In this document: in pieces, positions 1 to 64,000 of the stretch
How positions within the stretch are numbered: the first letter of the stretch is position 1
How the letters are laid out: each line of letters starts with the position of its first letter
Source: Pseudomonas sp. MM213
GTDB taxonomy: Bacteria > Pseudomonadota > Gammaproteobacteria > Pseudomonadales > Pseudomonadaceae
Length of the DNA stretch: 64,000 bases
Assembly: GCF_020423045.1 (NCBI RefSeq)
Contig: NZ_CP081943.1
Span: 3,782,001 to 3,846,000, forward strand
Direction: 5' to 3'
Position numbers and translations under genes: made by a program
Notes under the pieces: model-generated
What the model saw: only the letters and a program-made list of their open reading frames with translations
Databases searched by the model: none
What the model was told of the DNA's origin: nothing

Positions 1-48
1 AATCGCGGGGCAGACGAAACACCAAAGGACAGCCGCCGCGATGCTTGA
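1..48 (+). CDS. PhoH-like protein YbeZ, C-terminal end only (partial)
   Basis: A reading frame is open from base 1 and ends at TGA 46-48, giving a polar tail ([15 protein letters not shown]). It overlaps the ybeY start by 8 bases. Nothing in so short a tail identifies the protein. The call rests on the common ybeZ-ybeY-ybeX-lnt gene order, in which a PhoH-type ATPase precedes ybeY. Confidence 0.5.
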
Positions 49-535
49 GCTTGATCTGCAACTGGCCACCGAAGCATCTGCGCCAAGTGAAGCCGAGTTC
101 CGCCAATGGTGCGAACTGGCCCTGCGCCAGCGCACCGCCGACTCCGAAATGACCATTCGCCTGGTCGACGAAGCCGAGGGTCGCGAGCTGAATCACACCT
201 GGCGGCAAAAGGACTACGCCACCAACGTGCTGTCGTTTCCTGCCGATGTGCCTGACGAGTTTCTCGACATCCCGCTGCTGGGCGATCTGGTGATCTGCGT
301 GGCGGTGGTCGAGCGCGAAGCCGCCGAACAAGGCAAGGAACCCAAGGCCCACTGGGCACATCTGGTCATTCACGGCTGCTTGCATCTGCTGGGTTACGAC
401 CATATAGATGACGACGAAGCCGAAGAAATGGAAGCACTGGAACGAACGTTGCTTGCTGAGTTGGGCTATCCCGACCCGTACGCGGACGACGAAACAGAAA
501 CATCCCCTATCGTTACAACAAAGGATTCAGAGTAA
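41..535 (+). CDS. ybeY: Endoribonuclease YbeY (rRNA maturation factor)
   Basis: YbeY is a zinc-dependent single-strand endoribonuclease needed for 16S rRNA 3' end maturation and 70S quality control. The 164-residue protein has the family signature H-G-x-L-H-L-x-G-Y-D-H (from about residue 110), whose three histidines bind the metal, and the upstream LSFP segment. The acidic C-terminal tail is longer than in E. coli. It lies in the usual ybeZ-ybeY-ybeX-lnt order and is probably cotranscribed with corC, which starts 5 bases after its stop. Confidence 0.96.
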
Positions 536-540
536 TCGCT

Positions 541-1380
541 ATGAGCGAAGATCGATCGAGCAACGGGCAGAAGTCATGGCTGGGTAAGCTCACCCAGGCT
601 TTTGCCCACGAGCCGAAGAACCGTCAGGAGCTGCTGGAGCTCCTGCGCGATGCACATCAAAACAAGTTGCTGGACAGCGAAGCGCTGGCCATCGTCGAAG
701 GCGCCATCCAGGTTGCAGACCTGCAAGTACGGGACATCATGGTCCCGCGCTCGCAGATGATCAGCATCAAGGCGACCCAGACACCCCGCGAGTTTTTGCC
801 CGCAGTGGTCGACTCGGCCCACTCCCGTTACCCCGTCATTGGCGAAAGCCACGATGACGTGATGGGCGTGTTGCTGGCCAAGGACTTGCTGCCGTTGATC
901 CTCAGGGAGAACGGTGACAGCTTCAACATCAAGGACCTGCTGCGCCCGGCCACCTTCGTGCCCGAGTCCAAGCGCCTGAATGTGTTGCTGCGCGAATTCC
1001 GCGCCAACCACAACCACATGGCCATCGTCATCGACGAATACGGCGGCGTGGCAGGTCTGGTGACCATCGAAGACGTGCTGGAACAGATCGTCGGCGACAT
1101 CGAAGACGAGCATGACGTCGAGGAAGACAGCTACATCAAGCCGCTGCCCAGCGGTGATTTCCTGGTCAAGGCCCTGACGCCGATCGAGAACTTCAACGAA
1201 TTCTTCGACAGCGAGTTCTCCGACGATGAATTCGACACCGTTGGCGGCCTGGTGATGAGCGCGTTCGGGCACTTGCCAAAACGCAACGAAATCACTGAAA
1301 TCGGCCCTTACCGCTTCCGCATCCTGAACGCCGACAGTCGTCGGATTCATTTGCTGCGCCTGACACCTATTGCCCGTTAA
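541..1380 (+). CDS. corC: CorC/YbeX family protein (CBS pair plus transporter-associated domain)
   Basis: The 279-residue soluble protein has no membrane segment. It contains a tandem CBS domain pair (about residues 65-190, with the VRDIMVPRSQM and VIDEYGGVAGLVTIEDVLEQIVGDIEDE blocks read in part) and a C-terminal CorC_HlyC domain (about 200-279, DEFDTVGGLV). The family is linked to magnesium/cobalt efflux and, as ybeX, to ribosome metabolism; the exact role is unsettled. It sits 8 bases upstream of lnt and 5 bases after ybeY, consistent with one operon. Confidence 0.95.
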   Translation: MSEDRSSNGQKSWLGKLTQAFAHEPKNRQELLELLRDAHQNKLLDSEALAIVEGAIQVADLQVRDIMVPRSQMISIKATQTPREFLPAVVDSAHSRYPVIGESHDDVMGVLLAKDLLPLILRENGDSFNIKDLLRPATFVPESKRLNVLLREFRANHNHMAIVIDEYGGVAGLVTIEDVLEQIVGDIEDEHDVEEDSYIKPLPSGDFLVKALTPIENFNEFFDSEFSDDEFDTVGGLVMSAFGHLPKRNEITEIGPYRFRILNADSRRIHLLRLTPIAR

Positions 1381-1388
1381 GGACTGAC

Positions 1389-2912
1389 ATGCTCCGCGTA
1401 ACCCGCCCCGGCTGGCCCGGTAACCTGCTGGCCGTGGCGGCCGGCGCACTCACCACCCTGGCCCTGGCGCCGTTCGATATCTGGCCGTTGGCACTGCTGG
1501 CGGTCGGGTTCTTTTATGCCGGCTTGCGCGAACTGAACCCACGTCAGGCCCTTGGCCGTGGCTGGTGTTTCGGTTTTGGCCTGTTTGGCGCGGGCACCAG
1601 CTGGATCTACTACAGCATTCACAACTTCGGTGGCGCTTCCGTGCTGCTGGCCGGGTTCCTGATGCTGCTCTTCACCGCAGCGATTGCCTGGTTTTTCGCC
1701 CTGCCCGCCTGGATCTGGGCGCGCTGGCTGCGACGCAACGAGGCGCCGCTGGCCGATGCCCTGGCATTTGCGGCGTTGTGGGTCGGCCAGGAAGCGTTTC
1801 GTGGCTGGTTCCTGACCGGTTTCCCGTGGCTCTACTCCGGTTACAGCCAGCTCGACGGCCCGTTGGCCGGACTCGCCCCGGTGGGCGGGATGTGGCTGAT
1901 TTCCTTCATCCTGGCCCTGACCGCCGCACTGATCTACAACGCCTTGCGCCTGGTGAAAGCGGGTCGCAAAGCCTTCATCGCCGCCGGCGTATTGCTGTTG
2001 CTCGGCCCTTGGGTCGCCGGCATCGCACTCAAGGGCCATGCCTGGACCACCCCGGCCGGTGAGCCGCTGAGCGTCGCGGCGATTCAAGGCAATATCGAAC
2101 AAAGCATGAAGTGGGACCCGGCGCAGCTCAATGCGCAACTGGCGCTGTACCGCGACATGAGCTTCAGCTCCAAGCCGGTCGACCTGCTGATCTGGCCGGA
2201 AACTGCCGTCCCGGTGCTCAAGGAGTCCGCCCAGGGCTACCTGAACATGATGGGAAACTTCGCCGCAGAACGTAAGAGCGCGCTGATTACCGGCGTACCG
2301 ATCCGTGAAGAAGTTCACCACCAGAAGCGCTTCTACAACGGCATTACCGTAGTGGGTGAAGGCGATGGCACGTACCTCAAGCAAAAACTGGTTCCGTTCG
2401 GTGAGTACGTACCGTTGCAAGAAGTGCTGCGCGGGCTGATCGCCTTCTTCGATTTGCCGATGTCGGACTTTGCCCGCGGCCCCGCCGATCAGGCGATGCT
2501 GCAAGCCAAGGGTTATCAGATTGCGCCGTTCATCTGCTACGAGGTGGTTTATCCGGAATTCGCCGCCAGCCTTGCCGCTCGCAGCGATCTGTTGCTGACC
2601 ATCAGCAACGACACCTGGTTCGGCACTTCCATCGGCCCGCTGCAACACTTGCAGATGGCGCAGATGCGCGCGCTGGAGGCCGGTCGCTGGATGATCCGTG
2701 CCACCAACAACGGCGTCACCGGCCTGATCAACCCGTTTGGGCAGATCACTGTCCAGATCCCACAGTTCGAACGCGGCATTCTGTATGGCGAAGTGGTGCC
2801 AATGCACAACCTGACGCCGTATCTTGAATGGCGCTCGTGGCCGCTGATCATCGTGTGCGTGTTGTTGTTCGGCTGGACGCTGGTCGCGAACCGGATGGCC
2901 AAAACCGTCTGA
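1389..2912 (+). CDS. lnt: Apolipoprotein N-acyltransferase Lnt
   Basis: Lnt adds the third acyl chain to the N-terminal cysteine of lipoproteins in the inner membrane. The 507-residue protein has six to seven hydrophobic N-terminal segments (about 1-215) and a periplasmic carbon-nitrogen hydrolase domain (about 225-480). Catalytic triad candidates are visible: Glu in IWPETAVP, Lys in LKQKLVPFGEY, and Cys in PFICYEVVYPEF. A last membrane helix ends the protein. Several lipoproteins in this window (lptE, sltB3, rlpA, the MORN protein, the YceK-like protein) would be its substrates. Confidence 0.97.
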   Translation: MLRVTRPGWPGNLLAVAAGALTTLALAPFDIWPLALLAVGFFYAGLRELNPRQALGRGWCFGFGLFGAGTSWIYYSIHNFGGASVLLAGFLMLLFTAAIAWFFALPAWIWARWLRRNEAPLADALAFAALWVGQEAFRGWFLTGFPWLYSGYSQLDGPLAGLAPVGGMWLISFILALTAALIYNALRLVKAGRKAFIAAGVLLLLGPWVAGIALKGHAWTTPAGEPLSVAAIQGNIEQSMKWDPAQLNAQLALYRDMSFSSKPVDLLIWPETAVPVLKESAQGYLNMMGNFAAERKSALITGVPIREEVHHQKRFYNGITVVGEGDGTYLKQKLVPFGEYVPLQEVLRGLIAFFDLPMSDFARGPADQAMLQAKGYQIAPFICYEVVYPEFAASLAARSDLLLTISNDTWFGTSIGPLQHLQMAQMRALEAGRWMIRATNNGVTGLINPFGQITVQIPQFERGILYGEVVPMHNLTPYLEWRSWPLIIVCVLLFGWTLVANRMAKTV

Positions 2913-2916
2913 ATCT

Positions 2917-3020
2917 CTGTAGGAGCGAGCTTGCTCGCGATGAGTTTGAAAGCGGCGCCTGTTTCCCGCAAACACGCGTCATCGTTCACGCCCATCGCGA
3001 GCAAGCTCGCTCCTACAGGA
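2917..3020. repeat. REP doublet (tags outward)
   Basis: Two inverted copies of the REP core TAGGAGCGAGCTTGCTCGCG are separated by about 50 bases between the convergent lnt and ydcF-like genes. The copies point so that CTGTAGG ends lie at the outside. Confidence 0.9.
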
Positions 3021-3037
3021 AATGGGTGAGCTTTGGG

Positions 3038-3799
3038 TTATCGGTAAAACAACGAATACCCCACCTGCCCCACCGCCTCATTCAACAACTGCCCGCTCTG
3101 CCAGATCGACTTGAACTCCGGCATCCAGCCGCCCAGCGGCCGGGCATTGTCCACGCCCAGAAACGCTACCGGTGCGGGCACCACCTCAAAGCCGGCTTTC
3201 TGAAAACTCCAGACTGACCGCGGCATATGCCAGGCCTGCGTCACGACCACAACACGCTTGATCCCCTGCGGCAGCAACATCTCAGCACTGAATAGAGCGT
3301 TCTCCCACGTGGTGCGGCTGCGCTCTTCCTGCCAGCGCACGGTCACGCCGAAATCATCGCGCAACGAATCGGCCATCAACCTGGCTTCGCTCGGAGGTGT
3401 CCCGTAATGCAATCCGCCGCTGGTCAGGATCGGCAAGCCCGACGCCTTCGCCAGCCGCGCCGCATAGCGTTCGCGCTCCAGCGCGACACCGGTCGGCTGG
3501 TCGGCGCCCCAGGCCAGGTCGCCACGTTCGCGCCCCGCACCGAGCACGATGATCGCGTCGGCGCGCTGAGCCAGGGTTGCCCACTCCTCGCGAGCCAGCG
3601 GCGGCTCGCGCTCCAGGGCTTTGGCGCCCCATTGCACAGCCACCGGCAGGCTCATCAGCCAGAAGCCGCCCGCCCCCAGCGCAAAGCACACACCGGCCAG
3701 GCGCGGTCTTGAGCGGCGAAACCACCAGGCAAGCACCAGCAACAGCAACAAAATGCCGGGCGGCATGAGAAGGTTTTTAACGAAGTAACGAAAAGGCAT
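3038..3799 (-). CDS. YdcF family protein (DUF218; ElyC/SanA-like)
   Basis: The 253-residue protein has two N-terminal membrane helices (about 12-32 and 36-58) and a DUF218 domain (about 80-235) with the ADAIIVLGAG start and the VVTQAWHMPRS motif. The fold resembles SAM-binding enzymes, and E. coli ElyC with this architecture supports envelope polysaccharide synthesis. The reaction is not established. It is convergent with lnt and stands alone, downstream of a small unknown gene on the same strand. Confidence 0.88.
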   Translation of the reverse strand: MPFRYFVKNLLMPPGILLLLLVLAWWFRRSRPRLAGVCFALGAGGFWLMSLPVAVQWGAKALEREPPLAREEWATLAQRADAIIVLGAGRERGDLAWGADQPTGVALERERYAARLAKASGLPILTSGGLHYGTPPSEARLMADSLRDDFGVTVRWQEERSRTTWENALFSAEMLLPQGIKRVVVVTQAWHMPRSVWSFQKAGFEVVPAPVAFLGVDNARPLGGWMPEFKSIWQSGQLLNEAVGQVGYSLFYR

Positions 3800-3906
3800 C
3801 GAGCATCTCCTGAAGATGCCCGAAGCCTAAGTGGGTTGACGCAATGCGACAACAAATGCGAAAGGACTATGCTTTAAAAAACCATACGCCATGGGTTCAA
3901 GTGCCC

Positions 3907-4227
3907 TTACTTGAATTGCAGAGACCGGACCTTTACCGCGTCTTTGCCGGGTGCCTTGTCCTTGAGCCAGATGATCTTGGCCGAACGTGGTGCGTCGAGT
4001 TGCTTCACTGCTTCTGACAAGCATCCGTGTGTTTCACGTTCACTGCGATCCAGATACGCCTTGACCAGTTCAAACTCTGCGGGGCTCAGGCCACGCAGCT
4101 CCAGCTCCAGGGGACGTTCATCGCGCAACCGGCCAGCGGTTTTTGCCGCGTCCAAGGCCAATCCCAGACGATCGATCAGTCTTTCGTACAACTCCGGTTT
4201 TGTAACTTTTTGCTGTGACTCAACCAT
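3907..4227 (-). CDS. Conserved hypothetical protein, 106 residues
   Basis: I do not recognise a named family. The product is soluble, charged and predicted mainly helical, with no signal peptide or membrane segment (KLYERLIDRLGLALDAAK type heptads near the N terminus, LSPAEFELVKAYLDRSE in the middle). A strong ribosome site (GAGGTGAGGG) precedes the ATG, supporting translation. It is divergent from leuS across about 280 bases and about 105 bases upstream of the ydcF-like gene on the same strand. Confidence 0.75.
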   Translation of the reverse strand: MVESQQKVTKPELYERLIDRLGLALDAAKTAGRLRDERPLELELRGLSPAEFELVKAYLDRSERETHGCLSEAVKQLDAPRSAKIIWLKDKAPGKDAVKVRSLQFK

Positions 4228-7113
<2,886 letters not shown>

Positions 7114-7121
7114 TTGGATCA

Positions 7122-7143
7122 GGCGCCAGGTGAGCCTGGCGCC
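7122..7143 (+). terminator. GC-rich hairpin between leuS and lptE
   Basis: A perfect 9-bp stem (GGCGCCAGG / CCTGGCGCC) with a TGAG loop starts 8 bases after the leuS stop. No T-run follows, so it may be an mRNA 3' stabiliser or processing site rather than a full terminator. Confidence 0.5.
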
Positions 7144-7200
7144 GAGTAAAACCTTTCGGGCCGCATGATCGGCCCACATGGTTTCAAGGGGAGCAACAAG

Positions 7201-7806
7201 ATGATCAAACGCAATTTGCTGGTGATGGGCCTCGCGGTCCTGTTGAGCGCCTGCGGTTTCCAGCTGCGCGGCACCGGCACCTATGAAATGGCGATCAAGG
7301 AAATCGACCTGAGCGCACGCAATTCCTACGGCGAAACTGTGACGCTCATGCGTCAGGTGCTGAAAAACAGCGGCATCAATGTCCACAGCGGCGCACCTTA
7401 CAAACTGGTGCTGGCCGATGAAAAAGAATCCCAGCGCATTCTCAGCTACGCAGGCGCCGGCCGTACTGGCGAGTATGAGCTGACTACCGTGGTCGACTAC
7501 GTCATCCTGGGTCAGGGCAACCTGCTGCTGGTGAGCGACAAGATTGAAATGCAGCGAGTCTTCATTCACGACGGCAACAACCTGGTGGGCTCCGACCAGG
7601 AAGCCGCTGATGCCCGCAAGGACACGCGTCGTGAAATGGTTCAACGCATGATGATCCGCCTGCAACAGCTCACGCCAGCTCAGTTGGATCAGTTGCAACA
7701 GACCGCCGAAGCCAGGGTCAAGGCTGAAGCCGCGGCACTGGAAGCAACGCAAAAGGCTGAAGCGGAAACGCCGCGTCAGTCGCCTGTCGAAATCCCGCAG
7801 CAATAA
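7201..7806 (+). CDS. lptE: LPS-assembly lipoprotein LptE
   Basis: LptE plugs the LptD barrel that places lipopolysaccharide in the outer leaflet. The 201-residue product starts at ATG 7201 after an AAGGGGAGCAAC ribosome site. It has a short signal peptide with lipobox LLSAC (Cys near residue 17) followed by GFQLRGTG, the family signature. The C-terminal tail beyond about residue 165 is rich in Ala, Glu and Gln, is probably disordered or coiled, and is longer than in E. coli. It sits in the classic leuS-lptE-holA order. Confidence 0.96.
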   Translation: MIKRNLLVMGLAVLLSACGFQLRGTGTYEMAIKEIDLSARNSYGETVTLMRQVLKNSGINVHSGAPYKLVLADEKESQRILSYAGAGRTGEYELTTVVDYVILGQGNLLLVSDKIEMQRVFIHDGNNLVGSDQEAADARKDTRREMVQRMMIRLQQLTPAQLDQLQQTAEARVKAEAAALEATQKAEAETPRQSPVEIPQQ

Positions 7807-7811
7807 GACTT

Positions 7812-7833
7812 ACGGGGCGCTCAGGCGCCCCGT
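7812..7833 (+). terminator. Hairpin between lptE and holA
   Basis: A perfect stem (ACGGGGCGC / GGCGCCCCGT, loop TCA) lies 5 bases after the lptE stop and is followed by only TTT. It overlaps the expected holA ribosome site region, so it may lower read-through or translation of holA rather than end transcription completely. Confidence 0.5.
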
Positions 7834-7845
7834 TTGCCCTCGCCT

Positions 7846-8883
7846 ATGAAACTCGCCCCCGCCCAACTCGCCAAACACCTGCAAGGTGCGCTCGCGCCGG
7901 TCTACATCATCAGTGGCGACGATCCGCTGCTGTGTCAGGAAGCCGCCGACGCCATTCGCGCAGCCGCCCGTCAACAGGGCTTCGATGAACGCCAGGTGTT
8001 CGCCGCCGAAGCCAGTTTCGACTGGGGAACGCTGCTGCAAGCCGGCGCAAGCATGTCGTTGTTCGCTGAAAAACGCCTGCTGGAACTGCGTCTGCCGTCC
8101 GGCAAACCCGGTGACAAAGGCGCAGCCGCATTCATCGAATACTGCTCGCGACCCGCCGAAGACACCGTGCTGCTGATCAGCCTGCCGAAGCTCGATGGCA
8201 GCGCGCAGAAAACCAAGTGGGGCAAGGCGCTGGTCGAAGGTCAGCACACTCAGTTCGTGCAGATCTGGCCGGTGGACGCCAGCCAGTTGCCGGGCTGGAT
8301 CCGGCAGCGCTTGTCCCAGGCCGGCCTGTCCGCCAGCCAGGACGCCGTGGAACTGATCGCCGCGCGAGTCGAGGGCAACTTGCTGGCGGCCGCGCAAGAG
8401 ATCGAAAAGCTCAAGCTGATGGCCGAAGGCGGGCAGATTACCGTCGAAACCGTGCAAGCCGCAGTGGCCGACAGCGCGCGCTTCGATGTCTTCGGCCTGA
8501 CCGATGCGATTCTCAACGGCGAGGCCGCTCACGCCCTGCGCATGCTCGAAGGGCTGCGCGGTGAAGGCGTCGAACCGCCCGTGATTCTCTGGGCGCTGGC
8601 CCGGGAACTGCGCTTGCTGGCCAACCTCTCGCTGCAATACAGCCAGGGCGTGCCGCTGGACAAGGCCTTCAGCTCTGCCCGACCGCCGGTCTGGGACAAA
8701 CGCAAACCGCTGATGAGCAAAGCCTTGCAACGTTACTCGGCGCAACGCTGGGCACAGTTGTTGTTGGAAGCACAGCGCATCGACGCACAGATCAAAGGTC
8801 AGGCGGCGGGTTCGCCGTGGATGAGTTTGAGTAGGTTGTCGTTGTTGATGGCTGGGCAGAGATTGTCGTTGCCCGCAGAGTAA
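7846..8883 (+). CDS. holA: DNA polymerase III delta subunit
   Basis: HolA opens the beta sliding clamp within the clamp loader. The 345-residue product begins at ATG 7846 (MKLAPAQLAKHLQ); a TTG 12 bases upstream in frame is less likely. The N-terminal AAA+-like domain contains VYIISGDDPLLCQEAADAIR, typical of the family. It has no functional P-loop, as expected for delta. The C-terminal collar domain follows (about 220-340). It is downstream of lptE as in other pseudomonads. Confidence 0.97.
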   Translation: MKLAPAQLAKHLQGALAPVYIISGDDPLLCQEAADAIRAAARQQGFDERQVFAAEASFDWGTLLQAGASMSLFAEKRLLELRLPSGKPGDKGAAAFIEYCSRPAEDTVLLISLPKLDGSAQKTKWGKALVEGQHTQFVQIWPVDASQLPGWIRQRLSQAGLSASQDAVELIAARVEGNLLAAAQEIEKLKLMAEGGQITVETVQAAVADSARFDVFGLTDAILNGEAAHALRMLEGLRGEGVEPPVILWALARELRLLANLSLQYSQGVPLDKAFSSARPPVWDKRKPLMSKALQRYSAQRWAQLLLEAQRIDAQIKGQAAGSPWMSLSRLSLLMAGQRLSLPAE

Positions 8884-8897
8884 TCGCATAACGGCCG

Positions 8898-8977
8898 TTC
8901 GCGGGCAAGTCGGACCGCCGCACCGCTCGTTCCTACAGTCAATCGATGACCCTGTAGGAGCGAGGCTTGCCCGCGAA
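8898..8977. repeat. REP doublet with an extended left arm
   Basis: An inverted REP pair in which the right arm is canonical (CGAGGCTTGCCCGCGAA) but the left arm has about 16 extra bases (8911-8926, CGGACCGCCGCACCGC) between its two halves. The same extra block appears at 30901-30915 in another doublet. Confidence 0.88.
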
Positions 8978-9078
8978 TGGCGTCCGAAAGGTCCTACGCA
9001 ATGCGGGGTCTAGACAGAACCCCAACTTCGGCAGATTATTTCCCCCCGCAAAACCCCACTCAATCGAGAGATCCGATC

Positions 9079-9243
9079 ATGAGCAAAAAGCCATCTAAGC
9101 ATGGCCCCAACAAGGCCAAATCCATCATCGCCCAGCCACTGTTCCGCAGCCGTCAGGAACGAGCCGGCAAGGGCAAAGGCAGCTACCGCCGCGAAGCCTT
9201 CCAGTCTGACAACTGGGAGGCTTCTTACTTTCTGGCGGCCTGA
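9079..9243 (+). CDS. arfA: Alternative ribosome-rescue factor ArfA
   Basis: ArfA rescues ribosomes stalled on non-stop mRNA, as a backup to tmRNA, by recruiting a release factor. The 54-residue product starts at ATG 9079 (MSKKPSKHGPNKAKS). It shows the family core KGKGSYRR and NWEAS plus PLFRSRQE, and ends in a short hydrophobic tail (YFLAA). A 13-bp hairpin lies inside the coding sequence just before the stop, as expected for genes whose own mRNA is made non-stop so that ArfA is produced when tmRNA fails. It is a stand-alone gene between a REP doublet and sltB3. Confidence 0.93.
   Translation: MSKKPSKHGPNKAKSIIAQPLFRSRQERAGKGKGSYRREAFQSDNWEASYFLAA
9193..9224 (+). promoter_or_regulatory. Stem-loop inside arfA coding sequence (non-stop mRNA generator)
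   Basis: The arms 9193-9205 and 9212-9224 pair over 13 bp with one G-U wobble around a six-base loop, followed by TTACTTTCT. The stop codon (9241-9243) lies beyond the stem. Cleavage by RNase III or termination here would remove the stop codon and last residues, the autoregulatory logic known for arfA in E. coli and others. Confidence 0.8.
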
Positions 9244-9305
9244 AAGGCAAGCCATCGCTCAACATGTTAAGGTCTGCACCTGATCCGTATTCCCTGGACC
9301 CGTGC

Positions 9306-10628
9306 ATGCCCCTTTGTATTTCCCGTCGTTGGCATTTGCGCCAATTGATTGCTGCCTCCAGCCTCGTTCTGCTTGTCGCCTGCGCGGAAAAACCGACCGC
9401 CGCCGACGCCCAACCGCTTCAGACCCTTCCCGTCGCGACAGCCCCAGCGGTGATCCCGCCCGTGGTGCCGACCGGTGAAAATCTCGACATCCAGCCAACC
9501 CAGACCTTCGCCGAATGGCAGGCGGGTTTCCGCAAGGATGCGCTGGCCGCCGGCATCCGCGCCGACCTGTTCGACCGCGCCTTCGCCAATGTCAGCCTGG
9601 ACACCAGCGTGATCCGTGCCGACCGCAGCCAACCGGAGTTTTCCCGCCCGGTGTGGGAATACCTCGATGGCGCCCTGTCGCCGCTGCGCGTGCGCAAAGG
9701 TCAGGCACTGGTCAGCCAGTACGCCGACATCCTGCAAAGTATCGAACAACGCTACGGCGTCGATCGTCAGGCACTGGTTGCGGTGTGGGGCATGGAAAGT
9801 AACTTCGGCCAGTTTCAGGGCAGCAAGTCGGTGATCAACTCCCTGGCGACCCTGGCCTACGAAGGCCGGCGCCCTGGTTTCGCCCACGCGCAATTGATCG
9901 CGGCCCTGCAGATCCTGCAACAGGGCGACATCGCGCCGGAGAAAATGCTCGGCTCCTGGGCCGGCGCCATGGGCCAGACCCAGTTCATCCCGACCACCTA
10001 CAACACCCACGCCGTGGACTTTGATGGCGACGGCCGTCGCGACATCTGGGGCAGCTCTGCCGACGCCCTGGCGTCGACCGCGCACTACCTGCAAAGCTCT
10101 GGCTGGCAGAAAGGCCAGCCATGGGGTTTTGAAGTGCAGCTGCCGGGCAGCTTCAACTACGTGCTGGCCGATGGCTCGATTCGCAAGAGCGTCGCCGAAT
10201 GGCAGCAATTGGGCGTCACGCTGCCTAACGGCGGCCAGGTTCCGGCCGGTGCGGAACACCTGTCGGCGGCCCTGCTGCTGCCGGCGGGCTATCGTGGCCC
10301 GGCATTCCTGGTGCTCGACAACTTCCGTGCGATCCTCAAGTACAACAACTCGTCGTCCTATGCGCTGGCCGTCAGTTTGTTGGCCGGGCGCTTCAACGGC
10401 GCGGGATTCATCAATGGCACCTGGCCCAAGGATGATTTGCCGCTGAGCCGTACCGAACGGATCGAGCTGCAAAACCTGTTGAGCGCGCAGAAGTATGACG
10501 CGGGCACCGCCGACGGCATCATCGGCGCCAACACCCGCAAAGCGATCCGCAGCGCCCAGCAGTCGTTTGGCTGGCCGGCGGACGGGTATCCGACGCACAA
10601 GTTGCTCGAAGGCCTTCGAAACCGCTAA
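9306..10628 (+). CDS. sltB3: Lytic murein transglycosylase, MltB/SltB family lipoprotein (SltB3-like)
   Basis: The enzyme cleaves the MurNAc-GlcNAc bond to form 1,6-anhydroMurNAc. The product of 440 residues starts at ATG 9306 and has a lipoprotein signal with lipobox LVAC (Cys near residue 26). The SLT_2 domain spans about 70-360 with the catalytic Glu in VWGMESNFGQ (residue 164) and GSWAGAMGQTQFIPTTY. A C-terminal PG_binding_1 domain (about 380-440, DGIIGANTRKAI) follows. Position after holA matches PA3992 of P. aeruginosa; the symbol is assigned by that synteny. Confidence 0.92.
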   Translation: MPLCISRRWHLRQLIAASSLVLLVACAEKPTAADAQPLQTLPVATAPAVIPPVVPTGENLDIQPTQTFAEWQAGFRKDALAAGIRADLFDRAFANVSLDTSVIRADRSQPEFSRPVWEYLDGALSPLRVRKGQALVSQYADILQSIEQRYGVDRQALVAVWGMESNFGQFQGSKSVINSLATLAYEGRRPGFAHAQLIAALQILQQGDIAPEKMLGSWAGAMGQTQFIPTTYNTHAVDFDGDGRRDIWGSSADALASTAHYLQSSGWQKGQPWGFEVQLPGSFNYVLADGSIRKSVAEWQQLGVTLPNGGQVPAGAEHLSAALLLPAGYRGPAFLVLDNFRAILKYNNSSSYALAVSLLAGRFNGAGFINGTWPKDDLPLSRTERIELQNLLSAQKYDAGTADGIIGANTRKAIRSAQQSFGWPADGYPTHKLLEGLRNR

Positions 10629-10632
10629 AAGC

Positions 10633-10698
10633 TTCGCGGGCAAGCCTCGCTCCTACAGGGTTCGCGCATAACCTGTAGGAGCGAGGCTTGCCCGCGAA
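10633..10698. repeat. REP doublet (tags inward)
   Basis: Two nearly perfect inverted arms (TTCGCGGGCAAGCCTCGCTC and its complement) separated by about 12 bases lie between the convergent sltB3 and ldcA. Confidence 0.92.
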
Positions 10699-10722
10699 GA
10701 CTGACTATCAGGCGCTGTAGAA

Positions 10723-11673
10723 CTATCGCTTGATGACTACATCCTGCTCCAACACCAATTCCTTATTGCCCGCATCCAACCGGACCAGCGCCCCCATCGG
10801 CAACGTCAGGTTCGGATCGCAATGCCCGCTGCGCCACCCCGACAACACCGGAATCCGCAACGGCTCGAACGTCTGCTTGAGCAACCGCTCCAGCGCAATC
10901 GAATCAACCCCCGCCACATCCCCCACCAGAACCCCGCGCAACTTGCCCAGCGTGCCTGCGAGCCGCAGATGAGTCAGCAGCCGATCAATGCGGTACAACG
11001 GCTCGTTGATGTCCTCGATAAACAGGATGACGCCCTCGGCCTCGATTTCATAAGGCGTGCCCATGGTCGCGGCAATCATCGACAAGTTACCGCCCAGCAA
11101 GCGCCCGTGAGCGATGCCAGGCTCGATTGTGGTCAACGGGTAAGCCACCGGGTGCGTCAACACACTGCCCGCCTTCACCTGCCCCCTGAGCATGTTGAAA
11201 AACGAGGACTCGGTAGGCTTTTGCTTGTCCCCCAACAAATCAGCGTTGAGCAGCGGGCCATGAAAAGTCACGAACCCGGCATAACGGCTGATCGCCAGGT
11301 GCAGCGCCGTGATATCGCTGTAGCCGATGAACGGCTTAGCGTTGTTCTGCAATAGTTCGAAATCAATGCGATCGAGCAAACGCGGCGTGCCGTAACCACC
11401 GCGCAGGCAAATGATCGCATCGACCTCGCTGTCCGCGAACGCGGCGTGCAGGTCATTGAGCCGCACATCGTCGCTGCCGGCCAGGTAGCCGTCCTGCTCA
11501 TACACACCAGGGAAAATCCGCAACGCGTATCCGCGCGCGCGCATCCAGCTGATGGCCTTATCGGTGTCCAGTGCAGCGGGGCCTGCGGGCGCAATGACGC
11601 CGATCAGCCCTTGCGCGGGCAAGGCCGGAACGGGTTTGTGGGGAAAAAGAGTGTGGGTCGGTCGAACGGTCAT
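10723..11673 (-). CDS. ldcA: Muramoyltetrapeptide carboxypeptidase (LD-carboxypeptidase, S66)
   Basis: LdcA removes the terminal D-Ala from tetrapeptides during cytoplasmic murein recycling. The 316-residue product has no signal peptide. The S66 nucleophile region is GYSDITALH (Ser near residue 118), and the Glu/His partners fall in the ILFIEDINEPLYRIDR and SGHCDPNLTLPMG blocks. IGVIAPAGP near the N terminus is also family-typical. The gene stands alone on the minus strand, between sltB3 and the lipA terminator; both neighbours on the left and the block to the right are also murein-related. Confidence 0.93.
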   Translation of the reverse strand: MTVRPTHTLFPHKPVPALPAQGLIGVIAPAGPAALDTDKAISWMRARGYALRIFPGVYEQDGYLAGSDDVRLNDLHAAFADSEVDAIICLRGGYGTPRLLDRIDFELLQNNAKPFIGYSDITALHLAISRYAGFVTFHGPLLNADLLGDKQKPTESSFFNMLRGQVKAGSVLTHPVAYPLTTIEPGIAHGRLLGGNLSMIAATMGTPYEIEAEGVILFIEDINEPLYRIDRLLTHLRLAGTLGKLRGVLVGDVAGVDSIALERLLKQTFEPLRIPVLSGWRSGHCDPNLTLPMGALVRLDAGNKELVLEQDVVIKR

Positions 11674-11791
11674 CCATGAATCTCCCTGCGCGAAAGCTTC
11701 TGCACACAGTAGTCAGGAACGGGAATAAACAGAAGAGGGACAGTCGCCCCACAGCGTGCAGGAAAAGACTGTAGTTGCCGTAGGCACGGCC

Positions 11792-11832
11792 AAAAAAAAT
11801 GCCCGCAAGGCTGAAAAGCCTTGCGGGCGTTT
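11792..11832 (-). terminator. Rho-independent terminator of the lipA operon
   Basis: An 11-bp perfect stem (GCCCGCAAGGC / GCCTTGCGGGC) with a six-base loop is followed on the minus strand by eight T (11799-11792), right after the lipA stop. A TTTTGTT on the other side suggests weak activity in the other direction as well. Confidence 0.92.
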
Positions 11833-11834
11833 TG

Positions 11835-12860
11835 TTACAACGACGAGATCAGTTCAGCTTTAACCAGCTTCGCCTGCTCGTCGGCGTGGTACGAGGAACG
11901 TACCAGCGGACCGGAAGCGACGTTCTTGAAGCCCATCTTGTAACCTTCCTCGGCGAACCAGGCGAAGGTGTCCGGGTGCACGAAACGCTGCACCGGCAAG
12001 TGGCTGCGGGACGGTTGCAGGTACTGGCCGAGGGTCAGCATGTCGATGTCGTGCTCGCGCATGCGCTTCATGACTTCGATGACTTCTTCGTCGGTCTCGC
12101 CCAGACCCAGCATCAGGCCGGACTTGGTCGGAATGTGCGGCATCATCTGCTTGAAGCGTTGCAGCAAGGTCAGCGACCACTGGTAGTCCGAACCCGGACG
12201 CGCAGCCTTGTACAGGCGCGGCACGGTTTCCAGGTTGTGGTTGAACACATCCGGTGGCTCGGCGGCGGTGATTTCCAGCGCCACGTCCATGCGCCCACGG
12301 TAATCCGGGACCAGGGTTTCGAGCTGCACGTTCGGCGACAGCTTGCGGATTTCGCGGATGCAGTCGGCAAAGTGCTGGGCACCGCCGTCACGCAGGTCAT
12401 CGCGGTCAACCGAAGTGATCACTACGTATTTCAGTTTCAGGTCGGCGATGGCAATGGCCAGGCTTTCCGGCTCATTCACGTCCAGTGGTTTCGGACGACC
12501 GTGGCCAACGTCGCAGAACGGGCAGCGACGGGTGCAGATGTCGCCCATGATCATGAAGGTCGCGGTGCCGCCGGAGAAGCACTCGCCCAGGTTCGGGCAG
12601 GACGCTTCTTCGCACACACTGTGCAGCTTGTGCTTGCGCAGCAACGCCTTGATGCGGTCGACTTCCGGGGAAACCGGGATGCGCACGCGGATCCAGTCAG
12701 GTTTCTTCGGCAATTCGGTGGTAGGAATGATCTTTACCGGGATGCGTGCAACCTTCTCGGCGCCGCGCAGCTTGACGCCGGCTTCAACCTTGGCACGCGG
12801 GGCCGGACGCTCGGTGACATCCAGCGTCGGGATCATGGTTTGCACTGCATCAGTAGTCAT
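11835..12860 (-). CDS. lipA: Lipoyl synthase
   Basis: LipA is a radical-SAM enzyme that inserts two sulfurs into protein-bound octanoyl groups. The 341-residue product carries the auxiliary cluster cysteines in [12 protein letters not shown] and the radical-SAM CxxxCxxC in [10 protein letters not shown]. The N-terminal extension before about residue 70 is longer than in E. coli but usual in Pseudomonas. It follows lipB by about 1 base (start 12860 against lipB stop 12862), so the two are translated from one message and supply the full endogenous lipoate pathway. Confidence 0.98.
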
Positions 12861-12861
12861 A

Positions 12862-13509
12862 TCAGTCGATTCCGCCCGTTAGGGTCGTCTGCTCAGCATA
12901 GTCGAGGTGTTTGACGAGCTGCGCGCGCAGCCGGGCACTTACCTCGGCAAATTCAATCGATCCTGCGTGATCGCTCAGCTGGGTCATCGCCAGCCCGGCG
13001 TAGCCGCAGGGATTAATCCGTCGAAACGGTTCCAGGTTCATGTCCACGTTCAGGGCCAGGCCATGAAAGGAACAACCGTGGCGGATCCGCAGACCCAGGG
13101 AAGCGATTTTCGCCCCATCGACGTAGACACCCGGTGCATCCGGCTTGGCCGCAGCCGTCACGCCGTAGCTGGCCAGCAGCTCGATCAGGCAGAGTTCCAT
13201 GCGGGTGACCAGGTCACGCACGCCAAAACCCAGCTTGCGCACATCGAGCAACAGATAGGCGACCAACTGGCCGGGACCGTGATAAGTCACCTGACCACCG
13301 CGATCGACCTGCACCACCGGAATATCTCCCGGCAGCAACAAGTGCTCGGCCTTGCCGGCCTGGCCCTGGGTGAACACCGGTGGGTGCTCAACCAGCCAGA
13401 TTTCGTCCGCGGCATCGCTGCCGCGTTCGTTGGTGAAGCGTTGCATGGCATGCCAGACCGGCTCGTACGCCATCTGGCCGAGCTCGCGAAAGCCCAGCGT
13501 GCCAGACAT
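12862..13509 (-). CDS. lipB: Octanoyl-[ACP]-protein N-octanoyltransferase
   Basis: LipB transfers octanoyl from acyl carrier protein to lipoyl domains. The ATG at 13509 overlaps the ybeD-like stop (TGATG), which decides the start over an in-frame GTG one codon upstream; the product has 215 residues. Family blocks [20 protein letters not shown] and [18 protein letters not shown] (with the conserved Lys in DGAKIASLG and the Cys in NPCGYAGL that form the active-site pair) are present. It is directly followed by lipA. Confidence 0.97.
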
Positions 13510-13784
13510 CACAGCACCATGTGCACGAAGCCGGTAGCCCGCAGTTCGCTGTTGATGTTGTACAGCTGGTCCTGGTCGGTGGCGACGATGTGCAATTGAA
13601 TCGTGGTGTATTTGCCGTTGGTGCTTTGGCGTTCATCCACACGGTCATGGTTGATCGTCGCGTGTTTCTTGACGATCTCGATGATCCTGTCTTTGTTGCC
13701 AACACCGGTATCGCTGATCACCTTAACCGGGTAATCAACGTTGGGGAATTCGATCTTGGGCGCCTTTACTTCAGTATCGGTCAT
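13509..13784 (-). CDS. ybeD: DUF493 family protein YbeD
   Basis: A 91-residue ACT-like small protein with [15 protein letters not shown] at the start and a C-terminal GFVHMVL. The family has a ferredoxin-like fold resembling ACT regulatory domains; its function is not established. It overlaps lipB by one base and lies between dacC and lipB, the same dacC-ybeD-lipB-lipA order as in E. coli, suggesting coupled expression. Confidence 0.93.
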
Positions 13785-13870
13785 GGCGTAACGGCCTCGT
13801 AAGCGTAAGCCGTGGCGACGGGCATGACCCCGCGCCGGATGAGCGCGGGACCATGCAGGTGCACACTAAT

Positions 13871-15028
13871 TCAGTTGAACAAGCCGTAGAAGAATAGACG
13901 GATGCTATCCCACATGCGACGGAAGATACCACCCTCTTCGACGCCATCCAGAGCGATCAGGTCAGCGCTGTGCACCACCTTGTCGTCCAGTTTGACTTCG
14001 ACTTTACCGATCACGTCGCCCTTGGCGATTGGCGCAACCAGTTGCGGGTTCATGGTCATGCTGGCAGCGAGCTTTTTCAGCTGGCCTTTTGGCAGGGTCA
14101 TGGTCAGGTCTTCAGCCAGGCCGGCCTTGACTTGATTGGTGGAGCCCTTCCAGACAGGGGCCTGAGCCAGCTCGGCACCTTTCTGATAGAAGGTCTGGGT
14201 TTCGAAGAAACGGAAACCGTAGGTCAGCAGCTTCTGGGTTTCCGACGCACGTGCCACTTCGCTGTTGGTGCCGAACACCACGGCGATCAGGCGCATGCCA
14301 TCACGTACGGCCGAAGACACCATGCAGTAGCCGGCTTCGTCGGTGTGGCCGGTTTTCAGACCGTCGACAGTCTTGTCGCGCCACAGCAGCAGGTTACGGT
14401 TAGGTTGCTTGATGCCGTTCCAGAAGAACTCTTTCTGCGAGTAGATCGCATAGTGAGCCGGGTCTTCGTGGATGATCGCGCGAGCCAGCACGGCCATGTC
14501 GTGAGCCGACGAGTAGTGCTCAGGGTTCGGCAGACCGGTCGGGTTCATGAAGTGGCTATTGGTCATGCCCAGGTCGGCCACGGTTTTGTTCATCATGTCG
14601 GCGAAAGCGTCTTCGCTGCCGGCGATGTGCTCGGAGAGCGCAACACTGGCGTCGTTACCCGACTGAATGATGATGCCGTGCAGCAGGTCGCTGACGGTCA
14701 CTTGCGAACCGACCTTGATGAACATCCGCGAACCGCCGGTGCGCCAGGCGTTTTCGCTCACGGTCACCGGGTCGTTTTCGCCGATCTGGCCGCGACGGAT
14801 TTCCAGGGTCGCGATGTACGCGGTCATCAGCTTGGTCAGGCTGGCTGGTGGCAGACGCTGGTCACCGTTGTTCTCGACCAGCACGTTGCCGCTGCTGGCA
14901 TCCATGAGCACATAGGCTTTGGCGGCCAGTTGTGGCGGCGACGGCATCATCTCGACCGCGAAAGCGGCAGGCGAGAGGAGCAGCGGGACTAGAAGGCACA
15001 GGCGTTTGGCAAAGGTGGTGATGTTCAT
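13871..15028 (-). CDS. dacC: D-alanyl-D-alanine carboxypeptidase (PBP5/6 type)
   Basis: This low-molecular-mass penicillin-binding protein trims the terminal D-Ala of murein pentapeptides in the periplasm. The 385-residue product has a cleavable signal (to about residue 24, SPAAFA), the SxxK motif SLTK (Ser63, Lys66), SGN (in QSGNDASVAL), and KTG (in LKTGHTDEAGYC). The PBP5_C domain occupies about 285-370, and a C-terminal amphipathic helix (MWDSIRLFFYGLFN) would anchor it to the inner membrane. It is upstream of ybeD-lipB-lipA. Confidence 0.97.
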   Translation of the reverse strand: MNITTFAKRLCLLVPLLLSPAAFAVEMMPSPPQLAAKAYVLMDASSGNVLVENNGDQRLPPASLTKLMTAYIATLEIRRGQIGENDPVTVSENAWRTGGSRMFIKVGSQVTVSDLLHGIIIQSGNDASVALSEHIAGSEDAFADMMNKTVADLGMTNSHFMNPTGLPNPEHYSSAHDMAVLARAIIHEDPAHYAIYSQKEFFWNGIKQPNRNLLLWRDKTVDGLKTGHTDEAGYCMVSSAVRDGMRLIAVVFGTNSEVARASETQKLLTYGFRFFETQTFYQKGAELAQAPVWKGSTNQVKAGLAEDLTMTLPKGQLKKLAASMTMNPQLVAPIAKGDVIGKVEVKLDDKVVHSADLIALDGVEEGGIFRRMWDSIRLFFYGLFN

Positions 15029-15210
15029 CCGTCTCTCGAAATCGCTAATGGAAACTGCCCGAAGGCAAAACTAATCAGACAGCCTTCTAACGAGCTGTCG
15101 CGTGTTCAGTCGTTCACTCAGTACCCTTGCCGGGCTTTTGTTCTTCAACGAGCCAACAACCAGGTCCACCCCTCAAAACCGCAAGTGAACCGTCAATCAA
15201 GTACTACGTA

Positions 15211-16219
15211 TTACTCGGCGGTGACCACGCTCGGCGAACCGAGATTGGCCAGGCGCACGCTGTTCTGCACTTGCTGGATTTCACCCGGCGAGCCGATCGG
15301 CCCCAGGCGCACCCGATGCAGTGTCTGTTGATTACGCACGATCGAGCTGATGAACACCGGAGCGCTCACCATCCCGCTGAGCTTCGATCTCAGGAGTTCT
15401 GCAGCGTCCGGGTTGGCGAACGCGCCCACCTGCAGATACTGGCCAGAGGCTGGTACAGAAGCGTTTTTTTGCATCGATCTGCACGGGCACAACGGCCGCG
15501 GCGTGTTGCTGCGGCGGCGGCGTCCATTGCTCGACCGTGCCGGCCGATGCGGTAATCGTCGGCGCGGCATTTTGCGCTACTTGCGGCTCGTTGAGCATCA
15601 AAGGCGCCGGACGGCCTTTGGCCGCCCACCATTGCTGCGGGTCGATGCCTTCGACCTTGACCCGTGCGGTGCCGGTTTCGGCGTAGCCGAGTTTCTTCGC
15701 GGCAGCGTAGGACAAGTCGATGATGCGGTCCGAGTAAAACGGCCCGCGATCGTTGACCCGCAAAATCACTGACTTGTTGTTGTCCAGGTTGGTCACCCGA
15801 ACGTAACTCGGCAGTGGCAAGGTCTTGTGAGCGGCGCTCATGCCATACAGGTCGTAAACCTCGCCATTGGCGGTGTTCTGGCCGTGGAACTTGGTGCCGT
15901 ACCAGGACGCCGTGCCCGAGGCGACGTAGGTCTTGGATTCTTGCAGCGGGAAGTAAGTCTTGCCCAGCACGGTGTACGGGTTGGCCTTGTAAGGGCCGGT
16001 GTGCAGGGTCGGCGTGGCATCCGGGATGCGCGATACGTCGACGTCCCACCACGGTGCGCCATCTTTGTGGGCGCGGTTGATGTCCAGCCCCGGCGCCGAG
16101 CGCACGGCGGTGGATGATTTCTGTGACGGTGCGCGGCTGGTCGAACAACTGGCGACCAGCACTGCCAACGCGGCGAATGCCATCAGCTTCAGGGGTTTAT
16201 TCATAGGCAATGCCCGCAT
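15211..16219 (-). CDS. rlpA: RlpA septal lytic transglycosylase lipoprotein, apparent frameshift before the SPOR domain
   Basis: RlpA cleaves peptide-free glycan at the septum. The ATG at 16219 overlaps the sltB1 stop (TAATG); an ATG at 16204 is an alternative. A lipobox (VASC, Cys near residue 25) is followed by the double-psi beta-barrel (about 95-190, ASWYGTKFHG to VNDRGPF) with catalytic-type residues intact. The reading frame then meets an A7 tract (15470-15464 on this strand) and runs into out-of-frame sequence to a stop at 15332. The intact SPOR domain (YLQVGAFANPDAAELLRSKL to SVVTAE) continues in another frame to 15211. One A fewer would restore DAKNASVPASG and a full-length protein. 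This could be a sequence error, a real mutation or slippage. Confidence 0.88.
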
Positions 16220-17229
16220 TACTTGACGCCCCGTGCTTGGACCAGCTGTTCAGACAGTTGATGTACGGCCATGGCGTACATCACGCTGCGGTTATAACGC
16301 GTGATTGCGTAAAAATTCGTCAGGCCCATCCAGTATTCAGGGCCATTGTCACCTTCCAGGCGGAATGCCGTGACCGGCATATCATCGCGCAGCGCATCAT
16401 GACTTGACCACCCTAGAGCCCGCAACTCCCCGACGGTTTTAGTCGGTTCGATGCCGGTGGTCAAACCTTCGTCGACCTGATCGCCACGCACATCGGCGCG
16501 GCTGACCACCGGTTCGCCGGCCACCCAGCCGTGACGCTTGAAATAACTGGCGACGCTGCCGATGGCATCGTCCGGATTGGTCCAGATATTAATGTGGCCG
16601 TCACCGTCGAAATCCACCGCATAGGCGCGAAAGCTGCTCGGCATGAACTGCGGCAAGCCCATCGCCCCGGCGTAGGAACCTTTGAGGGTCAATGGATCGA
16701 CCTGCTCTTCCCGGGCCAACAACAGGAATTCACGCAATTCCTTGCGGAAGAATTCGGCACGGGGAGGATAGTCGAAACCCAGGGTCGACAAGGCGTCGAT
16801 TACCCGGTAATTGCCGGTATTTCGACCGAAAAACGTCTCAACGCCGATGATCGAGACAATCACCTGGGCCGGTACGCCATATTCCTGCTCGGCACGGGCG
16901 AGTACCGCCTCGTGCTGCCGCCAGAAATCCACGCCGCGTGCGATGCGCGCGTCGGTGATGAACATTGGGCGATATTCTTTCCACTGCTTGACCCGCTCGG
17001 CGGGCTTGGAGATCGCGTCCAGAATCGACTGCTTGCGCTCGGCTTCGCGGAACACGCCCATCAGCTGTTCACCGGCGAAACCGTAGTCGCGGGTCATTTC
17101 ACCGACGAAGCCGGCCACCTGGGGTGAGCCTTCGTAATCGCCGGCCAACGCGTCCTGCGCTGTGCCAAGGATGCTTACCAGGCCGACCCATGGCGCGTAT
17201 CGAGTCGCCCAGCCACGCATTACTTGCAT
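16219..17229 (-). CDS. sltB1: Lytic murein transglycosylase B (SltB1/MltB type)
   Basis: A second MltB-family transglycosylase, here with a cleavable rather than lipid signal (ends near AGD). The ATG at 17229 is chosen because AAGGTGAAG lies 7 bases upstream and it starts just after the rodA stop; the frame extends 12 codons further. The catalytic Glu sits in IIGVETFFGRNTG, with GSYAGAMGLPQFMPSSF and the Asp-rich VDFDGDGHINIW loop (an EF-hand-like calcium site). No C-terminal peptidoglycan-binding domain is present, unlike sltB3. It is coupled to rlpA downstream. Confidence 0.94.
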   Translation of the reverse strand: MQVMRGWATRYAPWVGLVSILGTAQDALAGDYEGSPQVAGFVGEMTRDYGFAGEQLMGVFREAERKQSILDAISKPAERVKQWKEYRPMFITDARIARGVDFWRQHEAVLARAEQEYGVPAQVIVSIIGVETFFGRNTGNYRVIDALSTLGFDYPPRAEFFRKELREFLLLAREEQVDPLTLKGSYAGAMGLPQFMPSSFRAYAVDFDGDGHINIWTNPDDAIGSVASYFKRHGWVAGEPVVSRADVRGDQVDEGLTTGIEPTKTVGELRALGWSSHDALRDDMPVTAFRLEGDNGPEYWMGLTNFYAITRYNRSVMYAMAVHQLSEQLVQARGVK

Positions 17230-17246
17230 TGAAATCTTCACCTTAT

Positions 17247-18392
17247 TCAAACCTGTGCGATCCACTTGCGATGGGTATGGATCGACATCAAAACCCCAAA
17301 CGCTGACAGCAGCGTTACCAGCGAAGTTCCTCCGTAGCTAATGAACGGCAACGGCACCCCTACAACCGGCAACAGGCCACTGACCATACCGATGTTGACG
17401 AAAACGTAAACAAAAAACGTCATGGTCAGGGCGCCCGCGAGCAGTTTGCCGAACAATGTCTGGGCCTGGGCGGTAATCACCAGCCCGCGACCGATCAACA
17501 ACAGGTAAATCAGCAGCAGTGCGCAGATGCCCACCAGGCCGAACTCTTCACCCATCACCGCAATAATGAAGTCGGTGTGGCTTTCCGGCAGAAAGTCGAG
17601 GTGCGATTGCGTGCCCAGCAGCCAACCCTTGCCGAACACGCCGCCGGAACCGATGGCGGCTTTCGACTGAATGATGTTCCAGCCGGTGCCCAGCGGATCG
17701 CTTTCCGGGTCGAGGAACGTCAGGATTCGTTGCTTCTGGTAGTCGTGCATGATGAAAAACCACATCCCCACGGCCACCGGCACGGCGGCGGCCAGTACGC
17801 TGATGATCCAGCGCCAGCGCAACCCGCCCATGAACAAAACGAATGCCCCACCCGCCAGGATCAACAGCGAAGTGCCGAGGTCGGGCTGACGCACGATCAG
17901 AATGAACGGCAAACCGATCAGGAACAGACTGACGCCCACATGCTTGAGCTGCGGCGGCAAGGTGCGCTTGGACAAGTACCAGGCGATGGTCGCCGGCATC
18001 AGGATCTTCATGAACTCCGAAGGCTGGAAGCGGATCACCCCCGGAATGTTGATCCAGCGCGTGGCGCCCATGGCGTTGTGGCCCATGACGTCCACCACCA
18101 CCAGCAACAGCACGCCGACGACATAAGCGACCGGCACCCAACGGGCCATGAAGCGCGGCTCGAACTGGGCGATGACGATCATTGACACCAGGCCGATGCC
18201 GAAAGAAGTAGCTTGCTTGGCCAGCAGGTCCCAGCTCTTGCCGCTGGCCGAATACAGCACGAACAGGCTGCCGGCGGCGAGGGTCAGCAGCAGGATCAGC
18301 AGCGGTCCGTCAATGTGCATGCGTTGCAACAGCGTCGCACGGCGACGCATCACATCCTCGCTGGAGAGGATGCGATCGAAATTACTCTTCAC
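17247..18392 (-). CDS. rodA: Rod shape-determining glycan polymerase RodA
   Basis: RodA is the SEDS-family glycosyltransferase of the elongasome, working with PBP2. The product has about ten membrane helices and the SEDS blocks NIPGVIRFQPSEFMK, LPESHTDFI and LPFISYGGTSLV. A GTG at 18392 gives 381 residues and overlaps mrdA by 11 bases; an ATG at 18350 would give 367 residues, so the start is uncertain. It is directly downstream of mrdA, its transpeptidase partner, and upstream of sltB1 and rlpA. Confidence 0.95.
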   Translation of the reverse strand: MKSNFDRILSSEDVMRRRATLLQRMHIDGPLLILLLTLAAGSLFVLYSASGKSWDLLAKQATSFGIGLVSMIVIAQFEPRFMARWVPVAYVVGVLLLVVVDVMGHNAMGATRWINIPGVIRFQPSEFMKILMPATIAWYLSKRTLPPQLKHVGVSLFLIGLPFILIVRQPDLGTSLLILAGGAFVLFMGGLRWRWIISVLAAAVPVAVGMWFFIMHDYQKQRILTFLDPESDPLGTGWNIIQSKAAIGSGGVFGKGWLLGTQSHLDFLPESHTDFIIAVMGEEFGLVGICALLLIYLLLIGRGLVITAQAQTLFGKLLAGALTMTFFVYVFVNIGMVSGLLPVVGVPLPFISYGGTSLVTLLSAFGVLMSIHTHRKWIAQV

Positions 18393-20277
18393 GGGCCGTA
18401 GCCTCCGCACTGATAGGGCTGGCGTATTCGGCTTTCAGTCGGCCGTCCTGGTCGAGGAGCCAGGCGTCCATGACTTGACGCACCACAGGCGCGGCGACGC
18501 CTGAACCGGACTCGCCGTTCTCGACCATCACCGACACCACGATTTTCGGGTCGTCGGCCGGCGCAAAGCCGACAAACAAGGCGTGGTCGCGATGACGCTC
18601 CTGAACCTTCGAGCGGTCGTACTTCTCGCCCTGCTTGATCGCGACCACCTGGGCGGTACCACTTTTGCCGGCGATCCGGTATTGCGCGCCGATCGAAGCC
18701 TTGCGCGCCGTACCGCGCGCACCGTGCATCACTTGCTGCATGCCGTGGTTGACCCGGGTCCAGTCGGACGGATCGCGCAGGATGATGTCCGGCATCGGAT
18801 TGTCATCCTTCGGCCGCTCGCCTTCGACAGTCTTGGCCAGGTGCGGACGGTTCCACACACCTTTGTTGGCCACCAGCGCCGTGGCCTGGGCCAGTTGCAG
18901 CGGCGTGGATTGCATGTAGCCCTGACCGATCCCGAGAATCAGCGTTTCACCCGGGAACCAGGCCTGGCGCCGGGTCGCACGCTTCCACTCACGGGACGGC
19001 ATCAGCCCCGGCGACTCTTCGAACATGTCCAGCGAGACCTTTTGGCCGATGCCGAACTTGCCCATGTAGGCCGACAAGCGATCAATCCCCAGCTTGTGGG
19101 CCAGGTCATAGAAGTAGGTGTCGTTGGACCGCATGATCGCCGTGTCCAGATCGACGTAGCCGTCACCGGTACGGTTCCAGTTGCGATACTTGTGATCGTA
19201 ATTGGGCAGCATGTAGTAGCCGGGGTCGAAGACCCTGGTCGACGCGGTGACAACGCCCGAGTCCAGGCCCGCAATGGCCACCGCTGGCTTGATGGTCGAA
19301 CCCGGTGGGTAAAGGCCACGCAGCACGCGGTTGAACAACGGCCGGTCGATGGAATCACGCAGTTCGGAATAAGCCTTGAAGCTGATGCCGGTCACAAACA
19401 GGTTCGGGTCGAAACTCGGCTGACTGACCATTGCCAGCACTTCGCCGGTTTTCGGGTCCAGCGCGACCACCGCACCACGGCGACCGCCGAGTGCCGCTTC
19501 GGCCGCTTCCTGCAACTTGATGTCCAGGCTCAGGACGATGTCCTTGCCGGGAATCGGATCGGTACGCTTGAGCACCCGCAGAACGCGGCCTCGTGCGTTG
19601 GTTTCGACTTCTTCGTAACCCACCTGGCCATGCAGTTCGGGCTCGTAGAAACGCTCGATGCCGGTCTTGCCGATGTGGTGGGTGCCGCTGTAATTGACCG
19701 GATCGAGAGACTTCAGCTCTTTCTCGTTGATCCGCCCCATGTAACCCACCGAGTGCGCAAAGTGCGCGCCCTGCGGGTAATGCCGCACCAGCTGCGCAAC
19801 CACTTCCACACCCGGGAGGCGGAACTGGTTCACGGCGATGCGGGCGATCTGCTCTTCGGTCAGCTCGAACAGGATCGGCACCGGCTCGAATGGCCGACGC
19901 CCCTGGCGCATGCGTTTCTCGAAGATCACCCGATCCTCGGGCGTCAGTTCCAGCACTTCGACGATCACGTCGAGCACTTGCTGCCAGTCGCCGGAACGCT
20001 CGCGGGTCATGCTCAGGCTGAAGCTGGGCCGGTTGTCGGCCACCACCACGCCATTGCGGTCGAAGATCAATCCGCGGGTCGGCGGAATCGGCTGCACATG
20101 GACGCGGTTGTTTTCCGACAGGGTCGAGTGGTACTCGTACTGGATCACCTGGAGGAAATACAGGCGAGCGATCAGCACGCCGATCAGCACCACCACTGCA
20201 ATGGCCCCGAACACGACGCGGCCACGCACCAGACGGGCGTCTTTTTCGTGGTCCTTGATGCGGATCGGCTGGGACAT
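18382..20277 (-). CDS. mrdA: Penicillin-binding protein 2 (elongation transpeptidase)
   Basis: PBP2 crosslinks murein during cell elongation. The 631-residue product has one N-terminal membrane anchor (about 25-45), a dimerisation domain (about 65-230) and a transpeptidase domain with SxxK in PPGSTIKPAVAIAG, SxN in MRSNDTYFYDLA and KTG-type KSGTAQVVA. The C-terminal tail is short and charged. It starts 9 bases after the rlmH stop and overlaps rodA, as in the standard rlmH-mrdA-rodA cluster. Confidence 0.98.
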   Translation of the reverse strand: MSQPIRIKDHEKDARLVRGRVVFGAIAVVVLIGVLIARLYFLQVIQYEYHSTLSENNRVHVQPIPPTRGLIFDRNGVVVADNRPSFSLSMTRERSGDWQQVLDVIVEVLELTPEDRVIFEKRMRQGRRPFEPVPILFELTEEQIARIAVNQFRLPGVEVVAQLVRHYPQGAHFAHSVGYMGRINEKELKSLDPVNYSGTHHIGKTGIERFYEPELHGQVGYEEVETNARGRVLRVLKRTDPIPGKDIVLSLDIKLQEAAEAALGGRRGAVVALDPKTGEVLAMVSQPSFDPNLFVTGISFKAYSELRDSIDRPLFNRVLRGLYPPGSTIKPAVAIAGLDSGVVTASTRVFDPGYYMLPNYDHKYRNWNRTGDGYVDLDTAIMRSNDTYFYDLAHKLGIDRLSAYMGKFGIGQKVSLDMFEESPGLMPSREWKRATRRQAWFPGETLILGIGQGYMQSTPLQLAQATALVANKGVWNRPHLAKTVEGERPKDDNPMPDIILRDPSDWTRVNHGMQQVMHGARGTARKASIGAQYRIAGKSGTAQVVAIKQGEKYDRSKVQERHRDHALFVGFAPADDPKIVVSVMVENGESGSGVAAPVVRQVMDAWLLDQDGRLKAEYASPISAEATAREE

Positions 20278-20286
20278 GAGGCAGAA

Positions 20287-20754
20287 CTACTTGTGGTAAG
20301 GGTGACCGGACAGAACTGTCCAGGCACGGTACAGCTGTTCGCCGATCAGAATCCGCACCAGTGGGTGCGGCAACGTCAACGGTGACAACGACCAGCGCTG
20401 ATCGGCCCGCGCACACACTTCCGGCGCCAGCCCTTCGGGGCCGCCGACCATGAAATTCACCGTGCGCGAGTCCAGCCGCCAGCGATCGAGCTCGACCGCC
20501 AACTGCTCGGTACTCCAGGGCTTGCCGTGGACTTCGAGGGTGACAACGCGCTCGTTCGGCCCGACCTTGGCCAGCATGGCTTCGCCTTCCTGACGGATGA
20601 AGCGTGCCACGTCGGCGTTCTTGCCACGGGTGTTGAGCGGTATTTCCACCAGTTCCAGCGCCAGCTCGGACGGAAGACGCTTGGCATATTCATGCCAGCC
20701 TTCTTCCACCCACTTGGGCATGCGTGAACCGACGGCGATCAGTCGCAGTCGCAC
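20287..20754 (-). CDS. rlmH: 23S rRNA (pseudouridine1915-N3)-methyltransferase RlmH
   Basis: RlmH is a SPOUT-class methyltransferase acting on pseudouridine 1915 of assembled ribosomes. The 155-residue protein shows the C-terminal trefoil knot blocks [13 protein letters not shown] and [24 protein letters not shown], and ends with the conserved GHPYHK. Nine bases separate its start from the rsfS stop, giving the common rsfS-rlmH pair. Confidence 0.98.
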
Positions 20755-20763
20755 AGCAATCCC

Positions 20764-21258
20764 TTACAGCTGGTCTTTGTTGAGCTTGGTGAAATGCTCG
20801 TGGGTGTTTTCCGGGCTGTGATGCGCAGCGCTGGCCGAACGGCTCTGCTCTGCACCGGCCCACAGGCGCTCCAGGTCGTAGAACTGGCGAGCCGAGGCGG
20901 TCATCATGTGCACGATGACATCGTCCATATCCAGCAGGACCCAGTCGCTGTCGCCCTTGCCTTCTTCACCCAAAGGCTTGACGCCCTGGGCTTTGACGGC
21001 TTCGCGGACCTTGTCCAGCATGGCGCCGATCTGGCGGTTGGACGTACCGGTAGCGATGATCATGAAGTCAGTGATGCTCTGCTTTTCACGAACGTCGATG
21101 ACCTGGATGTCCTGGGCCTTCACGTCTTCCAGGGCTGCCACGGCAACCTTGACCAGCGCTTCGCCAGCCAGCTCAGGGCCGGTTGGCGCTTCTACTGGCA
21201 GCGGGGCGCTCTTGAATGTGCCTTTGCGCTTTACTTTAGCTACGTCTTTGTCAGTCAT
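20764..21258 (-). CDS. rsfS: Ribosomal silencing factor RsfS
   Basis: RsfS binds L14 on the large subunit and blocks subunit joining in poor nutrient conditions. The core DUF143 domain is at about residues 35-140 (DIQVIDVREKQSITDFMIIATGTS; DWVLLDMDDVIVHMM; YDLERLW). The 164-residue product has a charged N-terminal extension of about 30 residues and a C-terminal tail (about 142-164) not found in shorter homologues. Translation from 21258 (MTDKDVAKVKRKG) is the simplest start. It precedes rlmH. Confidence 0.95.
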   Translation of the reverse strand: MTDKDVAKVKRKGTFKSAPLPVEAPTGPELAGEALVKVAVAALEDVKAQDIQVIDVREKQSITDFMIIATGTSNRQIGAMLDKVREAVKAQGVKPLGEEGKGDSDWVLLDMDDVIVHMMTASARQFYDLERLWAGAEQSRSASAAHHSPENTHEHFTKLNKDQL

Positions 21259-21330
21259 ATAAAACTCGTTTTGCTCGTATGTTCGGGCGCTTCGCTACAC
21301 GCATTCACGTGCCTTGAAGCGCACCCTTTT

Positions 21331-22056
21331 TCAGTTCGACGCACGGTAAAGTCCGTGCGCATCGATGTAGGCCAGGACCGCGTCGGGCACCAGGAAACGT
21401 ACCGACTTACCGCTGGCCAGCAGTTGACGGATCTGGGTGGCGGATACCGCGAGCGGCGTCTGCCAGACGAATGCAATCTGTCCGCTCGGCCCTTTAAGGG
21501 CCAGCGGGTCGCTCACCGAGCGCGCTGCCAGCAGGTTGCGCAAGGCATCCGGCGGTTCGCTGTCGGCATCCGGGCGTTGCAGCACCAGGATGTGGCAATG
21601 CTGGAGCAACTCTTCCCAGCGGTGCCAAGTGGGCAGGCCGCAAAATGCGTCCCAGCCCAAAAGTAGAAAAACCTGGTCTTCAGCGGCCAGTTCGGCACGC
21701 ATCAGTTCCAGGGTGTCGATGGTGTAGGACGGCTTGTCCCGCTGCAATTCGCGGGCGTCCACCACCAACGGCGCCACACCGGCCACCGCGCACTCGACCA
21801 TCGCCAGACGGTCCTTCGCCGACACCTGCGGCGTACCGCGATGCGGCGGCCTGGCACTGGGTGTCAGGCGCAACTCGTCGAGCGCCAGCGCTTCGGCGAC
21901 TTCCAGCGCACCGCGCAAATGGCCGATGTGCACCGGGTCGAACGTCCCGCCCAGCATGCCGATACGTCGAGGCGCAGGTTCGCTGGTGGTTACCGGGGCC
22001 GACGGATTAAGGTCGCCCAAGTCAGACCGACGCCTGGCCGCGCAACTGGCCATCAC
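21331..22056 (-). CDS. nadD: Nicotinate-nucleotide adenylyltransferase
   Basis: NadD makes nicotinic acid adenine dinucleotide for NAD synthesis. The nucleotidyltransferase motif [14 protein letters not shown] and the C-terminal [12 protein letters not shown] are clear, with [15 protein letters not shown] between them. The start is uncertain: 22056 gives 241 residues but overlaps proA by 35 bases, and a TTG at 22020 (one base after the proA stop) would give 229 residues; both carry an N-terminal extension before RRIGMLGG. It lies between proA and rsfS. Confidence 0.94.
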
Positions 22057-23293
22057 CGACCACGATGTACTTCTCGCAGGTCAGACCTTCGAGACCCACC
22101 GGGCCGCGGGCGTGCAGCTTATCAGTAGAAATGCCAATCTCGGCACCCAATCCGTATTCGAAGCCATCAGCGAAGCAGGTCGGGGTGTTGATCATCACCG
22201 ACGACGAATCGACTTCCGCGACGAAACGCCGGGTGTCCGCAAGGTTTTCGCTGACGATTGAATCGGTGTGATGGGAGCCGTACTTATTAATGTGCTCGAT
22301 GGCCTGGTCCAGCCCGTCGACCACGCGGATCGAGAGGATCGGTGCCAGGTATTCGGTGTGCCAGTCTTCTTCAGTGGCCACTGCAGCCTCAATGATCGCC
22401 CGAGTGCGCTCGCACCCCCGCAGTTCAACGCCTTTTTCGCGGAACTGGGCAGCCATTGACGGCAGGAAATCTTTGGCAACGGTTTGATCCACCAACAGCG
22501 TCTCCATCGCACCGCAAATGCCATAACGGTAAGTCTTGGCATTGAAGGCAATACGCTGGGCCTTCGGCAGATCGGCGTGGGCACTGACGTAAACGTGGCA
22601 GATACCGTCCAGATGCTTGATCACCGGCACGCGCGCATCACGGCTGACGCGCTCGATCAGGCCACGGCCGCCACGGGGCACGATGACGTCGACGTATTCA
22701 GGCATGGTGATCAGCGCGCCAACGGCGGCACGGTCGGTGGTTTCGACCACTTGCACCACGGCGGCCGGCAGATCGGCTTCGGCCAGGCCGCGTTGAATGC
22801 AGGCGGCGATGGCACGGTTGGAATGAATCGCTTCGGAACCGCCGCGCAGGATGGTCGCGTTGCCGGACTTCAGGCACAGGCTGGCGGCGTCGATGGTCAC
22901 GTTGGGCCGGGATTCGTAAATGATCCCGATTACGCCCAGCGGCACACGCATCTTGCCGACCTGAATCCCCGACGGACGGAAGCTCATGTCGCGAATGGCG
23001 CCGACCGGGTCCGGCAACGCTGCAACCTGGCGCAAACCGACGATCATGCCGTCGATACGCTCCGGGGTCAGCGCCAGACGTTCCAGCAGCGCAGGTTCCA
23101 GGCCATTGGCTCGACCAGCCGCCAGATCCAGCTCGTTGGCGGCCGTCAGCTCGGCACGCGCAGCATCCAGCGCATTGGCAGCCGCCTGCAAGGCGCGGTT
23201 TTTCTGCGCGGTGCTGGCACGGCCGATGATGCGCGACGCTTCACGGGCGGCGCGACCCAGGCGGGTCATGTAGTCGAGAACGGACTCAGTCAT
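22022..23293 (-). CDS. proA: Gamma-glutamyl phosphate reductase
   Basis: ProA reduces gamma-glutamyl phosphate in proline synthesis. ATG 23293 ([18 protein letters not shown]) gives 423 residues, the usual length; the frame stays open upstream but has no family similarity there. The catalytic Cys is in [17 protein letters not shown], and [20 protein letters not shown] is family-typical. It begins the long minus-strand block and is divergent from mpg, about 165 bases away. Confidence 0.97.
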
Positions 23294-23458
23294 TGTCTGC
23301 TGTGATCTTGGCAAAGATGAAAGCGGCAGATTATAGCTGTCGCGTCCCCTGACTAACAGCGGTGACGGGCGGATGGTCGAAATGGAGGGCAATTTGCCGA
23401 CGTTCAGCCGTGATTAAGCTGCAAATTGTTATCATCACGACTCAATCAGCTTTGATAA

Positions 23459-24169
23459 ATGCCGCTCATCATGTCCAACCTGACTGTTCGTGCGACCGCT
23501 GCGGGCCTGCCCACCGGGCTCCCGGACGCATTTTTCGACCGGGATGCGCAAACGCTGGCCCGGGATTTACTTGGCAAAGTCATCCGGCATCGGGTCGGTG
23601 AACTGTGGCTCAGCGCCCGGATCATCGAGACCGAAGCCTATTACTTCGAAGAAAAAGGCAGCCATGCCTCTCTCGGCTACACAGAAAAGCGTAAGGCTTT
23701 GTTTCTGGATGGCGGCCACATCTATATGTATTACGCCCGGGGCGGCGACTCCCTGAATTTCAGCGCTCAAGGTCCGGGCAATGCGGTTTTGATCAAATCA
23801 GCTTATCCGTGGGTCGATGAGTTGAGCGGCCCGGCAAGCCTGGCGCAGATGCTGCTGAACAATCCCGACGCCCAGGGCCGCCCTCGCCCGTCGCAAAAAC
23901 TCTGTGCCGGGCAAACGCTGTTGTGCAAGGCGCTGGGTTTGAAGGTGCCGGTCTGGGACGCCAAGCGTTTCGATCATGAGGCGCTGCTGGTGGAAGATGT
24001 CGGCCCGGCGCCGGGCCACATTATTCAAACCACACGCCTGGGCATTCCCCATGGGCGCGATGAGCATTTGATGTACCGCTTCGTCGATGCAGCTTACGCG
24101 CCGTATTGCACGCGAAACCCGCTGCGACGGGGGCAGGTCGAAGGTCGCGATTATTTTTTGCTGTCATGA
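23459..24169 (+). CDS. mpg: 3-methyladenine DNA glycosylase (AAG/Mpg family)
   Basis: The enzyme excises alkylated purines to start base excision repair. The 236-residue product (start 23459, or 23471 at MSNLTVRATAAG) has the AAG-family blocks DLLGKVIRHRV, IIETEAYY (catalytic Glu), HIYMYYARGGDSLNF and GPGNAVLIKSAYPW. It lacks any signal peptide. It is a single-gene unit with a REP doublet after its stop. Confidence 0.94.
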   Translation: MPLIMSNLTVRATAAGLPTGLPDAFFDRDAQTLARDLLGKVIRHRVGELWLSARIIETEAYYFEEKGSHASLGYTEKRKALFLDGGHIYMYYARGGDSLNFSAQGPGNAVLIKSAYPWVDELSGPASLAQMLLNNPDAQGRPRPSQKLCAGQTLLCKALGLKVPVWDAKRFDHEALLVEDVGPAPGHIIQTTRLGIPHGRDEHLMYRFVDAAYAPYCTRNPLRRGQVEGRDYFLLS

Positions 24170-24182
24170 ACACGAAAATCCC

Positions 24183-24273
24183 TTGTGGGAGCGAGCCTGC
24201 TCGCGAAGGCGTCCTTCCAGGCATATTGCTGGAGCCTGACACGGCGCCTTCGCGAGCAGGCTCGCTCCCACAG
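24183..24273. repeat. REP doublet, TGGGAGCGAGCCTGCTCGCG type
   Basis: Two inverted REP arms of the GTGGGAGCGAGCCTGC subclass, tags outward, are separated by about 35 bases between mpg and the DedA-PAP2 gene. Confidence 0.9.
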
Positions 24274-24344
24274 GGTTCGGTGGTGTTTTGCAGGCTGTGT
24301 TCGTCCGTCGCGGGCGATTATAAAAATTCAATGGAGTTGTTTTT

Positions 24345-25661
24345 ATGGGCCCATGGCTCGATAGCGTGACCGGATGGCTGACGGTCAACCCGCAATGGCT
24401 GGCTGCGGCGGTGTTCATCGTGGCCTTCGTGGAATGCCTGGCGATTGCCGGACTGATCGTACCCGGCACGGTGTTGCTGTTTGCCGTCGCCGTGCTGGCC
24501 GGCAGCGGTGCACTGTCGTTGAGCGAAACCTTGCTGCTGGGATTCGCCGCCGGCGTGCTGGGCGATATCGTTTCCTACTTTGTTGGGCGACATTTCCATC
24601 AGAACATCCGGCGCCTGCCCGGCCTGCGCCATCACCCGGAGTGGATCGCCGGTGCCGAGGCTTACTTCCAGCGCTATGGCATCGCCAGCCTGCTGGTCGG
24701 ACGATTCATCGGGCCACTAAGGCCGATGCTGCCGATGGTCGCCGGGATGTTCGACATGCCGTTCCCGCGCTTCGTCGCCGTCAGCCTGCTGGCCACTGCC
24801 GGCTGGAGCGTCGCCTACCTGCTGCCCGGCTGGGCCACGGGCGCGGCGATTCGCTTGCCATTACCGGAAGGTTTCTGGCCTGAGGCCGGGATCGTCGCCG
24901 GCAGTATCGCCGTGATGATCGGCCTGAGCGCGACCAGCAGCCTGCGCCGTCATCGCAAGGCCACGATACTGATCGCCAGCATGAGCTTGTTGATTCTGGC
25001 CGGATTGTTTATCGGCTACCCGCACCTCACCGCTCTCGACCAAGGCTTGATGACGCTGGTGCAGGAACACCGCAGCCCGATGCTCGATGAAGTCGCCGTG
25101 ACTTTCACCCTGATCGGCGAGTTCCGCAACATGCTGCTGTTCAGCGCCCTGCTCACCGTTTTGCTGCTGCTGACCCGGCAATGGCGCCAGGCGATTTTCG
25201 CCGGCAGCACGCTGCTCGTCACCGCACTCGGCAATACGCTCACCAAACACTTTTTCGCCCGGTTGCGCCCGGAAGTCCTGAGCGACCCGCTTACCAGCTA
25301 CAGCATGCCCAGCGGCCATGCCTCGGGCTCTTTCGCGCTGTTTCTGACGCTCGCCGTGCTGGCCGGTCGCGGACAACCGCCAAGGATGCGCCTGACCTGG
25401 TTGCTGCTGGGTTGCCTGCCGGCGCTGGCGATTGCCTTGTCACGCGTGTACCTGGGCGCGCACTGGCCAACGGATGTGCTGGCCGGCGCCATGCTGGCGG
25501 CGTGCGTGTGTGCGGCGAGCCTGGGGTTGAGTCAGCGTCAGACACCGCTCAACGCCATGCCACCCAAAGTCTGGTGGCTGGTGTTGCCGGCGATGGTGGT
25601 GTTATTTGGCTTCTTTGCGTTGCGGCATTTACCGCACGCAATGTTGCGGTATGCCTATTGA
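24345..25661 (+). CDS. DedA-PAP2 fusion membrane protein (predicted lipid flippase plus phosphatase)
   Basis: The 438-residue protein joins two membrane modules. Residues about 10-190 are a DedA/SNARE-associated domain (VECLAIAGLIVPGTVLLF; RYGIASLLVGRFIGPLRPMLPMVAGM). Residues about 220-410 are a PAP2 phosphatase with all three motifs: KHFFARLRP, SMPSGHASGS and SRVYLGAHWPTDVLAG. About ten membrane helices are expected. DedA proteins are tied to lipid carrier recycling and PAP2 enzymes to undecaprenyl- or phosphatidylglycerol-phosphate dephosphorylation; the substrate here is unknown. Confidence 0.92.
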   Translation: MGPWLDSVTGWLTVNPQWLAAAVFIVAFVECLAIAGLIVPGTVLLFAVAVLAGSGALSLSETLLLGFAAGVLGDIVSYFVGRHFHQNIRRLPGLRHHPEWIAGAEAYFQRYGIASLLVGRFIGPLRPMLPMVAGMFDMPFPRFVAVSLLATAGWSVAYLLPGWATGAAIRLPLPEGFWPEAGIVAGSIAVMIGLSATSSLRRHRKATILIASMSLLILAGLFIGYPHLTALDQGLMTLVQEHRSPMLDEVAVTFTLIGEFRNMLLFSALLTVLLLLTRQWRQAIFAGSTLLVTALGNTLTKHFFARLRPEVLSDPLTSYSMPSGHASGSFALFLTLAVLAGRGQPPRMRLTWLLLGCLPALAIALSRVYLGAHWPTDVLAGAMLAACVCAASLGLSQRQTPLNAMPPKVWWLVLPAMVVLFGFFALRHLPHAMLRYAY

Positions 25662-25676
25662 TCGAACACAAAAAAA

Positions 25677-25703
25677 CCCGAGCTCGATGCTCGGGCTTTT
25701 TTT
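25677..25703. terminator. Bidirectional Rho-independent terminator
   Basis: A 7-bp stem (CCCGAGC / GCTCGGG, loop TCGAT) is flanked by six A on the left and CTTTTTTT on the right. It sits between the convergent DedA-PAP2 gene and the small minus-strand ORF and can serve both. Confidence 0.93.
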
Positions 25704-25718
25704 ATCCAGCGAAATGGT

Positions 25719-25886
25719 TCAAGTACGTCGAGCTTCGCGTTTTTCGATCAGTGCATCCGCGGCATCGACGGCAGCCTGAGCAGCGACTTCATAGTTGAAT
25801 CGCTGTTGACTCTTCAGCACTACCAGCATGACCTCAACGGCGCATTGATCCCAGATAGCCTGTTTTTGTGTTGCGTCGGAATCCAT
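25719..25886 (-). CDS. Small unrecognised protein, 55 residues
   Basis: ATG at 25886 to TGA at 25719 encodes MDSDATQKQAIWDQCAVEVM onward to a charged end (LIEKREARRT). The product is predicted helical and acidic-to-basic with no signal peptide. Support comes from a good ribosome site (AAGGAAGATGTAG before the ATG), its position against a shared bidirectional terminator, and a similarly placed small hypothetical gene that I recall in P. aeruginosa next to mpg. I assign no function. Confidence 0.65.
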   Translation of the reverse strand: MDSDATQKQAIWDQCAVEVMLVVLKSQQRFNYEVAAQAAVDAADALIEKREARRT

Positions 25887-26015
25887 CTACATCTTCCTTT
25901 TCAAGTGTGAACCCACTTCCTGTGGGCAGACTTGAAACTATGCGCATCCGTTGCTTCCGACAATGCTGGCCTGAGGCCCAAACTGCTACCAAATGCGTTC
26001 ATCAGCCCTTCGCTT

Positions 26016-26612
26016 TCAAGCGAACAACTCACCCTGCAACTCATCGAGCAGCGCCTGGATCGCATCCAGTCGTTGCTGCGGATCGTCGAGTTGCAGCAGG
26101 TCGATCTTGTCCACCTCGGCGAATGGCAGCAGGTACGCCAACTGATTGGCCAGCGACTGTTGCCCGGTCGCTTCAGTGCCCATGTTCAGCGCTTCGACCA
26201 TCGGGTGTTCGGCCAGGGCCTTGAGCAGTGCGACGAGGTCGGCATCCTCATCCTGCAAGGGTTGCTCCGGTTCGTCTTCCAGCCACTCGACCTCGGCGAC
26301 AGTCAACTGATCGCGCTGAACCTCGGTGCGCAACACGTGAAAACGCCGCCCGCCCTGCACCCGAATGCCCAGCAGGCCATTGTCCTGCTGCTTGAAATCG
26401 GTGATCAGCGCCTCACACCCGACCAGCGCATAACCTGACGGGGCGATGCCGACCTCTTCACCCTCAAGAATGCACACCACGCCGAAGCCGCCGCCCTGTT
26501 TCATGCAGCGACCAATCATGTCCAGGTAACGCGCCTCGAAGATCTGCAAGTCGAGGATGCAGCCCGGAAACAGCACCGTATTCAGCGGGAAAAGCGGCAG
26601 GCTCATAGACAT
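26016..26612 (-). CDS. LON N-terminal (substrate-binding) domain protein
   Basis: The 198-residue protein is a single LON_substr_bdg domain (LPLFPLNTVLFPGCILDLQIFEARYLDMI; FGVVCILEGEEVG) and lacks the AAA+ ATPase and protease of Lon. Such stand-alone domains are widespread and their role is unclear; human cereblon uses a related fold for ligand binding. An ATG two codons downstream (26606) is equally possible. It follows the LrgB-like gene by 4 bases on the same strand, so it is likely cotranscribed. Confidence 0.93.
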   Translation of the reverse strand: MSMSLPLFPLNTVLFPGCILDLQIFEARYLDMIGRCMKQGGGFGVVCILEGEEVGIAPSGYALVGCEALITDFKQQDNGLLGIRVQGGRRFHVLRTEVQRDQLTVAEVEWLEDEPEQPLQDEDADLVALLKALAEHPMVEALNMGTEATGQQSLANQLAYLLPFAEVDKIDLLQLDDPQQRLDAIQALLDELQGELFA

Positions 26613-26616
26613 TTCC

Positions 26617-27333
26617 TTACACCACCATCGACACCGCCAACGGCAGGAACACCGCCGTGGCCACGCCCATCAGACTCATCGCCAGCGCCGCGAAGGCGCC
26701 GCACTCTTCACTTTCCTGCATCGCCACGGCCGTGCCCACCGCATGGGCGGTCATGCCCAGCGCCATGCCGCGCGCCTCGGGGCTGTGGACGCCGAGCCGG
26801 TTCAGCAGGCTCGGCCCAAAGATCGCCCCGATCACGCCGGTGATCAACACAAAAACCGCCGCCAGCGCCGCGACGCCGCCGATCTGTTCGGCCACCAGCA
26901 TGGCGATCGGCGAGGTCACCGACTTCGGCGCCATGGTCATCAGGATCATGTGCTCTGCACCAAACGACCACCCCAGCAACACGCCCATGCCGGTGGCAAT
27001 CACGCCACCTATCACCAGCGTAGTAAATATCGGCCAGAACAACTGCCGAATCCGCCGCAGGTTGAGGTAAAGCGGCACGGCCAGCGCAACGGTGGCCGGG
27101 CCGAGCAAAATACTGAGAATCTCGGTGCTCTTGCGATATTCGGCGTAGGTCAGGCCGCAGCCGACCAGCACGCCAATGACCAACAGCATGGAGACCAGCA
27201 CCGGCTGCAGAAAAATCCAGCGGGTTTTCTCGAACGCCGCCAACACCAGCTGATAGGCGCCGAGGGTGATGCCGATGCCGAACAACGGATGATGAATCAC
27301 CGACAACCAGGCGCCCTGCCAGTCGAAGATCAT
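26617..27333 (-). CDS. LrgB/CidB family membrane protein
   Basis: A 238-residue protein with about seven to eight membrane segments. The LrgB family motif region is visible: FGAEHMILMTMAPKSVTSPIAML, and later EARGMALGMTAHAVGTA. CidB/LrgB proteins act with holin-like CidA/LrgA partners in control of murein hydrolase activity, overflow metabolite export and cell death. It overlaps the upstream CidA/LrgA-type gene by 4 bases (ATGA-type coupling). Confidence 0.93.
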   Translation of the reverse strand: MIFDWQGAWLSVIHHPLFGIGITLGAYQLVLAAFEKTRWIFLQPVLVSMLLVIGVLVGCGLTYAEYRKSTEILSILLGPATVALAVPLYLNLRRIRQLFWPIFTTLVIGGVIATGMGVLLGWSFGAEHMILMTMAPKSVTSPIAMLVAEQIGGVAALAAVFVLITGVIGAIFGPSLLNRLGVHSPEARGMALGMTAHAVGTAVAMQESEECGAFAALAMSLMGVATAVFLPLAVSMVV

Positions 27334-27692
27334 TGCGAGTCCTCGCGGTGCGCGTGGCGTTTGACCATGCGCTGCATCAGCACACCGGCGAACGCCATGG
27401 ACAGCAGCAGCGACAACACCAGTGCGCCGACGATGGCCCAGAAGTCCGCGGCAATGTCCTTGGCGTAAACCATCACGCCCACGGCCGGCGGCACCAGCAG
27501 CAATGGCAGGTAACGCAGCAGACTGCCGGCCGCCAGGCTCAACGGCTCGCCGACCTGGCCACGGCTGATCAGGAACACCAGCAGAAGCAGCAGGCCAATG
27601 ATCGGCCCCGGCAGCACCGGCAAAAACAAATGGTTGATGGCGGTGCCCAGCAATTGGAACAACACCAGCCAGGTCAGGCCACGTAACAACAT
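27330..27692 (-). CDS. CidA/LrgA family holin-like protein
   Basis: ATG 27692 (MLLRGLTWLVLFQLLG) is chosen because GGGGGAGAGGACGG lies just upstream; the open frame extends 21 codons further. The 120-residue product has four hydrophobic helices and the family block LPVLPGPIIGLLLLL followed by RYLPLLLVPPAVGVM. It is translationally coupled to the LrgB-like gene, forming a complete LrgAB/CidAB pair. Confidence 0.92.
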   Translation of the reverse strand: MLLRGLTWLVLFQLLGTAINHLFLPVLPGPIIGLLLLLVFLISRGQVGEPLSLAAGSLLRYLPLLLVPPAVGVMVYAKDIAADFWAIVGALVLSLLLSMAFAGVLMQRMVKRHAHREDSQ

Positions 27693-27875
27693 CCGTCCTC
27701 TCCCCCGAAAAATCGCGCCCGGCATTATAAGCATGCCAACGCTATAGACCGGCATTCGCCAAAAGCATGGTCAGTTGACCGGAGCAATTTGCCATGTTGA
27801 TCTAAAGTGGTAATCCGGGAGGTCAAATCCCCCCACCTCAAAACTATAAAACCGATGAACCCAAGGAGAGTCTCA

Positions 27876-28331
27876 ATGCCCTATGTTCCAGTTGCAGAGC
27901 TCAAAGATTATGTCGGCAAGGAACTTGGACGTTCCGAATGGCTAACTATCGATCAGGAGCGCATCAACCTGTTCGCCGAAGCCACTGGAGACTATCAGTT
28001 CATCCACGTCGACCCGGTCAAAGCCGCGCAAACGCCATTTGGCAGCACCATTGCCCACGGTTTCCTGTCGCTGTCGCTGATCCCGAAACTGATGGAAGAC
28101 ATCCTCATCCTGCCTGAAGGCTTGAAGATGGTGGTCAATTACGGCCTCGACAGCGTGCGGTTCATTCAGCCGGTCAAGGTCAATTCGAAAGTGCGCCTCA
28201 AGGTCGATCTGACCGAAGTCACCGAGAAGAAGCCCGGCCAATGGCTGCTCAAGGCCACCGCCACGCTCGAGATCGAAGGTTCGGAAAAACCGGCCTATAT
28301 CGCCGAGCCACTGTCGCTCTGCTTCGTGTAA
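27876..28331 (+). CDS. MaoC-like (R)-specific enoyl-CoA hydratase domain protein
   Basis: ATG 27876 follows an AAGGAGAG ribosome site at good spacing, giving 151 residues; the frame is open upstream without support. The single hot-dog domain contains the hydratase 2 motif ATGDYQFIHVDPVKA...FGSTIAHGFLSLSL, with the Asp/His pair expected for catalysis. Substrate could be an enoyl-CoA of beta-oxidation or a polyester precursor. It is not in an obvious pathway operon. Confidence 0.92.
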   Translation: MPYVPVAELKDYVGKELGRSEWLTIDQERINLFAEATGDYQFIHVDPVKAAQTPFGSTIAHGFLSLSLIPKLMEDILILPEGLKMVVNYGLDSVRFIQPVKVNSKVRLKVDLTEVTEKKPGQWLLKATATLEIEGSEKPAYIAEPLSLCFV

Positions 28332-28434
28332 ACCCTCCCGGATGCGAAGCAGCTCACGCTGTTTCGCGACCTCTCTCTATATCTCAGTCATAGAGCTGCG
28401 GCATACTCGGTCGCCTAATTGCCCGGATCCCGCT

Positions 28435-30153
28435 ATGCGCTCACTTGCACTCATTGCCTTGACCCTGATGCTCACCGCTTGCGGCGACAGCGAATCGCTG
28501 TTGCCGCCCGATGCGCGCCTGCCGGACGGCGGCCGCTATCGCGGTGACCTGGTCAACGGATTGCTGCAAGGCCAGGGTCGCGTCGATTATCCGAACGGCA
28601 GCTGGTACGCCGGCAGTTTCGACAAGGGCCAGTGGCACGGCCAGGGCGAATGGCACGGCAGCAACGGCGAGCTGTATCGCGGCAATTTCAACCTGGGGCT
28701 GTTCGACGGCCAGGGCACGCTGACCACCAGCGGCAGCAGCTACACCGGCGGTTTCAAGGCGGGTCGGCGCGAAGGTGAAGGCACCCTCAAAGAAAACGGC
28801 ATGACCTACCGCGGCGAATTCAAGGCCGATCAATATTCGGGGCTCGGCCGTCTGGAGCTCGAAGACGGCAGCTCGTATCAAGGCCAGTTCGCCCATGGCA
28901 AACCCAACGGCGAAGGCCAGCGTGGCGACGCCAGCGGCAATCAGTTCACCGGGCATTTCAAGGACGGTCAGCTGGAAGGCAACGGGACATTCAACAGCGC
29001 TGAAGGCGACATTTACGTCGGCAGCTTCAAGAACAACCAACTGCACGGCAAGGGCCGCTACGAAAACGCCGACGGTGATGTCTGGCTCGGCCAGTTCAAG
29101 GAAGGCTCGCTGAATGGCAAAGGCGAGTTGATCGGCGCCGACGGCAGCCACTACATCGGCCAGTTCAGCGACTGGCGCTTCACCGGTCAGGGCCGACTGA
29201 ACCTTTCAGATGGCAGCTTCTACATCGGCCAGTTCGAAGGCGACAGTTATCAGGGGCGCGGCACACTGGTGCTGACCGATGGCACCGTGCAGAGCGGCAC
29301 CTGGGCCAATGGCCAGCGGGTACGCGATGCCGACGGCAAGCTGTTGCCCGACAGCCTTGAACTCGGTTTGCTGGCCCAGGGCCGCTTGCTCGAAGACGCG
29401 CTGGCCAATGTGCCGGCTTCGACCCCGGCGATCGAGTTGTACACCTTGACCGTCGGCGGTGACGGCAAGCAGAGCGTGTTCCTGCGTGAATCCGATTACG
29501 TCAGCAACATGCTCACCAGCCGTTTCGGTGCGTTTGGCCAGATCCGCCTGGTGAACCATCGCGACCACCTCGTCGACCGGCCGATGGCCACCCGGGAAAA
29601 CCTGCGCCGTGCGGCGCTGACGCTGGCCGAGCGCAGCGGCCCGGAAGACCTGATCTTCATCTACCTGACCAGCCACGGCACCAGCGAGCACGAACTGGTG
29701 CTCGACCAGCCACGCATGGAGCTGTCCGACCTGCCGGCCAACGAACTCGGCGCCGTGCTCGCCCCGCTGAAAAACCGCGACAAGATCATCGTGATTTCGT
29801 CTTGCTACTCCGGTGGTTTCATCCCCGCCCTGAAGGACGAACGCACCCTGATCATGACCGCGTCGCGCGCCGACCGCGTGTCCTTCGGGTGCTCGGAAGA
29901 AGCAAACTTCACCTACTTCGGCGACGCGCTGTTCGCCCAGGCCCTGAACCAGACCGACGATCTGGAACAAGCCTTCAAGCTGGCCAAGGCCTCCGTGGCC
30001 GAGCGTGAACTGGCGGACAGCTTCGAAGCCTCTGAACCGCAAATCTGGGCGCCGAAAACCGTTCTCTCCCATTGGCAGCTATTACGCAAACAGCAGACAC
30101 GAAAAGCGCTACAAAGTGTCTCTATCGACAGCAAGGACGCAAAGAGCAACTAA
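28435..30153 (+). CDS. MORN-repeat lipoprotein with C-terminal peptidase C13 (caspase-like) domain
   Basis: The 572-residue product starts at ATG 28435 with a lipoprotein signal and lipobox LTAC (Cys near 16). Residues about 35-300 hold eleven MORN repeats of about 23 residues plus a partial one (YxGxFxxGxxxGxGxx pattern). The C-terminal domain (about 340-560) is C13/legumain-like: His414 in TSHGTSEHEL and Cys457 in ISSCYSGGF form the expected dyad, followed by ERTLIMTASRADRVSFGC. The protein would be anchored in the outer or inner membrane facing the periplasm. It precedes an oxidoreductase gene by 27 bases. Substrate is unknown. Confidence 0.92.
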   Translation: MRSLALIALTLMLTACGDSESLLPPDARLPDGGRYRGDLVNGLLQGQGRVDYPNGSWYAGSFDKGQWHGQGEWHGSNGELYRGNFNLGLFDGQGTLTTSGSSYTGGFKAGRREGEGTLKENGMTYRGEFKADQYSGLGRLELEDGSSYQGQFAHGKPNGEGQRGDASGNQFTGHFKDGQLEGNGTFNSAEGDIYVGSFKNNQLHGKGRYENADGDVWLGQFKEGSLNGKGELIGADGSHYIGQFSDWRFTGQGRLNLSDGSFYIGQFEGDSYQGRGTLVLTDGTVQSGTWANGQRVRDADGKLLPDSLELGLLAQGRLLEDALANVPASTPAIELYTLTVGGDGKQSVFLRESDYVSNMLTSRFGAFGQIRLVNHRDHLVDRPMATRENLRRAALTLAERSGPEDLIFIYLTSHGTSEHELVLDQPRMELSDLPANELGAVLAPLKNRDKIIVISSCYSGGFIPALKDERTLIMTASRADRVSFGCSEEANFTYFGDALFAQALNQTDDLEQAFKLAKASVAERELADSFEASEPQIWAPKTVLSHWQLLRKQQTRKALQSVSIDSKDAKSN

Positions 30154-30180
30154 GCTGATCAGTATCAAGGGGGACATATT

Positions 30181-30822
30181 ATGTACTTGACGCCTCAGCA
30201 CGTATTGCTTGCCGGAGCTACCGGGTTAACCGGTGAACACTTGCTTGATCGCCTGCTCAACGAGCCCACGATCACGCGCGTATTGGCCCCCTCACGCCGG
30301 CCGCTGGCCGAGCATCCGCATCTGGAAAACCCGGTCGGCGACCCGGCGATGTTCCTGCCGCAACTCAGCGGTCGCGTCGACATCGCCTACTGCTGCCTCG
30401 GCACCACGATCAAACAGGCCGGCTCGGAAGCGGCGTTCCGCGCGGTCGACCTCGACATGGTAGTGGCCTTCGCCAAACGGGCGCGGGAAATGGGTGCGCG
30501 ACACTTGATTGTGATCAGCGCTCTGGGGGCTGATCGCAGATCCTCGGTTTTCTACAACCGGGTCAAAGGCGAGATGGAGTACGCATTGCGCGCACAAAAC
30601 TGGCCACAGCTGACCATTTGTCGACCTTCGGTGTTGCTGGGTGAGCGCCTCGAACCGCGTCTGGCCGAGCAGGTCGCCGGTCCGTTGTCCCGCTTGATCC
30701 CCGGCAAATACCGCGGCATCGAAGCGTGCCAACTGGCCAGGGCGATGTGGCGACTGGCGCTGGAAGAACAGGATGGGATACGGATTGTCGAGTCGGATGA
30801 GTTGAGGAAGCTAGGCAAATAA
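30181..30822 (+). CDS. NAD(P)-binding oxidoreductase, atypical SDR (NmrA/HTATIP2-like)
   Basis: The 213-residue protein begins with a Rossmann dinucleotide site ([19 protein letters not shown]). It lacks the YxxxK pair in classical position but has a KGEMEYALR segment typical of extended/atypical SDRs. It is translated after an AAGGGGGACATATT site, 27 bases after the MORN-C13 gene, so the two may be cotranscribed. Substrate is unknown. Confidence 0.88.
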
Positions 30823-30846
30823 TTCTTTGTCGTTTGAGCGGACGCC

Positions 30847-30927
30847 TTCGCGGGCAAGCCTCGCTCCTACAGGGTCAATGGTGAACCTGTAGGAGCGAGC
30901 GGTGCGGCGGTCCGACTTGCCCGCGAA
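30847..30927. repeat. REP doublet with an extended right arm
   Basis: The left arm is canonical; the right arm (30886-30927) carries an extra block GGTGCGGCGGTCCGA (30901-30915) between its halves. It is the same block, in opposite orientation, as in the doublet at 8898-8977. Confidence 0.88.
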
Positions 30928-30956
30928 GGGAGCGCCGCCGATTCGCAGCAGAAAAA

Positions 30957-31241
30957 CTACAACCCACCCGTCGCCTGAAAACTCACGCCGATCACCGTCA
31001 ACACCGACAACGGCAACAGCAGCGTATCAAGCAACGCGCTGGCCGGCAGATCGACACCCGGATAACTCGGCGCCTCTGCCCCAAAACGATCCATCGCACA
31101 GCAACCGCCATTCAGGGCGTACAAGTCCAGGCGCGTGCCCGCATACACCACCGGCGCCCCCGGTTTGGCAGCATCCAGCGTGCGTGCCGTGGCGCACCCC
31201 GCCAGTTGCAGCGCCAGCACAATCGTCAGCAGCTTATTCAT
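30957..31241 (-). CDS. YceK/YidQ family lipoprotein
   Basis: A 94-residue lipoprotein with signal and lipobox LAGC (Cys near residue 16). The core [15 protein letters not shown] and the C-terminal [18 protein letters not shown] are typical of the YceK family of small outer-membrane lipoproteins, whose function is unknown. Its ATG overlaps the ubiX stop by 8 bases, so it is the last gene of mpl-ubiX-yceK. Confidence 0.87.
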
Positions 31242-31866
31242 CGCTGGTCAGATGGTGTTCGCCCCAACGCGGCAGCATGTCTTGTGGAATGTTCAGCAGG
31301 TTGAGAATCCGCGCCACCACAAAATCGATCAGGTCATCGATGGTCTGCGGCTGATGATAGAAGCCCGGCGACGCAGGCAAAATGGTCACGCCCATGTTCG
31401 ACAACTTGAGCATGTGCTCCAGATGAATGCTCGAATATGGCGCTTCACGTGGCACCAGAATCAGCTGGCGACGCTCCTTCAGCGTGACATCGGCGGCGCG
31501 CTCGATCAGGTTGTTGCAGGCACCGGTGGCAATGGCCGACAGCGTACCGGTCGAACACGGCACGACCACCATCGCCGACGGCGCACCGGAGCCCGAGGCC
31601 ACCGGTGACATCCAGTCTTCCTTGCCGTACACCCGAATCTGCCCGGCGGCAGCGCCGGTGTACTCGGTGAGGAAGGCCTGCATCATTTGGGTTTTCGGCG
31701 GCAGCGTGACGTCAGTCTCGGTGGCCATCACCAGTTGCGCAGCCTTGGAAATCAGGAAGTGCACCTCGCGGTCTTCGCGGATCAGGCAGTCCAGCAGGCG
31801 CAAACCGTACTGGGCGCCCGAAGCGCCGGTCATCGCCAGCGTGATGCGTTCCGGGCCGTTGTTCAT
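31234..31866 (-). CDS. ubiX: Flavin prenyltransferase UbiX
   Basis: UbiX makes prenylated FMN, the cofactor of the UbiD decarboxylase in ubiquinone synthesis. ATG 31866 ([21 protein letters not shown]) overlaps the mpl stop (ATGA) and gives 210 residues; an open frame extends well upstream inside mpl but is not homologous. The flavoprotein motif [15 protein letters not shown], the SSGSGA-like [21 protein letters not shown] and [16 protein letters not shown] are present. Confidence 0.96.
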
Positions 31867-33212
31867 TGCAGCGCCTCGGCGAGTTTGCCGTGCAGGCCGC
31901 CGAAGCCGCCGTTGCTCATGATCACCACGTGAGTGCCGGGCTGTGCCTGGCTCTTCACGCGCTCGATGATGCCTTCCAGCGATTCGCTGACAATCGACGG
32001 CACACTGCACAGCGCGGCGGTCGCGCCCAGATCCCAACCGAGGTTGGCCGGTGCGTACCAGATCACCTGATCGGCATCGACCACGCTTTCCGGCAAACCG
32101 TCGCGGTGCGCACCAAGTTTCATGGAGTTGGAACGCGGCTCGATGATGGCGATCAGCGGCGCGTCGCCGATGCGTTTGCGCAGACCGTCGAGGGTCGTGG
32201 CGATGGCCGTCGGGTGATGAGCAAAGTCGTCATAGATGGTAATGCCGCGAACCTCGGCGACCTTTTCCATCCGGCGCTTCACGCTTTTGAACGCGCTCAA
32301 CGCGGCAATACCCATCGACGGCACAACACCGACATGCCGCGCGGCTGCCAGGGTGGCCAGTGCGTTGGCAACGTTATGCTGGCCGGTCATGTCCCACTCG
32401 ACCACGCCTTGAGCGACGCCTTCGAACATCACTTCGAATTTCGAACCGTCTTCGCTCAGCAGTTTGACCTGCCACTGACCACCGGCGCCGGTGGTTTGCA
32501 CCGGGGTCCAGCAGCCCATCTCGATCACGCGCTGCAATGCCGGCTCGGTGGTCGGATGGATCACCAGGCCTTCGCTCGGGATGGTCCGCACCAAATGGTG
32601 GAACTGCCGCTCGATGGCCGGCAGATCGGGGAAGATGTCAGCGTGATCGAACTCCAGGTTGTTCAGGATCGCCGTGCGCGGGCGGTAGTGAACGAACTTG
32701 GAGCGCTTGTCGAAGAACGCACTGTCGTACTCGTCGGCTTCGATCACGAAGAACGGTGTGCCGCCCAGACGCGCCGACACCGAGAAATTCTGCGGCACGC
32801 CGCCGATCAGGAAACCGGGGCTCATGCCCGCGTGTTCCAGCACCCAGGCCAGCATGCTGCTGGTGGTGGTTTTGCCGTGCGTACCGGCGACGGCCAGTAC
32901 CCAGCGGCCTTGCAACACGTGATCGGCCAGCCATTGCGGACCGGAGACGTAAGGCAGGCCTTTGTTCAGTACGTATTCAACAGCCGGGTTGCCGCGGGAC
33001 ATGGCGTTGCCGATGACCACCAGATCCGGCGCCGGATCGAGCTGCGCGGGGTCATAACCTTGGGTCAGTTCAATGCCCTGCGCCTGGAGCTGAGTGCTCA
33101 TCGGCGGATAGACGTTGGCATCGGAGCCGGTCACGTGATGGCCCAGCTCTTTGGCCAGAACCGCCATCGAACCCATGAAAGTGCCGCAGATACCAAGAAT
33201 ATGAATGTGCAT
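31863..33212 (-). CDS. mpl: UDP-N-acetylmuramate:L-alanyl-gamma-D-glutamyl-meso-diaminopimelate ligase
   Basis: Mpl re-attaches recycled murein tripeptide to UDP-MurNAc. The 449-residue Mur-ligase has the N-terminal Rossmann segment [14 protein letters not shown], the ATP-binding P-loop [17 protein letters not shown] (near residue 110) and the central FDHADIFPD and C-terminal [10 protein letters not shown] blocks. Together with ldcA and the transglycosylases in the window it completes much of the murein recycling route. It heads mpl-ubiX-yceK. Confidence 0.97.
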
Positions 33213-33275
33213 TAGTCGACCTCGTAAAACATGGCCGCAGGTTAGCGTAGGGAGGCGAAAATCGCACCTTGTGTT

Positions 33276-33365
33276 TGTAGGAGCGAGGCTTGCCCGCGAA
33301 TGCCATCACACGGTTCACCTGATGCACCGCGTTATCGTTCTTCGCGGGCAAGCCTCGCTCCTACG
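33276..33365. repeat. REP doublet downstream of the sigma-54 regulator
   Basis: Inverted REP arms, tags outward, with a spacer whose right half is identical to that of the doublet at 35314-35409. Confidence 0.9.
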
Positions 33366-33366
33366 C

Positions 33367-35280
33367 CTATCGGGCGATGCCGTGTTTACGCAGCTTTCTA
33401 TAGAGGGTGTTACGGCTGACACCCAACTGCTCGGCGGTATGGGTCATGTGCCAACGGGTTTGCTCAAGCGCATTCAGCAACGCCAGGCGCTCGGCATCAT
33501 CCAGCGGATGTTCGCAAGGCGGTTCGACGGCAACAACCGGCACCGGCCTGGCTTGTCGAATCATCGCCGGCAAATCCTCCAGCCCGATCCGCCCGCCATC
33601 ACACAACGCGGCCAAGGTGCGCAGCACGTTACGCAACTGCCGCACGTTCCCGGGCCAGGCGAAACCCAGCAACGCCTGGCGGGCGGGCTCATCAATCAGC
33701 ACCGTTTCCCCGCCCGCCTCTTCCGCCAGCAGAAAGTCGAGCAACTGCGATTTGTCACTGCGGTCACGCAACGCCGGCAACGCAATCTCCAACCCATTGA
33801 GCCGGTAATACAAATCCTCGCGGAAGCTTCCGTCCTGCACCCGCTCCAGAAGATTACGGTGAGTCGCGCTGATGATCCGCACGTTGACCGCCTCCGGCTC
33901 GCCGCCAATCGGCACCACTTGCCGATCTTCCAGCACTCTTAATAGCCGGGTCTGCAACGCCAGCGGCATGTCGCCGATTTCATCGAGAAACAAGGTCCCG
34001 CCATCCGCCTGCTGCAACTTGCCGCGCATGCCTTCCTTGCGTGCGCCGGTAAAGCTGCCGCCGCGATAGCCGAACAACTCGCTCTCGATCAGGCTTTCCG
34101 GGATGGCCGCGCAGTTGAGCGCGACGAAGGCTTTTTCGGCCCGCTGACTGGCCTGATGCACCGCTTTGGCGAAGGCCTCCTTGCCGGACCCGGTTTCGCC
34201 GTTGATCAACAGCGGCACATCCCGTTCGAACACGCGCAGGGATTTGCGGAAGTCTTCCTGCAAACCCGCATCGCCCAGACAAATGCCCGACAGGCGCGCA
34301 GGTTCGGCAACGACCCGACTGGTCACTACCGGCACCGGAATGCTGCGCGGCTGACCGCGCAACACGGCAAACAGGGCACGCCCGTCACGTGCGCGCAACG
34401 GCCAACTGGCGCTGGCATTCACACTCGCACGGCCCAGCAACTCATCCAGCGAACAATCGAAAAACGCCTCGACCGGCTTGCCCAGCAGCCCGCCGCGAAC
34501 ATGCCCCAGCAGGTTCAGCGCGCTCTGGTTGACCGCGCTGATCCGACCTTCGCCGTCGAACGCCAGCAGCCCTTCGCTGAACAGCCCGACGGATTCCGCC
34601 TGCAGGTGAAAACGCAGCAACCATTGATTGTCGAAGTAACGCAGGAAATAGCAGCTCTCGATCATCTTCGCCGACAGATTGACCAGGGCCATGGTGTGGA
34701 ACTGACTTTGCCGCGACACCTCGTGCCGCGCCGAGGACACGTCGAGCACCGCCAGCAGTTCGCCATGCGGATCGAACACCGGGCTCGCCGAGCAGGTCAG
34801 GCCAGTGTGACGACCACGAAAATGTTCGTCCTGGTGAATGGTCAGCGACTGACGCTCCACCAGGCAGGTGCCGATGCCGTTGGTGCCTTCGCAGGCTTCG
34901 CTCCAGTCGGCACCGAGCCAAAGGCCGGCGCGCTCAAAAATCTTCCGCTCGGCGGGTGCCGTCACACAATTGAGGATCACCCCGCGCGCATCCGTCAGCA
35001 GCACCGCATGACCGGCGCCGGACAGCTGCTGATGAAGACTGCTCATTTCATTGCCGGCGATGTGCAGCACTTGCTGCAAGCGTTCGCGGCTTTCGAGGAC
35101 ACGACCGTGCTCCAGCACCGTCGGCGCCATGGTCAGGGCCGGATCGAGGTGATAGTCCTCAAGACAACGCAGCCAGGAACGGGCAATGGACGGATCGCTG
35201 CCGGGACCGTGCAGGTGGGATTTCCCCTGGGTCACGGTCAGCACTTGCTGGGCATGGCGACTCAAATGGTTGTCGTGCAT
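33367..35280 (-). CDS. eatR: Sigma-54 enhancer-binding regulator of ethanolamine catabolism (EatR/AcoR type)
   Basis: The 637-residue activator has an N-terminal GAF-type sensor region (about 60-210), a PAS-like segment (about 225-300), a AAA+ domain (about 320-550) with Walker A GETGSGKE and Walker [13 protein letters not shown], and a Fis-type helix-turn-helix at the end ([19 protein letters not shown]). The sigma-54 contact loop reads GSFTGA instead of GAFTGA, a variation also seen in AcoR-like proteins. It is divergent from the aldehyde dehydrogenase and matches PA4021 (EatR) in context; the symbol rests on that synteny. Confidence 0.92.
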
Positions 35281-35313
35281 TTCTTATTATTCTCCCCATG
35301 CGATTTACGCCGA

Positions 35314-35409
35314 CCCTGTAGGAGCGAGGCTTGCCCGCGAAAAACGATGACGCGGTTTGCCTGATGCACCGCGTTATCGTTCTTCGCGGGCAAGCCTCGC
35401 TCCTACAGG
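35314..35409. repeat. REP doublet upstream of eatR
   Basis: Inverted REP arms, tags outward, of the CGAGGCTTGCCCGCGA class. The spacer ends in CCTGATGCACCGCGTTATCG, shared with the doublet on the other side of eatR. Confidence 0.9.
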
Positions 35410-35470
35410 GAGGTTCGAGCATCCTCCAGCCTAGCCCGCATTGCAATGCTGGCAAGACCGGTCAGTCACA

Positions 35471-35513
35471 GCTTGTGCCACAAGCGGTACAAACTGTCAC
35501 GGGGGCTGTACCG
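35471..35513. promoter_or_regulatory. Candidate enhancer sites for EatR
   Basis: A perfect palindrome GCTTGTG-C-CACAAGC (35471-35485) abuts an inverted repeat CGGTACA (35485-35491) / TGTACCG (35507-35513). They lie 75-115 bases upstream of the sigma-54 promoter, the usual distance for an enhancer. Binding by EatR is inferred only from position. Confidence 0.5.
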
Positions 35514-35587
35514 AAAGCGTCACAGCCGCCATCCATCCGTCCGACAAAAAACGCGCAAGGCCTTGATTTGCCTAGCTCACAGGGCAG

Positions 35588-35603
35588 TGGCCCGACCTTT
35601 GCT
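35588..35603 (+). promoter_or_regulatory. Sigma-54 promoter of the aldehyde dehydrogenase
   Basis: TGGCCCGACCTTTGCT matches the consensus TGGCACG-N4-TTGCW with one mismatch and correct GG-GC spacing. The start of transcription would be near 35614, about 53 bases before the ATG. Confidence 0.82.
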
Positions 35604-35666
35604 CTACGCTTATAGCAAGCGCACATGCGCCTCTCTAATAAGTACAAAAGCCAAGGAGAAAACACC

Positions 35667-37187
35667 ATGCGTTACGCTCACCCCGGTACTGAAGGCGCTA
35701 TCGTTTCGTTCAAAGCCAAATACGGTAACTACATCGGCGGCGAGTTCGTCGCGCCTGTCAAAGGTCAGTACTTCACCAATACCTCGCCAGTGAATGGCCA
35801 ACCGATTGCCGAATTCCCGCGCTCCACGGCCGAAGACATCGACAAAGCCCTGGACGCTGCCCACGCCGCTGCCGATGCCTGGGGCGCCACGTCCGCCCAG
35901 GCGCGCTCGCTGGTGCTGCTGAAAATCGCCGACCGCATCGAGCAGAACCTGGAACTGCTGGCGATCACCGAATCCTGGGACAACGGCAAAGCCGTTCGCG
36001 AAACCCTCAACGCCGACATCCCGCTGGCCGCCGACCACTTCCGTTACTTCGCCGGTTGCATCCGTGCGCAGGAAGGCAGCGCTGCCGAGATCGACGGCAA
36101 CACCGTGGCCTATCACATCCATGAACCGCTGGGCGTGGTCGGGCAGATCATCCCGTGGAACTTCCCGATCCTGATGGCCGCGTGGAAACTCGCCCCGGCG
36201 CTGGCGGCGGGCAACTGCGTGGTGCTCAAGCCAGCAGAACAAACGCCGCTGGGCATTACCGTGCTGGTCGAGCTGATCGGCGACCTGCTGCCACCGGGCG
36301 TGCTCAACATTGTGCAAGGCTTCGGCAAAGAAGCCGGCGAAGCGCTCGCCACCAGCAAACGCATCGCCAAGATCGCCTTCACTGGCTCGACCCCGGTCGG
36401 CTCGCACATCATGAAGTGCGCCGCCGAAAACATCATCCCGTCCACCGTGGAGCTGGGTGGCAAATCGCCGAACATCTTCTTCGAAGACATCATGAAAGCC
36501 GAACCGTCCTTCATCGAGAAAGCCGCTGAAGGCCTGGTGCTGGCGTTCTTCAACCAGGGCGAAGTCTGCACCTGCCCGTCCCGCGCGCTGGTTCAGGAAT
36601 CGATCTACGACGACTTCATGAAAGAGGTGATGAAAAAAGTCCTGTCGATCAAACGCGGTGACCCGCTGGACACCGACACCATGGTCGGCGCCCAGGCGTC
36701 CGAGCAGCAATTCGACAAAATCCTTTCGTACCTGGAAATCGCCAAGGGCGAAGGCGCCGAGCTGCTGACCGGCGGCAAGGTGGAAAAACTCGAGGGCAGT
36801 CTGGCGACGGGTTATTACATCCAGCCAACCCTGCTCAAGGGCACCAACAAAATGCGTGTGTTCCAGGAAGAAATCTTTGGCCCGGTGGTGAGCATCACCA
36901 CGTTCAAGGACGAAGCCGAAGCCCTGGCCATCGCCAACGACACCGAGTTCGGTCTCGGCGCCGGCCTCTGGACCCGCGACATCAACCGCGCCTATCGCAT
37001 GGGCCGCGCCATCAAGGCCGGTCGCGTGTGGACCAACTGCTATCACCTGTACCCGGCGCACGCCGCGTTCGGTGGCTACAAAAAGTCCGGCGTCGGTCGT
37101 GAAACCCACAAAATGATGCTCGATCACTATCAGCAGACCAAAAACCTGCTGGTGAGCTACGACATCAATCCGTTGGGCTTCTTCTAA
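35667..37187 (+). CDS. NAD+-dependent aldehyde dehydrogenase (acetaldehyde oxidation)
   Basis: The 506-residue class I/II-like aldehyde dehydrogenase starts at ATG 35667 after CAAGGAGAA. The catalytic Cys is in [13 protein letters not shown], the general base Glu in [11 protein letters not shown], and the cofactor loop in [11 protein letters not shown]. It resembles ExaC/AldB-type acetaldehyde dehydrogenases. Next to the ethanolamine permease and ethanolamine ammonia-lyase, it would oxidise the acetaldehyde that EutBC releases. A sigma-54 promoter and the divergent activator point to ethanolamine induction. Confidence 0.93.
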
Positions 37188-37212
37188 CCCGGCGCGAAAC
37201 CGCGTAACGGCC

Positions 37213-37277
37213 TTCGCGAGCAAGCTTCGCTCCTACAGGATCACGCCGTACCTGTAGGAGCGAGGCTTGCCCGCGAA
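37213..37277. repeat. REP doublet (tags inward)
   Basis: Two inverted arms about 12 bases apart lie between the dehydrogenase and the permease promoter. Confidence 0.9.
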
Positions 37278-37317
37278 GGCATCCTCAAACACACCACAAA
37301 TCACTGCCCTGCCGCTC

Positions 37318-37332
37318 TGGCACGGGCTTTGC
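37318..37332 (+). promoter_or_regulatory. Sigma-54 promoter of the ethanolamine permease
   Basis: TGGCACGGGCTTTGC is a full match to TGGCACG-N4-TTGC with correct spacing. Transcription would begin near 37344, about 60 bases before the permease ATG. Confidence 0.88.
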
Positions 37333-37405
37333 GTGCCCGCTCCACACCAAAAATCAGTTTCCGAAAGTCCAACAGATCAAACAATAAAAAAGACAGCGAG
37401 GACTT

Positions 37406-38776
37406 ATGACTTCTTCCACACAGCTCAAACCCACACTCGGCACCCTGCACTTATGGGGCATTGCCGTCGGCCTAGTGATTTCCGGCGAGTACTTCGGCTG
37501 GAGTTACGGCTGGGGCACCGCAGGCACTCTGGGTTTCCTCGTCACCGCCCTGATGGTGGCGACGATGTACACCTGTTTCATCTTCAGTTTCACCGAACTG
37601 ACTACCGCCATTCCCCACGCTGGCGGGCCCTTTGCCTACAGCCGACGGGCCTTCGGCGAGAAAGGCGGCTTGATTGCCGGCATTGCCACGCTGATTGAAT
37701 TCGTCTTTGCGCCGCCGGCCATTGCCATGGCCATTGGCGCTTATCTGAACGTTCAATACCCGGAACTTGACCCCAAGATTGCCGCCGTTGGCGCCTATTT
37801 CGTGTTCATGACGCTCAACATCCTCGGCGTCAGCATCGCCGCCACGTTTGAACTGGTGGTGACCGTGCTGGCCGTCGCCGAGTTGCTGGTGTTCATGGGC
37901 GTGGTCGCGCCGGGCTTCAGTTTCAGCAATTTCGTGCTCAACGGCTGGTCGGGTTCGAACGAGTTCACCATTGCCTCAATCCCCGGCATCTTTGCGGCGA
38001 TCCCGTTCGCGATCTGGTTTTTCCTCGCGATTGAAGGTGCGGCGATGGCGGCTGAAGAAGCCAAGGACCCGAAACGCACGATTCCCAAGGCGTACGTCAG
38101 CGGCATTCTGACGTTGGTGTTCCTCGCGATCGGCGTGATGGTGATGGCCGGCGGCGTGGGCGACTGGCGTCAATTGTCGAACATCAACGACCCGCTGCCT
38201 CAGGCGATGAAAGCCGTGGTCGGCAACAATTCGACCTGGATGCACATGCTGGTCTGGATCGGCCTGTTCGGGCTGGTGGCGAGTTTCCACGGGATCATTC
38301 TCGGTTACTCGCGTCAGTTCTTCGCCCTGGCCCGGGCCGGCTACCTGCCACGTTCGCTGGCCAAACTGTCACGTTTCCAGACCCCGCACCGAGCCATTCT
38401 GGCCGGCGGCGTGATCGGCATCGCGGCAATCTACAGCGACGGCCTGGTCAACCTGCAAGGCATGACGCTGACGGCAGCGATGATCACCATGTCGGTATTC
38501 GGTGCCATCGTGATGTACATCATCAGTATGCTGAGCCTGTTCAAGCTGCGTAAGACCGAGCCGAACCTGGAACGCAGCTTCCGCGCGCCGGGTTACCCGA
38601 TCGTGCCGGGGATTGCGCTGTTTCTGGCCGTGGTGTGCCTGGTGGCGATGGCGTGGTTCAACCCGCTGATCGGCTGTGTGTTCCTCGGTTTCATGGCGGC
38701 CGGGTATTTGTATTTCCAACTGACCGCCAAGCAGCGCTTCGATGCGCCGGCGGATGCGATGCTCGAAGGCGCCTGA
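37406..38776 (+). CDS. Ethanolamine permease (APC superfamily)
   Basis: The 456-residue protein has about twelve membrane helices and the APC-family start GTLHLWGIAVGLVISGEYFGWSYGW, with GGPFAYSRRAFGEKGG in the first conserved loop and AMAAEEAKDPKRTIPKAY after helix 6. It matches the Eat-type ethanolamine transporters rather than EutH. Its gene lies between the aldehyde dehydrogenase and eutBC and has its own sigma-54 promoter. An AGCGAGGACTT ribosome site precedes the ATG. Confidence 0.93.
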   Translation: MTSSTQLKPTLGTLHLWGIAVGLVISGEYFGWSYGWGTAGTLGFLVTALMVATMYTCFIFSFTELTTAIPHAGGPFAYSRRAFGEKGGLIAGIATLIEFVFAPPAIAMAIGAYLNVQYPELDPKIAAVGAYFVFMTLNILGVSIAATFELVVTVLAVAELLVFMGVVAPGFSFSNFVLNGWSGSNEFTIASIPGIFAAIPFAIWFFLAIEGAAMAAEEAKDPKRTIPKAYVSGILTLVFLAIGVMVMAGGVGDWRQLSNINDPLPQAMKAVVGNNSTWMHMLVWIGLFGLVASFHGIILGYSRQFFALARAGYLPRSLAKLSRFQTPHRAILAGGVIGIAAIYSDGLVNLQGMTLTAAMITMSVFGAIVMYIISMLSLFKLRKTEPNLERSFRAPGYPIVPGIALFLAVVCLVAMAWFNPLIGCVFLGFMAAGYLYFQLTAKQRFDAPADAMLEGA

Positions 38777-38784
38777 GTTGCACC

Positions 38785-38809
38785 GGCGCCGGGCCGTATG
38801 CCCGGCGCC
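38785..38809 (+). terminator. Strong hairpin after the permease gene
   Basis: A perfect 10-bp stem (GGCGCCGGGC / GCCCGGCGCC, loop CGTAT) lies 8 bases after the stop and is followed by TGCATTATT, not a pure T-run. It may terminate partly or protect the upstream message 3' end. Confidence 0.6.
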
Positions 38810-38836
38810 TGCATTATTGAAGTGCACACCGCTCCC

Positions 38837-38929
38837 CCTGTGGGAGCCAGCCTGCTGGCGATTGCGGTCTGACAGTCAGCATAGATTTTGAATGACACAC
38901 TGCAATCGCCAGCAGGCTGGCTCCCACAA
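38837..38929. repeat. REP doublet, TGGGAGCCAGCCTGCTGGCG type
   Basis: Inverted arms of a distinct REP subclass (CCAGCCTGCTGGCGAT), tags outward, with a spacer of about 30 bases, lie between permease and eutB. Confidence 0.9.
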
Positions 38930-38974
38930 GGGAATGTCAGGGTAATCAAGACTTCTACACATCAGGAGGACACC

Positions 38975-40369
38975 GTGGCCACATTTGCCCATTCCATCGG
39001 CGCCCAGACCTACCGCTTTGCCAGCCTCAAAGAGGTCATGGCCAAGGCCAGCCCGGCGCGTTCCGGGGATTTCCTGGCCGGCGTCGCCGCCCTTAACGAT
39101 GGCGAGCGCGTCGCCGCGCAAATGGCCCTGGCTGATATCCCGTTGACTCACTTCCTGCAGGAAGTGCTGATTCCTTACGAGGCCGATGAAGTCACCCGAC
39201 TGATCATCGACACTCACGACAAACAAGCCTTCGCCGTGGTCAGCCATCTCACCGTTGGCGGGTTTCGCGACTGGCTGCTCAGCGATGCCGCCGACGAACA
39301 GAGCCTGCGCGCCCTCGCCCCGGGCCTGACGCCGGAAATGGCCGCGGCCGTGTCAAAAATCATGCGCGTGCAGGACCTGGTGCTGGTCGCGCAGAAAATC
39401 CGCGTGATCACGCACTTTCGCGGCACCATGGGCCTGCGGGGACGCTTATCCACCCGCCTGCAACCCAACCACCCCACCGACGAACCGGCCGGTATCGCCG
39501 CGAGCATTCTCGACGGCCTGCTGTACGGCAACGGCGACGCGATGATCGGCATCAACCCGGCCACCGACAGCATTGCCTCGATTTGCGCGATGCTGGAAAT
39601 GCTCGACGCGATCATCCAGCGCTACGAAATTCCTACACAAGCCTGCGTGCTGACCCACGTCACCACGTCCATCGAAGCGATCAATCGCGGCGTTCCGCTG
39701 GACCTGGTGTTCCAGTCGATCGCCGGCACCGAAGCGGCCAATGCCAGCTTCGGCATCAACCTGAACGTGTTGCAGGAAGGTTACGACGCCGGTTTGAGCC
39801 TGAATCGCGGCACGCTTGGGCAAAACCTGATGTATTTCGAGACCGGCCAGGGCAGCGCCCTGTCGGCCAACGCCCACCACGGCATCGATCAACAAACCTG
39901 CGAAACCCGCGCCTACGCGGTTGCCCGACATTTCAAACCGTTTTTGGTGAACACCGTCGTAGGATTTATCGGCCCGGAATACCTCTACAACGGCAAACAG
40001 ATCATCCGTGCAGGCCTGGAAGACCACTTCTGCGGCAAATTGCTGGGCGTGCCGATGGGCTGCGACATCTGTTACACCAACCACGCCGAAGCCGACCAGG
40101 ACGACATGGACACCCTGCTGACCCTGCTCGGCGTGGCCGGGATCAACTTCATCATGGGCATCCCCGGTTCCGACGACATCATGCTCAACTACCAGACCAC
40201 TTCGTTCCACGACGCGCTCTACGCCCGACAAACCCTGGGCTTGAAACCGGCGCCGGAGTTCGAACAGTGGCTGGCCAAGATGGGCATTTTCACTCAGGCC
40301 GATGGCAAGATTCATTTCGGCGAGCGCCTGCCGACAGCCTTCCGCCAGGCGATGGGGCAACTGGGATGA
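38975..40369 (+). CDS. eutB: Ethanolamine ammonia-lyase large subunit
   Basis: EutB is the catalytic alpha chain of the adenosylcobalamin-dependent lyase that splits ethanolamine into acetaldehyde and ammonia. GTG 38975 follows an AGGAGGA ribosome site and gives 464 residues, the family length ([15 protein letters not shown]). TIM-barrel blocks such as [20 protein letters not shown] and [23 protein letters not shown] [11 protein letters not shown] are present. No separate sigma-54 promoter was seen before it. It overlaps eutC by 4 bases. Confidence 0.97.
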
Positions 40370-41202
40370 GTGTCGAGATGGATAAACCGCCTGTTGATTC
40401 AGAAAATCCGTTGCTGGAACTGCGGCGCCTGACCCCGGCACGGATTGCCCTGGGCCGCACCGGCACCAGCATGCCGACCAGCGCACAGCTTGATTTTCAG
40501 TACGCCCACGCCCAGGCTCGGGACGCGGTGCACCTGCCCTTCGACCATGCCGGGCTCAGCGCGCAATTGGCTGAATGCGGATACGAAAGTGTGCTCCTGC
40601 ACAGCGCCGCCACCAACCGCGACAGTTATTTGCAGCGCCCTGACTTGGGGCGGAAATTGAGCGATGAGTCCGCGCAAATCCTGCGCAACCATGCTTCAGC
40701 CTATCCCGGCGGCGTCGATCTGGTGATTGTCGTGGCCGATGGTTTGTCGGCACTGGCTGTGCACCGCCACACCGTGCCCTTCCTTTCGCGCATGCGAGAG
40801 CAGATCGAAGTCGATGGCTGGACGGTTTCACCGGTGATTCTGGTCGAACAAGGCCGGGTCGCGATAAGCGACGAAATCGGCGAGTTGCTGGGCGCAAAAA
40901 TGGTGGTGATTCTGATTGGCGAACGCCCTGGCCTCAGCTCGCCAGACAGTCTGGGATTATATTTCACCTACAATCCAAAGGTCGGCCTGACGGATGCTTA
41001 CCGCAACTGCATCTCCAATGTGCGACTGGAAGGCTTGAGTTATGGCATGGCGGCACACCGATTGCTGTATTTGATGCGCGAAGCCTGTCGGCGACAGTTG
41101 TCGGGGGTCAACCTGAAGGACGAAGCGCAGCTTCAGACGCTGGAGTCGGACGCAGGTGCAGACATGAAAGGTAATTTCCTACTGAGCCTGCCGGATGCCT
41201 GA
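40366..41202 (+). CDS. eutC: Ethanolamine ammonia-lyase small subunit
   Basis: EutC completes the cobalamin-binding site of the lyase. The ATG at 40366 overlaps the eutB stop (ATGA), giving 278 residues. The family block [35 protein letters not shown] is near the N terminus, and [15 protein letters not shown] and [20 protein letters not shown] are further on. No eutA-like reactivase, microcompartment shell or eutG/eutD genes are adjacent, so this is the short, non-compartment pathway. It needs B12, which links it to the BtuB/BtuF genes at the end of the window. Confidence 0.97.
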
Positions 41203-41322
41203 ACCGTTTCCGCATTGCGTTTCTGATTCAATTTCAGGCAGGATCGAAACACGGCTGCCCGAGTGAAGAACCGTTCGCCGTCAGAGCATGTGAAGACAGC
41301 CACTTGAAGACGAGACCTATCG

Positions 41323-41784
41323 ATGCGGATTATTCAAGCGACCCTTGAACACCTGGACCTGCTGACCCCGTTGTTCGTCAAATATCGCGAGTTTTATGGT
41401 TCCCTGCCGTATCCGGACTCGTCCCGGGCGTTCCTCGAGAAACGCCTGCGTCGCAAGGAATCGGTGATCTACCTGGCCCTGGCCGATGACGACGACAAGA
41501 AGCTGATGGGTTTCTGTCAGCTGTACCCGAGCTTTTCGTCGCTTTCACTTAAACGCGTGTGGATCCTCAACGACATTTATGTCGCCGAAGACGCCCGCCG
41601 GCAGTTAGTGGCTGACAACCTGATGCGCACCGCGAAAAAAATGGCCAAGGAAACCAATGCCGTGCGCATGCGCGTTTCCACCAGCAGCGACAACAAAATC
41701 GCACAGAAAACCTACGAATCCATCGGATTCAAGGAAGACACAGAGTTCAAAAACTACGTGTTGCCGATCAGCGACGAGCTTTGA
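41323..41784 (+). CDS. GNAT family N-acetyltransferase
   Basis: The 153-residue protein is a single GNAT domain: GFCQLYPSFSSLSLKRVWILNDIYV (beta4-like strand) followed by the acetyl-CoA loop region DARRQLVADNLMRTAKKMAKE and the C-terminal NKIAQKTYESIGFKED. The substrate cannot be inferred from sequence. It stands alone about 120 bases after eutC. Confidence 0.9.
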   Translation: MRIIQATLEHLDLLTPLFVKYREFYGSLPYPDSSRAFLEKRLRRKESVIYLALADDDDKKLMGFCQLYPSFSSLSLKRVWILNDIYVAEDARRQLVADNLMRTAKKMAKETNAVRMRVSTSSDNKIAQKTYESIGFKEDTEFKNYVLPISDEL

Positions 41785-41800
41785 TCCGCACCGTGCCCTC

Positions 41801-41903
41801 GTAGGAGCGAAGCTTGCTCGCGAAAGCGGTATGTCATTCAGCATATCCGCCGGATGCTCGACCGCTTTCGCGAGCAATCGAGCGTCGACCGGCTGCTCCT
41901 ACA
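41801..41903. repeat. Asymmetric REP doublet
   Basis: The left arm is a normal REP (TAGGAGCGAAGCTTGCTCGC). The right arm has a longer insert (about 41879-41895, containing CGAGCGTCGACCGG) between its halves, comparable to but different from the extended arms at 8911 and 30901. Confidence 0.8.
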
Positions 41904-41981
41904 AAAAAAAGCAGACCGCGCCGCCGGTCTTGCGCGACACTCCTCGCTACAAACTCGACGCGCTTTTCACTTCTCAGCCCG

Positions 41982-41987
41982 TATAAT
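41982..41987 (+). promoter_or_regulatory. Candidate -10 of dedA
   Basis: A perfect TATAAT about 100 bases before the dedA ATG. No good -35 is visible at the right distance, so this is only a candidate. Confidence 0.35.
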
Positions 41988-42089
41988 GCCGACCTTTCCG
42001 GCTTGTAAGAAAAACTACACCCGTCTGTAGCCTTACGCGAAGTCATCCGCACAGGCCTGCCGAGTCGGGCCGTCACCACAGGTGCCCCC

Positions 42090-42746
42090 ATGGATTTCAA
42101 CCCGCTCGACCTTATCCTGCATCTCGATGTTTACCTCGACTTGCTGGTAAACAACTACGGGCCATGGATCTACGCCATCCTGTTTCTGGTGATCTTCTGC
42201 GAGACCGGCCTGGTGGTGATGCCTTTCCTGCCGGGCGATTCCCTTCTTTTCATCGCCGGTGCCGTGGCGGCCGGTGGCGGCATGGACCCGGTATTGCTCG
42301 GTGGCCTGCTGATGCTGGCGGCGATCCTCGGGGACAGCACCAACTACATCATCGGACGAACGGTGGGCGAGCGACTGTTCAGCAACCCGAACTCGAAAAT
42401 TTTCCGCCGCGATTACCTGCAACAAACCCACGACTTCTATGACAAGCACGGCGGCAAAACCGTGACCCTGGCGCGCTTCCTGCCGATCATTCGCACCTTT
42501 GCACCGTTCGTCGCCGGCGTGGCGAAAATGCCTTACCCGCGTTTCTTCTTTTTCAGCGTCCTCGGCACCATCCTCTGGGTTGGCGGTTTGGTGACCCTCG
42601 GTTACTTCTTCGGCAACGTGCCGTTCATCAAGAAAAACCTCTCGCTGCTGGTAGTGGGCATCATTCTGCTGTCACTGGTGCCGATGATCATCGGCGTGAT
42701 TCGCAGCCGCTTCGGCAGCGCCGCGTCCAAAGCCGAACCACACTGA
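42090..42746 (+). CDS. DedA family membrane protein
   Basis: The 218-residue protein is a complete DedA/SNARE-associated domain with about five membrane segments. Conserved blocks are ETGLVVMPFLPGDSLLF, GDSTNYIIGRTVG, YDKHGGKTVTLARFLPIIRTFAPFVAGVA and LWVGGLVTLGYFFGN. DedA proteins are implicated in undecaprenyl phosphate and phospholipid translocation and in resistance to cationic peptides. It is the second DedA domain in the window, and starts 3 bases before the mtfA-like gene. Confidence 0.94.
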   Translation: MDFNPLDLILHLDVYLDLLVNNYGPWIYAILFLVIFCETGLVVMPFLPGDSLLFIAGAVAAGGGMDPVLLGGLLMLAAILGDSTNYIIGRTVGERLFSNPNSKIFRRDYLQQTHDFYDKHGGKTVTLARFLPIIRTFAPFVAGVAKMPYPRFFFFSVLGTILWVGGLVTLGYFFGNVPFIKKNLSLLVVGIILLSLVPMIIGVIRSRFGSAASKAEPH

Positions 42747-42749
42747 ACG

Positions 42750-43562
42750 ATGTGGTCGCTCAGCGCCTGGCGTCGCCGGCGCATCCTGGCCAGGCACCCG
42801 ATTGCCGACGATATGTGGCAGCGGGTGCGCCATCACCTGAGCTTTCTCGACGGCATCAGCGCGGCTGAAGACCAGTGGTTGCGCGAAGCCTGCGTACTGT
42901 TTCTCGACGACAAACACCTGACCGCCCTGCCCGGCGTCGAACTCCATCAGGAGCAGCGTTTGCTGCTCGCCGCCCAGGCGCAATTACCGTTGCTGAAGCT
43001 GGGCGATCTGAACTGGTATCAGGGTTTTCACGAAATCGTCCTCTACCCCGACGACTTCCTCAGCCCGCAGCGCCATCGCGACGCCAGTGGCGTTGAACAC
43101 GAGTGGGACGGCGAACACAGCGGCGAAGCCTGGCAGCAAGGCCCCATCATCCTGGCCTGGCCCGGCGTGATGGCCAGTGGTGGCTGGGAAGGCTACAACC
43201 TGGTGATCCACGAACTCGCGCACAAGCTCGACATGCTCAACGGCGACGCCAACGGCCTGCCGCCGCTGCACGCCGACATGCGCGTCAGCGACTGGGCCAA
43301 GGTCATGCAAGAGGCCTACGACGACCTCGACGGGCAACTGGAGCGTAACCCGGACGCCGAAACTGCCATCGACCCCTACGCCGCGGAAAATCCCGCCGAG
43401 TTCTTCGCCGTCACCAGCGAATACTTCTTCAGCGCCCCGGATTTGCTGCATGAGGCTTATCCACAGGTGTATGAGCAGTTGAGGCTGTTTTACCGGCAGG
43501 ATCCACTGGCGCGTCTGCGGCAACTTCTGGCCGAGAACCCTGTCTATCAGGCACACGACTAA
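42750..43562 (+). CDS. M90 family zinc peptidase, MtfA-like
   Basis: The 270-residue protein has the gluzincin motif HELAH (His154, Glu155, His158) with VIHELAHKLDMLNG, and an E in ENPAEFFAVTSEYFF that is the likely third ligand. E. coli MtfA sequesters the Mlc repressor and has aminopeptidase activity. It begins 3 bases after the dedA stop and is likely cotranscribed with it. Confidence 0.93.
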   Translation: MWSLSAWRRRRILARHPIADDMWQRVRHHLSFLDGISAAEDQWLREACVLFLDDKHLTALPGVELHQEQRLLLAAQAQLPLLKLGDLNWYQGFHEIVLYPDDFLSPQRHRDASGVEHEWDGEHSGEAWQQGPIILAWPGVMASGGWEGYNLVIHELAHKLDMLNGDANGLPPLHADMRVSDWAKVMQEAYDDLDGQLERNPDAETAIDPYAAENPAEFFAVTSEYFFSAPDLLHEAYPQVYEQLRLFYRQDPLARLRQLLAENPVYQAHD

Positions 43563-43607
43563 GGTCTACACGACCTCTGATCCGTAGCGTGATCGGCGGA
43601 ATATGCC

Positions 43608-43613
43608 TATAAT
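43608..43613 (+). promoter_or_regulatory. Candidate -10 of ppa
   Basis: A TATAAT in GCCTATAATCG 63 bases before the ppa ATG; the -35 is poor. Some strong housekeeping promoters in Pseudomonas depend mainly on such a -10. Confidence 0.4.
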
Positions 43614-43675
43614 CGCCGCCACTTTTTGGTCAATCCGGCCAAGTGTTTTTGGTCAACTAACGGGGGCACCGCCCA

Positions 43676-44203
43676 ATGAGCTACAGCAAGATTCCGGCTG
43701 GCAAAGACCTGCCGAACGACATCTACGTCGCTATCGAGATTCCGGCCAACCACGCGCCGATCAAATACGAAATCGACAAAGACAGCGATTGCCTGTTCGT
43801 TGACCGTTTCATGGCCACCCCGATGTTCTACCCGGCCAACTACGGTTACATCCCGAACACCCTGGCTGACGACGGTGATCCCCTCGACGTGCTGGTCGTG
43901 ACCCCTTACCCGGTTGCTCCAGGCTCCGTGATCCGCGCTCGTCCGGTCGGCATCCTGAACATGACCGACGACGGCGGCGGCGATGCCAAAGTCATCGCAG
44001 TCCCACACGACAAGCTGTCCCAGCTGTACGTCGACGTGAAGGAATACACCGACCTGCCAGCCCTGCTGATTCAGCAGATCGAGCACTTCTTCGCGAACTA
44101 CAAAGATCTCGAAAAAGGCAAATGGGTGAAAATCGAAGGCTGGGCCGGTGCAGACGCCGCCCGCGAAGCGATCACCAAGTCGGTTGCTGCCTATAAAGGC
44201 TGA
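43676..44203 (+). CDS. ppa: Inorganic pyrophosphatase
   Basis: Family I pyrophosphatase hydrolyses PPi and drives biosynthetic reactions. The 175-residue protein shows KYEIDKDS, the metal-binding [10 protein letters not shown], and [11 protein letters not shown]. It is a single-gene unit, preceded by a possible TATAAT and followed by a strong terminator. Confidence 0.98.
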
Positions 44204-44235
44204 GACGCCACTGGCCTTGCGCCACTGACGACTTG

Positions 44236-44265
44236 AAAAAACCCCGGTTTATCCGGGGTTTTTTG
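44236..44265 (+). terminator. Rho-independent terminator of ppa
   Basis: The stem AAAACCCCGG / CCGGGGTTTT with a TTTAT loop is followed by TTTTTT, about 35 bases after the ppa stop. Confidence 0.95.
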
Positions 44266-44282
44266 TGCGCGCAGAAAAGCTT

Positions 44283-44312
44283 TTAAACGTGCCGTTTAAC
44301 CATTCGGCGAAT
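44283..44312. promoter_or_regulatory. Candidate operators upstream of the S24 repressor
   Basis: A perfect inverted repeat TTAAAC-N5-GTTTAA (44283-44299) is followed by ATTCG-G-CGAAT (44302-44312). They sit in AT-rich sequence 120-150 bases before the repressor start, as expected for autoregulation. Binding is inferred from position only. Confidence 0.4.
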
Positions 44313-44429
44313 CGGTTTTTTCTTGTTTAATTTTTACTCGATACGTCTTACATCCGGTCTTAAATTTCCCTCGTATTTTGAACGGTTCGTTTATTCAAAG
44401 CCTCGCCATACGCCCGTAAACTCGTGCCC

Positions 44430-45178
44430 ATGAAGAAAAAAACACTAGCGGTCCACGGTTTAAAGCGCTCCTCAAAGTAGCGAACATCACGACGACCGGA
44501 TTCGCCGAATACCTCGGCACGGCGCCGCAAAACGTCCACAACTGGTACACCCGCGGTGTGCCCGATCACTGCATGGAAGCCGTCGCCAGAAAACTCTCGG
44601 TCAACAGCGAGTGGCTCAAATATCTCGAAGGCCCGAAAGACGCCAAACACCTGCGTCTGGTCAGCGACACCGGCAACACCTTCGACGCCCAGGCCCTCCG
44701 CGGCATCTACACCGTCATCGAACCCACTGATGTCGAATTGCACTTTTACAAAGAAGCGCCCATCGCTCCCGGCTCCAGCAAAACCCACGTGATCGAGGAC
44801 ACCAGCCACCCCATCCGCCTACCCCGCAGCCACCTCGACTCCCTGGAAATCAACCATGCGGATGCCATCTGCGCCTACATGATCGGCAACAGCATGGCCG
44901 AGAAAATTGAAGACGGCTCAACCATCGCCATCGATCGCGGCCTGACCCAGATTGTCGATGGAGAAATTTATGCGATCGAACACGACGGGATGCTGCGCAT
45001 CAAGTACCTGCACCGAATGCCGGGCAATGGATTGCGAATGCGCAGCCACAACAGCGCCGAGTACCCGGATGAAACTTTCAGGGCCGCGCAAATAGAAGAG
45101 CAGAACATCCGGGTGTTGGGTTGGGTGTTTTGGTGGTCGACGCTGAACAAGCGTCGACCGCCCATTCCGTTCCTGTAA
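44430..45178 (+). CDS. XRE/LexA-CI-like S24 transcriptional regulator, start out of frame at an A7 tract
   Basis: The main frame (ATG 44558 to 45178) encodes an S24 peptidase-type domain: Ser of GNSM (codon 44891) and Lys of RIKYL (codon 45002) are 37 residues apart, as in LexA. Upstream in the same frame a convincing helix-turn-helix is encoded (FKALLKVANITTTGFAEYLG, then PQNVHNWYTRGVP), yet this frame has no ATG before it; a TAA lies at 44417. ATG 44430 (MKKK) is in another frame and reaches a stop at 44478-44480. One extra A in the A7 tract 44436-44442 would join them as MKKKNTSGPRFKALL, giving about 249 residues. As written, an internal start at 44558 would yield a protein without its DNA-binding half. 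Confidence 0.75.
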
Positions 45179-45193
45179 CACCGCGCCGCGCCC

Positions 45194-45257
45194 TTCGCGA
45201 GCAAGCCCGCTCCCACAGGGATTACGTAGAACCTGTGGGAGCGGGCTTGCCCGCGAA
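45194..45257. repeat. REP doublet (tags inward)
   Basis: Inverted arms of the GTGGGAGCGGGCTTGC subclass about 12 bases apart directly after the S24 regulator. Confidence 0.9.
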
Positions 45258-45521
45258 GGCGGTGGAACATTCACCTCAAAACCCGGATCAGCAACCCGAT
45301 CCCAAGCAACTAACAGCTCTACCCCGCACACCACACTGGGAATTCCCCAAAAAAATCAGTATGCTGCGCCCCACATTTGCGCATCGACCCGCCCCGCGGC
45401 TCCGATCGCACCGACAAGGCAGATGATTTTCTCGCCGAGTCCCACAGCCGGACGCAAGATCCGGGTGTACGTTTTGAAGGCTGGCGCGGTTTACCAAAAA
45501 TGAACCAAGCCAGTCCCCGAG

Positions 45522-45546
45522 AAGCCGGCCACAAGCCGGCTTTTTA
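45522..45546 (+). terminator. Orphan Rho-independent terminator
   Basis: AAGCCGGC / GCCGGCTT stem with a CACAA loop, followed by TTT. No recognised gene precedes it on this strand, so it may end an unidentified short transcript. Confidence 0.7.
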
Positions 45547-45796
45547 ATGCCTGCTGGAAGTCACTCGCACTTCTTAATCTCTCTGCTTTTGCCAGCCTTT
45601 TTTTCCGCTCATTGAGCAATAACGGCCTAAAAGTAAGCAGCTTCGCTTTCTTTTGAAGGAAAGATCCTTGGAAGCCCAACCTGCTTGTGCCTGACAAATG
45701 GGCTGACTAATCTTCGACCGTCACTACTGACCTCTAAACCGACATAGCGGCACACGCGGCGAAGGCCGCTCCGAAAAAATTACCAGGGACAAAAGC

Positions 45797-46858
45797 ATGA
45801 GCGACACCCCTGTCAGCCTGAGCACGCCACCCGAAGGTTATGGCGATTGGCTGGCCGACCTCAAAGTCCGAATCCATTACGCCCAACAGCGCGCCACTCT
45901 AGCGGTGAACCGCGAACTGGTGCTGCTCTACTGGCAGCTCGGTCACGAAATTTTGTCCCGGCAAGCACAGCAGGGTTGGGGGGCCAAGGTGATCGACCAA
46001 CTGGCTCAGGATTTGCGCGCAGCCTTTCCTGATATGAAGGGGTTTTCTCCACGCAACCTCAAATACATGCGCGCCTTTGCAGAAGCGTGGCCGGACGAAA
46101 AATTTGTGCAAGAGGTGCTTGCACAATTGCCTTGGTATCACCAGTTAGCGCTGCTGGAAAAACTGTCTAGCCAGGAAAGCCGCTACTGGTATGCCGTGCA
46201 GGCCATCGAGCACAACTGGTCGCGCAATATTCTGGTGATGCAGATCGAGACGTGTCTGCTGGAGCGCAGCGGCAAGGCAGTCAGTAATTTCGAGTGCCAG
46301 TTGCCCAAACCGCAATCCGACCTTGCGCGCGAATCACTGAAAGACCCTTACCGTTTCGATTTCCTCGGCCTGACTCTTGATGCCCAAGAGCGCGAGATCG
46401 AAAACGCTCTGGTTAAGCATGTCACCGACTTCTTGCTGGAACTGGGTGCAGGCTTTGCCTTCGTCGGCAAGCAAGTGCTGCTGGATGTAGGTGGTGACGA
46501 ATTTTTCGTCGACTTGCTGTTTTATCACCTCAAGCTACGTTGCTATGTCGTCATTGAACTCAAGGCTGGCAAGTTCAAGCCCGAACATCTGGGTCAGCTT
46601 GGATTTTACCTCACCGCAGTGGATGCTCAACTCAAGCACCCGCAGGACGGCCCAACCATCGGCCTTCTACTATGCAAGAGCAAGAATAAGGTAGTGGCCG
46701 AATACGCCCTGCGTGATAACGCCCGTCCCATCGGCGTGGCCGAGTACCTGTTAGTGGAGTCCTTGCCAGCAGAGTTGAAAACCAGCCTGCCCAGCATTGA
46801 ACAAATTGAGCGCGTACTAGCAACTGAAGGCTCATCCTTCGAGGACGATGCGCAATGA
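45797..46858 (+). CDS. DUF1016 PD-(D/E)XK nuclease family protein (YhcG-like)
   Basis: The 353-residue protein has an N-terminal DUF1016 helical domain (about 18-145, with LLYWQLGHEI and FSPRNLKYMRAF) and a C-terminal PD-(D/E)XK nuclease domain (about 170-340). Catalytic candidates are Asp239 in FFVDLLFYH and Glu254/Lys256 in VIELKAGKF. Proteins of this family often occur near restriction-modification or mobile DNA, but none is adjacent here. A CAGGGAC site precedes the ATG. The gene is convergent with the mag operon; the flanking lower GC suggests acquisition. Confidence 0.9.
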   Translation: MSDTPVSLSTPPEGYGDWLADLKVRIHYAQQRATLAVNRELVLLYWQLGHEILSRQAQQGWGAKVIDQLAQDLRAAFPDMKGFSPRNLKYMRAFAEAWPDEKFVQEVLAQLPWYHQLALLEKLSSQESRYWYAVQAIEHNWSRNILVMQIETCLLERSGKAVSNFECQLPKPQSDLARESLKDPYRFDFLGLTLDAQEREIENALVKHVTDFLLELGAGFAFVGKQVLLDVGGDEFFVDLLFYHLKLRCYVVIELKAGKFKPEHLGQLGFYLTAVDAQLKHPQDGPTIGLLLCKSKNKVVAEYALRDNARPIGVAEYLLVESLPAELKTSLPSIEQIERVLATEGSSFEDDAQ

Positions 46859-46891
46859 GGGAACAAATACTGCGAATGCGGTGTTTGAGCC

Positions 46892-47707
46892 TCACGGATA
46901 ACTAAACCCCTTAACCAACGTCAACTCCCCCACCGCCCGCATCGGCACCAGAAAAGTCTCCATCTTCTCGTTCGGCGTCCCCTCTTCCGTAATTACGGTC
47001 ACCTGCGCCGTAGTCAGCGGCTGAACCGCATCCTCCTGCCCGTCTTCATCACTCCGATACCCGCCCCCAAAATAGTTCACGTAAACGAGATACTGCCCTT
47101 TGATCGGCGCCGGCATGGCGAAGATTTCCGGCCCATACCCCGTCGTCACGTCCACATCCAGCGCCGCGCCATTAGGCGCAACACGATCGCCATACCAGAT
47201 ATGCGCACCATCGGGCGTGATGAGGTGCAAGTCCAGATCCGTGCCGTCGCTGTCCCAGGCCAGCAACACCCGCAATTTCGCCGGTGTCGCACCGCCGCTG
47301 GCGTTGAGGAACTGTGTGCGATGGCGTTGTTGGCCATCGGGGCTGCGCACTTCAACGCTGTTGCTGCCGTTGGGGAAGGAGAACGGTCGGTCAAAGCGGC
47401 CAGCGGGATCGATCTTCAGCGGCATGCTGACGCCGTTGACGATCAACCGGCCCGGTTCAGTGGACTTGGGGGTGGCTTTGATCTGGCCGGTGATGCGTGC
47501 GGTGTTGGCCTGGCCCACTGGCGTGTTCACTGAGGAGGCCGGGTAGTTGACGGTCTGGCGGAAGTTTTCGCCTTCGCCCTCGGCCGCGCCCGTGCGCCAG
47601 CCGCCGACGGGGGTGTCGAGTTTGACGGCGCTTTCAGCCGCAAAAACCGTCGGCAATACGCAAACAGAACAAAGGAACAGGAAGACCTGTGGATAACGGA
47701 GTTTCAT
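46892..47707 (-). CDS. magF: DUF2135 protein MagF (YfaP-like)
   Basis: Last gene of the alpha-2-macroglobulin operon. The 271-residue protein has a cleavable signal peptide (to about AAES) and a DUF2135 C-terminal domain (LRVLLAWDSDGTDLDLHLITPDG; YLVYVNYFGGGYR). The preceding strand-rich part contains PVGGWRTG and SNSVEVRSPDGQ. A likely DxDLH metal- or ligand-binding motif is present. It starts 3 bases after the magE stop. It is a paralogue of MagA at the other end of the operon. Confidence 0.9.
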   Translation of the reverse strand: MKLRYPQVFLFLCSVCVLPTVFAAESAVKLDTPVGGWRTGAAEGEGENFRQTVNYPASSVNTPVGQANTARITGQIKATPKSTEPGRLIVNGVSMPLKIDPAGRFDRPFSFPNGSNSVEVRSPDGQQRHRTQFLNASGGATPAKLRVLLAWDSDGTDLDLHLITPDGAHIWYGDRVAPNGAALDVDVTTGYGPEIFAMPAPIKGQYLVYVNYFGGGYRSDEDGQEDAVQPLTTAQVTVITEEGTPNEKMETFLVPMRAVGELTLVKGFSYP

Positions 47708-47710
47708 GGC

Positions 47711-49330
47711 CTATTCCAGCAAGAGGTGGCGGGCGAGCCCTTCGATGTAGGTTTCATCCTGGCCGTTGGGGTGTGCTTCGAAGGCCAGGTGCAGGTATTC
47801 GTGGGTCAGGTCGAGGCGGTCTTGCAGCGACAGCACGCCGCGCACGTAAATGCGCTGACGCTCGCGGTCCACAAAAGGGCGGCCGAAGGCCAGGCGGCAG
47901 ACGGCGAAGGTGCTGACTTCGTTGTAGCCGGTTTCGCTTTCGAGGCGTTGGCGCCAGCCGCGTCGTTGGGTTTGCAGCCAGTCTTGGGCGGCGGGCAATG
48001 CTTCGCAGGAGGCGACGGGGTTGTCCCAGCGGCTGAGGCTCGCGCGCGGGTAGGCGTGCAGCAGGATGGCGTCGTAGCGCTGGCCTGCGTTGGCTTGTTC
48101 GACGGCGTGCTGCCAGGAGAGTTTGTCCGGGCCGGGTTGGTCGGAGTGATAGGTGACGGTGCTGCCGGCGAGTACCAGGTCGCTGGTCCATGCGGCGATG
48201 TTGCGTGATTCAGCGGTGGCCGGGCGCGGGGCGACGCGTTGGCGGCTGCTGCTGTCGTCGATGCTCAGGCAGTCGCCGTTGCGGGTGGCGTTTTGCAGCA
48301 GGTAGGTGCGGATGGCGATGGCCAACGCTTTGGCGGCTTCAGCAGGTTCGGGTTTGGCTTCTCGTTGCAGGACGCGAGCGACATATTCTTCGCGGTCCAG
48401 ACGGGCGATCAATTTATCGCCCACCAAAAACAGTTCTCCGTCGCTGTGGATATCGAGTTGGTTGCCATTAGAAAACTCGACGCGAAAATCGCCCTGCAGT
48501 GGTCCGGAAGAAACAACACGATCCCCCGCCAGAATCCGCCCGATCGGATAACGAGAAAACAGGCCGACTTCGACGCAGCGCCCCGCATCCAGAGGCCAAT
48601 CAACCGGCAGCACCGAAGCCAACGCCTCACCATAATTACGCAGCACCATTTGACTGGTCCCGCGTCCACCCGCCCAGATCGGTGTGCCATCGGCCAGCCA
48701 ACCGGCAAACCCACCTTGGCGCGACGATGGATCCTGGTCGCCCAACCAGCTCCAGGTTTTCACCCGCAACCGGCCTCCGAGTTCACCCACGACATTGCCG
48801 TCGGCGGCATTCAACACCACGTCCAGCAACACTCGCCGAGCCTGATCCTGCGCGGGCATCACGGCCAGCACTTTAAGCAATTCAACCACCGACACTCGCG
48901 TGGATGGCTGCAATGAAGGCAAGTCCAGCAACCACTCCGGTGCCTGCCGTGCCTGCCAATACGTGCGCCAATCAGCGCCAGCAATGCCCAACCGCGCAGG
49001 TTCGAAGTACAAGCCGCAGGACTTCACCAGCGCCTGATCACGCTCGATCTTGCCGCCTGCGGTGCAGCAATAGACTTCTTCTTTCGACTGCCCGCGACAC
49101 TCATACGCTGGCTCACGGGCGCTGGTATCCACCAGCCAGCCGTACACAAACAACTTCCACAGACTGCCCAATGGCGTTTGCAAATCCGAAGGCAACGGCT
49201 CGCGAGCAATCACCTGCGTCCGGCTCAGCGACAGCAATTCACCCTTGAAGCCCAGACGCAGCGGCTCGTCCTGCGCCGTCGCCAGCGCAGGGATCAAACA
49301 CAGCAGCCACCAGAACCAACGCCGGGTCAT
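47711..49330 (-). CDS. magE: DUF2300 protein MagE (YfaQ-like)
   Basis: The 539-residue product (ATG 49330, one base after the magD stop) has a signal peptide. It appears composite. Near the N terminus SLWK (Ser56, Lys59) and later KTW (191-193) with GGFAGWLADGTPIW resemble the SxxK and KTG regions of penicillin-binding proteins. Residues about 313-345 (REEYVARVLQREAKPEPAEA) resemble the SpoIID amidase-enhancer/transglycosylase domain, with Glu324. Near the end is HEYLH (510-514), a HExxH zinc motif. These resemblances are my reading; the family's function is not established. Confidence 0.88.
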   Translation of the reverse strand: MTRRWFWWLLCLIPALATAQDEPLRLGFKGELLSLSRTQVIAREPLPSDLQTPLGSLWKLFVYGWLVDTSAREPAYECRGQSKEEVYCCTAGGKIERDQALVKSCGLYFEPARLGIAGADWRTYWQARQAPEWLLDLPSLQPSTRVSVVELLKVLAVMPAQDQARRVLLDVVLNAADGNVVGELGGRLRVKTWSWLGDQDPSSRQGGFAGWLADGTPIWAGGRGTSQMVLRNYGEALASVLPVDWPLDAGRCVEVGLFSRYPIGRILAGDRVVSSGPLQGDFRVEFSNGNQLDIHSDGELFLVGDKLIARLDREEYVARVLQREAKPEPAEAAKALAIAIRTYLLQNATRNGDCLSIDDSSSRQRVAPRPATAESRNIAAWTSDLVLAGSTVTYHSDQPGPDKLSWQHAVEQANAGQRYDAILLHAYPRASLSRWDNPVASCEALPAAQDWLQTQRRGWRQRLESETGYNEVSTFAVCRLAFGRPFVDRERQRIYVRGVLSLQDRLDLTHEYLHLAFEAHPNGQDETYIEGLARHLLLE

Positions 49331-49331
49331 G

Positions 49332-52300
49332 TCAGTTGACCGTGACCTGACCAAGGGCCGGTTTCTGTTCCTGGGCCTGATGCTGCGGCGCGTAAACCTG
49401 AGTGAAACGCACTGGTGGCAGGTTGAACTGGCCTTTCTGCGAGAAGCGCACCAAGTGACGCAAACGCAACTCGCCGCTCAAGGCATCCACCGGAATCGCG
49501 TAAGCCATCTGCCCCGGCTCGAAGCGCGCCTTCTCCAACGCTGTCGGTTCAGTGCCCGCCTTGCCCATCAACTTGATGCCCCACGTGGTGCGCTCGACAT
49601 CCGCGCCCGGCGGAAGCGGCACTTCGATCATGCCGTAGCGCAGCGGTTTCGCGGCTTTGCTGGTGATGATCACTTCGTCCAGATACAGGCTGTCGCTGGA
49701 CAACGGTTTGGTGCCCACCGCTTCCAGTTTGAAGGTGAAGGCTTCGTCACCCGGCACCAGACGCGACAAGCGACGCGTGATGGTCACAGCCATCGGATCA
49801 ACCGGCGGTTGTTTCGTCTGGAAACTCAACACAGCACGCAACGGACGCTCTTGCGTCCCGCTCAGCGACAACACTGCCGGCACCGACGAAGCACCCTGCC
49901 ACGTCCAATACATCTCACCGGTATCACCGTAGTTTTTCTTCCAGCCTTCACCCGGTGCCAGTGCGATGGTGGGCGAGGCCTGCTCGATGCTGCGTTGCAA
50001 CCAGGTCAGCGCCAATGCGCGCTCCAGGGTCGATTGCTGTGGCAACAAACGTTGCAACAACGCTTGCGCATGAGCCTGATCGAAGCTTTGCAGCGACAGG
50101 TTCAAGGCTTCGGCAAACGGCTGCGAACTGACGGCCAGACGCTGTTGCGCATCCGCCAGTTGCCGATTGAAAGCATCCGGCAGATTGACCTTCGACTGCT
50201 TCGCCAAAGAAGCGGTCAACGCACGCGCCGCCGCCAGGCCCAACGCCGAATCCGGATCGCTCATGACAATGCTGTCTTCGCCATCCTCCATCAGCGTCGC
50301 GGCATTGCCCTCGCCCGCTTTCGCTAGGTCATCCATCAAACCACTGAGCAACGTGTTGACCGGCAATTGCATCTGTTTGGCGAACGACAGGATCAACGCA
50401 CGCTGCAACAGCGGCGTGTTTTTCGCCTGCTTCGAATACACCTCCAGCACCCGCTGCCAATGCTCCGGCGGCAGGCTCAGTTCCAGCGCTTTGCTGGCGT
50501 GCCAGTCGGCGTAATAGGCGTACGCGGTGAGGAACGCGTCCGGCTCACCGTCCATGCCCCACCAGGTGAAACTCGCCGACGGCCCGGCCATTTGCACCAG
50601 GCGCAGACGGCTGTTCTGCATGATCAGGCGCAAGCGATCGCGGATCTGTGGGTTCGACGACAAAGTCGGGTAGGCAATGCTCAACGGCAACAAACGACTG
50701 GCCGTCTGCTCGACGCCGCCGTACGGATAGCTGAGCAAATCATCCAGCGCCGAACGGAACAGCGCTTGCGGGCTGTCATCCAGACGCAGGCGAATGTCCG
50801 TCGCATCTGCCGGCAAGGTCAGCGGCGTATCACCGCTGGCCACATCCAGGCTTTGACTCTGCGTAACGAGCCAACCTTCGCCGGTCGCGGTCAGACGCAC
50901 GGCCAGGGTGTCAGCGGTTTTGCCGTCCTGCACCAGCTCGGCGGTCCACTCGCCAGTGGCCAAGGCGAATGCCGGCAACGCGATGTAGTTGATGCCGTTG
51001 TTCAGCGTCACCGGCACCCGTTGTTCGGCGCCGGCGAAATGAATCACCAGCTCAGCCTTGACCGGTTTTTCCGCCTGGCTGAAGGCGAACACGCCGAGAT
51101 CCGGTTTGTCGCCAGTGCGGAATTTGGTCGGGCCGCTCCACTTCAGGTACAGCGGCTTTTCCGAGCGCAGGAATTGCTTTTTCTGCCCGACCTGACCGTC
51201 ATCGGCGATGGCTCGCGCGGTGATGCGCCAGCGGGTCAGCGAGTCCGGCATCTTGAAGGTGAAGCGGGTTTTGCCGTTGGCGTCAGTGATCAATTCCGGC
51301 AGCCACGCGGCGGTGTCGACGTCTTCACGACGCGGCCGCTCCAGCACTTTCACACCGCGTTCGCTGCGATTGGCTTTGCCCGGTGCACCGGGGCTGCCCG
51401 GCAACGCGACGTCATAGCTGATGAACGACAGACTGGCGCTGGTGCGCACGTTGTTGCGGCGCGGGTGGTAGAAGAACTGGTCGATGGTCGGCGCAACTTC
51501 CGGTTGCAGCGCGTAGACCATTTCGTCGACAACGCTGACCGTCAGGTGCGCCGGAATCGGCTTGCCGGCGAACTGCGTTGTCAGGTCCACAGACACCGTA
51601 TCACCCGGCTGATACACCTCTTTATCGATGACGATGGCGACGTCGATTTGCGGCGCAACCACCTTGATACCGGCGTTCTGGAAGCTGTATTGGCCACCCT
51701 TGGTGTAGAGCACGGAGAAGGTCAGGTTCGGCGCGAAATTATCCTTCACCGGAATGCGCGCGCGGTATTGGGTGTCGCTGAGTTTTTCCATTTTCAGCCA
51801 GTCGCCGCCCTTCGACATCAGCGCGGTGGCCTCGACCTTGTCGCGTTCCAGCGACAGCAAGGCATCGCTGACAGGCTCGGGAAAAGTGATCAGCGCGAGG
51901 GCTTCGTCGCCCGCCTTGTACTCGGGTTTATCGAGGACGATTTCCACGGTGCCGGGCACGGCTTTGACGCCATCGCCAGTGACCGAATGCCCCGTGGCAC
52001 CGACCACGCGACCATGGTCATCCTTCAACGTCAGGTTGTAAGTCCCCGGACGTTCGAAGGCCAATGTGAAGCCTTTATCGCTTGCCGCCAGTTTGCCTTC
52101 GCCCGTGGTCTGATCTTCCAGACGCACCCAGCTGTAGCCGCTCGGCGTGACCGCCTTGCTCTGCTCGCTGCCGCCTTCATTCAGGTAGCTGAACGCAACC
52201 TTGTCGCCCACCGCACTGAAGCGCTGCGGCGCGTTCAAGCGGAAACTCGCGGCGCCACGGTCGATGAGGATTTCCTTGGTGGTCTTGACCCGATACGCCG

Positions 52301-53897
52301 CGCCATCGCTGGCGAAAACGGTGAGCATGTAACGGCTCGGTTTCTCGGCGGCGGGCAGGTCGAGAGTCGCATTGCCTTTAGAGTCGGTGGTCAGTTCGGT
52401 GCTGGTCAGTTCCACCGGGAACTGCCCGAGGTATTGCAGCTCGTTATCGACCATCGACAGTTGCTGGGCACGCAGGCTCAGGCTCAACTTGGCATTCGCG
52501 ACGGGTTTGCCGTCCGGGTACAACAGCACCAAGCTGCCTTTCACCGGTTCGCCGGTGCGGTAATCCTGCTTGGCCAGGTTCAGCGAAATCTCGAAGTGCG
52601 GCTTGATGTATTCAGCCACGCGGAAGGCGCTGCTGTAGGCCTGATCCTTGTAGCTGAAACGCAGTTCATAACCGCCCGCGACCGCGTTGTCCGGCAGCTG
52701 GAAACGACCTTGAGTGCCGGCCTTGGAATCGAGTTTCAACGCCAGCGTTTGCAGCGCGGTGCCGGTGGCATCGAGCACCGTGACATTCACATCCGCCGCC
52801 GTCGGCAACACCGAGTCACGGGCGTTCTTGAACTCGCGACCGACGATTTTCAGCGAAACCCAATCCCCCGGCCGATACAGCGGCCGGTCCGTAAACGCAT
52901 AGAGTTTGGTGTCGTAGATTTCGCTGTCGTAATAGAAGTTCTCGGAGACAAATACCCCGCCCTCTTCGTCCTCGCCGATCACGAACGAACGCTCCGGGCT
53001 GACGTGCTTCAGGCGCAGCAAACCATCGGCATCGGTGGCGCCGCTGCTCATCACGCCAAGGCCATCGGTCCACAACACATTAACCTTCGGCACCGAACTG
53101 CCTTCGTGTTTGCGTGCCGCCCAGACCAGCAGTTCATCACCGGCAATCTTGCTCACGGCCACGGTGTTGGAAACGAAGACCATGGTGGTCGCGCGGTACT
53201 TGCCGATCAGCGCTTCCACCAGGTACAGGCCCGGCTTCAGGTTGCCCAACGGGACGTACACATTGCCCGGCGCGACAGTGACGAACTCGCTGGACGAACC
53301 GGCGAGGTTCACGCCCTCAGGCGGCTGGATCGGTTTGGCTTGCCACAGTGGATAACGGAACTGACTGACCACCGGCAGGCCTGGGATCAGTGCGAATTGC
53401 GGCTGCGCGTCGTAAGGCGTTGGCGCGGCAATCGCAGTGCCCATCTTCAGCTCAGGCACTTCCTCGGTGACTTGTTTACGCGACTCGTAGGAAAACGCCC
53501 GCTGCATCACGCGACGGGATTTGCGGTACCAGTTGTCCCACAGGTACGCGAGGGTGTTCGACAGGCCTTCACCCTTGAACTGACCGTCGCTGACCACGCG
53601 GTGCAGGTTCTTCTGGCGCTTGAGGAAATCCAGCGGTTTGTCGATGCGGTACACACGAATGTCCGCGCCGCCGTAAGGCTCCATGCGGAAACGACGATAG
53701 TCGCGGCCCGGCGCTTCGAGGCGCACCATCGCCTGTTCGTCGCTGGCGAAACTGCTGTCCGCCAGCAGGAAAAAGCTTTCACCGGCCACCGGCGTGTAGC
53801 CGCTCGGTTCGACGGTATCTTCGGCATTCACTGCCGAAAAAGGCAGGACCAATACCAACAGTAGAGACAGAAAACGCAGCATGCGGGCACCGGTCAT
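49332..53897 (-). CDS. magD: Alpha-2-macroglobulin family protein MagD (YfaS-like, no thioester)
   Basis: A 1521-residue periplasmic protein: ATG 53897 overlaps the magC stop (ATGA), a signal peptide ends near [10 protein letters not shown] domains fill about 30-700, and the A2M/complement-like region follows. The thioester motif CxEQ is replaced by GVEQ (Gly1061), so it cannot trap proteases covalently, as described for P. aeruginosa MagD and E. coli YfaS. It is the largest gene of magA-F and probably works with the other Mag proteins in the periplasm or outer membrane. Confidence 0.95.
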
Positions 53898-54532
53898 TGG
53901 GAGAGAAAGTTCAGTCGATAGACGCCGATGAAGTTGGGGTTGGCTGCGTCGGGTATCCATCGGGTGTCCTTCCATGTCATGAGTTGCTGCAGGCTCGCGG
54001 AACGCATGCCGTTGTCAGTGGGGGTGGTGGTGCCGGTGTGATAGGCGATGTAGCGGCCCATCCAGATCATCAGGTGCTGGTCGTCGCCCTGATCGAAAAA
54101 CATCAGGTCGCCGGGCCGGGCTTGCGCCAGGTCGCGGCCAACCAGATGGCTGTTGAACTGAATCAGTTTGATCGCGTTGACGTACGGCCCGACCTTGCCG
54201 CCGCCCTGCTGCCATTGCTGGGCGAGGCCGCGTTGCGCCTCGCTCAATTGCAGCTCCGGCGGCAGGTAGCGGTTGGACAGGCCATTGCTGCGCAGCCATT
54301 TGTCGTCATGGACTTTCAGCGCTTCGTTGGCGGCAAAACGCACCAGCCCCGCGCAGTCCTGCTGATACCAGCGCGGGCTCGGGCCCTGGGTCAGTTGCTC
54401 TTGGGCGATGCGCACGAACCAGGCGCGGAACACCTGGGATTGCTGCACGTCGAGCGGCGCGGCGTCACTGGCAAATACCCGACTGCCCAGCAACATCGCC
54501 AGCAGGCCGAGGCCTCGGATAAGTGCGGTCAC
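53894..54532 (-). CDS. magC: DUF1175 protein MagC (YfaT-like), NlpC/P60-like
   Basis: GTG 54532 overlaps the magB stop (GTGA) and gives 212 residues; ATG 54544 is an alternative. A signal peptide ends near SRVFAS. The sequence DCAGLVRF (Cys60) and [19 protein letters not shown] (His153) resemble the catalytic Cys and His of NlpC/P60 endopeptidases that cut murein peptides; YIAYHTGT supplies a possible third polar residue. This assignment is inference from motifs. It lies between magB and magD with overlaps on both sides. Confidence 0.9.
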
Positions 54533-56241
54533 AGCGCTTTCCATTCCAACGGCAGCCATTGCCAATGGCCGTCGGGCTCGCTGCCTTCCGGCAACGTCAG
54601 CGCGTATTTGCCGTAGCCGCCGAGCTTGCGCAGTTTCGGGATCAGGTAGGTTTGCGCGGCGTTGTAGAACACCGGTTCCATGTCCTGCGGCAGGCTGTCG
54701 AGGGTTTCCTGTTGCATCAGCTGCGCCATGGAATCCGGGCCGAAGTAGACCGGCATCAGCAAGTCTTTCGGCACCACGTCGGCCATCGGCGGGAAGCGTT
54801 TGTCGAGGGTGCCGAGGGCTTTGTCCACGAGCTTGTCGTCGAGGGAGAACAGCAGCGTCGAACCGTGGCGCGCCAGGCTCACGCGCATGAACGCCTTGCC
54901 GGTGATTGCGTCCGGGTTCTCGGCGTCCTTGGCTTTGTAAGGACCGAAATTGGAACTGACCTGACGCTGCCACTGGTGGTTTTCACCTTCCTGCTTCTCG
55001 ACCACCGGGAACGCGTGTTCTTCGACGTTGCCTTCGTAGGCGCCGACCATCGAGCTGAACAAATTGCCCAGGTCACCGTCGAGTTTGGCGCTGTCGTCGT
55101 CATTCAGACTGGCCACCAGCAGCGGCGTGTACAGCCGCGAATCGGCGTACCAGCACAGGCCGGCGGCACCGGCCATGTGTTCGGTCAGTGCCTGGGCCAC
55201 GGTTTCTTCGGCACCGAGTTTCACCAGCAACGGCTTCTGTTGTTCGGCGGCGAGCGGCAAGGCCACGCAAGCACTGGCGCCCATCGGCATGGCTTGCCAG
55301 ATCGGTTTGAAATCGAAGTCCGGCTGGTTTTCCAGTTCGTCCATGGCGAGGAAGCTGTGCCAGCCCTTGTCGTCCATGTCGAAACGCAGGCCGGCGAAGT
55401 TCGGGATGAACCGCTGGTAACCCATGGCCAGTACGCTGGAATTGACCGACAGGCGTTGTTTCACTTCCGGCGCGCGCAGCGGCAGGCCGAAGGCTTCGGG
55501 GAAGAGTTTCTGACCGCCGAGCAACGCTTCCAGCGATTGAGTCGAAACCATCCCAGGCTCATCGATCGGGCCATTACTGTTGTCGTACAGTTTCGAAGGA
55601 TTGGACAGCACCACCAGCTTGTCGCCATGAGAGGCAAACAGCAGCGCCTTGCTGTTGTTGTAGGTGAGCTGATACAGCGGCACCGTATCGCCGGCGACCT
55701 TGATGTCACCGAGTTGCGTCAGCTGCGAATCATCCATCGCCACTTTGGCCAGCGGCTCCAGCACCTTGGCCAGACCACCGCGATCCATCACCAACAAAAA
55801 GTCTTTCAGGCGACCATCCGCCCCGCGCCACAACGCGACATCCGCCGGTTGATCGAAAAGCTGCTCGATCAGGCTGTCCTGCAGCTTCAGGTCATGTTCG
55901 TAGATGATCCGCCGCAGACTGCCGATCAAGCCGAGGCGATCGGCATGGGCTTCGTAATAGAAGACGAAATCTTCGGTCAGGGTTTCCTTGAGGAACGGCA
56001 CCGCCAGCAAGTCCTTGGGCAATTGGCTCAAGGAGCGGGTTTCAAGCAGACCGTCCGGGCGGCTCATGCCCAGTTTGTCACTGGCCAATTGCGCCGCCGG
56101 CGCCTTGGGTTTGTGCATGAACCAGCCAAGTCCGGCCGCCACGCCAGCCACCAGGATCAGCCCGCCCAACAGCAACGGCCAGCGCCGGGAAGGTTTGGCA
56201 GCAGGTGCGTCAGCAGCCGGGGTAACAGTGTTATCGCTCAT
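54529..56241 (-). CDS. magB: DUF2138 membrane-anchored protein MagB (YfaA-like)
   Basis: The 570-residue product (ATG 56241, with a GTG two codons upstream) has one N-terminal membrane helix (about 22-45) and a large periplasmic part. Family blocks [19 protein letters not shown] and [15 protein letters not shown] are present, ending with [19 protein letters not shown]. No catalytic motif was recognised. It is between magA and magC and is likely the inner-membrane component of the Mag complex. Confidence 0.88.
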
Positions 56242-56277
56242 GTTCACAACGCCCAGTTCATCCGTGGTGCGGGATGC

Positions 56278-57069
56278 TTAATAGTTGAAAGTCTTGACCA
56301 GCAGCAGGTCACCGATCGCGCGCAGGGGCACGATGAAGGTCTCGCGTTTTTCGTCGACGGTGTTTTCGTTCAGCACCAGGTTGATCTGCGAGGTGATCAC
56401 CTCGTTCTGGTTGCTGGTCTCATCGAAGTTATAGCCGCCGCTGCCGAAGTTGCCCCAATAGTTCACGTAAACCAGATAGGTGCCATGCAGCGGCGCGGTC
56501 ATGGTGAACATTTCCGGGCCGGGGCCGTCGACGCCGTCCGGGTCGAGGCCGCCGCCGTTGCTCATCGCCGGGCGAGCCCAGAACGCATGTTGGCCGTCGG
56601 GGGTAATGATGTGCAGGTCGAGCTCGGCTTTCGGATCGTCCCAACCCAGCACCACGCGAATCCGCGCCGGGGTACGCAGGTTGTTGGCTTCATAGAATTG
56701 GACGCGCTTGAGGGACTGGCCTTCGACGCTGCGCACTTCGACGCTGTTGGAGCCTGCGCCAAACGCGTAGGGCCGGGCGAAACGCCCCTGGTCGTCGGTG
56801 TACAGGTTCAGAGGATTGCCGTTGACCGCCAGCGTGTGCGGCCCGCGTTGAGTGCCGATGGCCTTGAGCTGGCCTTCGATCATCGTGCGATTGCGCTGTA
56901 CGCCCCGGTCGATGGGCGGCGTTGGGTAGGCGACTTGCGGGTTTTCGCTGCGATCGAGCAGGCCGTTGTAGCGCCAGCCGCCCACCGGTTCCGACAGCTC
57001 GGCCGTCGGTTCGGCACAGGCTGCGGTCGCGCAGACCCACCCCATCAGCAATAGAAGAAATGAACGCAT
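56278..57069 (-). CDS. magA: DUF2135 protein MagA (YfaP-like paralogue)
   Basis: First gene of the mag operon. ATG 57069 (MRSFLLLLMGWVCAT) is chosen because GGAGG lies 6 bases upstream; an ATG 21 bases earlier would place that ribosome site inside the gene. The 263-residue product has a signal peptide, then PVGGWRYNGLL and SNSVEVRSVEGQ, and a DUF2135 domain (IRVVLGWDDPKAELDLHIITPDG; YLVYVNYWGNFGSGGYN). It parallels MagF throughout but is diverged. Confidence 0.9.
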   Translation of the reverse strand: MRSFLLLLMGWVCATAACAEPTAELSEPVGGWRYNGLLDRSENPQVAYPTPPIDRGVQRNRTMIEGQLKAIGTQRGPHTLAVNGNPLNLYTDDQGRFARPYAFGAGSNSVEVRSVEGQSLKRVQFYEANNLRTPARIRVVLGWDDPKAELDLHIITPDGQHAFWARPAMSNGGGLDPDGVDGPGPEMFTMTAPLHGTYLVYVNYWGNFGSGGYNFDETSNQNEVITSQINLVLNENTVDEKRETFIVPLRAIGDLLLVKTFNY

Positions 57070-57333
57070 GTGATGCCTCCTGCCATGCATAACGAAACCT
57101 TGCGCCTGATCCTCGGCGCGTTACAGATCCAAATACTGCGTTTCGTCAGAAAGACCCGTGACTATTGGGTCGTAGAAGGCGCGAAGGTTAGCCATTTGGC
57201 GGGTTTTTAACAATCGGATACATCTTGAATTGCGGGGGGGATCACGATGATTGTTGGGTGTGGGCTGAATAATCCTCGTCATTGCAGTAGTGCTGTTACC
57301 TGAGAACGCAGTCCTGCGGATGTACCCGGTGCC

Positions 57334-57359
57334 CTTGTGGGAGCGGGCTTGCTCGCGAA
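57334..57359. repeat. Single REP arm
   Basis: CTTGTGGGAGCGGGCTTGCT followed by CGCGAA; no inverted partner is nearby. Confidence 0.75.
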
Positions 57360-57420
57360 GGCTGTGTGTCTGGCGACGAGTTTTTGATGGTGTACATATC
57401 CATTGCTGGGGTAACGGCGG

Positions 57421-57660
57421 CTATTGGTTCCGCCCTTACGGCGGGTTACTTGGAAAAGCGCCAAGTAACCAAGCGCCCGCGCCCCTGACGTACGGTGCCT
57501 CGCTAATGCTCGGCATACCCTCGCTCCGGTCCTGCTCCGTGGGCCCGCCGCCATCGGCCATCCATGGCCGGGGGCGGCTAACCCGGCATCCATGCCGGGT
57601 TGCCCACTGCGCAGAACCTCCACTCGGCCTTCCGACGGGGCAGATCAAGATCAAAAGCCA
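57421..57660 (+). repeat. Left arm of a large inverted repeat
   Basis: Begins CTATTGGTTCCGCCCTTACG and includes CTCCGGTCCTGCTCCGTGGG and CCACTGCGCAGAACCT. It pairs with 57973-58218 with local mismatches; the outer 33 bases match with one difference. Confidence 0.88.
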
Positions 57661-57720
57661 AGCAAAAGCCAAAGCGAGGCGGCCTGCCAGCCGACCTGGC
57701 TCTTTGTTCGTACGCATCCC

Positions 57721-57790
57721 CCTGTAGGAGCCGGCTTGCTGGCGATAGCGTCCTGCCCTACCGCTATCGCCAGCAAGCTGGCTCCTACAA
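57721..57790. repeat. REP doublet inside the large inverted repeat (first)
   Basis: Inverted arms of the TAGGAGCCGGCTTGCTGGCG class with a very short spacer. Confidence 0.9.
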
Positions 57791-57825
57791 GGGAAATGCA
57801 CATGCGTTTGGATAAATACGATCAA

Positions 57826-57918
57826 CTGTAGGAGCCGGCTTGCTGGCGATAGCGTCCGTCCAGTCAATACACACGTTGACTGACCCTCCGCCATCGCCAG
57901 CAAGCCGGCTCCTACAGG
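57826..57918. repeat. REP doublet inside the large inverted repeat (second)
   Basis: A second doublet of the same subclass as 57721-57790, with a longer spacer (about 30 bases). Confidence 0.9.
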
Positions 57919-57972
57919 GATTTGTGTACGCTTTTGATTCTCACCACTCATCAGGCCGAGCGTTAGCTCGCC

Positions 57973-58218
57973 TTCCGCTTTTGATCTTGAGGTACACGCC
58001 CCCTCGAGAGGCCGAGCGCAGGTTCTGCGCAGTGGGCAACCCGGCATGGATGCCGGGTTAGCCGCGCACGGCCAGGGATGGCCGATCGCGGCGGGCCCAC
58101 GGAGCAGGACCGGAGCGAGGGTATGCCGAGCCACAGCGAGGCACCGAACGAAAGGGGCAAAAGCCCTTGGTTACTTGGGGCTCTTCCAAGTGACCCGCCG
58201 TAAGGGCGGAACCAATAG
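57973..58218 (-). repeat. Right arm of a large inverted repeat
   Basis: Inverted counterpart of 57421-57660; ends in CGTAAGGGCGGAACCAATAG. Confidence 0.88.
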
Positions 58219-58342
58219 AAGCCGTTACCACAAAAACGGATATCCCCCCAACCAACCGCACAACAAACAATGCCCTAATTTGCCCATAACCCCCATGTCT
58301 GCTAGTGTCGCGCCGGTTTAACGTCAACCGGAAATCGCCGCC

Positions 58343-58585
58343 ATGGCCCGCAAAAAAGCTGCACTGGATTTCGAACAATCCCTCGCCGACCTGCAAACGC
58401 TGGTAGAGCGACTGGAGAACGGCGAACTGTCGCTGGAAGACTCGCTGACGGCTTTCGAGCAAGGCATCGGTCTGACCCGTGATTGCCAGGCAGCGCTGGC
58501 CCAGGCCGAGCAAAAGGTTCAAGTGCTGCTCGAACGTGATGGCGAACTCGCCGAGGAACCCTTCGACGCGGATCAACCAGAATGA
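58343..58585 (+). CDS. xseB: Exodeoxyribonuclease VII small subunit
   Basis: XseB partners XseA in single-strand DNA degradation. The 80-residue acidic helical protein shows [20 protein letters not shown] and [19 protein letters not shown], the family heptad core. Its stop overlaps the ispA start by 4 bases. This xseB-ispA-dxs order is standard in Gammaproteobacteria. Confidence 0.97.
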
Positions 58586-59469
58586 TTGCAGCGTATTCGG
58601 CGACGAGCCAGGCCCGCGTCAACGCGGCACTGGAAACCCTGTTCAACGCACCAAGCCCGGAACTCGCGCGGCTCTACGAAGCCATGCGCTACAGCGTGAT
58701 GAACGGCGGTAAACGCGTGCGTCCGCTGCTGGCCTACGCAGCGTGCGAAGCGCTGGGCGGCAAGCCCGAGCAAGCCAACGGCGCTGCCTGCGCGGTGGAG
58801 CTGATCCACGCTTATTCGCTGGTGCACGACGATTTGCCGGCGATGGACGACGACGATCTGCGTCGCGGCCAGCCGACCACCCACAAAAAATTCGATGAAG
58901 CCTGCGCGATTCTCGCCGGTGACGGCTTGCAGAGCCTGGCCTTCAGCGCCCTGCTCGACCCGCGCCTGAGCACGTCCGATGCTGAGATCCGCCTGCAAAT
59001 GGTCAGCGCATTGGCATTGGCAGCAGGGCCGGCCGGCATGGTCGGCGGTCAAGCCATCGACCTCGGTTCGGTCGGCTTGAAGCTCGATCAGAAAGCCCTC
59101 GAATACATGCACCGGCACAAGACCGGCGCGCTGATTGAGGCCAGCGTCAAACTCGGCGCCCTCGCCAGCGGCCGGGCCGAGAAAGACGAACTGAAGTCCT
59201 TGCAGACCTATGCACAGGCCATCGGCCTGGCCTTCCAGGTGCAGGACGACATTCTCGACGTCGAAAGCGATACCGAAACCCTCGGCAAACGCCAGGGCGC
59301 CGACATCGCGCGCGACAAACCGACCTACCCGGCCCTGCTCGGCCTTGATGCGGCCAAAGCCTACGCGCTGGAACTGCGCGATCAGGCCCTGCATGCGCTG
59401 CGACCGTTTGACGCGGCCGCCGAGCCATTGCGCGATTTGGCCCGGTATATCGTCGAACGGCGCAGCTGA
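58582..59469 (+). CDS. ispA: Farnesyl diphosphate synthase
   Basis: IspA condenses isopentenyl units to C15. The 295-residue protein carries the first aspartate-rich motif in [17 protein letters not shown] and the second in [18 protein letters not shown], with GGKRVRPLL near the N terminus. It overlaps xseB by 4 bases and precedes dxs by about 90 bases. Confidence 0.97.
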
Positions 59470-59560
59470 CAGCGTATCCGCCAAAAAAGAGCAACGCGTG
59501 GGCAGGGGCCGATGCATCAGGTAAACTGCCGCCTCTTCTATACCTATAACGATTCGCCTG

Positions 59561-61459
59561 ATGCCCACGACGTTTCATGAGATTCCCCGCAAGCGCCCGA
59601 CCACGCCCCTGCTCGACCGTGCCAACACGCCGGACGGCCTGCGCCGGTTAGGCGAAGCCGAGCTGGAAACCCTGGCCGATGAGTTGCGCCTGGAATTGCT
59701 CTACACGGTCGGTCAGACCGGCGGGCATTTCGGTGCCGGCCTGGGCGTCATCGAGCTGACCATCGCGTTGCATTACGTCTTCGACACCCCGGACGACCGG
59801 CTGGTGTGGGACGTGGGTCATCAGGCCTATCCGCACAAGATCCTCACCGGCCGTCGCGAGCGCATGGGCACCCTGCGCCAGAAGGACGGCGTCGCCGCCT
59901 TCCCGCGCCGCTCCGAGAGCGAGTACGACACCTTTGGCGTCGGCCACTCCAGCACCTCGATCAGCGCAGCGCTGGGCATGGCCATTGCCGCCCGCCTGCA
60001 GAACAGTGATCGCAAGGCCATTGCAGTGATCGGCGACGGCGCGTTGACCGCCGGCATGGCGTTCGAAGCGCTGAACCACGCGCCGGAAGTGGACGCCAAC
60101 ATGCTGGTGATCCTCAACGACAACGACATGTCGATCTCGCGCAACGTCGGCGGCTTGTCGAATTACCTGGCGAAAATCCTTTCCAGCCGCACCTACGCGA
60201 GCATGCGTGAAGGCAGCAAAAAGGTCCTGTCGCGCCTGCCCGGCGCCTGGGAAATCGCCCGTCGCACCGAAGAATACGCCAAAGGCATGCTGGTTCCCGG
60301 CACGCTGTTCGAAGAGCTGGGCTGGAACTACATCGGCCCGATCGATGGCCACGACCTGCCGACCCTGATCGCCACTCTGCGCAACATGCGCGATCTCAAA
60401 GGCCCGCAGTTCCTGCACATCGTCACCAAGAAAGGCAAAGGCTTCGCCCCGGCGGAAGTCGACCCGATCGGTTACCACGCCATCACCAAACTCGAACCGC
60501 TGGACGCTCCGGCCGCTGCGCCGAAAAAAGCCAGCGGTCCGAAGTATTCCGGCGTATTCGGCGAATGGCTGTGCGACATGGCCGCGACCGATCCACGCTT
60601 GGTGGGCATCACCCCGGCGATGAAAGAAGGCTCCGACCTGGTGGCCTTCAGCGAGCGTTTCCCGCTGCGCTATTTCGACGTGGCGATTGCCGAACAGCAC
60701 GCCGTCACCTTCGCGGCGGGTATGGCCTGTGAAGGCGCGAAACCGGTGGTGGCGATCTACTCGACGTTCCTGCAACGCGGCTACGATCAGCTTGTTCACG
60801 ATGTGGCGGTGCAAAACCTCGACGTCCTGTTCGCCATCGACCGCGCCGGCCTGGTTGGCGAAGACGGCCCGACGCACGCCGGCAGTTTCGACCTGTCGTT
60901 CCTGCGCTGCATCCCCGGCATGCTGGTGATGACCCCGAGCGACGAAAACGAACTGCGCAAAATGCTCACCACGGGCCATCTGTACAACGGCCCGGCGGCG
61001 GTGCGCTACCCGCGCGGCAACGGCCCGAACGCAACGATCGAGAAAGACCTGCAACCGATCGAAATCGGCAAAGGCGTGGTTCGCCGTCAGGGCAACAAAG
61101 TCGCCCTGCTGGTGTTCGGCGTGCAATTGGCCGAGGCGCTGAAAGTCGCCGAGACGCTGGATGCCACCGTGGTCGACATGCGTTTCGTCAAACCGCTGGA
61201 TGAAGAGCTGGTTCGCGAAATCGCCGGCAACCATGAGTTGCTGGTGACCATCGAAGAGAACGCGATCATGGGCGGTGCCGGTGGCGCGGTCAGCGAATTC
61301 CTCGCCCGCGAGAACATCCTCAAGTCGGTGCTGCACCTGGGCTTGCCGGACCTTTACGTCGAACACGCCAAGCCCGCGCAAATGCTGGCCGAATGTGGAC
61401 TGGACGAGGCCGGGATCGAGGCCTCGATCCGCGAACGCCTGCAACTGCTAGCTCAGTAA
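59561..61459 (+). CDS. dxs: 1-deoxy-D-xylulose-5-phosphate synthase
   Basis: Dxs is the first enzyme of the MEP isoprenoid pathway and uses thiamine diphosphate. The 632-residue protein has the ThDP motif [32 protein letters not shown], and [15 protein letters not shown] in the central domain. It supplies IPP/DMAPP to the adjacent ispA. A candidate AT-rich promoter (TATACCTATAAC near 59537-59548) lies in the ispA-dxs gap. Confidence 0.98.
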
Positions 61460-61467
61460 CCCCTCCC

Positions 61468-61563
61468 CCTGTAGGAGCGAGGCTTGCCCGCGAAGACGAT
61501 CTAACGGTCAACATAAATGTTGAATGTTATGGCCTCTTCGCGGGCAAGCCTCGCTCCTACAAG
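61468..61563. repeat. REP doublet (tags outward)
   Basis: Inverted arms with a spacer of about 45 bases fill most of the dxs-btuB gap. Confidence 0.9.
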
Positions 61564-61587
61564 TCCCGTGTTTGCTACGGATTACCC

Positions 61588-63471
61588 ATGAAACTCTCCC
61601 GCCTCGCCCTGACGCTGACCCTTCTGCCGTCCGGCCCGCTCCTGGCCGACACCTTCGAACGCGATCAAGCCCTGAAACTGCCCGACGTGCTGATCAGCGC
61701 CAACCGCCAGGTCGAAGCGCGCAACGACAGCAGCGCCGCCAACACCGTGTTCACCCGCGACGACATCGACCGCCTGCAACCGGGCAGCATCACCGACCTG
61801 CTGCGTCGCGTGCCGGGCGTGCAAGTCGGGCAAACCGGTGGGCGCGGCAGTTTGCCGGGGGTTTACATTCGCGGCACCAAATCCGCTCAGAGCCTGGTGC
61901 TGGTGGACGGTCAACGCATCGGCAACTCGACTTCCGGCGACAGCAACCTGCAACACATCAACATCGAGCAAGTCGAGCGCGTGGAAGTGCTGCGTGGCTC
62001 CCGTTCGGTGATTTATGGCAGCGATGCGATTGGCGGGGTGATCCAGATTTTCACCCGTCGTGGCGCCGAACAAGGCCTGCAACCGCGCCTGCACATGGGG
62101 TTTGGCAGCAACCAGACATGGGAGCGCAGCCTCGGCGTGTCTGGTGGCGATGAGCAAACCCGCTTCAACCTGGGTGCCAGTCTCGATGAGACGGCCGGGA
62201 TCAATCGCACTCACGCGTCGTACCCCAGCGATGGTGATCACGATGAGTATCGCAACAAGTCGGTGAGCCTGAGCCTGAGTCACGCCCTCACCGATGACCT
62301 CGAAATCGGTGCCAACCTGCTGGATAACCGTGGCAAAAGCGCGTTCGACAACCCGTTCGGCCGCTTCGATACCACCACCTTCGAGTCGGTCCAGCAGCAG
62401 CCTTACAACGAATTCACGGTGAGCAGCCTCAGCAGTTACCTCGATGCGCGCATCAACGACCGGTGGAAAACCCGCGTTGAGTTCGGCCACAGCGAAAACC
62501 GCGAGCAGACCTTCGACAAGCTCAGCGATGAACGCAGCGTGTTCAACACCTACCGAGACTCGGTGAACTGGCAGAACGACCTGACGCTCGACGCGCGCAA
62601 CAGCCTGATCCTCGGCGGTGATTGGTACGAAGACCGCATCAACAGCAGCACCGCATTTGACGAGGACAGCCGCTGGAACCGCGCGGCATTTATCCAGCAT
62701 CGCTATCAGGCCGACAGCTTTTCCACGGAACTGGGCCTGCGCCGCGACCAGAACCAGCAGTTCGGCAGCCAGAACAGCTGGAGCGGCACCTTCACCCTGC
62801 CGTTGAACCCGGATAACGATGTACTGCTGACCTACAGCGAAGGCTTTCGCGCACCGACGTTCAATGACTTGTATTACCCGGATTTCAGCAATCCGGACCT
62901 GAAGCCTGAAACCTCGAAAAGCTACGAGCTGCAATGGCGCAGTCAACTGACCGAAAACAGCCGCCTCGAAGCCTCGGTGTATCGCACCGATCTCAAGGAC
63001 GCGATTATCTTCGGCAGCAACGACCGCCCGCAGAACGTCGCCTCGGCACGGATCAACGGGTTTGAAGCGGCGTTGAAGCAGGAGCTGTTCGGTTGGCAGA
63101 GCAACCTTGGCGTGGCGTTCATCGACCCGCGGGATCGCGACAGTGGGCACACCCTGGCGCGTCGTGCACGGCGGACGTTGAGCCTGGATCTGGATCGACA
63201 GTTTGATCGACTGGGTCTCGGCGCCAGTTGGCAAGCTGTGAGCAGCAGCTTTGACGATGAGGACAATCGGCAGCCGTTAGGCGGGTATGCGCTGCTGGGG
63301 CTGCGCAGCAGTTGGGAGCTGAATCGTGAGATCAAGCTTGAGCTGAAGGTCGATAACCTGCTGGACAAGGGTTACAGCCGGGCGTTGTACAGCCATGACG
63401 GCAGTCAGTATGGGTATCGCGAGGAAGGTCGGGCGTGGATGTTTGGGGTGACCTGGACGCCGGAGATCTGA
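61588..63471 (+). CDS. btuB: TonB-dependent vitamin B12 receptor, BtuB-like
   Basis: The 627-residue outer-membrane protein starts at ATG 61588 (MKLSRLALTLTLLPSGPLLAD) with a cleavable signal. A TonB-box-like LPDVLISANR is followed by the plug domain (about 40-150, PGSITDLLRRVPGVQ; VYIRGTKSAQSLVLVDGQRI; VEVLRGSRSVIYGSDAIGGVI) and a barrel ending in WMFGVTWTPEI with terminal aromatic-rich strand. The BtuB call rests on the plug similarity and on the adjacent BtuF-like gene; an unrelated siderophore substrate is possible. Its gap to dxs is only 128 bases. Confidence 0.9.
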   Translation: MKLSRLALTLTLLPSGPLLADTFERDQALKLPDVLISANRQVEARNDSSAANTVFTRDDIDRLQPGSITDLLRRVPGVQVGQTGGRGSLPGVYIRGTKSAQSLVLVDGQRIGNSTSGDSNLQHINIEQVERVEVLRGSRSVIYGSDAIGGVIQIFTRRGAEQGLQPRLHMGFGSNQTWERSLGVSGGDEQTRFNLGASLDETAGINRTHASYPSDGDHDEYRNKSVSLSLSHALTDDLEIGANLLDNRGKSAFDNPFGRFDTTTFESVQQQPYNEFTVSSLSSYLDARINDRWKTRVEFGHSENREQTFDKLSDERSVFNTYRDSVNWQNDLTLDARNSLILGGDWYEDRINSSTAFDEDSRWNRAAFIQHRYQADSFSTELGLRRDQNQQFGSQNSWSGTFTLPLNPDNDVLLTYSEGFRAPTFNDLYYPDFSNPDLKPETSKSYELQWRSQLTENSRLEASVYRTDLKDAIIFGSNDRPQNVASARINGFEAALKQELFGWQSNLGVAFIDPRDRDSGHTLARRARRTLSLDLDRQFDRLGLGASWQAVSSSFDDEDNRQPLGGYALLGLRSSWELNREIKLELKVDNLLDKGYSRALYSHDGSQYGYREEGRAWMFGVTWTPEI

Positions 63472-63501
63472 TCTGACATTTGCGGTGTTCGGGCGGGCCT
63501 C

Positions 63502-63567
63502 TTCGCGGGCAAGCCTCGCTCCTACAAAGCACTGTGATCCTCTGTAGGAGCGAGGCTTGCCCGCGAA
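63502..63567. repeat. REP doublet (tags inward)
   Basis: Inverted arms about 14 bases apart between the convergent receptor and binding-protein genes. Confidence 0.9.
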
Positions 63568-63581
63568 GGCCGCGCCGCGGT

Positions 63582-64000
63582 TTAACGATCGGGCGCTATC
63601 AATTGGCAGAGCTTGGCCGTCGCCTCGATCATCTGCCCACTCGGCCGCTCCAGCCCTTTATCCGTCACCAACCGCAATCGCCCCTGCGCCACCGCCGCCA
63701 CTTGCGGCCACGCCTTCCACGCCTCCAGCTGCGCCTGATCACCGGCCAGAATCACCTCGGGATTGCGCTGCAACACCGCCTCCACGCTGACCTGCGGCGC
63801 TGGCAATGCCAGGTCGGCAAACACATTGCGCGCGCCGCACACGTCCAGCGCATCGCTGATGATCTGCCCGCCACCGACGGTGTACAGCGGACGATCCCAG
63901 ACCTGATAAAACACCCGCAGCGGTTCATCCCGTCGATAGCGCTGGCGCAGTGCATCGAGGCGCTGACGCAGGTCGCTGGCCAATGACACGCCTCGCTCGG
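63582..64000 (-). CDS. Cobalamin/iron-chelate ABC transporter substrate-binding protein, BtuF-like (partial)
   Basis: The frame continues past the window edge, so the N-terminal half is missing. The visible C-terminal part of about 139 residues contains LRVFYQVWDRPLYTVGGGQIISDALDVCGARNVFADL and VEAVLQRNPEVILAGDQAQLE, typical of class III periplasmic binding proteins (PF01497) of the BtuF type. It is convergent with the BtuB-like receptor, making a cobalamin uptake set plausible. Confidence 0.88.
   Translation of the reverse strand, partial: ERGVSLASDLRQRLDALRQRYRRDEPLRVFYQVWDRPLYTVGGGQIISDALDVCGARNVFADLALPAPQVSVEAVLQRNPEVILAGDQAQLEAWKAWPQVAAVAQGRLRLVTDKGLERPSGQMIEATAKLCQLIAPDR

Follow-up and report, generated by a model that had tools for sequence, protein, structure and literature searches.

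Why does the operon of a bacterial alpha-2-macroglobulin include a protein with the motifs of cell-wall enzymes? In this work we have examined magE, the yfaQ-like gene adjacent to the macroglobulin gene magD, in a stretch of 64,000 nucleotides of the Pseudomonas sp. MM213 genome (NZ_CP081943.1, positions 3,782,001 to 3,846,000; hereafter the window). The original prediction, drawn from an SxxK/KTW region, a SpoIID-like segment and a C-terminal HExxH motif, suggested that MagE looks like a three-part murein enzyme, through which a partner of the macroglobulin would act on the cell wall. Do the three parts really make one enzyme? Or is one of them the core of the protein and the others its accessories?

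MagE is read from the minus strand as a protein of 539 residues whose first residues are MTRRWFWWLLCLIPALATAQD; the plus strand of 47711-49330 has no through-frame, stops being present. The gene lies 1 base from magD and 3 bases from magF in the mag operon (Table 1), and queries with magA and magF match the same genes in the operons which we fetched. Its product is 96% identical to the counterpart in P. fluorescens PS858 and 53% identical to E. coli YfaQ over 99% of the query, the operon order in E. coli being the same. MagD has GGVEQ, placed by eye, where the CxEQ thioester motif of type I macroglobulins (PMC5764988) would sit, so that MagD would be of type II. A mag-like operon with DUF2138, DUF1175, A2M, DUF2300 and DUF2135 genes is also found on a Citrobacter portucalensis plasmid (L030). 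Elsewhere in the window are a penicillin-binding-protein (PBP) transpeptidase domain (18466-19476, minus strand; G000:C1:3800466-3801476) and another protein (42750-43562, plus strand) which has the motif HELAH and which we take to be an MtfA-type zinc peptidase.

Table 1. Features of magE and its neighbours, with positions counted in the window.
Feature	Residues	Positions	Strand	Basis or remark
magF (DUF2135)		46892..47707	minus	directly downstream of magE; Pfam PF09906
magE (yfaQ-like) CDS	539 aa + stop	47711..49330	minus	open frame; DUF2300 x2 + SpoIID (Pfam)
Signal-peptide-like N-terminus	1-21	49268..49330	minus	by eye; predicted helix 2-17
Penicillin-recognising (class D beta-lactamase / PBP) fold	~22-248	48587..49267	minus	predicted structure
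SxxK motif SLWK	56-59	49154..49165	minus	conservation; register with PBP SxxK; start of helix 55-69
SCG at the PBP SxN place	104-106	49013..49021	minus	333/333 rows; hhalign alignment
KTW at the expected KTG place	191-193	48752..48760	minus	strand 188-196, then strands 204-212 and 217-223
DUF2300, first stretch	80-201	48728-49093	minus	Pfam
SpoIID / LytB-type domain	~249-435	48026..48586	minus	PF08486, 31 bits, cut-off 23
Glu324	324	48359..48361	minus	aligns with the catalytic Glu at position 101 in SpoIID of C. difficile (5txu)
DUF2300, second stretch	402-522	47765-48127	minus	Pfam
Minigluzincin-like zinc peptidase domain (predicted)	440-539	47714..48013	minus	predicted structure, structural matches
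HEYLH	510-514	47789..47803	minus	in helix 502-516; conservation and model
Glu530, likely third zinc ligand (inferred)	530	47741..47743	minus	helix 526-538; 332/333 full-length rows, 8/8 stand-alone proteins
magD, alpha-2-macroglobulin		49332..53975	minus	directly upstream of magE; Pfam MG2, A2M, A2M_BRD
magC (DUF1175)		53894..54544	minus	PF06672 match at 53903-54466; start codon picked by eye
magB, named by position		54529..56247	minus	ORF; relatives at same place; counterpart of E. coli yfaA, DUF2138
magA, named by position, related to magF		56278..57090	minus	ORF

Domain anatomy of MagE

We hold with high confidence that MagE consists of three domains. The residues named in the original prediction (S56, K59, K191, W193, E324, H510, E511 and H514) were numbered correctly, as checked in the translation, KTW is indeed followed by GGFAGWLADG, and these residues fall into three separate domains: a penicillin-recognising fold, a SpoIID domain and an HExxH domain with a gluzincin-like order of elements. 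The predicted structure of the N-terminal domain has the overall fold of the penicillin-recognising serine enzymes, with S56 and K59 at the start of the active-site helix in the register of the PBPs. At the SxN site the first serine (S104) is kept and the third residue is glycine. The K[TS]G triplet of strand beta-3 was found in none of the 333 full-length MagE rows; KT is followed by tryptophan in 211 of them, by tyrosine in 80 and by phenylalanine in 42. The equivalence of KTW to KTG rests on the model and on the motif, because the hhalign match stops short of KTW. According to the model, then, the domain is a penicillin-recognising fold, which we do not file as an active PBP or beta-lactamase because K[TS]G is replaced. 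It differs from class D beta-lactamases, BlaR/MecR sensor domains and PBP transpeptidase domains in having SCG, KT[W/F/Y] and two extra domains.

The hhalign comparison of this domain with PBPs gave a modest match (probability 19.5%, P 0.0012 in both runs, whose profiles retained 35/48 and 41/48 PBP loci, some loci being one gene twice). The class A subset gave P 0.0036 and residues 80-201 alone P 0.025-0.56. The best 50 structural matches listed were filled by beta-lactamases, with no SpoIID among them. Two leads from family profiles were discarded: Pfam Transpeptidase (1/11 at 0.028) was equalled by the unrelated HTH_31 (1/11 at 0.02), and NCBIfam pbp2_mrdA (2/11, best 8.5e-4) stood beside the unrelated BldD (1/11 at 0.0017).

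The middle domain was matched by PF08486 at E <=1 in all 11 family members (best 5.9e-10, slice alignment), and NCBIfam SpoIID_LytB gave 24.3 bits, under its cut-off of 83.3. Compared with the PDB, the family profile found the SpoIID structures 4rwr (E 3.2e-4), 5i1t (0.013) and 5txu (0.015). In C. difficile SpoIID the glutamate E101, with which E324 aligns, is required for murein degradation (PMC6221140). The last SpoIID motif was also aligned with 5txu, but this second match had approximately zero bits. A Foldseek search with the full MagE model placed the lytic transglycosylase SleC (9h68) at rank 36, and no SpoIID match other than MagE was found in the genome of the window. MagE thus shares with the SpoIID/LytB lytic transglycosylases a domain over the Pfam cut-off and the aligned catalytic glutamate, and differs from them in sitting in a Gram-negative macroglobulin operon.

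Pfam DUF2300 (PF10062) matches MagE with 254 bits in two stretches, the first inside the PBP-like domain and the second covering the end of SpoIID and most of the zinc domain. This "tandem DUF2300" does not amount to a repeat, the profile comparison having detected no relationship of the two stretches (hhalign of 80-201 against 402-522, P 0.31; the neighbouring slices A5 and A3 gave P 0.058, probability 0.9%, over 19 columns). DUF2300 seems to be a composite model laid over two different things; no publication in the literature searched names the family.

The C-terminal domain was confidently folded on its own in structure prediction, and zinc peptidases head its structural matches, with the minigluzincins nearest; no recognisable murein endopeptidase was among the structural matches listed. 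With abylysin, jannalysin and selecase it shares a domain of about 100 residues built of a helix, three strands, the HExxH helix and a helix bearing glutamate. HExxH is present in 332 of the 333 full-length proteins and in all eight stand-alone ones, and the predicted structure puts E530 on the next helix, where gluzincins have their downstream glutamate. Unlike the minigluzincins, the domain is probably secreted, has two invariant cysteines (C442 and C478) and showed no significant sequence similarity to them in the PDB sequence search. That search returned 46 matches, three of them to MJ1213 (selecase, 4qhf-4qhj; E 0.62-0.87). The other 43, angiogenins or chimeras containing angiogenin (E 0.0073 to 1.9), suggested a kinship which we rejected, the best stretch covering only about 24 residues. 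SprT-like (1/19 at 0.012) and Peptidase_M78 (1/19 at 0.11) were weak leads, with unrelated families scoring alike, and a further family comparison pointed to no peptidase family. Zinc binding and peptidase activity of MagE are predictions from the sequence and the model.

Conservation and the stand-alone zinc domain

Are the motif residues kept because they matter? The 333 full-length rows comprise the window, 240 listed protein matches, 80 loci and 12 further loci, drawn from overlapping sets (the best 120 of 1430, the best 120 of 719 and the best 80 of 385 matches). Because they were taken from the best-listed matches, they are mostly from Pseudomonas and Oxalobacteraceae-type relatives; the best 80 of the 385 matches of the genome-contig search are close Pseudomonas. 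E324, H510 and E511 are present in all 333, S56, H514 and E530 in 332 each and K59 in 331, the exceptions being P0157, a short row without S56 and K59, P0203 (K59T), P0080 (E530V) and E. coli H240 (H514N). The six residues whose invariance among homologues the original prediction proposed to check (S56, K59, E324, H510, E511 and H514) are all fixed or nearly so in these rows. In 11 diverse rows, 96 of the 539 columns (17.8%) are invariant and include these five positions, and H514 is absent from the set because H240 is one of the rows. By our own arithmetic, which ignores residue type, five random columns would all be invariant with a chance of about 2 in 10,000. Judged from the alignment, the conservation of the motif residues is more than chance.

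In four Pseudomonas comparisons magE was found to be under purifying selection, with dN/dS of 0.08-0.11 for the whole gene and at most 0.133 in any third. Synonymous divergence from locus L040 was 0.23 in the zinc-domain third (47714-48010) and 0.77-1.02 in the other two thirds; the three other comparisons gave 0.49-0.60 for the zinc-domain third against 0.73-1.25 in the remaining thirds. Loss of the zinc site in E. coli was considered and dismissed: of the six strains read, only H240 has HEYLN and five have HEYLH. The gene is broken in some strains, HB6 having a stop within yfaQ, next to an A2M gene with a frameshift, and PSJ-16 truncated A2M and yfaQ genes (the loci of HB6, PSJ-16 and H240 are L204, L206 and L031).

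Fourteen operons were fetched, and in eight of them (L118-L125) the gene at the magE position encodes the HExxH domain only, neither the PBP-like part nor the SpoIID part giving a match at E 1e-4; full-length MagE occupies the same place in the remaining six. The short gene lies beside a magF-type gene in all eight operons and beside magD in six, the other two contigs ending there. As judged by eye, the short forms open with a hydrophobic stretch ahead of the domain, and all eight keep both histidines and the glutamate of HExxH as well as E530. A SpoIID match was found in none of the eight short-form genomes and in all six full-length ones, each time in MagE.

Among 398 genomes of the phylum, DUF2300 over its cut-off and DUF1175 (MagC) occur in an identical set of 15. 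Nine of these have the two-stretch, full-length kind and six a single match in a short frame, which starts at profile position 26-49 and ends at 126 or 127; in a sixteenth genome (G009) the DUF2300 match stays under the cut-off and contains stops, and DUF1175 gave no match. In a scan of 369 genomes only the window's own and the short-form G461 exceeded the DUF2300 cut-off, with sub-cut-off matches in G457 and G702. A scan of 200 genomes matched six, five over the full length and the sixth the short-form G831. The protein search with a short-form query found two proteins, and none of the 78 genomes scanned from another class yielded a full MagE. Thermotoga maritima, a control genome, has a DUF1175 match and no DUF2300 match. 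On an unrooted MagD tree of 18 rows a single change accounts for the full and the short forms (support 52/75, 58% of 200 bootstraps). The HExxH-only genes in 8 of 14 operons and the co-occurrence of DUF2300 with MagC mark out the zinc domain as the constant part. In the genomes sampled it accompanies the Mag operon, and the murein-type domains are sometimes missing.

Possible roles of MagE in the Mag system

What might a periplasmic zinc protease do beside a protease trap? The arrangement suggests either processing of MagD or a partner, or a protease controlled by MagD. MagD is cut from 165 to 100 kDa, and P. aeruginosa cells without magE show higher-mass forms of MagD, its processing being seemingly prevented (PMC5764988). 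As we infer it, MagE would be exported to the periplasm, its three domains (22-248, 249-435 and 440-539) would each have an active site, and the zinc domain would cleave a Mag-complex protein, the likeliest being MagD or a protein held by it. The SpoIID-type domain would cleave glycan strands, and with the PBP-like domain it would act on murein by binding or cutting. In the one operon group where they are joined to the protease, these two murein-type domains may place, gate or otherwise control it at the peptidoglycan. Most likely it is the constant part that does the work. That the core of MagE is a zinc protease acting on the Mag complex we give about an even chance.

Could MagE instead be a multi-headed murein enzyme, as in the original prediction and in the published view of YfaQ, with every domain acting on the wall, either to make an opening for the large Mag complex or to remodel the wall? 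Two of the three domains have murein-acting folds, and E. coli cells lacking yfaQ are wider, a phenotype which correlates with deletions of mepK, mepS, nlpI and other envelope genes (PMC12282094). However, the short form retains the zinc domain alone, in genomes with no SpoIID match, the top matches of that domain are minigluzincins, and KTG is missing from all 333 rows. On these grounds the idea of a single murein enzyme made from all three parts was not borne out, and we consider the multi-headed version rather unlikely; a link to the cell wall is still plausible for the first two domains. A somewhat better candidate, although we would lean against it, is that the N-terminal domain, and perhaps SpoIID too, is a non-catalytic anchor that binds murein, which would be compatible with a zinc protease core. 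KT[W/F/Y] for KTG and SCG for SxN in every row, together with the modest hhalign match to PBPs, agree with such an anchor. Against it, pure binding would not necessarily require that S56, K59 and S104 be kept in 331-333 of 333 rows, and E324 in all of them, and class D enzymes too deviate at the third SxN position.

The apparent loss of MagD processing without magE was read by its authors as a matter of removing the signal peptide or of MagE serving as a chaperone, and MagE, for which no stable complex with MagD was found, was suggested to be cytoplasmic (PMC5764988). A cytoplasmic chaperone for MagD export or processing would account for the higher-mass MagD and the missing complex, but a cytoplasmic location is disfavoured because of the signal-like N-terminus, which was seen by eye in MagE and its short forms, and the enzyme-like conserved residues and the cysteines also count against this role; we think it very improbable. 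That some unrelated fold carries all three motifs by coincidence is barely conceivable: each motif is short and PDB sequence searches miss two of the domains, but fold, register, conservation and the independence of the domains all argue against this.

A last comparison is with BlaR1 and MecR1, which like MagE combine a penicillin-recognising and a zinc protease domain in one protein; each end of MagE structurally matches the corresponding part of BlaR1. BlaR1 is a membrane protein whose protease part is N-terminal and faces the cytoplasm (PMC3356374, PMC9834060), whereas in MagE the domain order is reversed and SpoIID lies in between. MagE is thus not a BlaR1, since BlaR1 sits in the membrane and its order is opposite. 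From the likeness comes the reading, by analogy and in our view improbable, that MagE acts as a kind of BlaR1 in the periplasm: its penicillin-recognising domain would sense a murein fragment, perhaps the product of its own SpoIID domain, or a beta-lactam and so switch the protease on, which would cut the bait of MagD or one of its Mag partners and arm the macroglobulin when the wall is breached.

The transpeptidase-like and SpoIID-like parts of YfaQ were already reported in 2025, when the protein was called bipartite (PMC12282094); we read three parts in MagE. The main text of that paper contains none of the words "metallo", "zinc", "HExxH" and "macroglobulin", and the main text of PMC5764988 none of "zinc", "metallo" and "HExxH". 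In titles and abstracts of the literature on yfaQ, MagD, A2M and PA4489 we found no description of the zinc domain or the short form, which are, as far as this literature goes, the new elements here. If MagE carries a constant, built-in zinc protease, then the processing of MagD from 165 to 100 kDa would have a named candidate, and H510, E511, H514 and E530 would be the targets for point mutants in examining its role. The short form would be its natural version, with little beyond the domain of about 100 residues behind a signal-like start. Perhaps, then, the mag operon holds an unusual combination, a protease which is tied to two murein-acting folds and which shares its operon with a protease trap.
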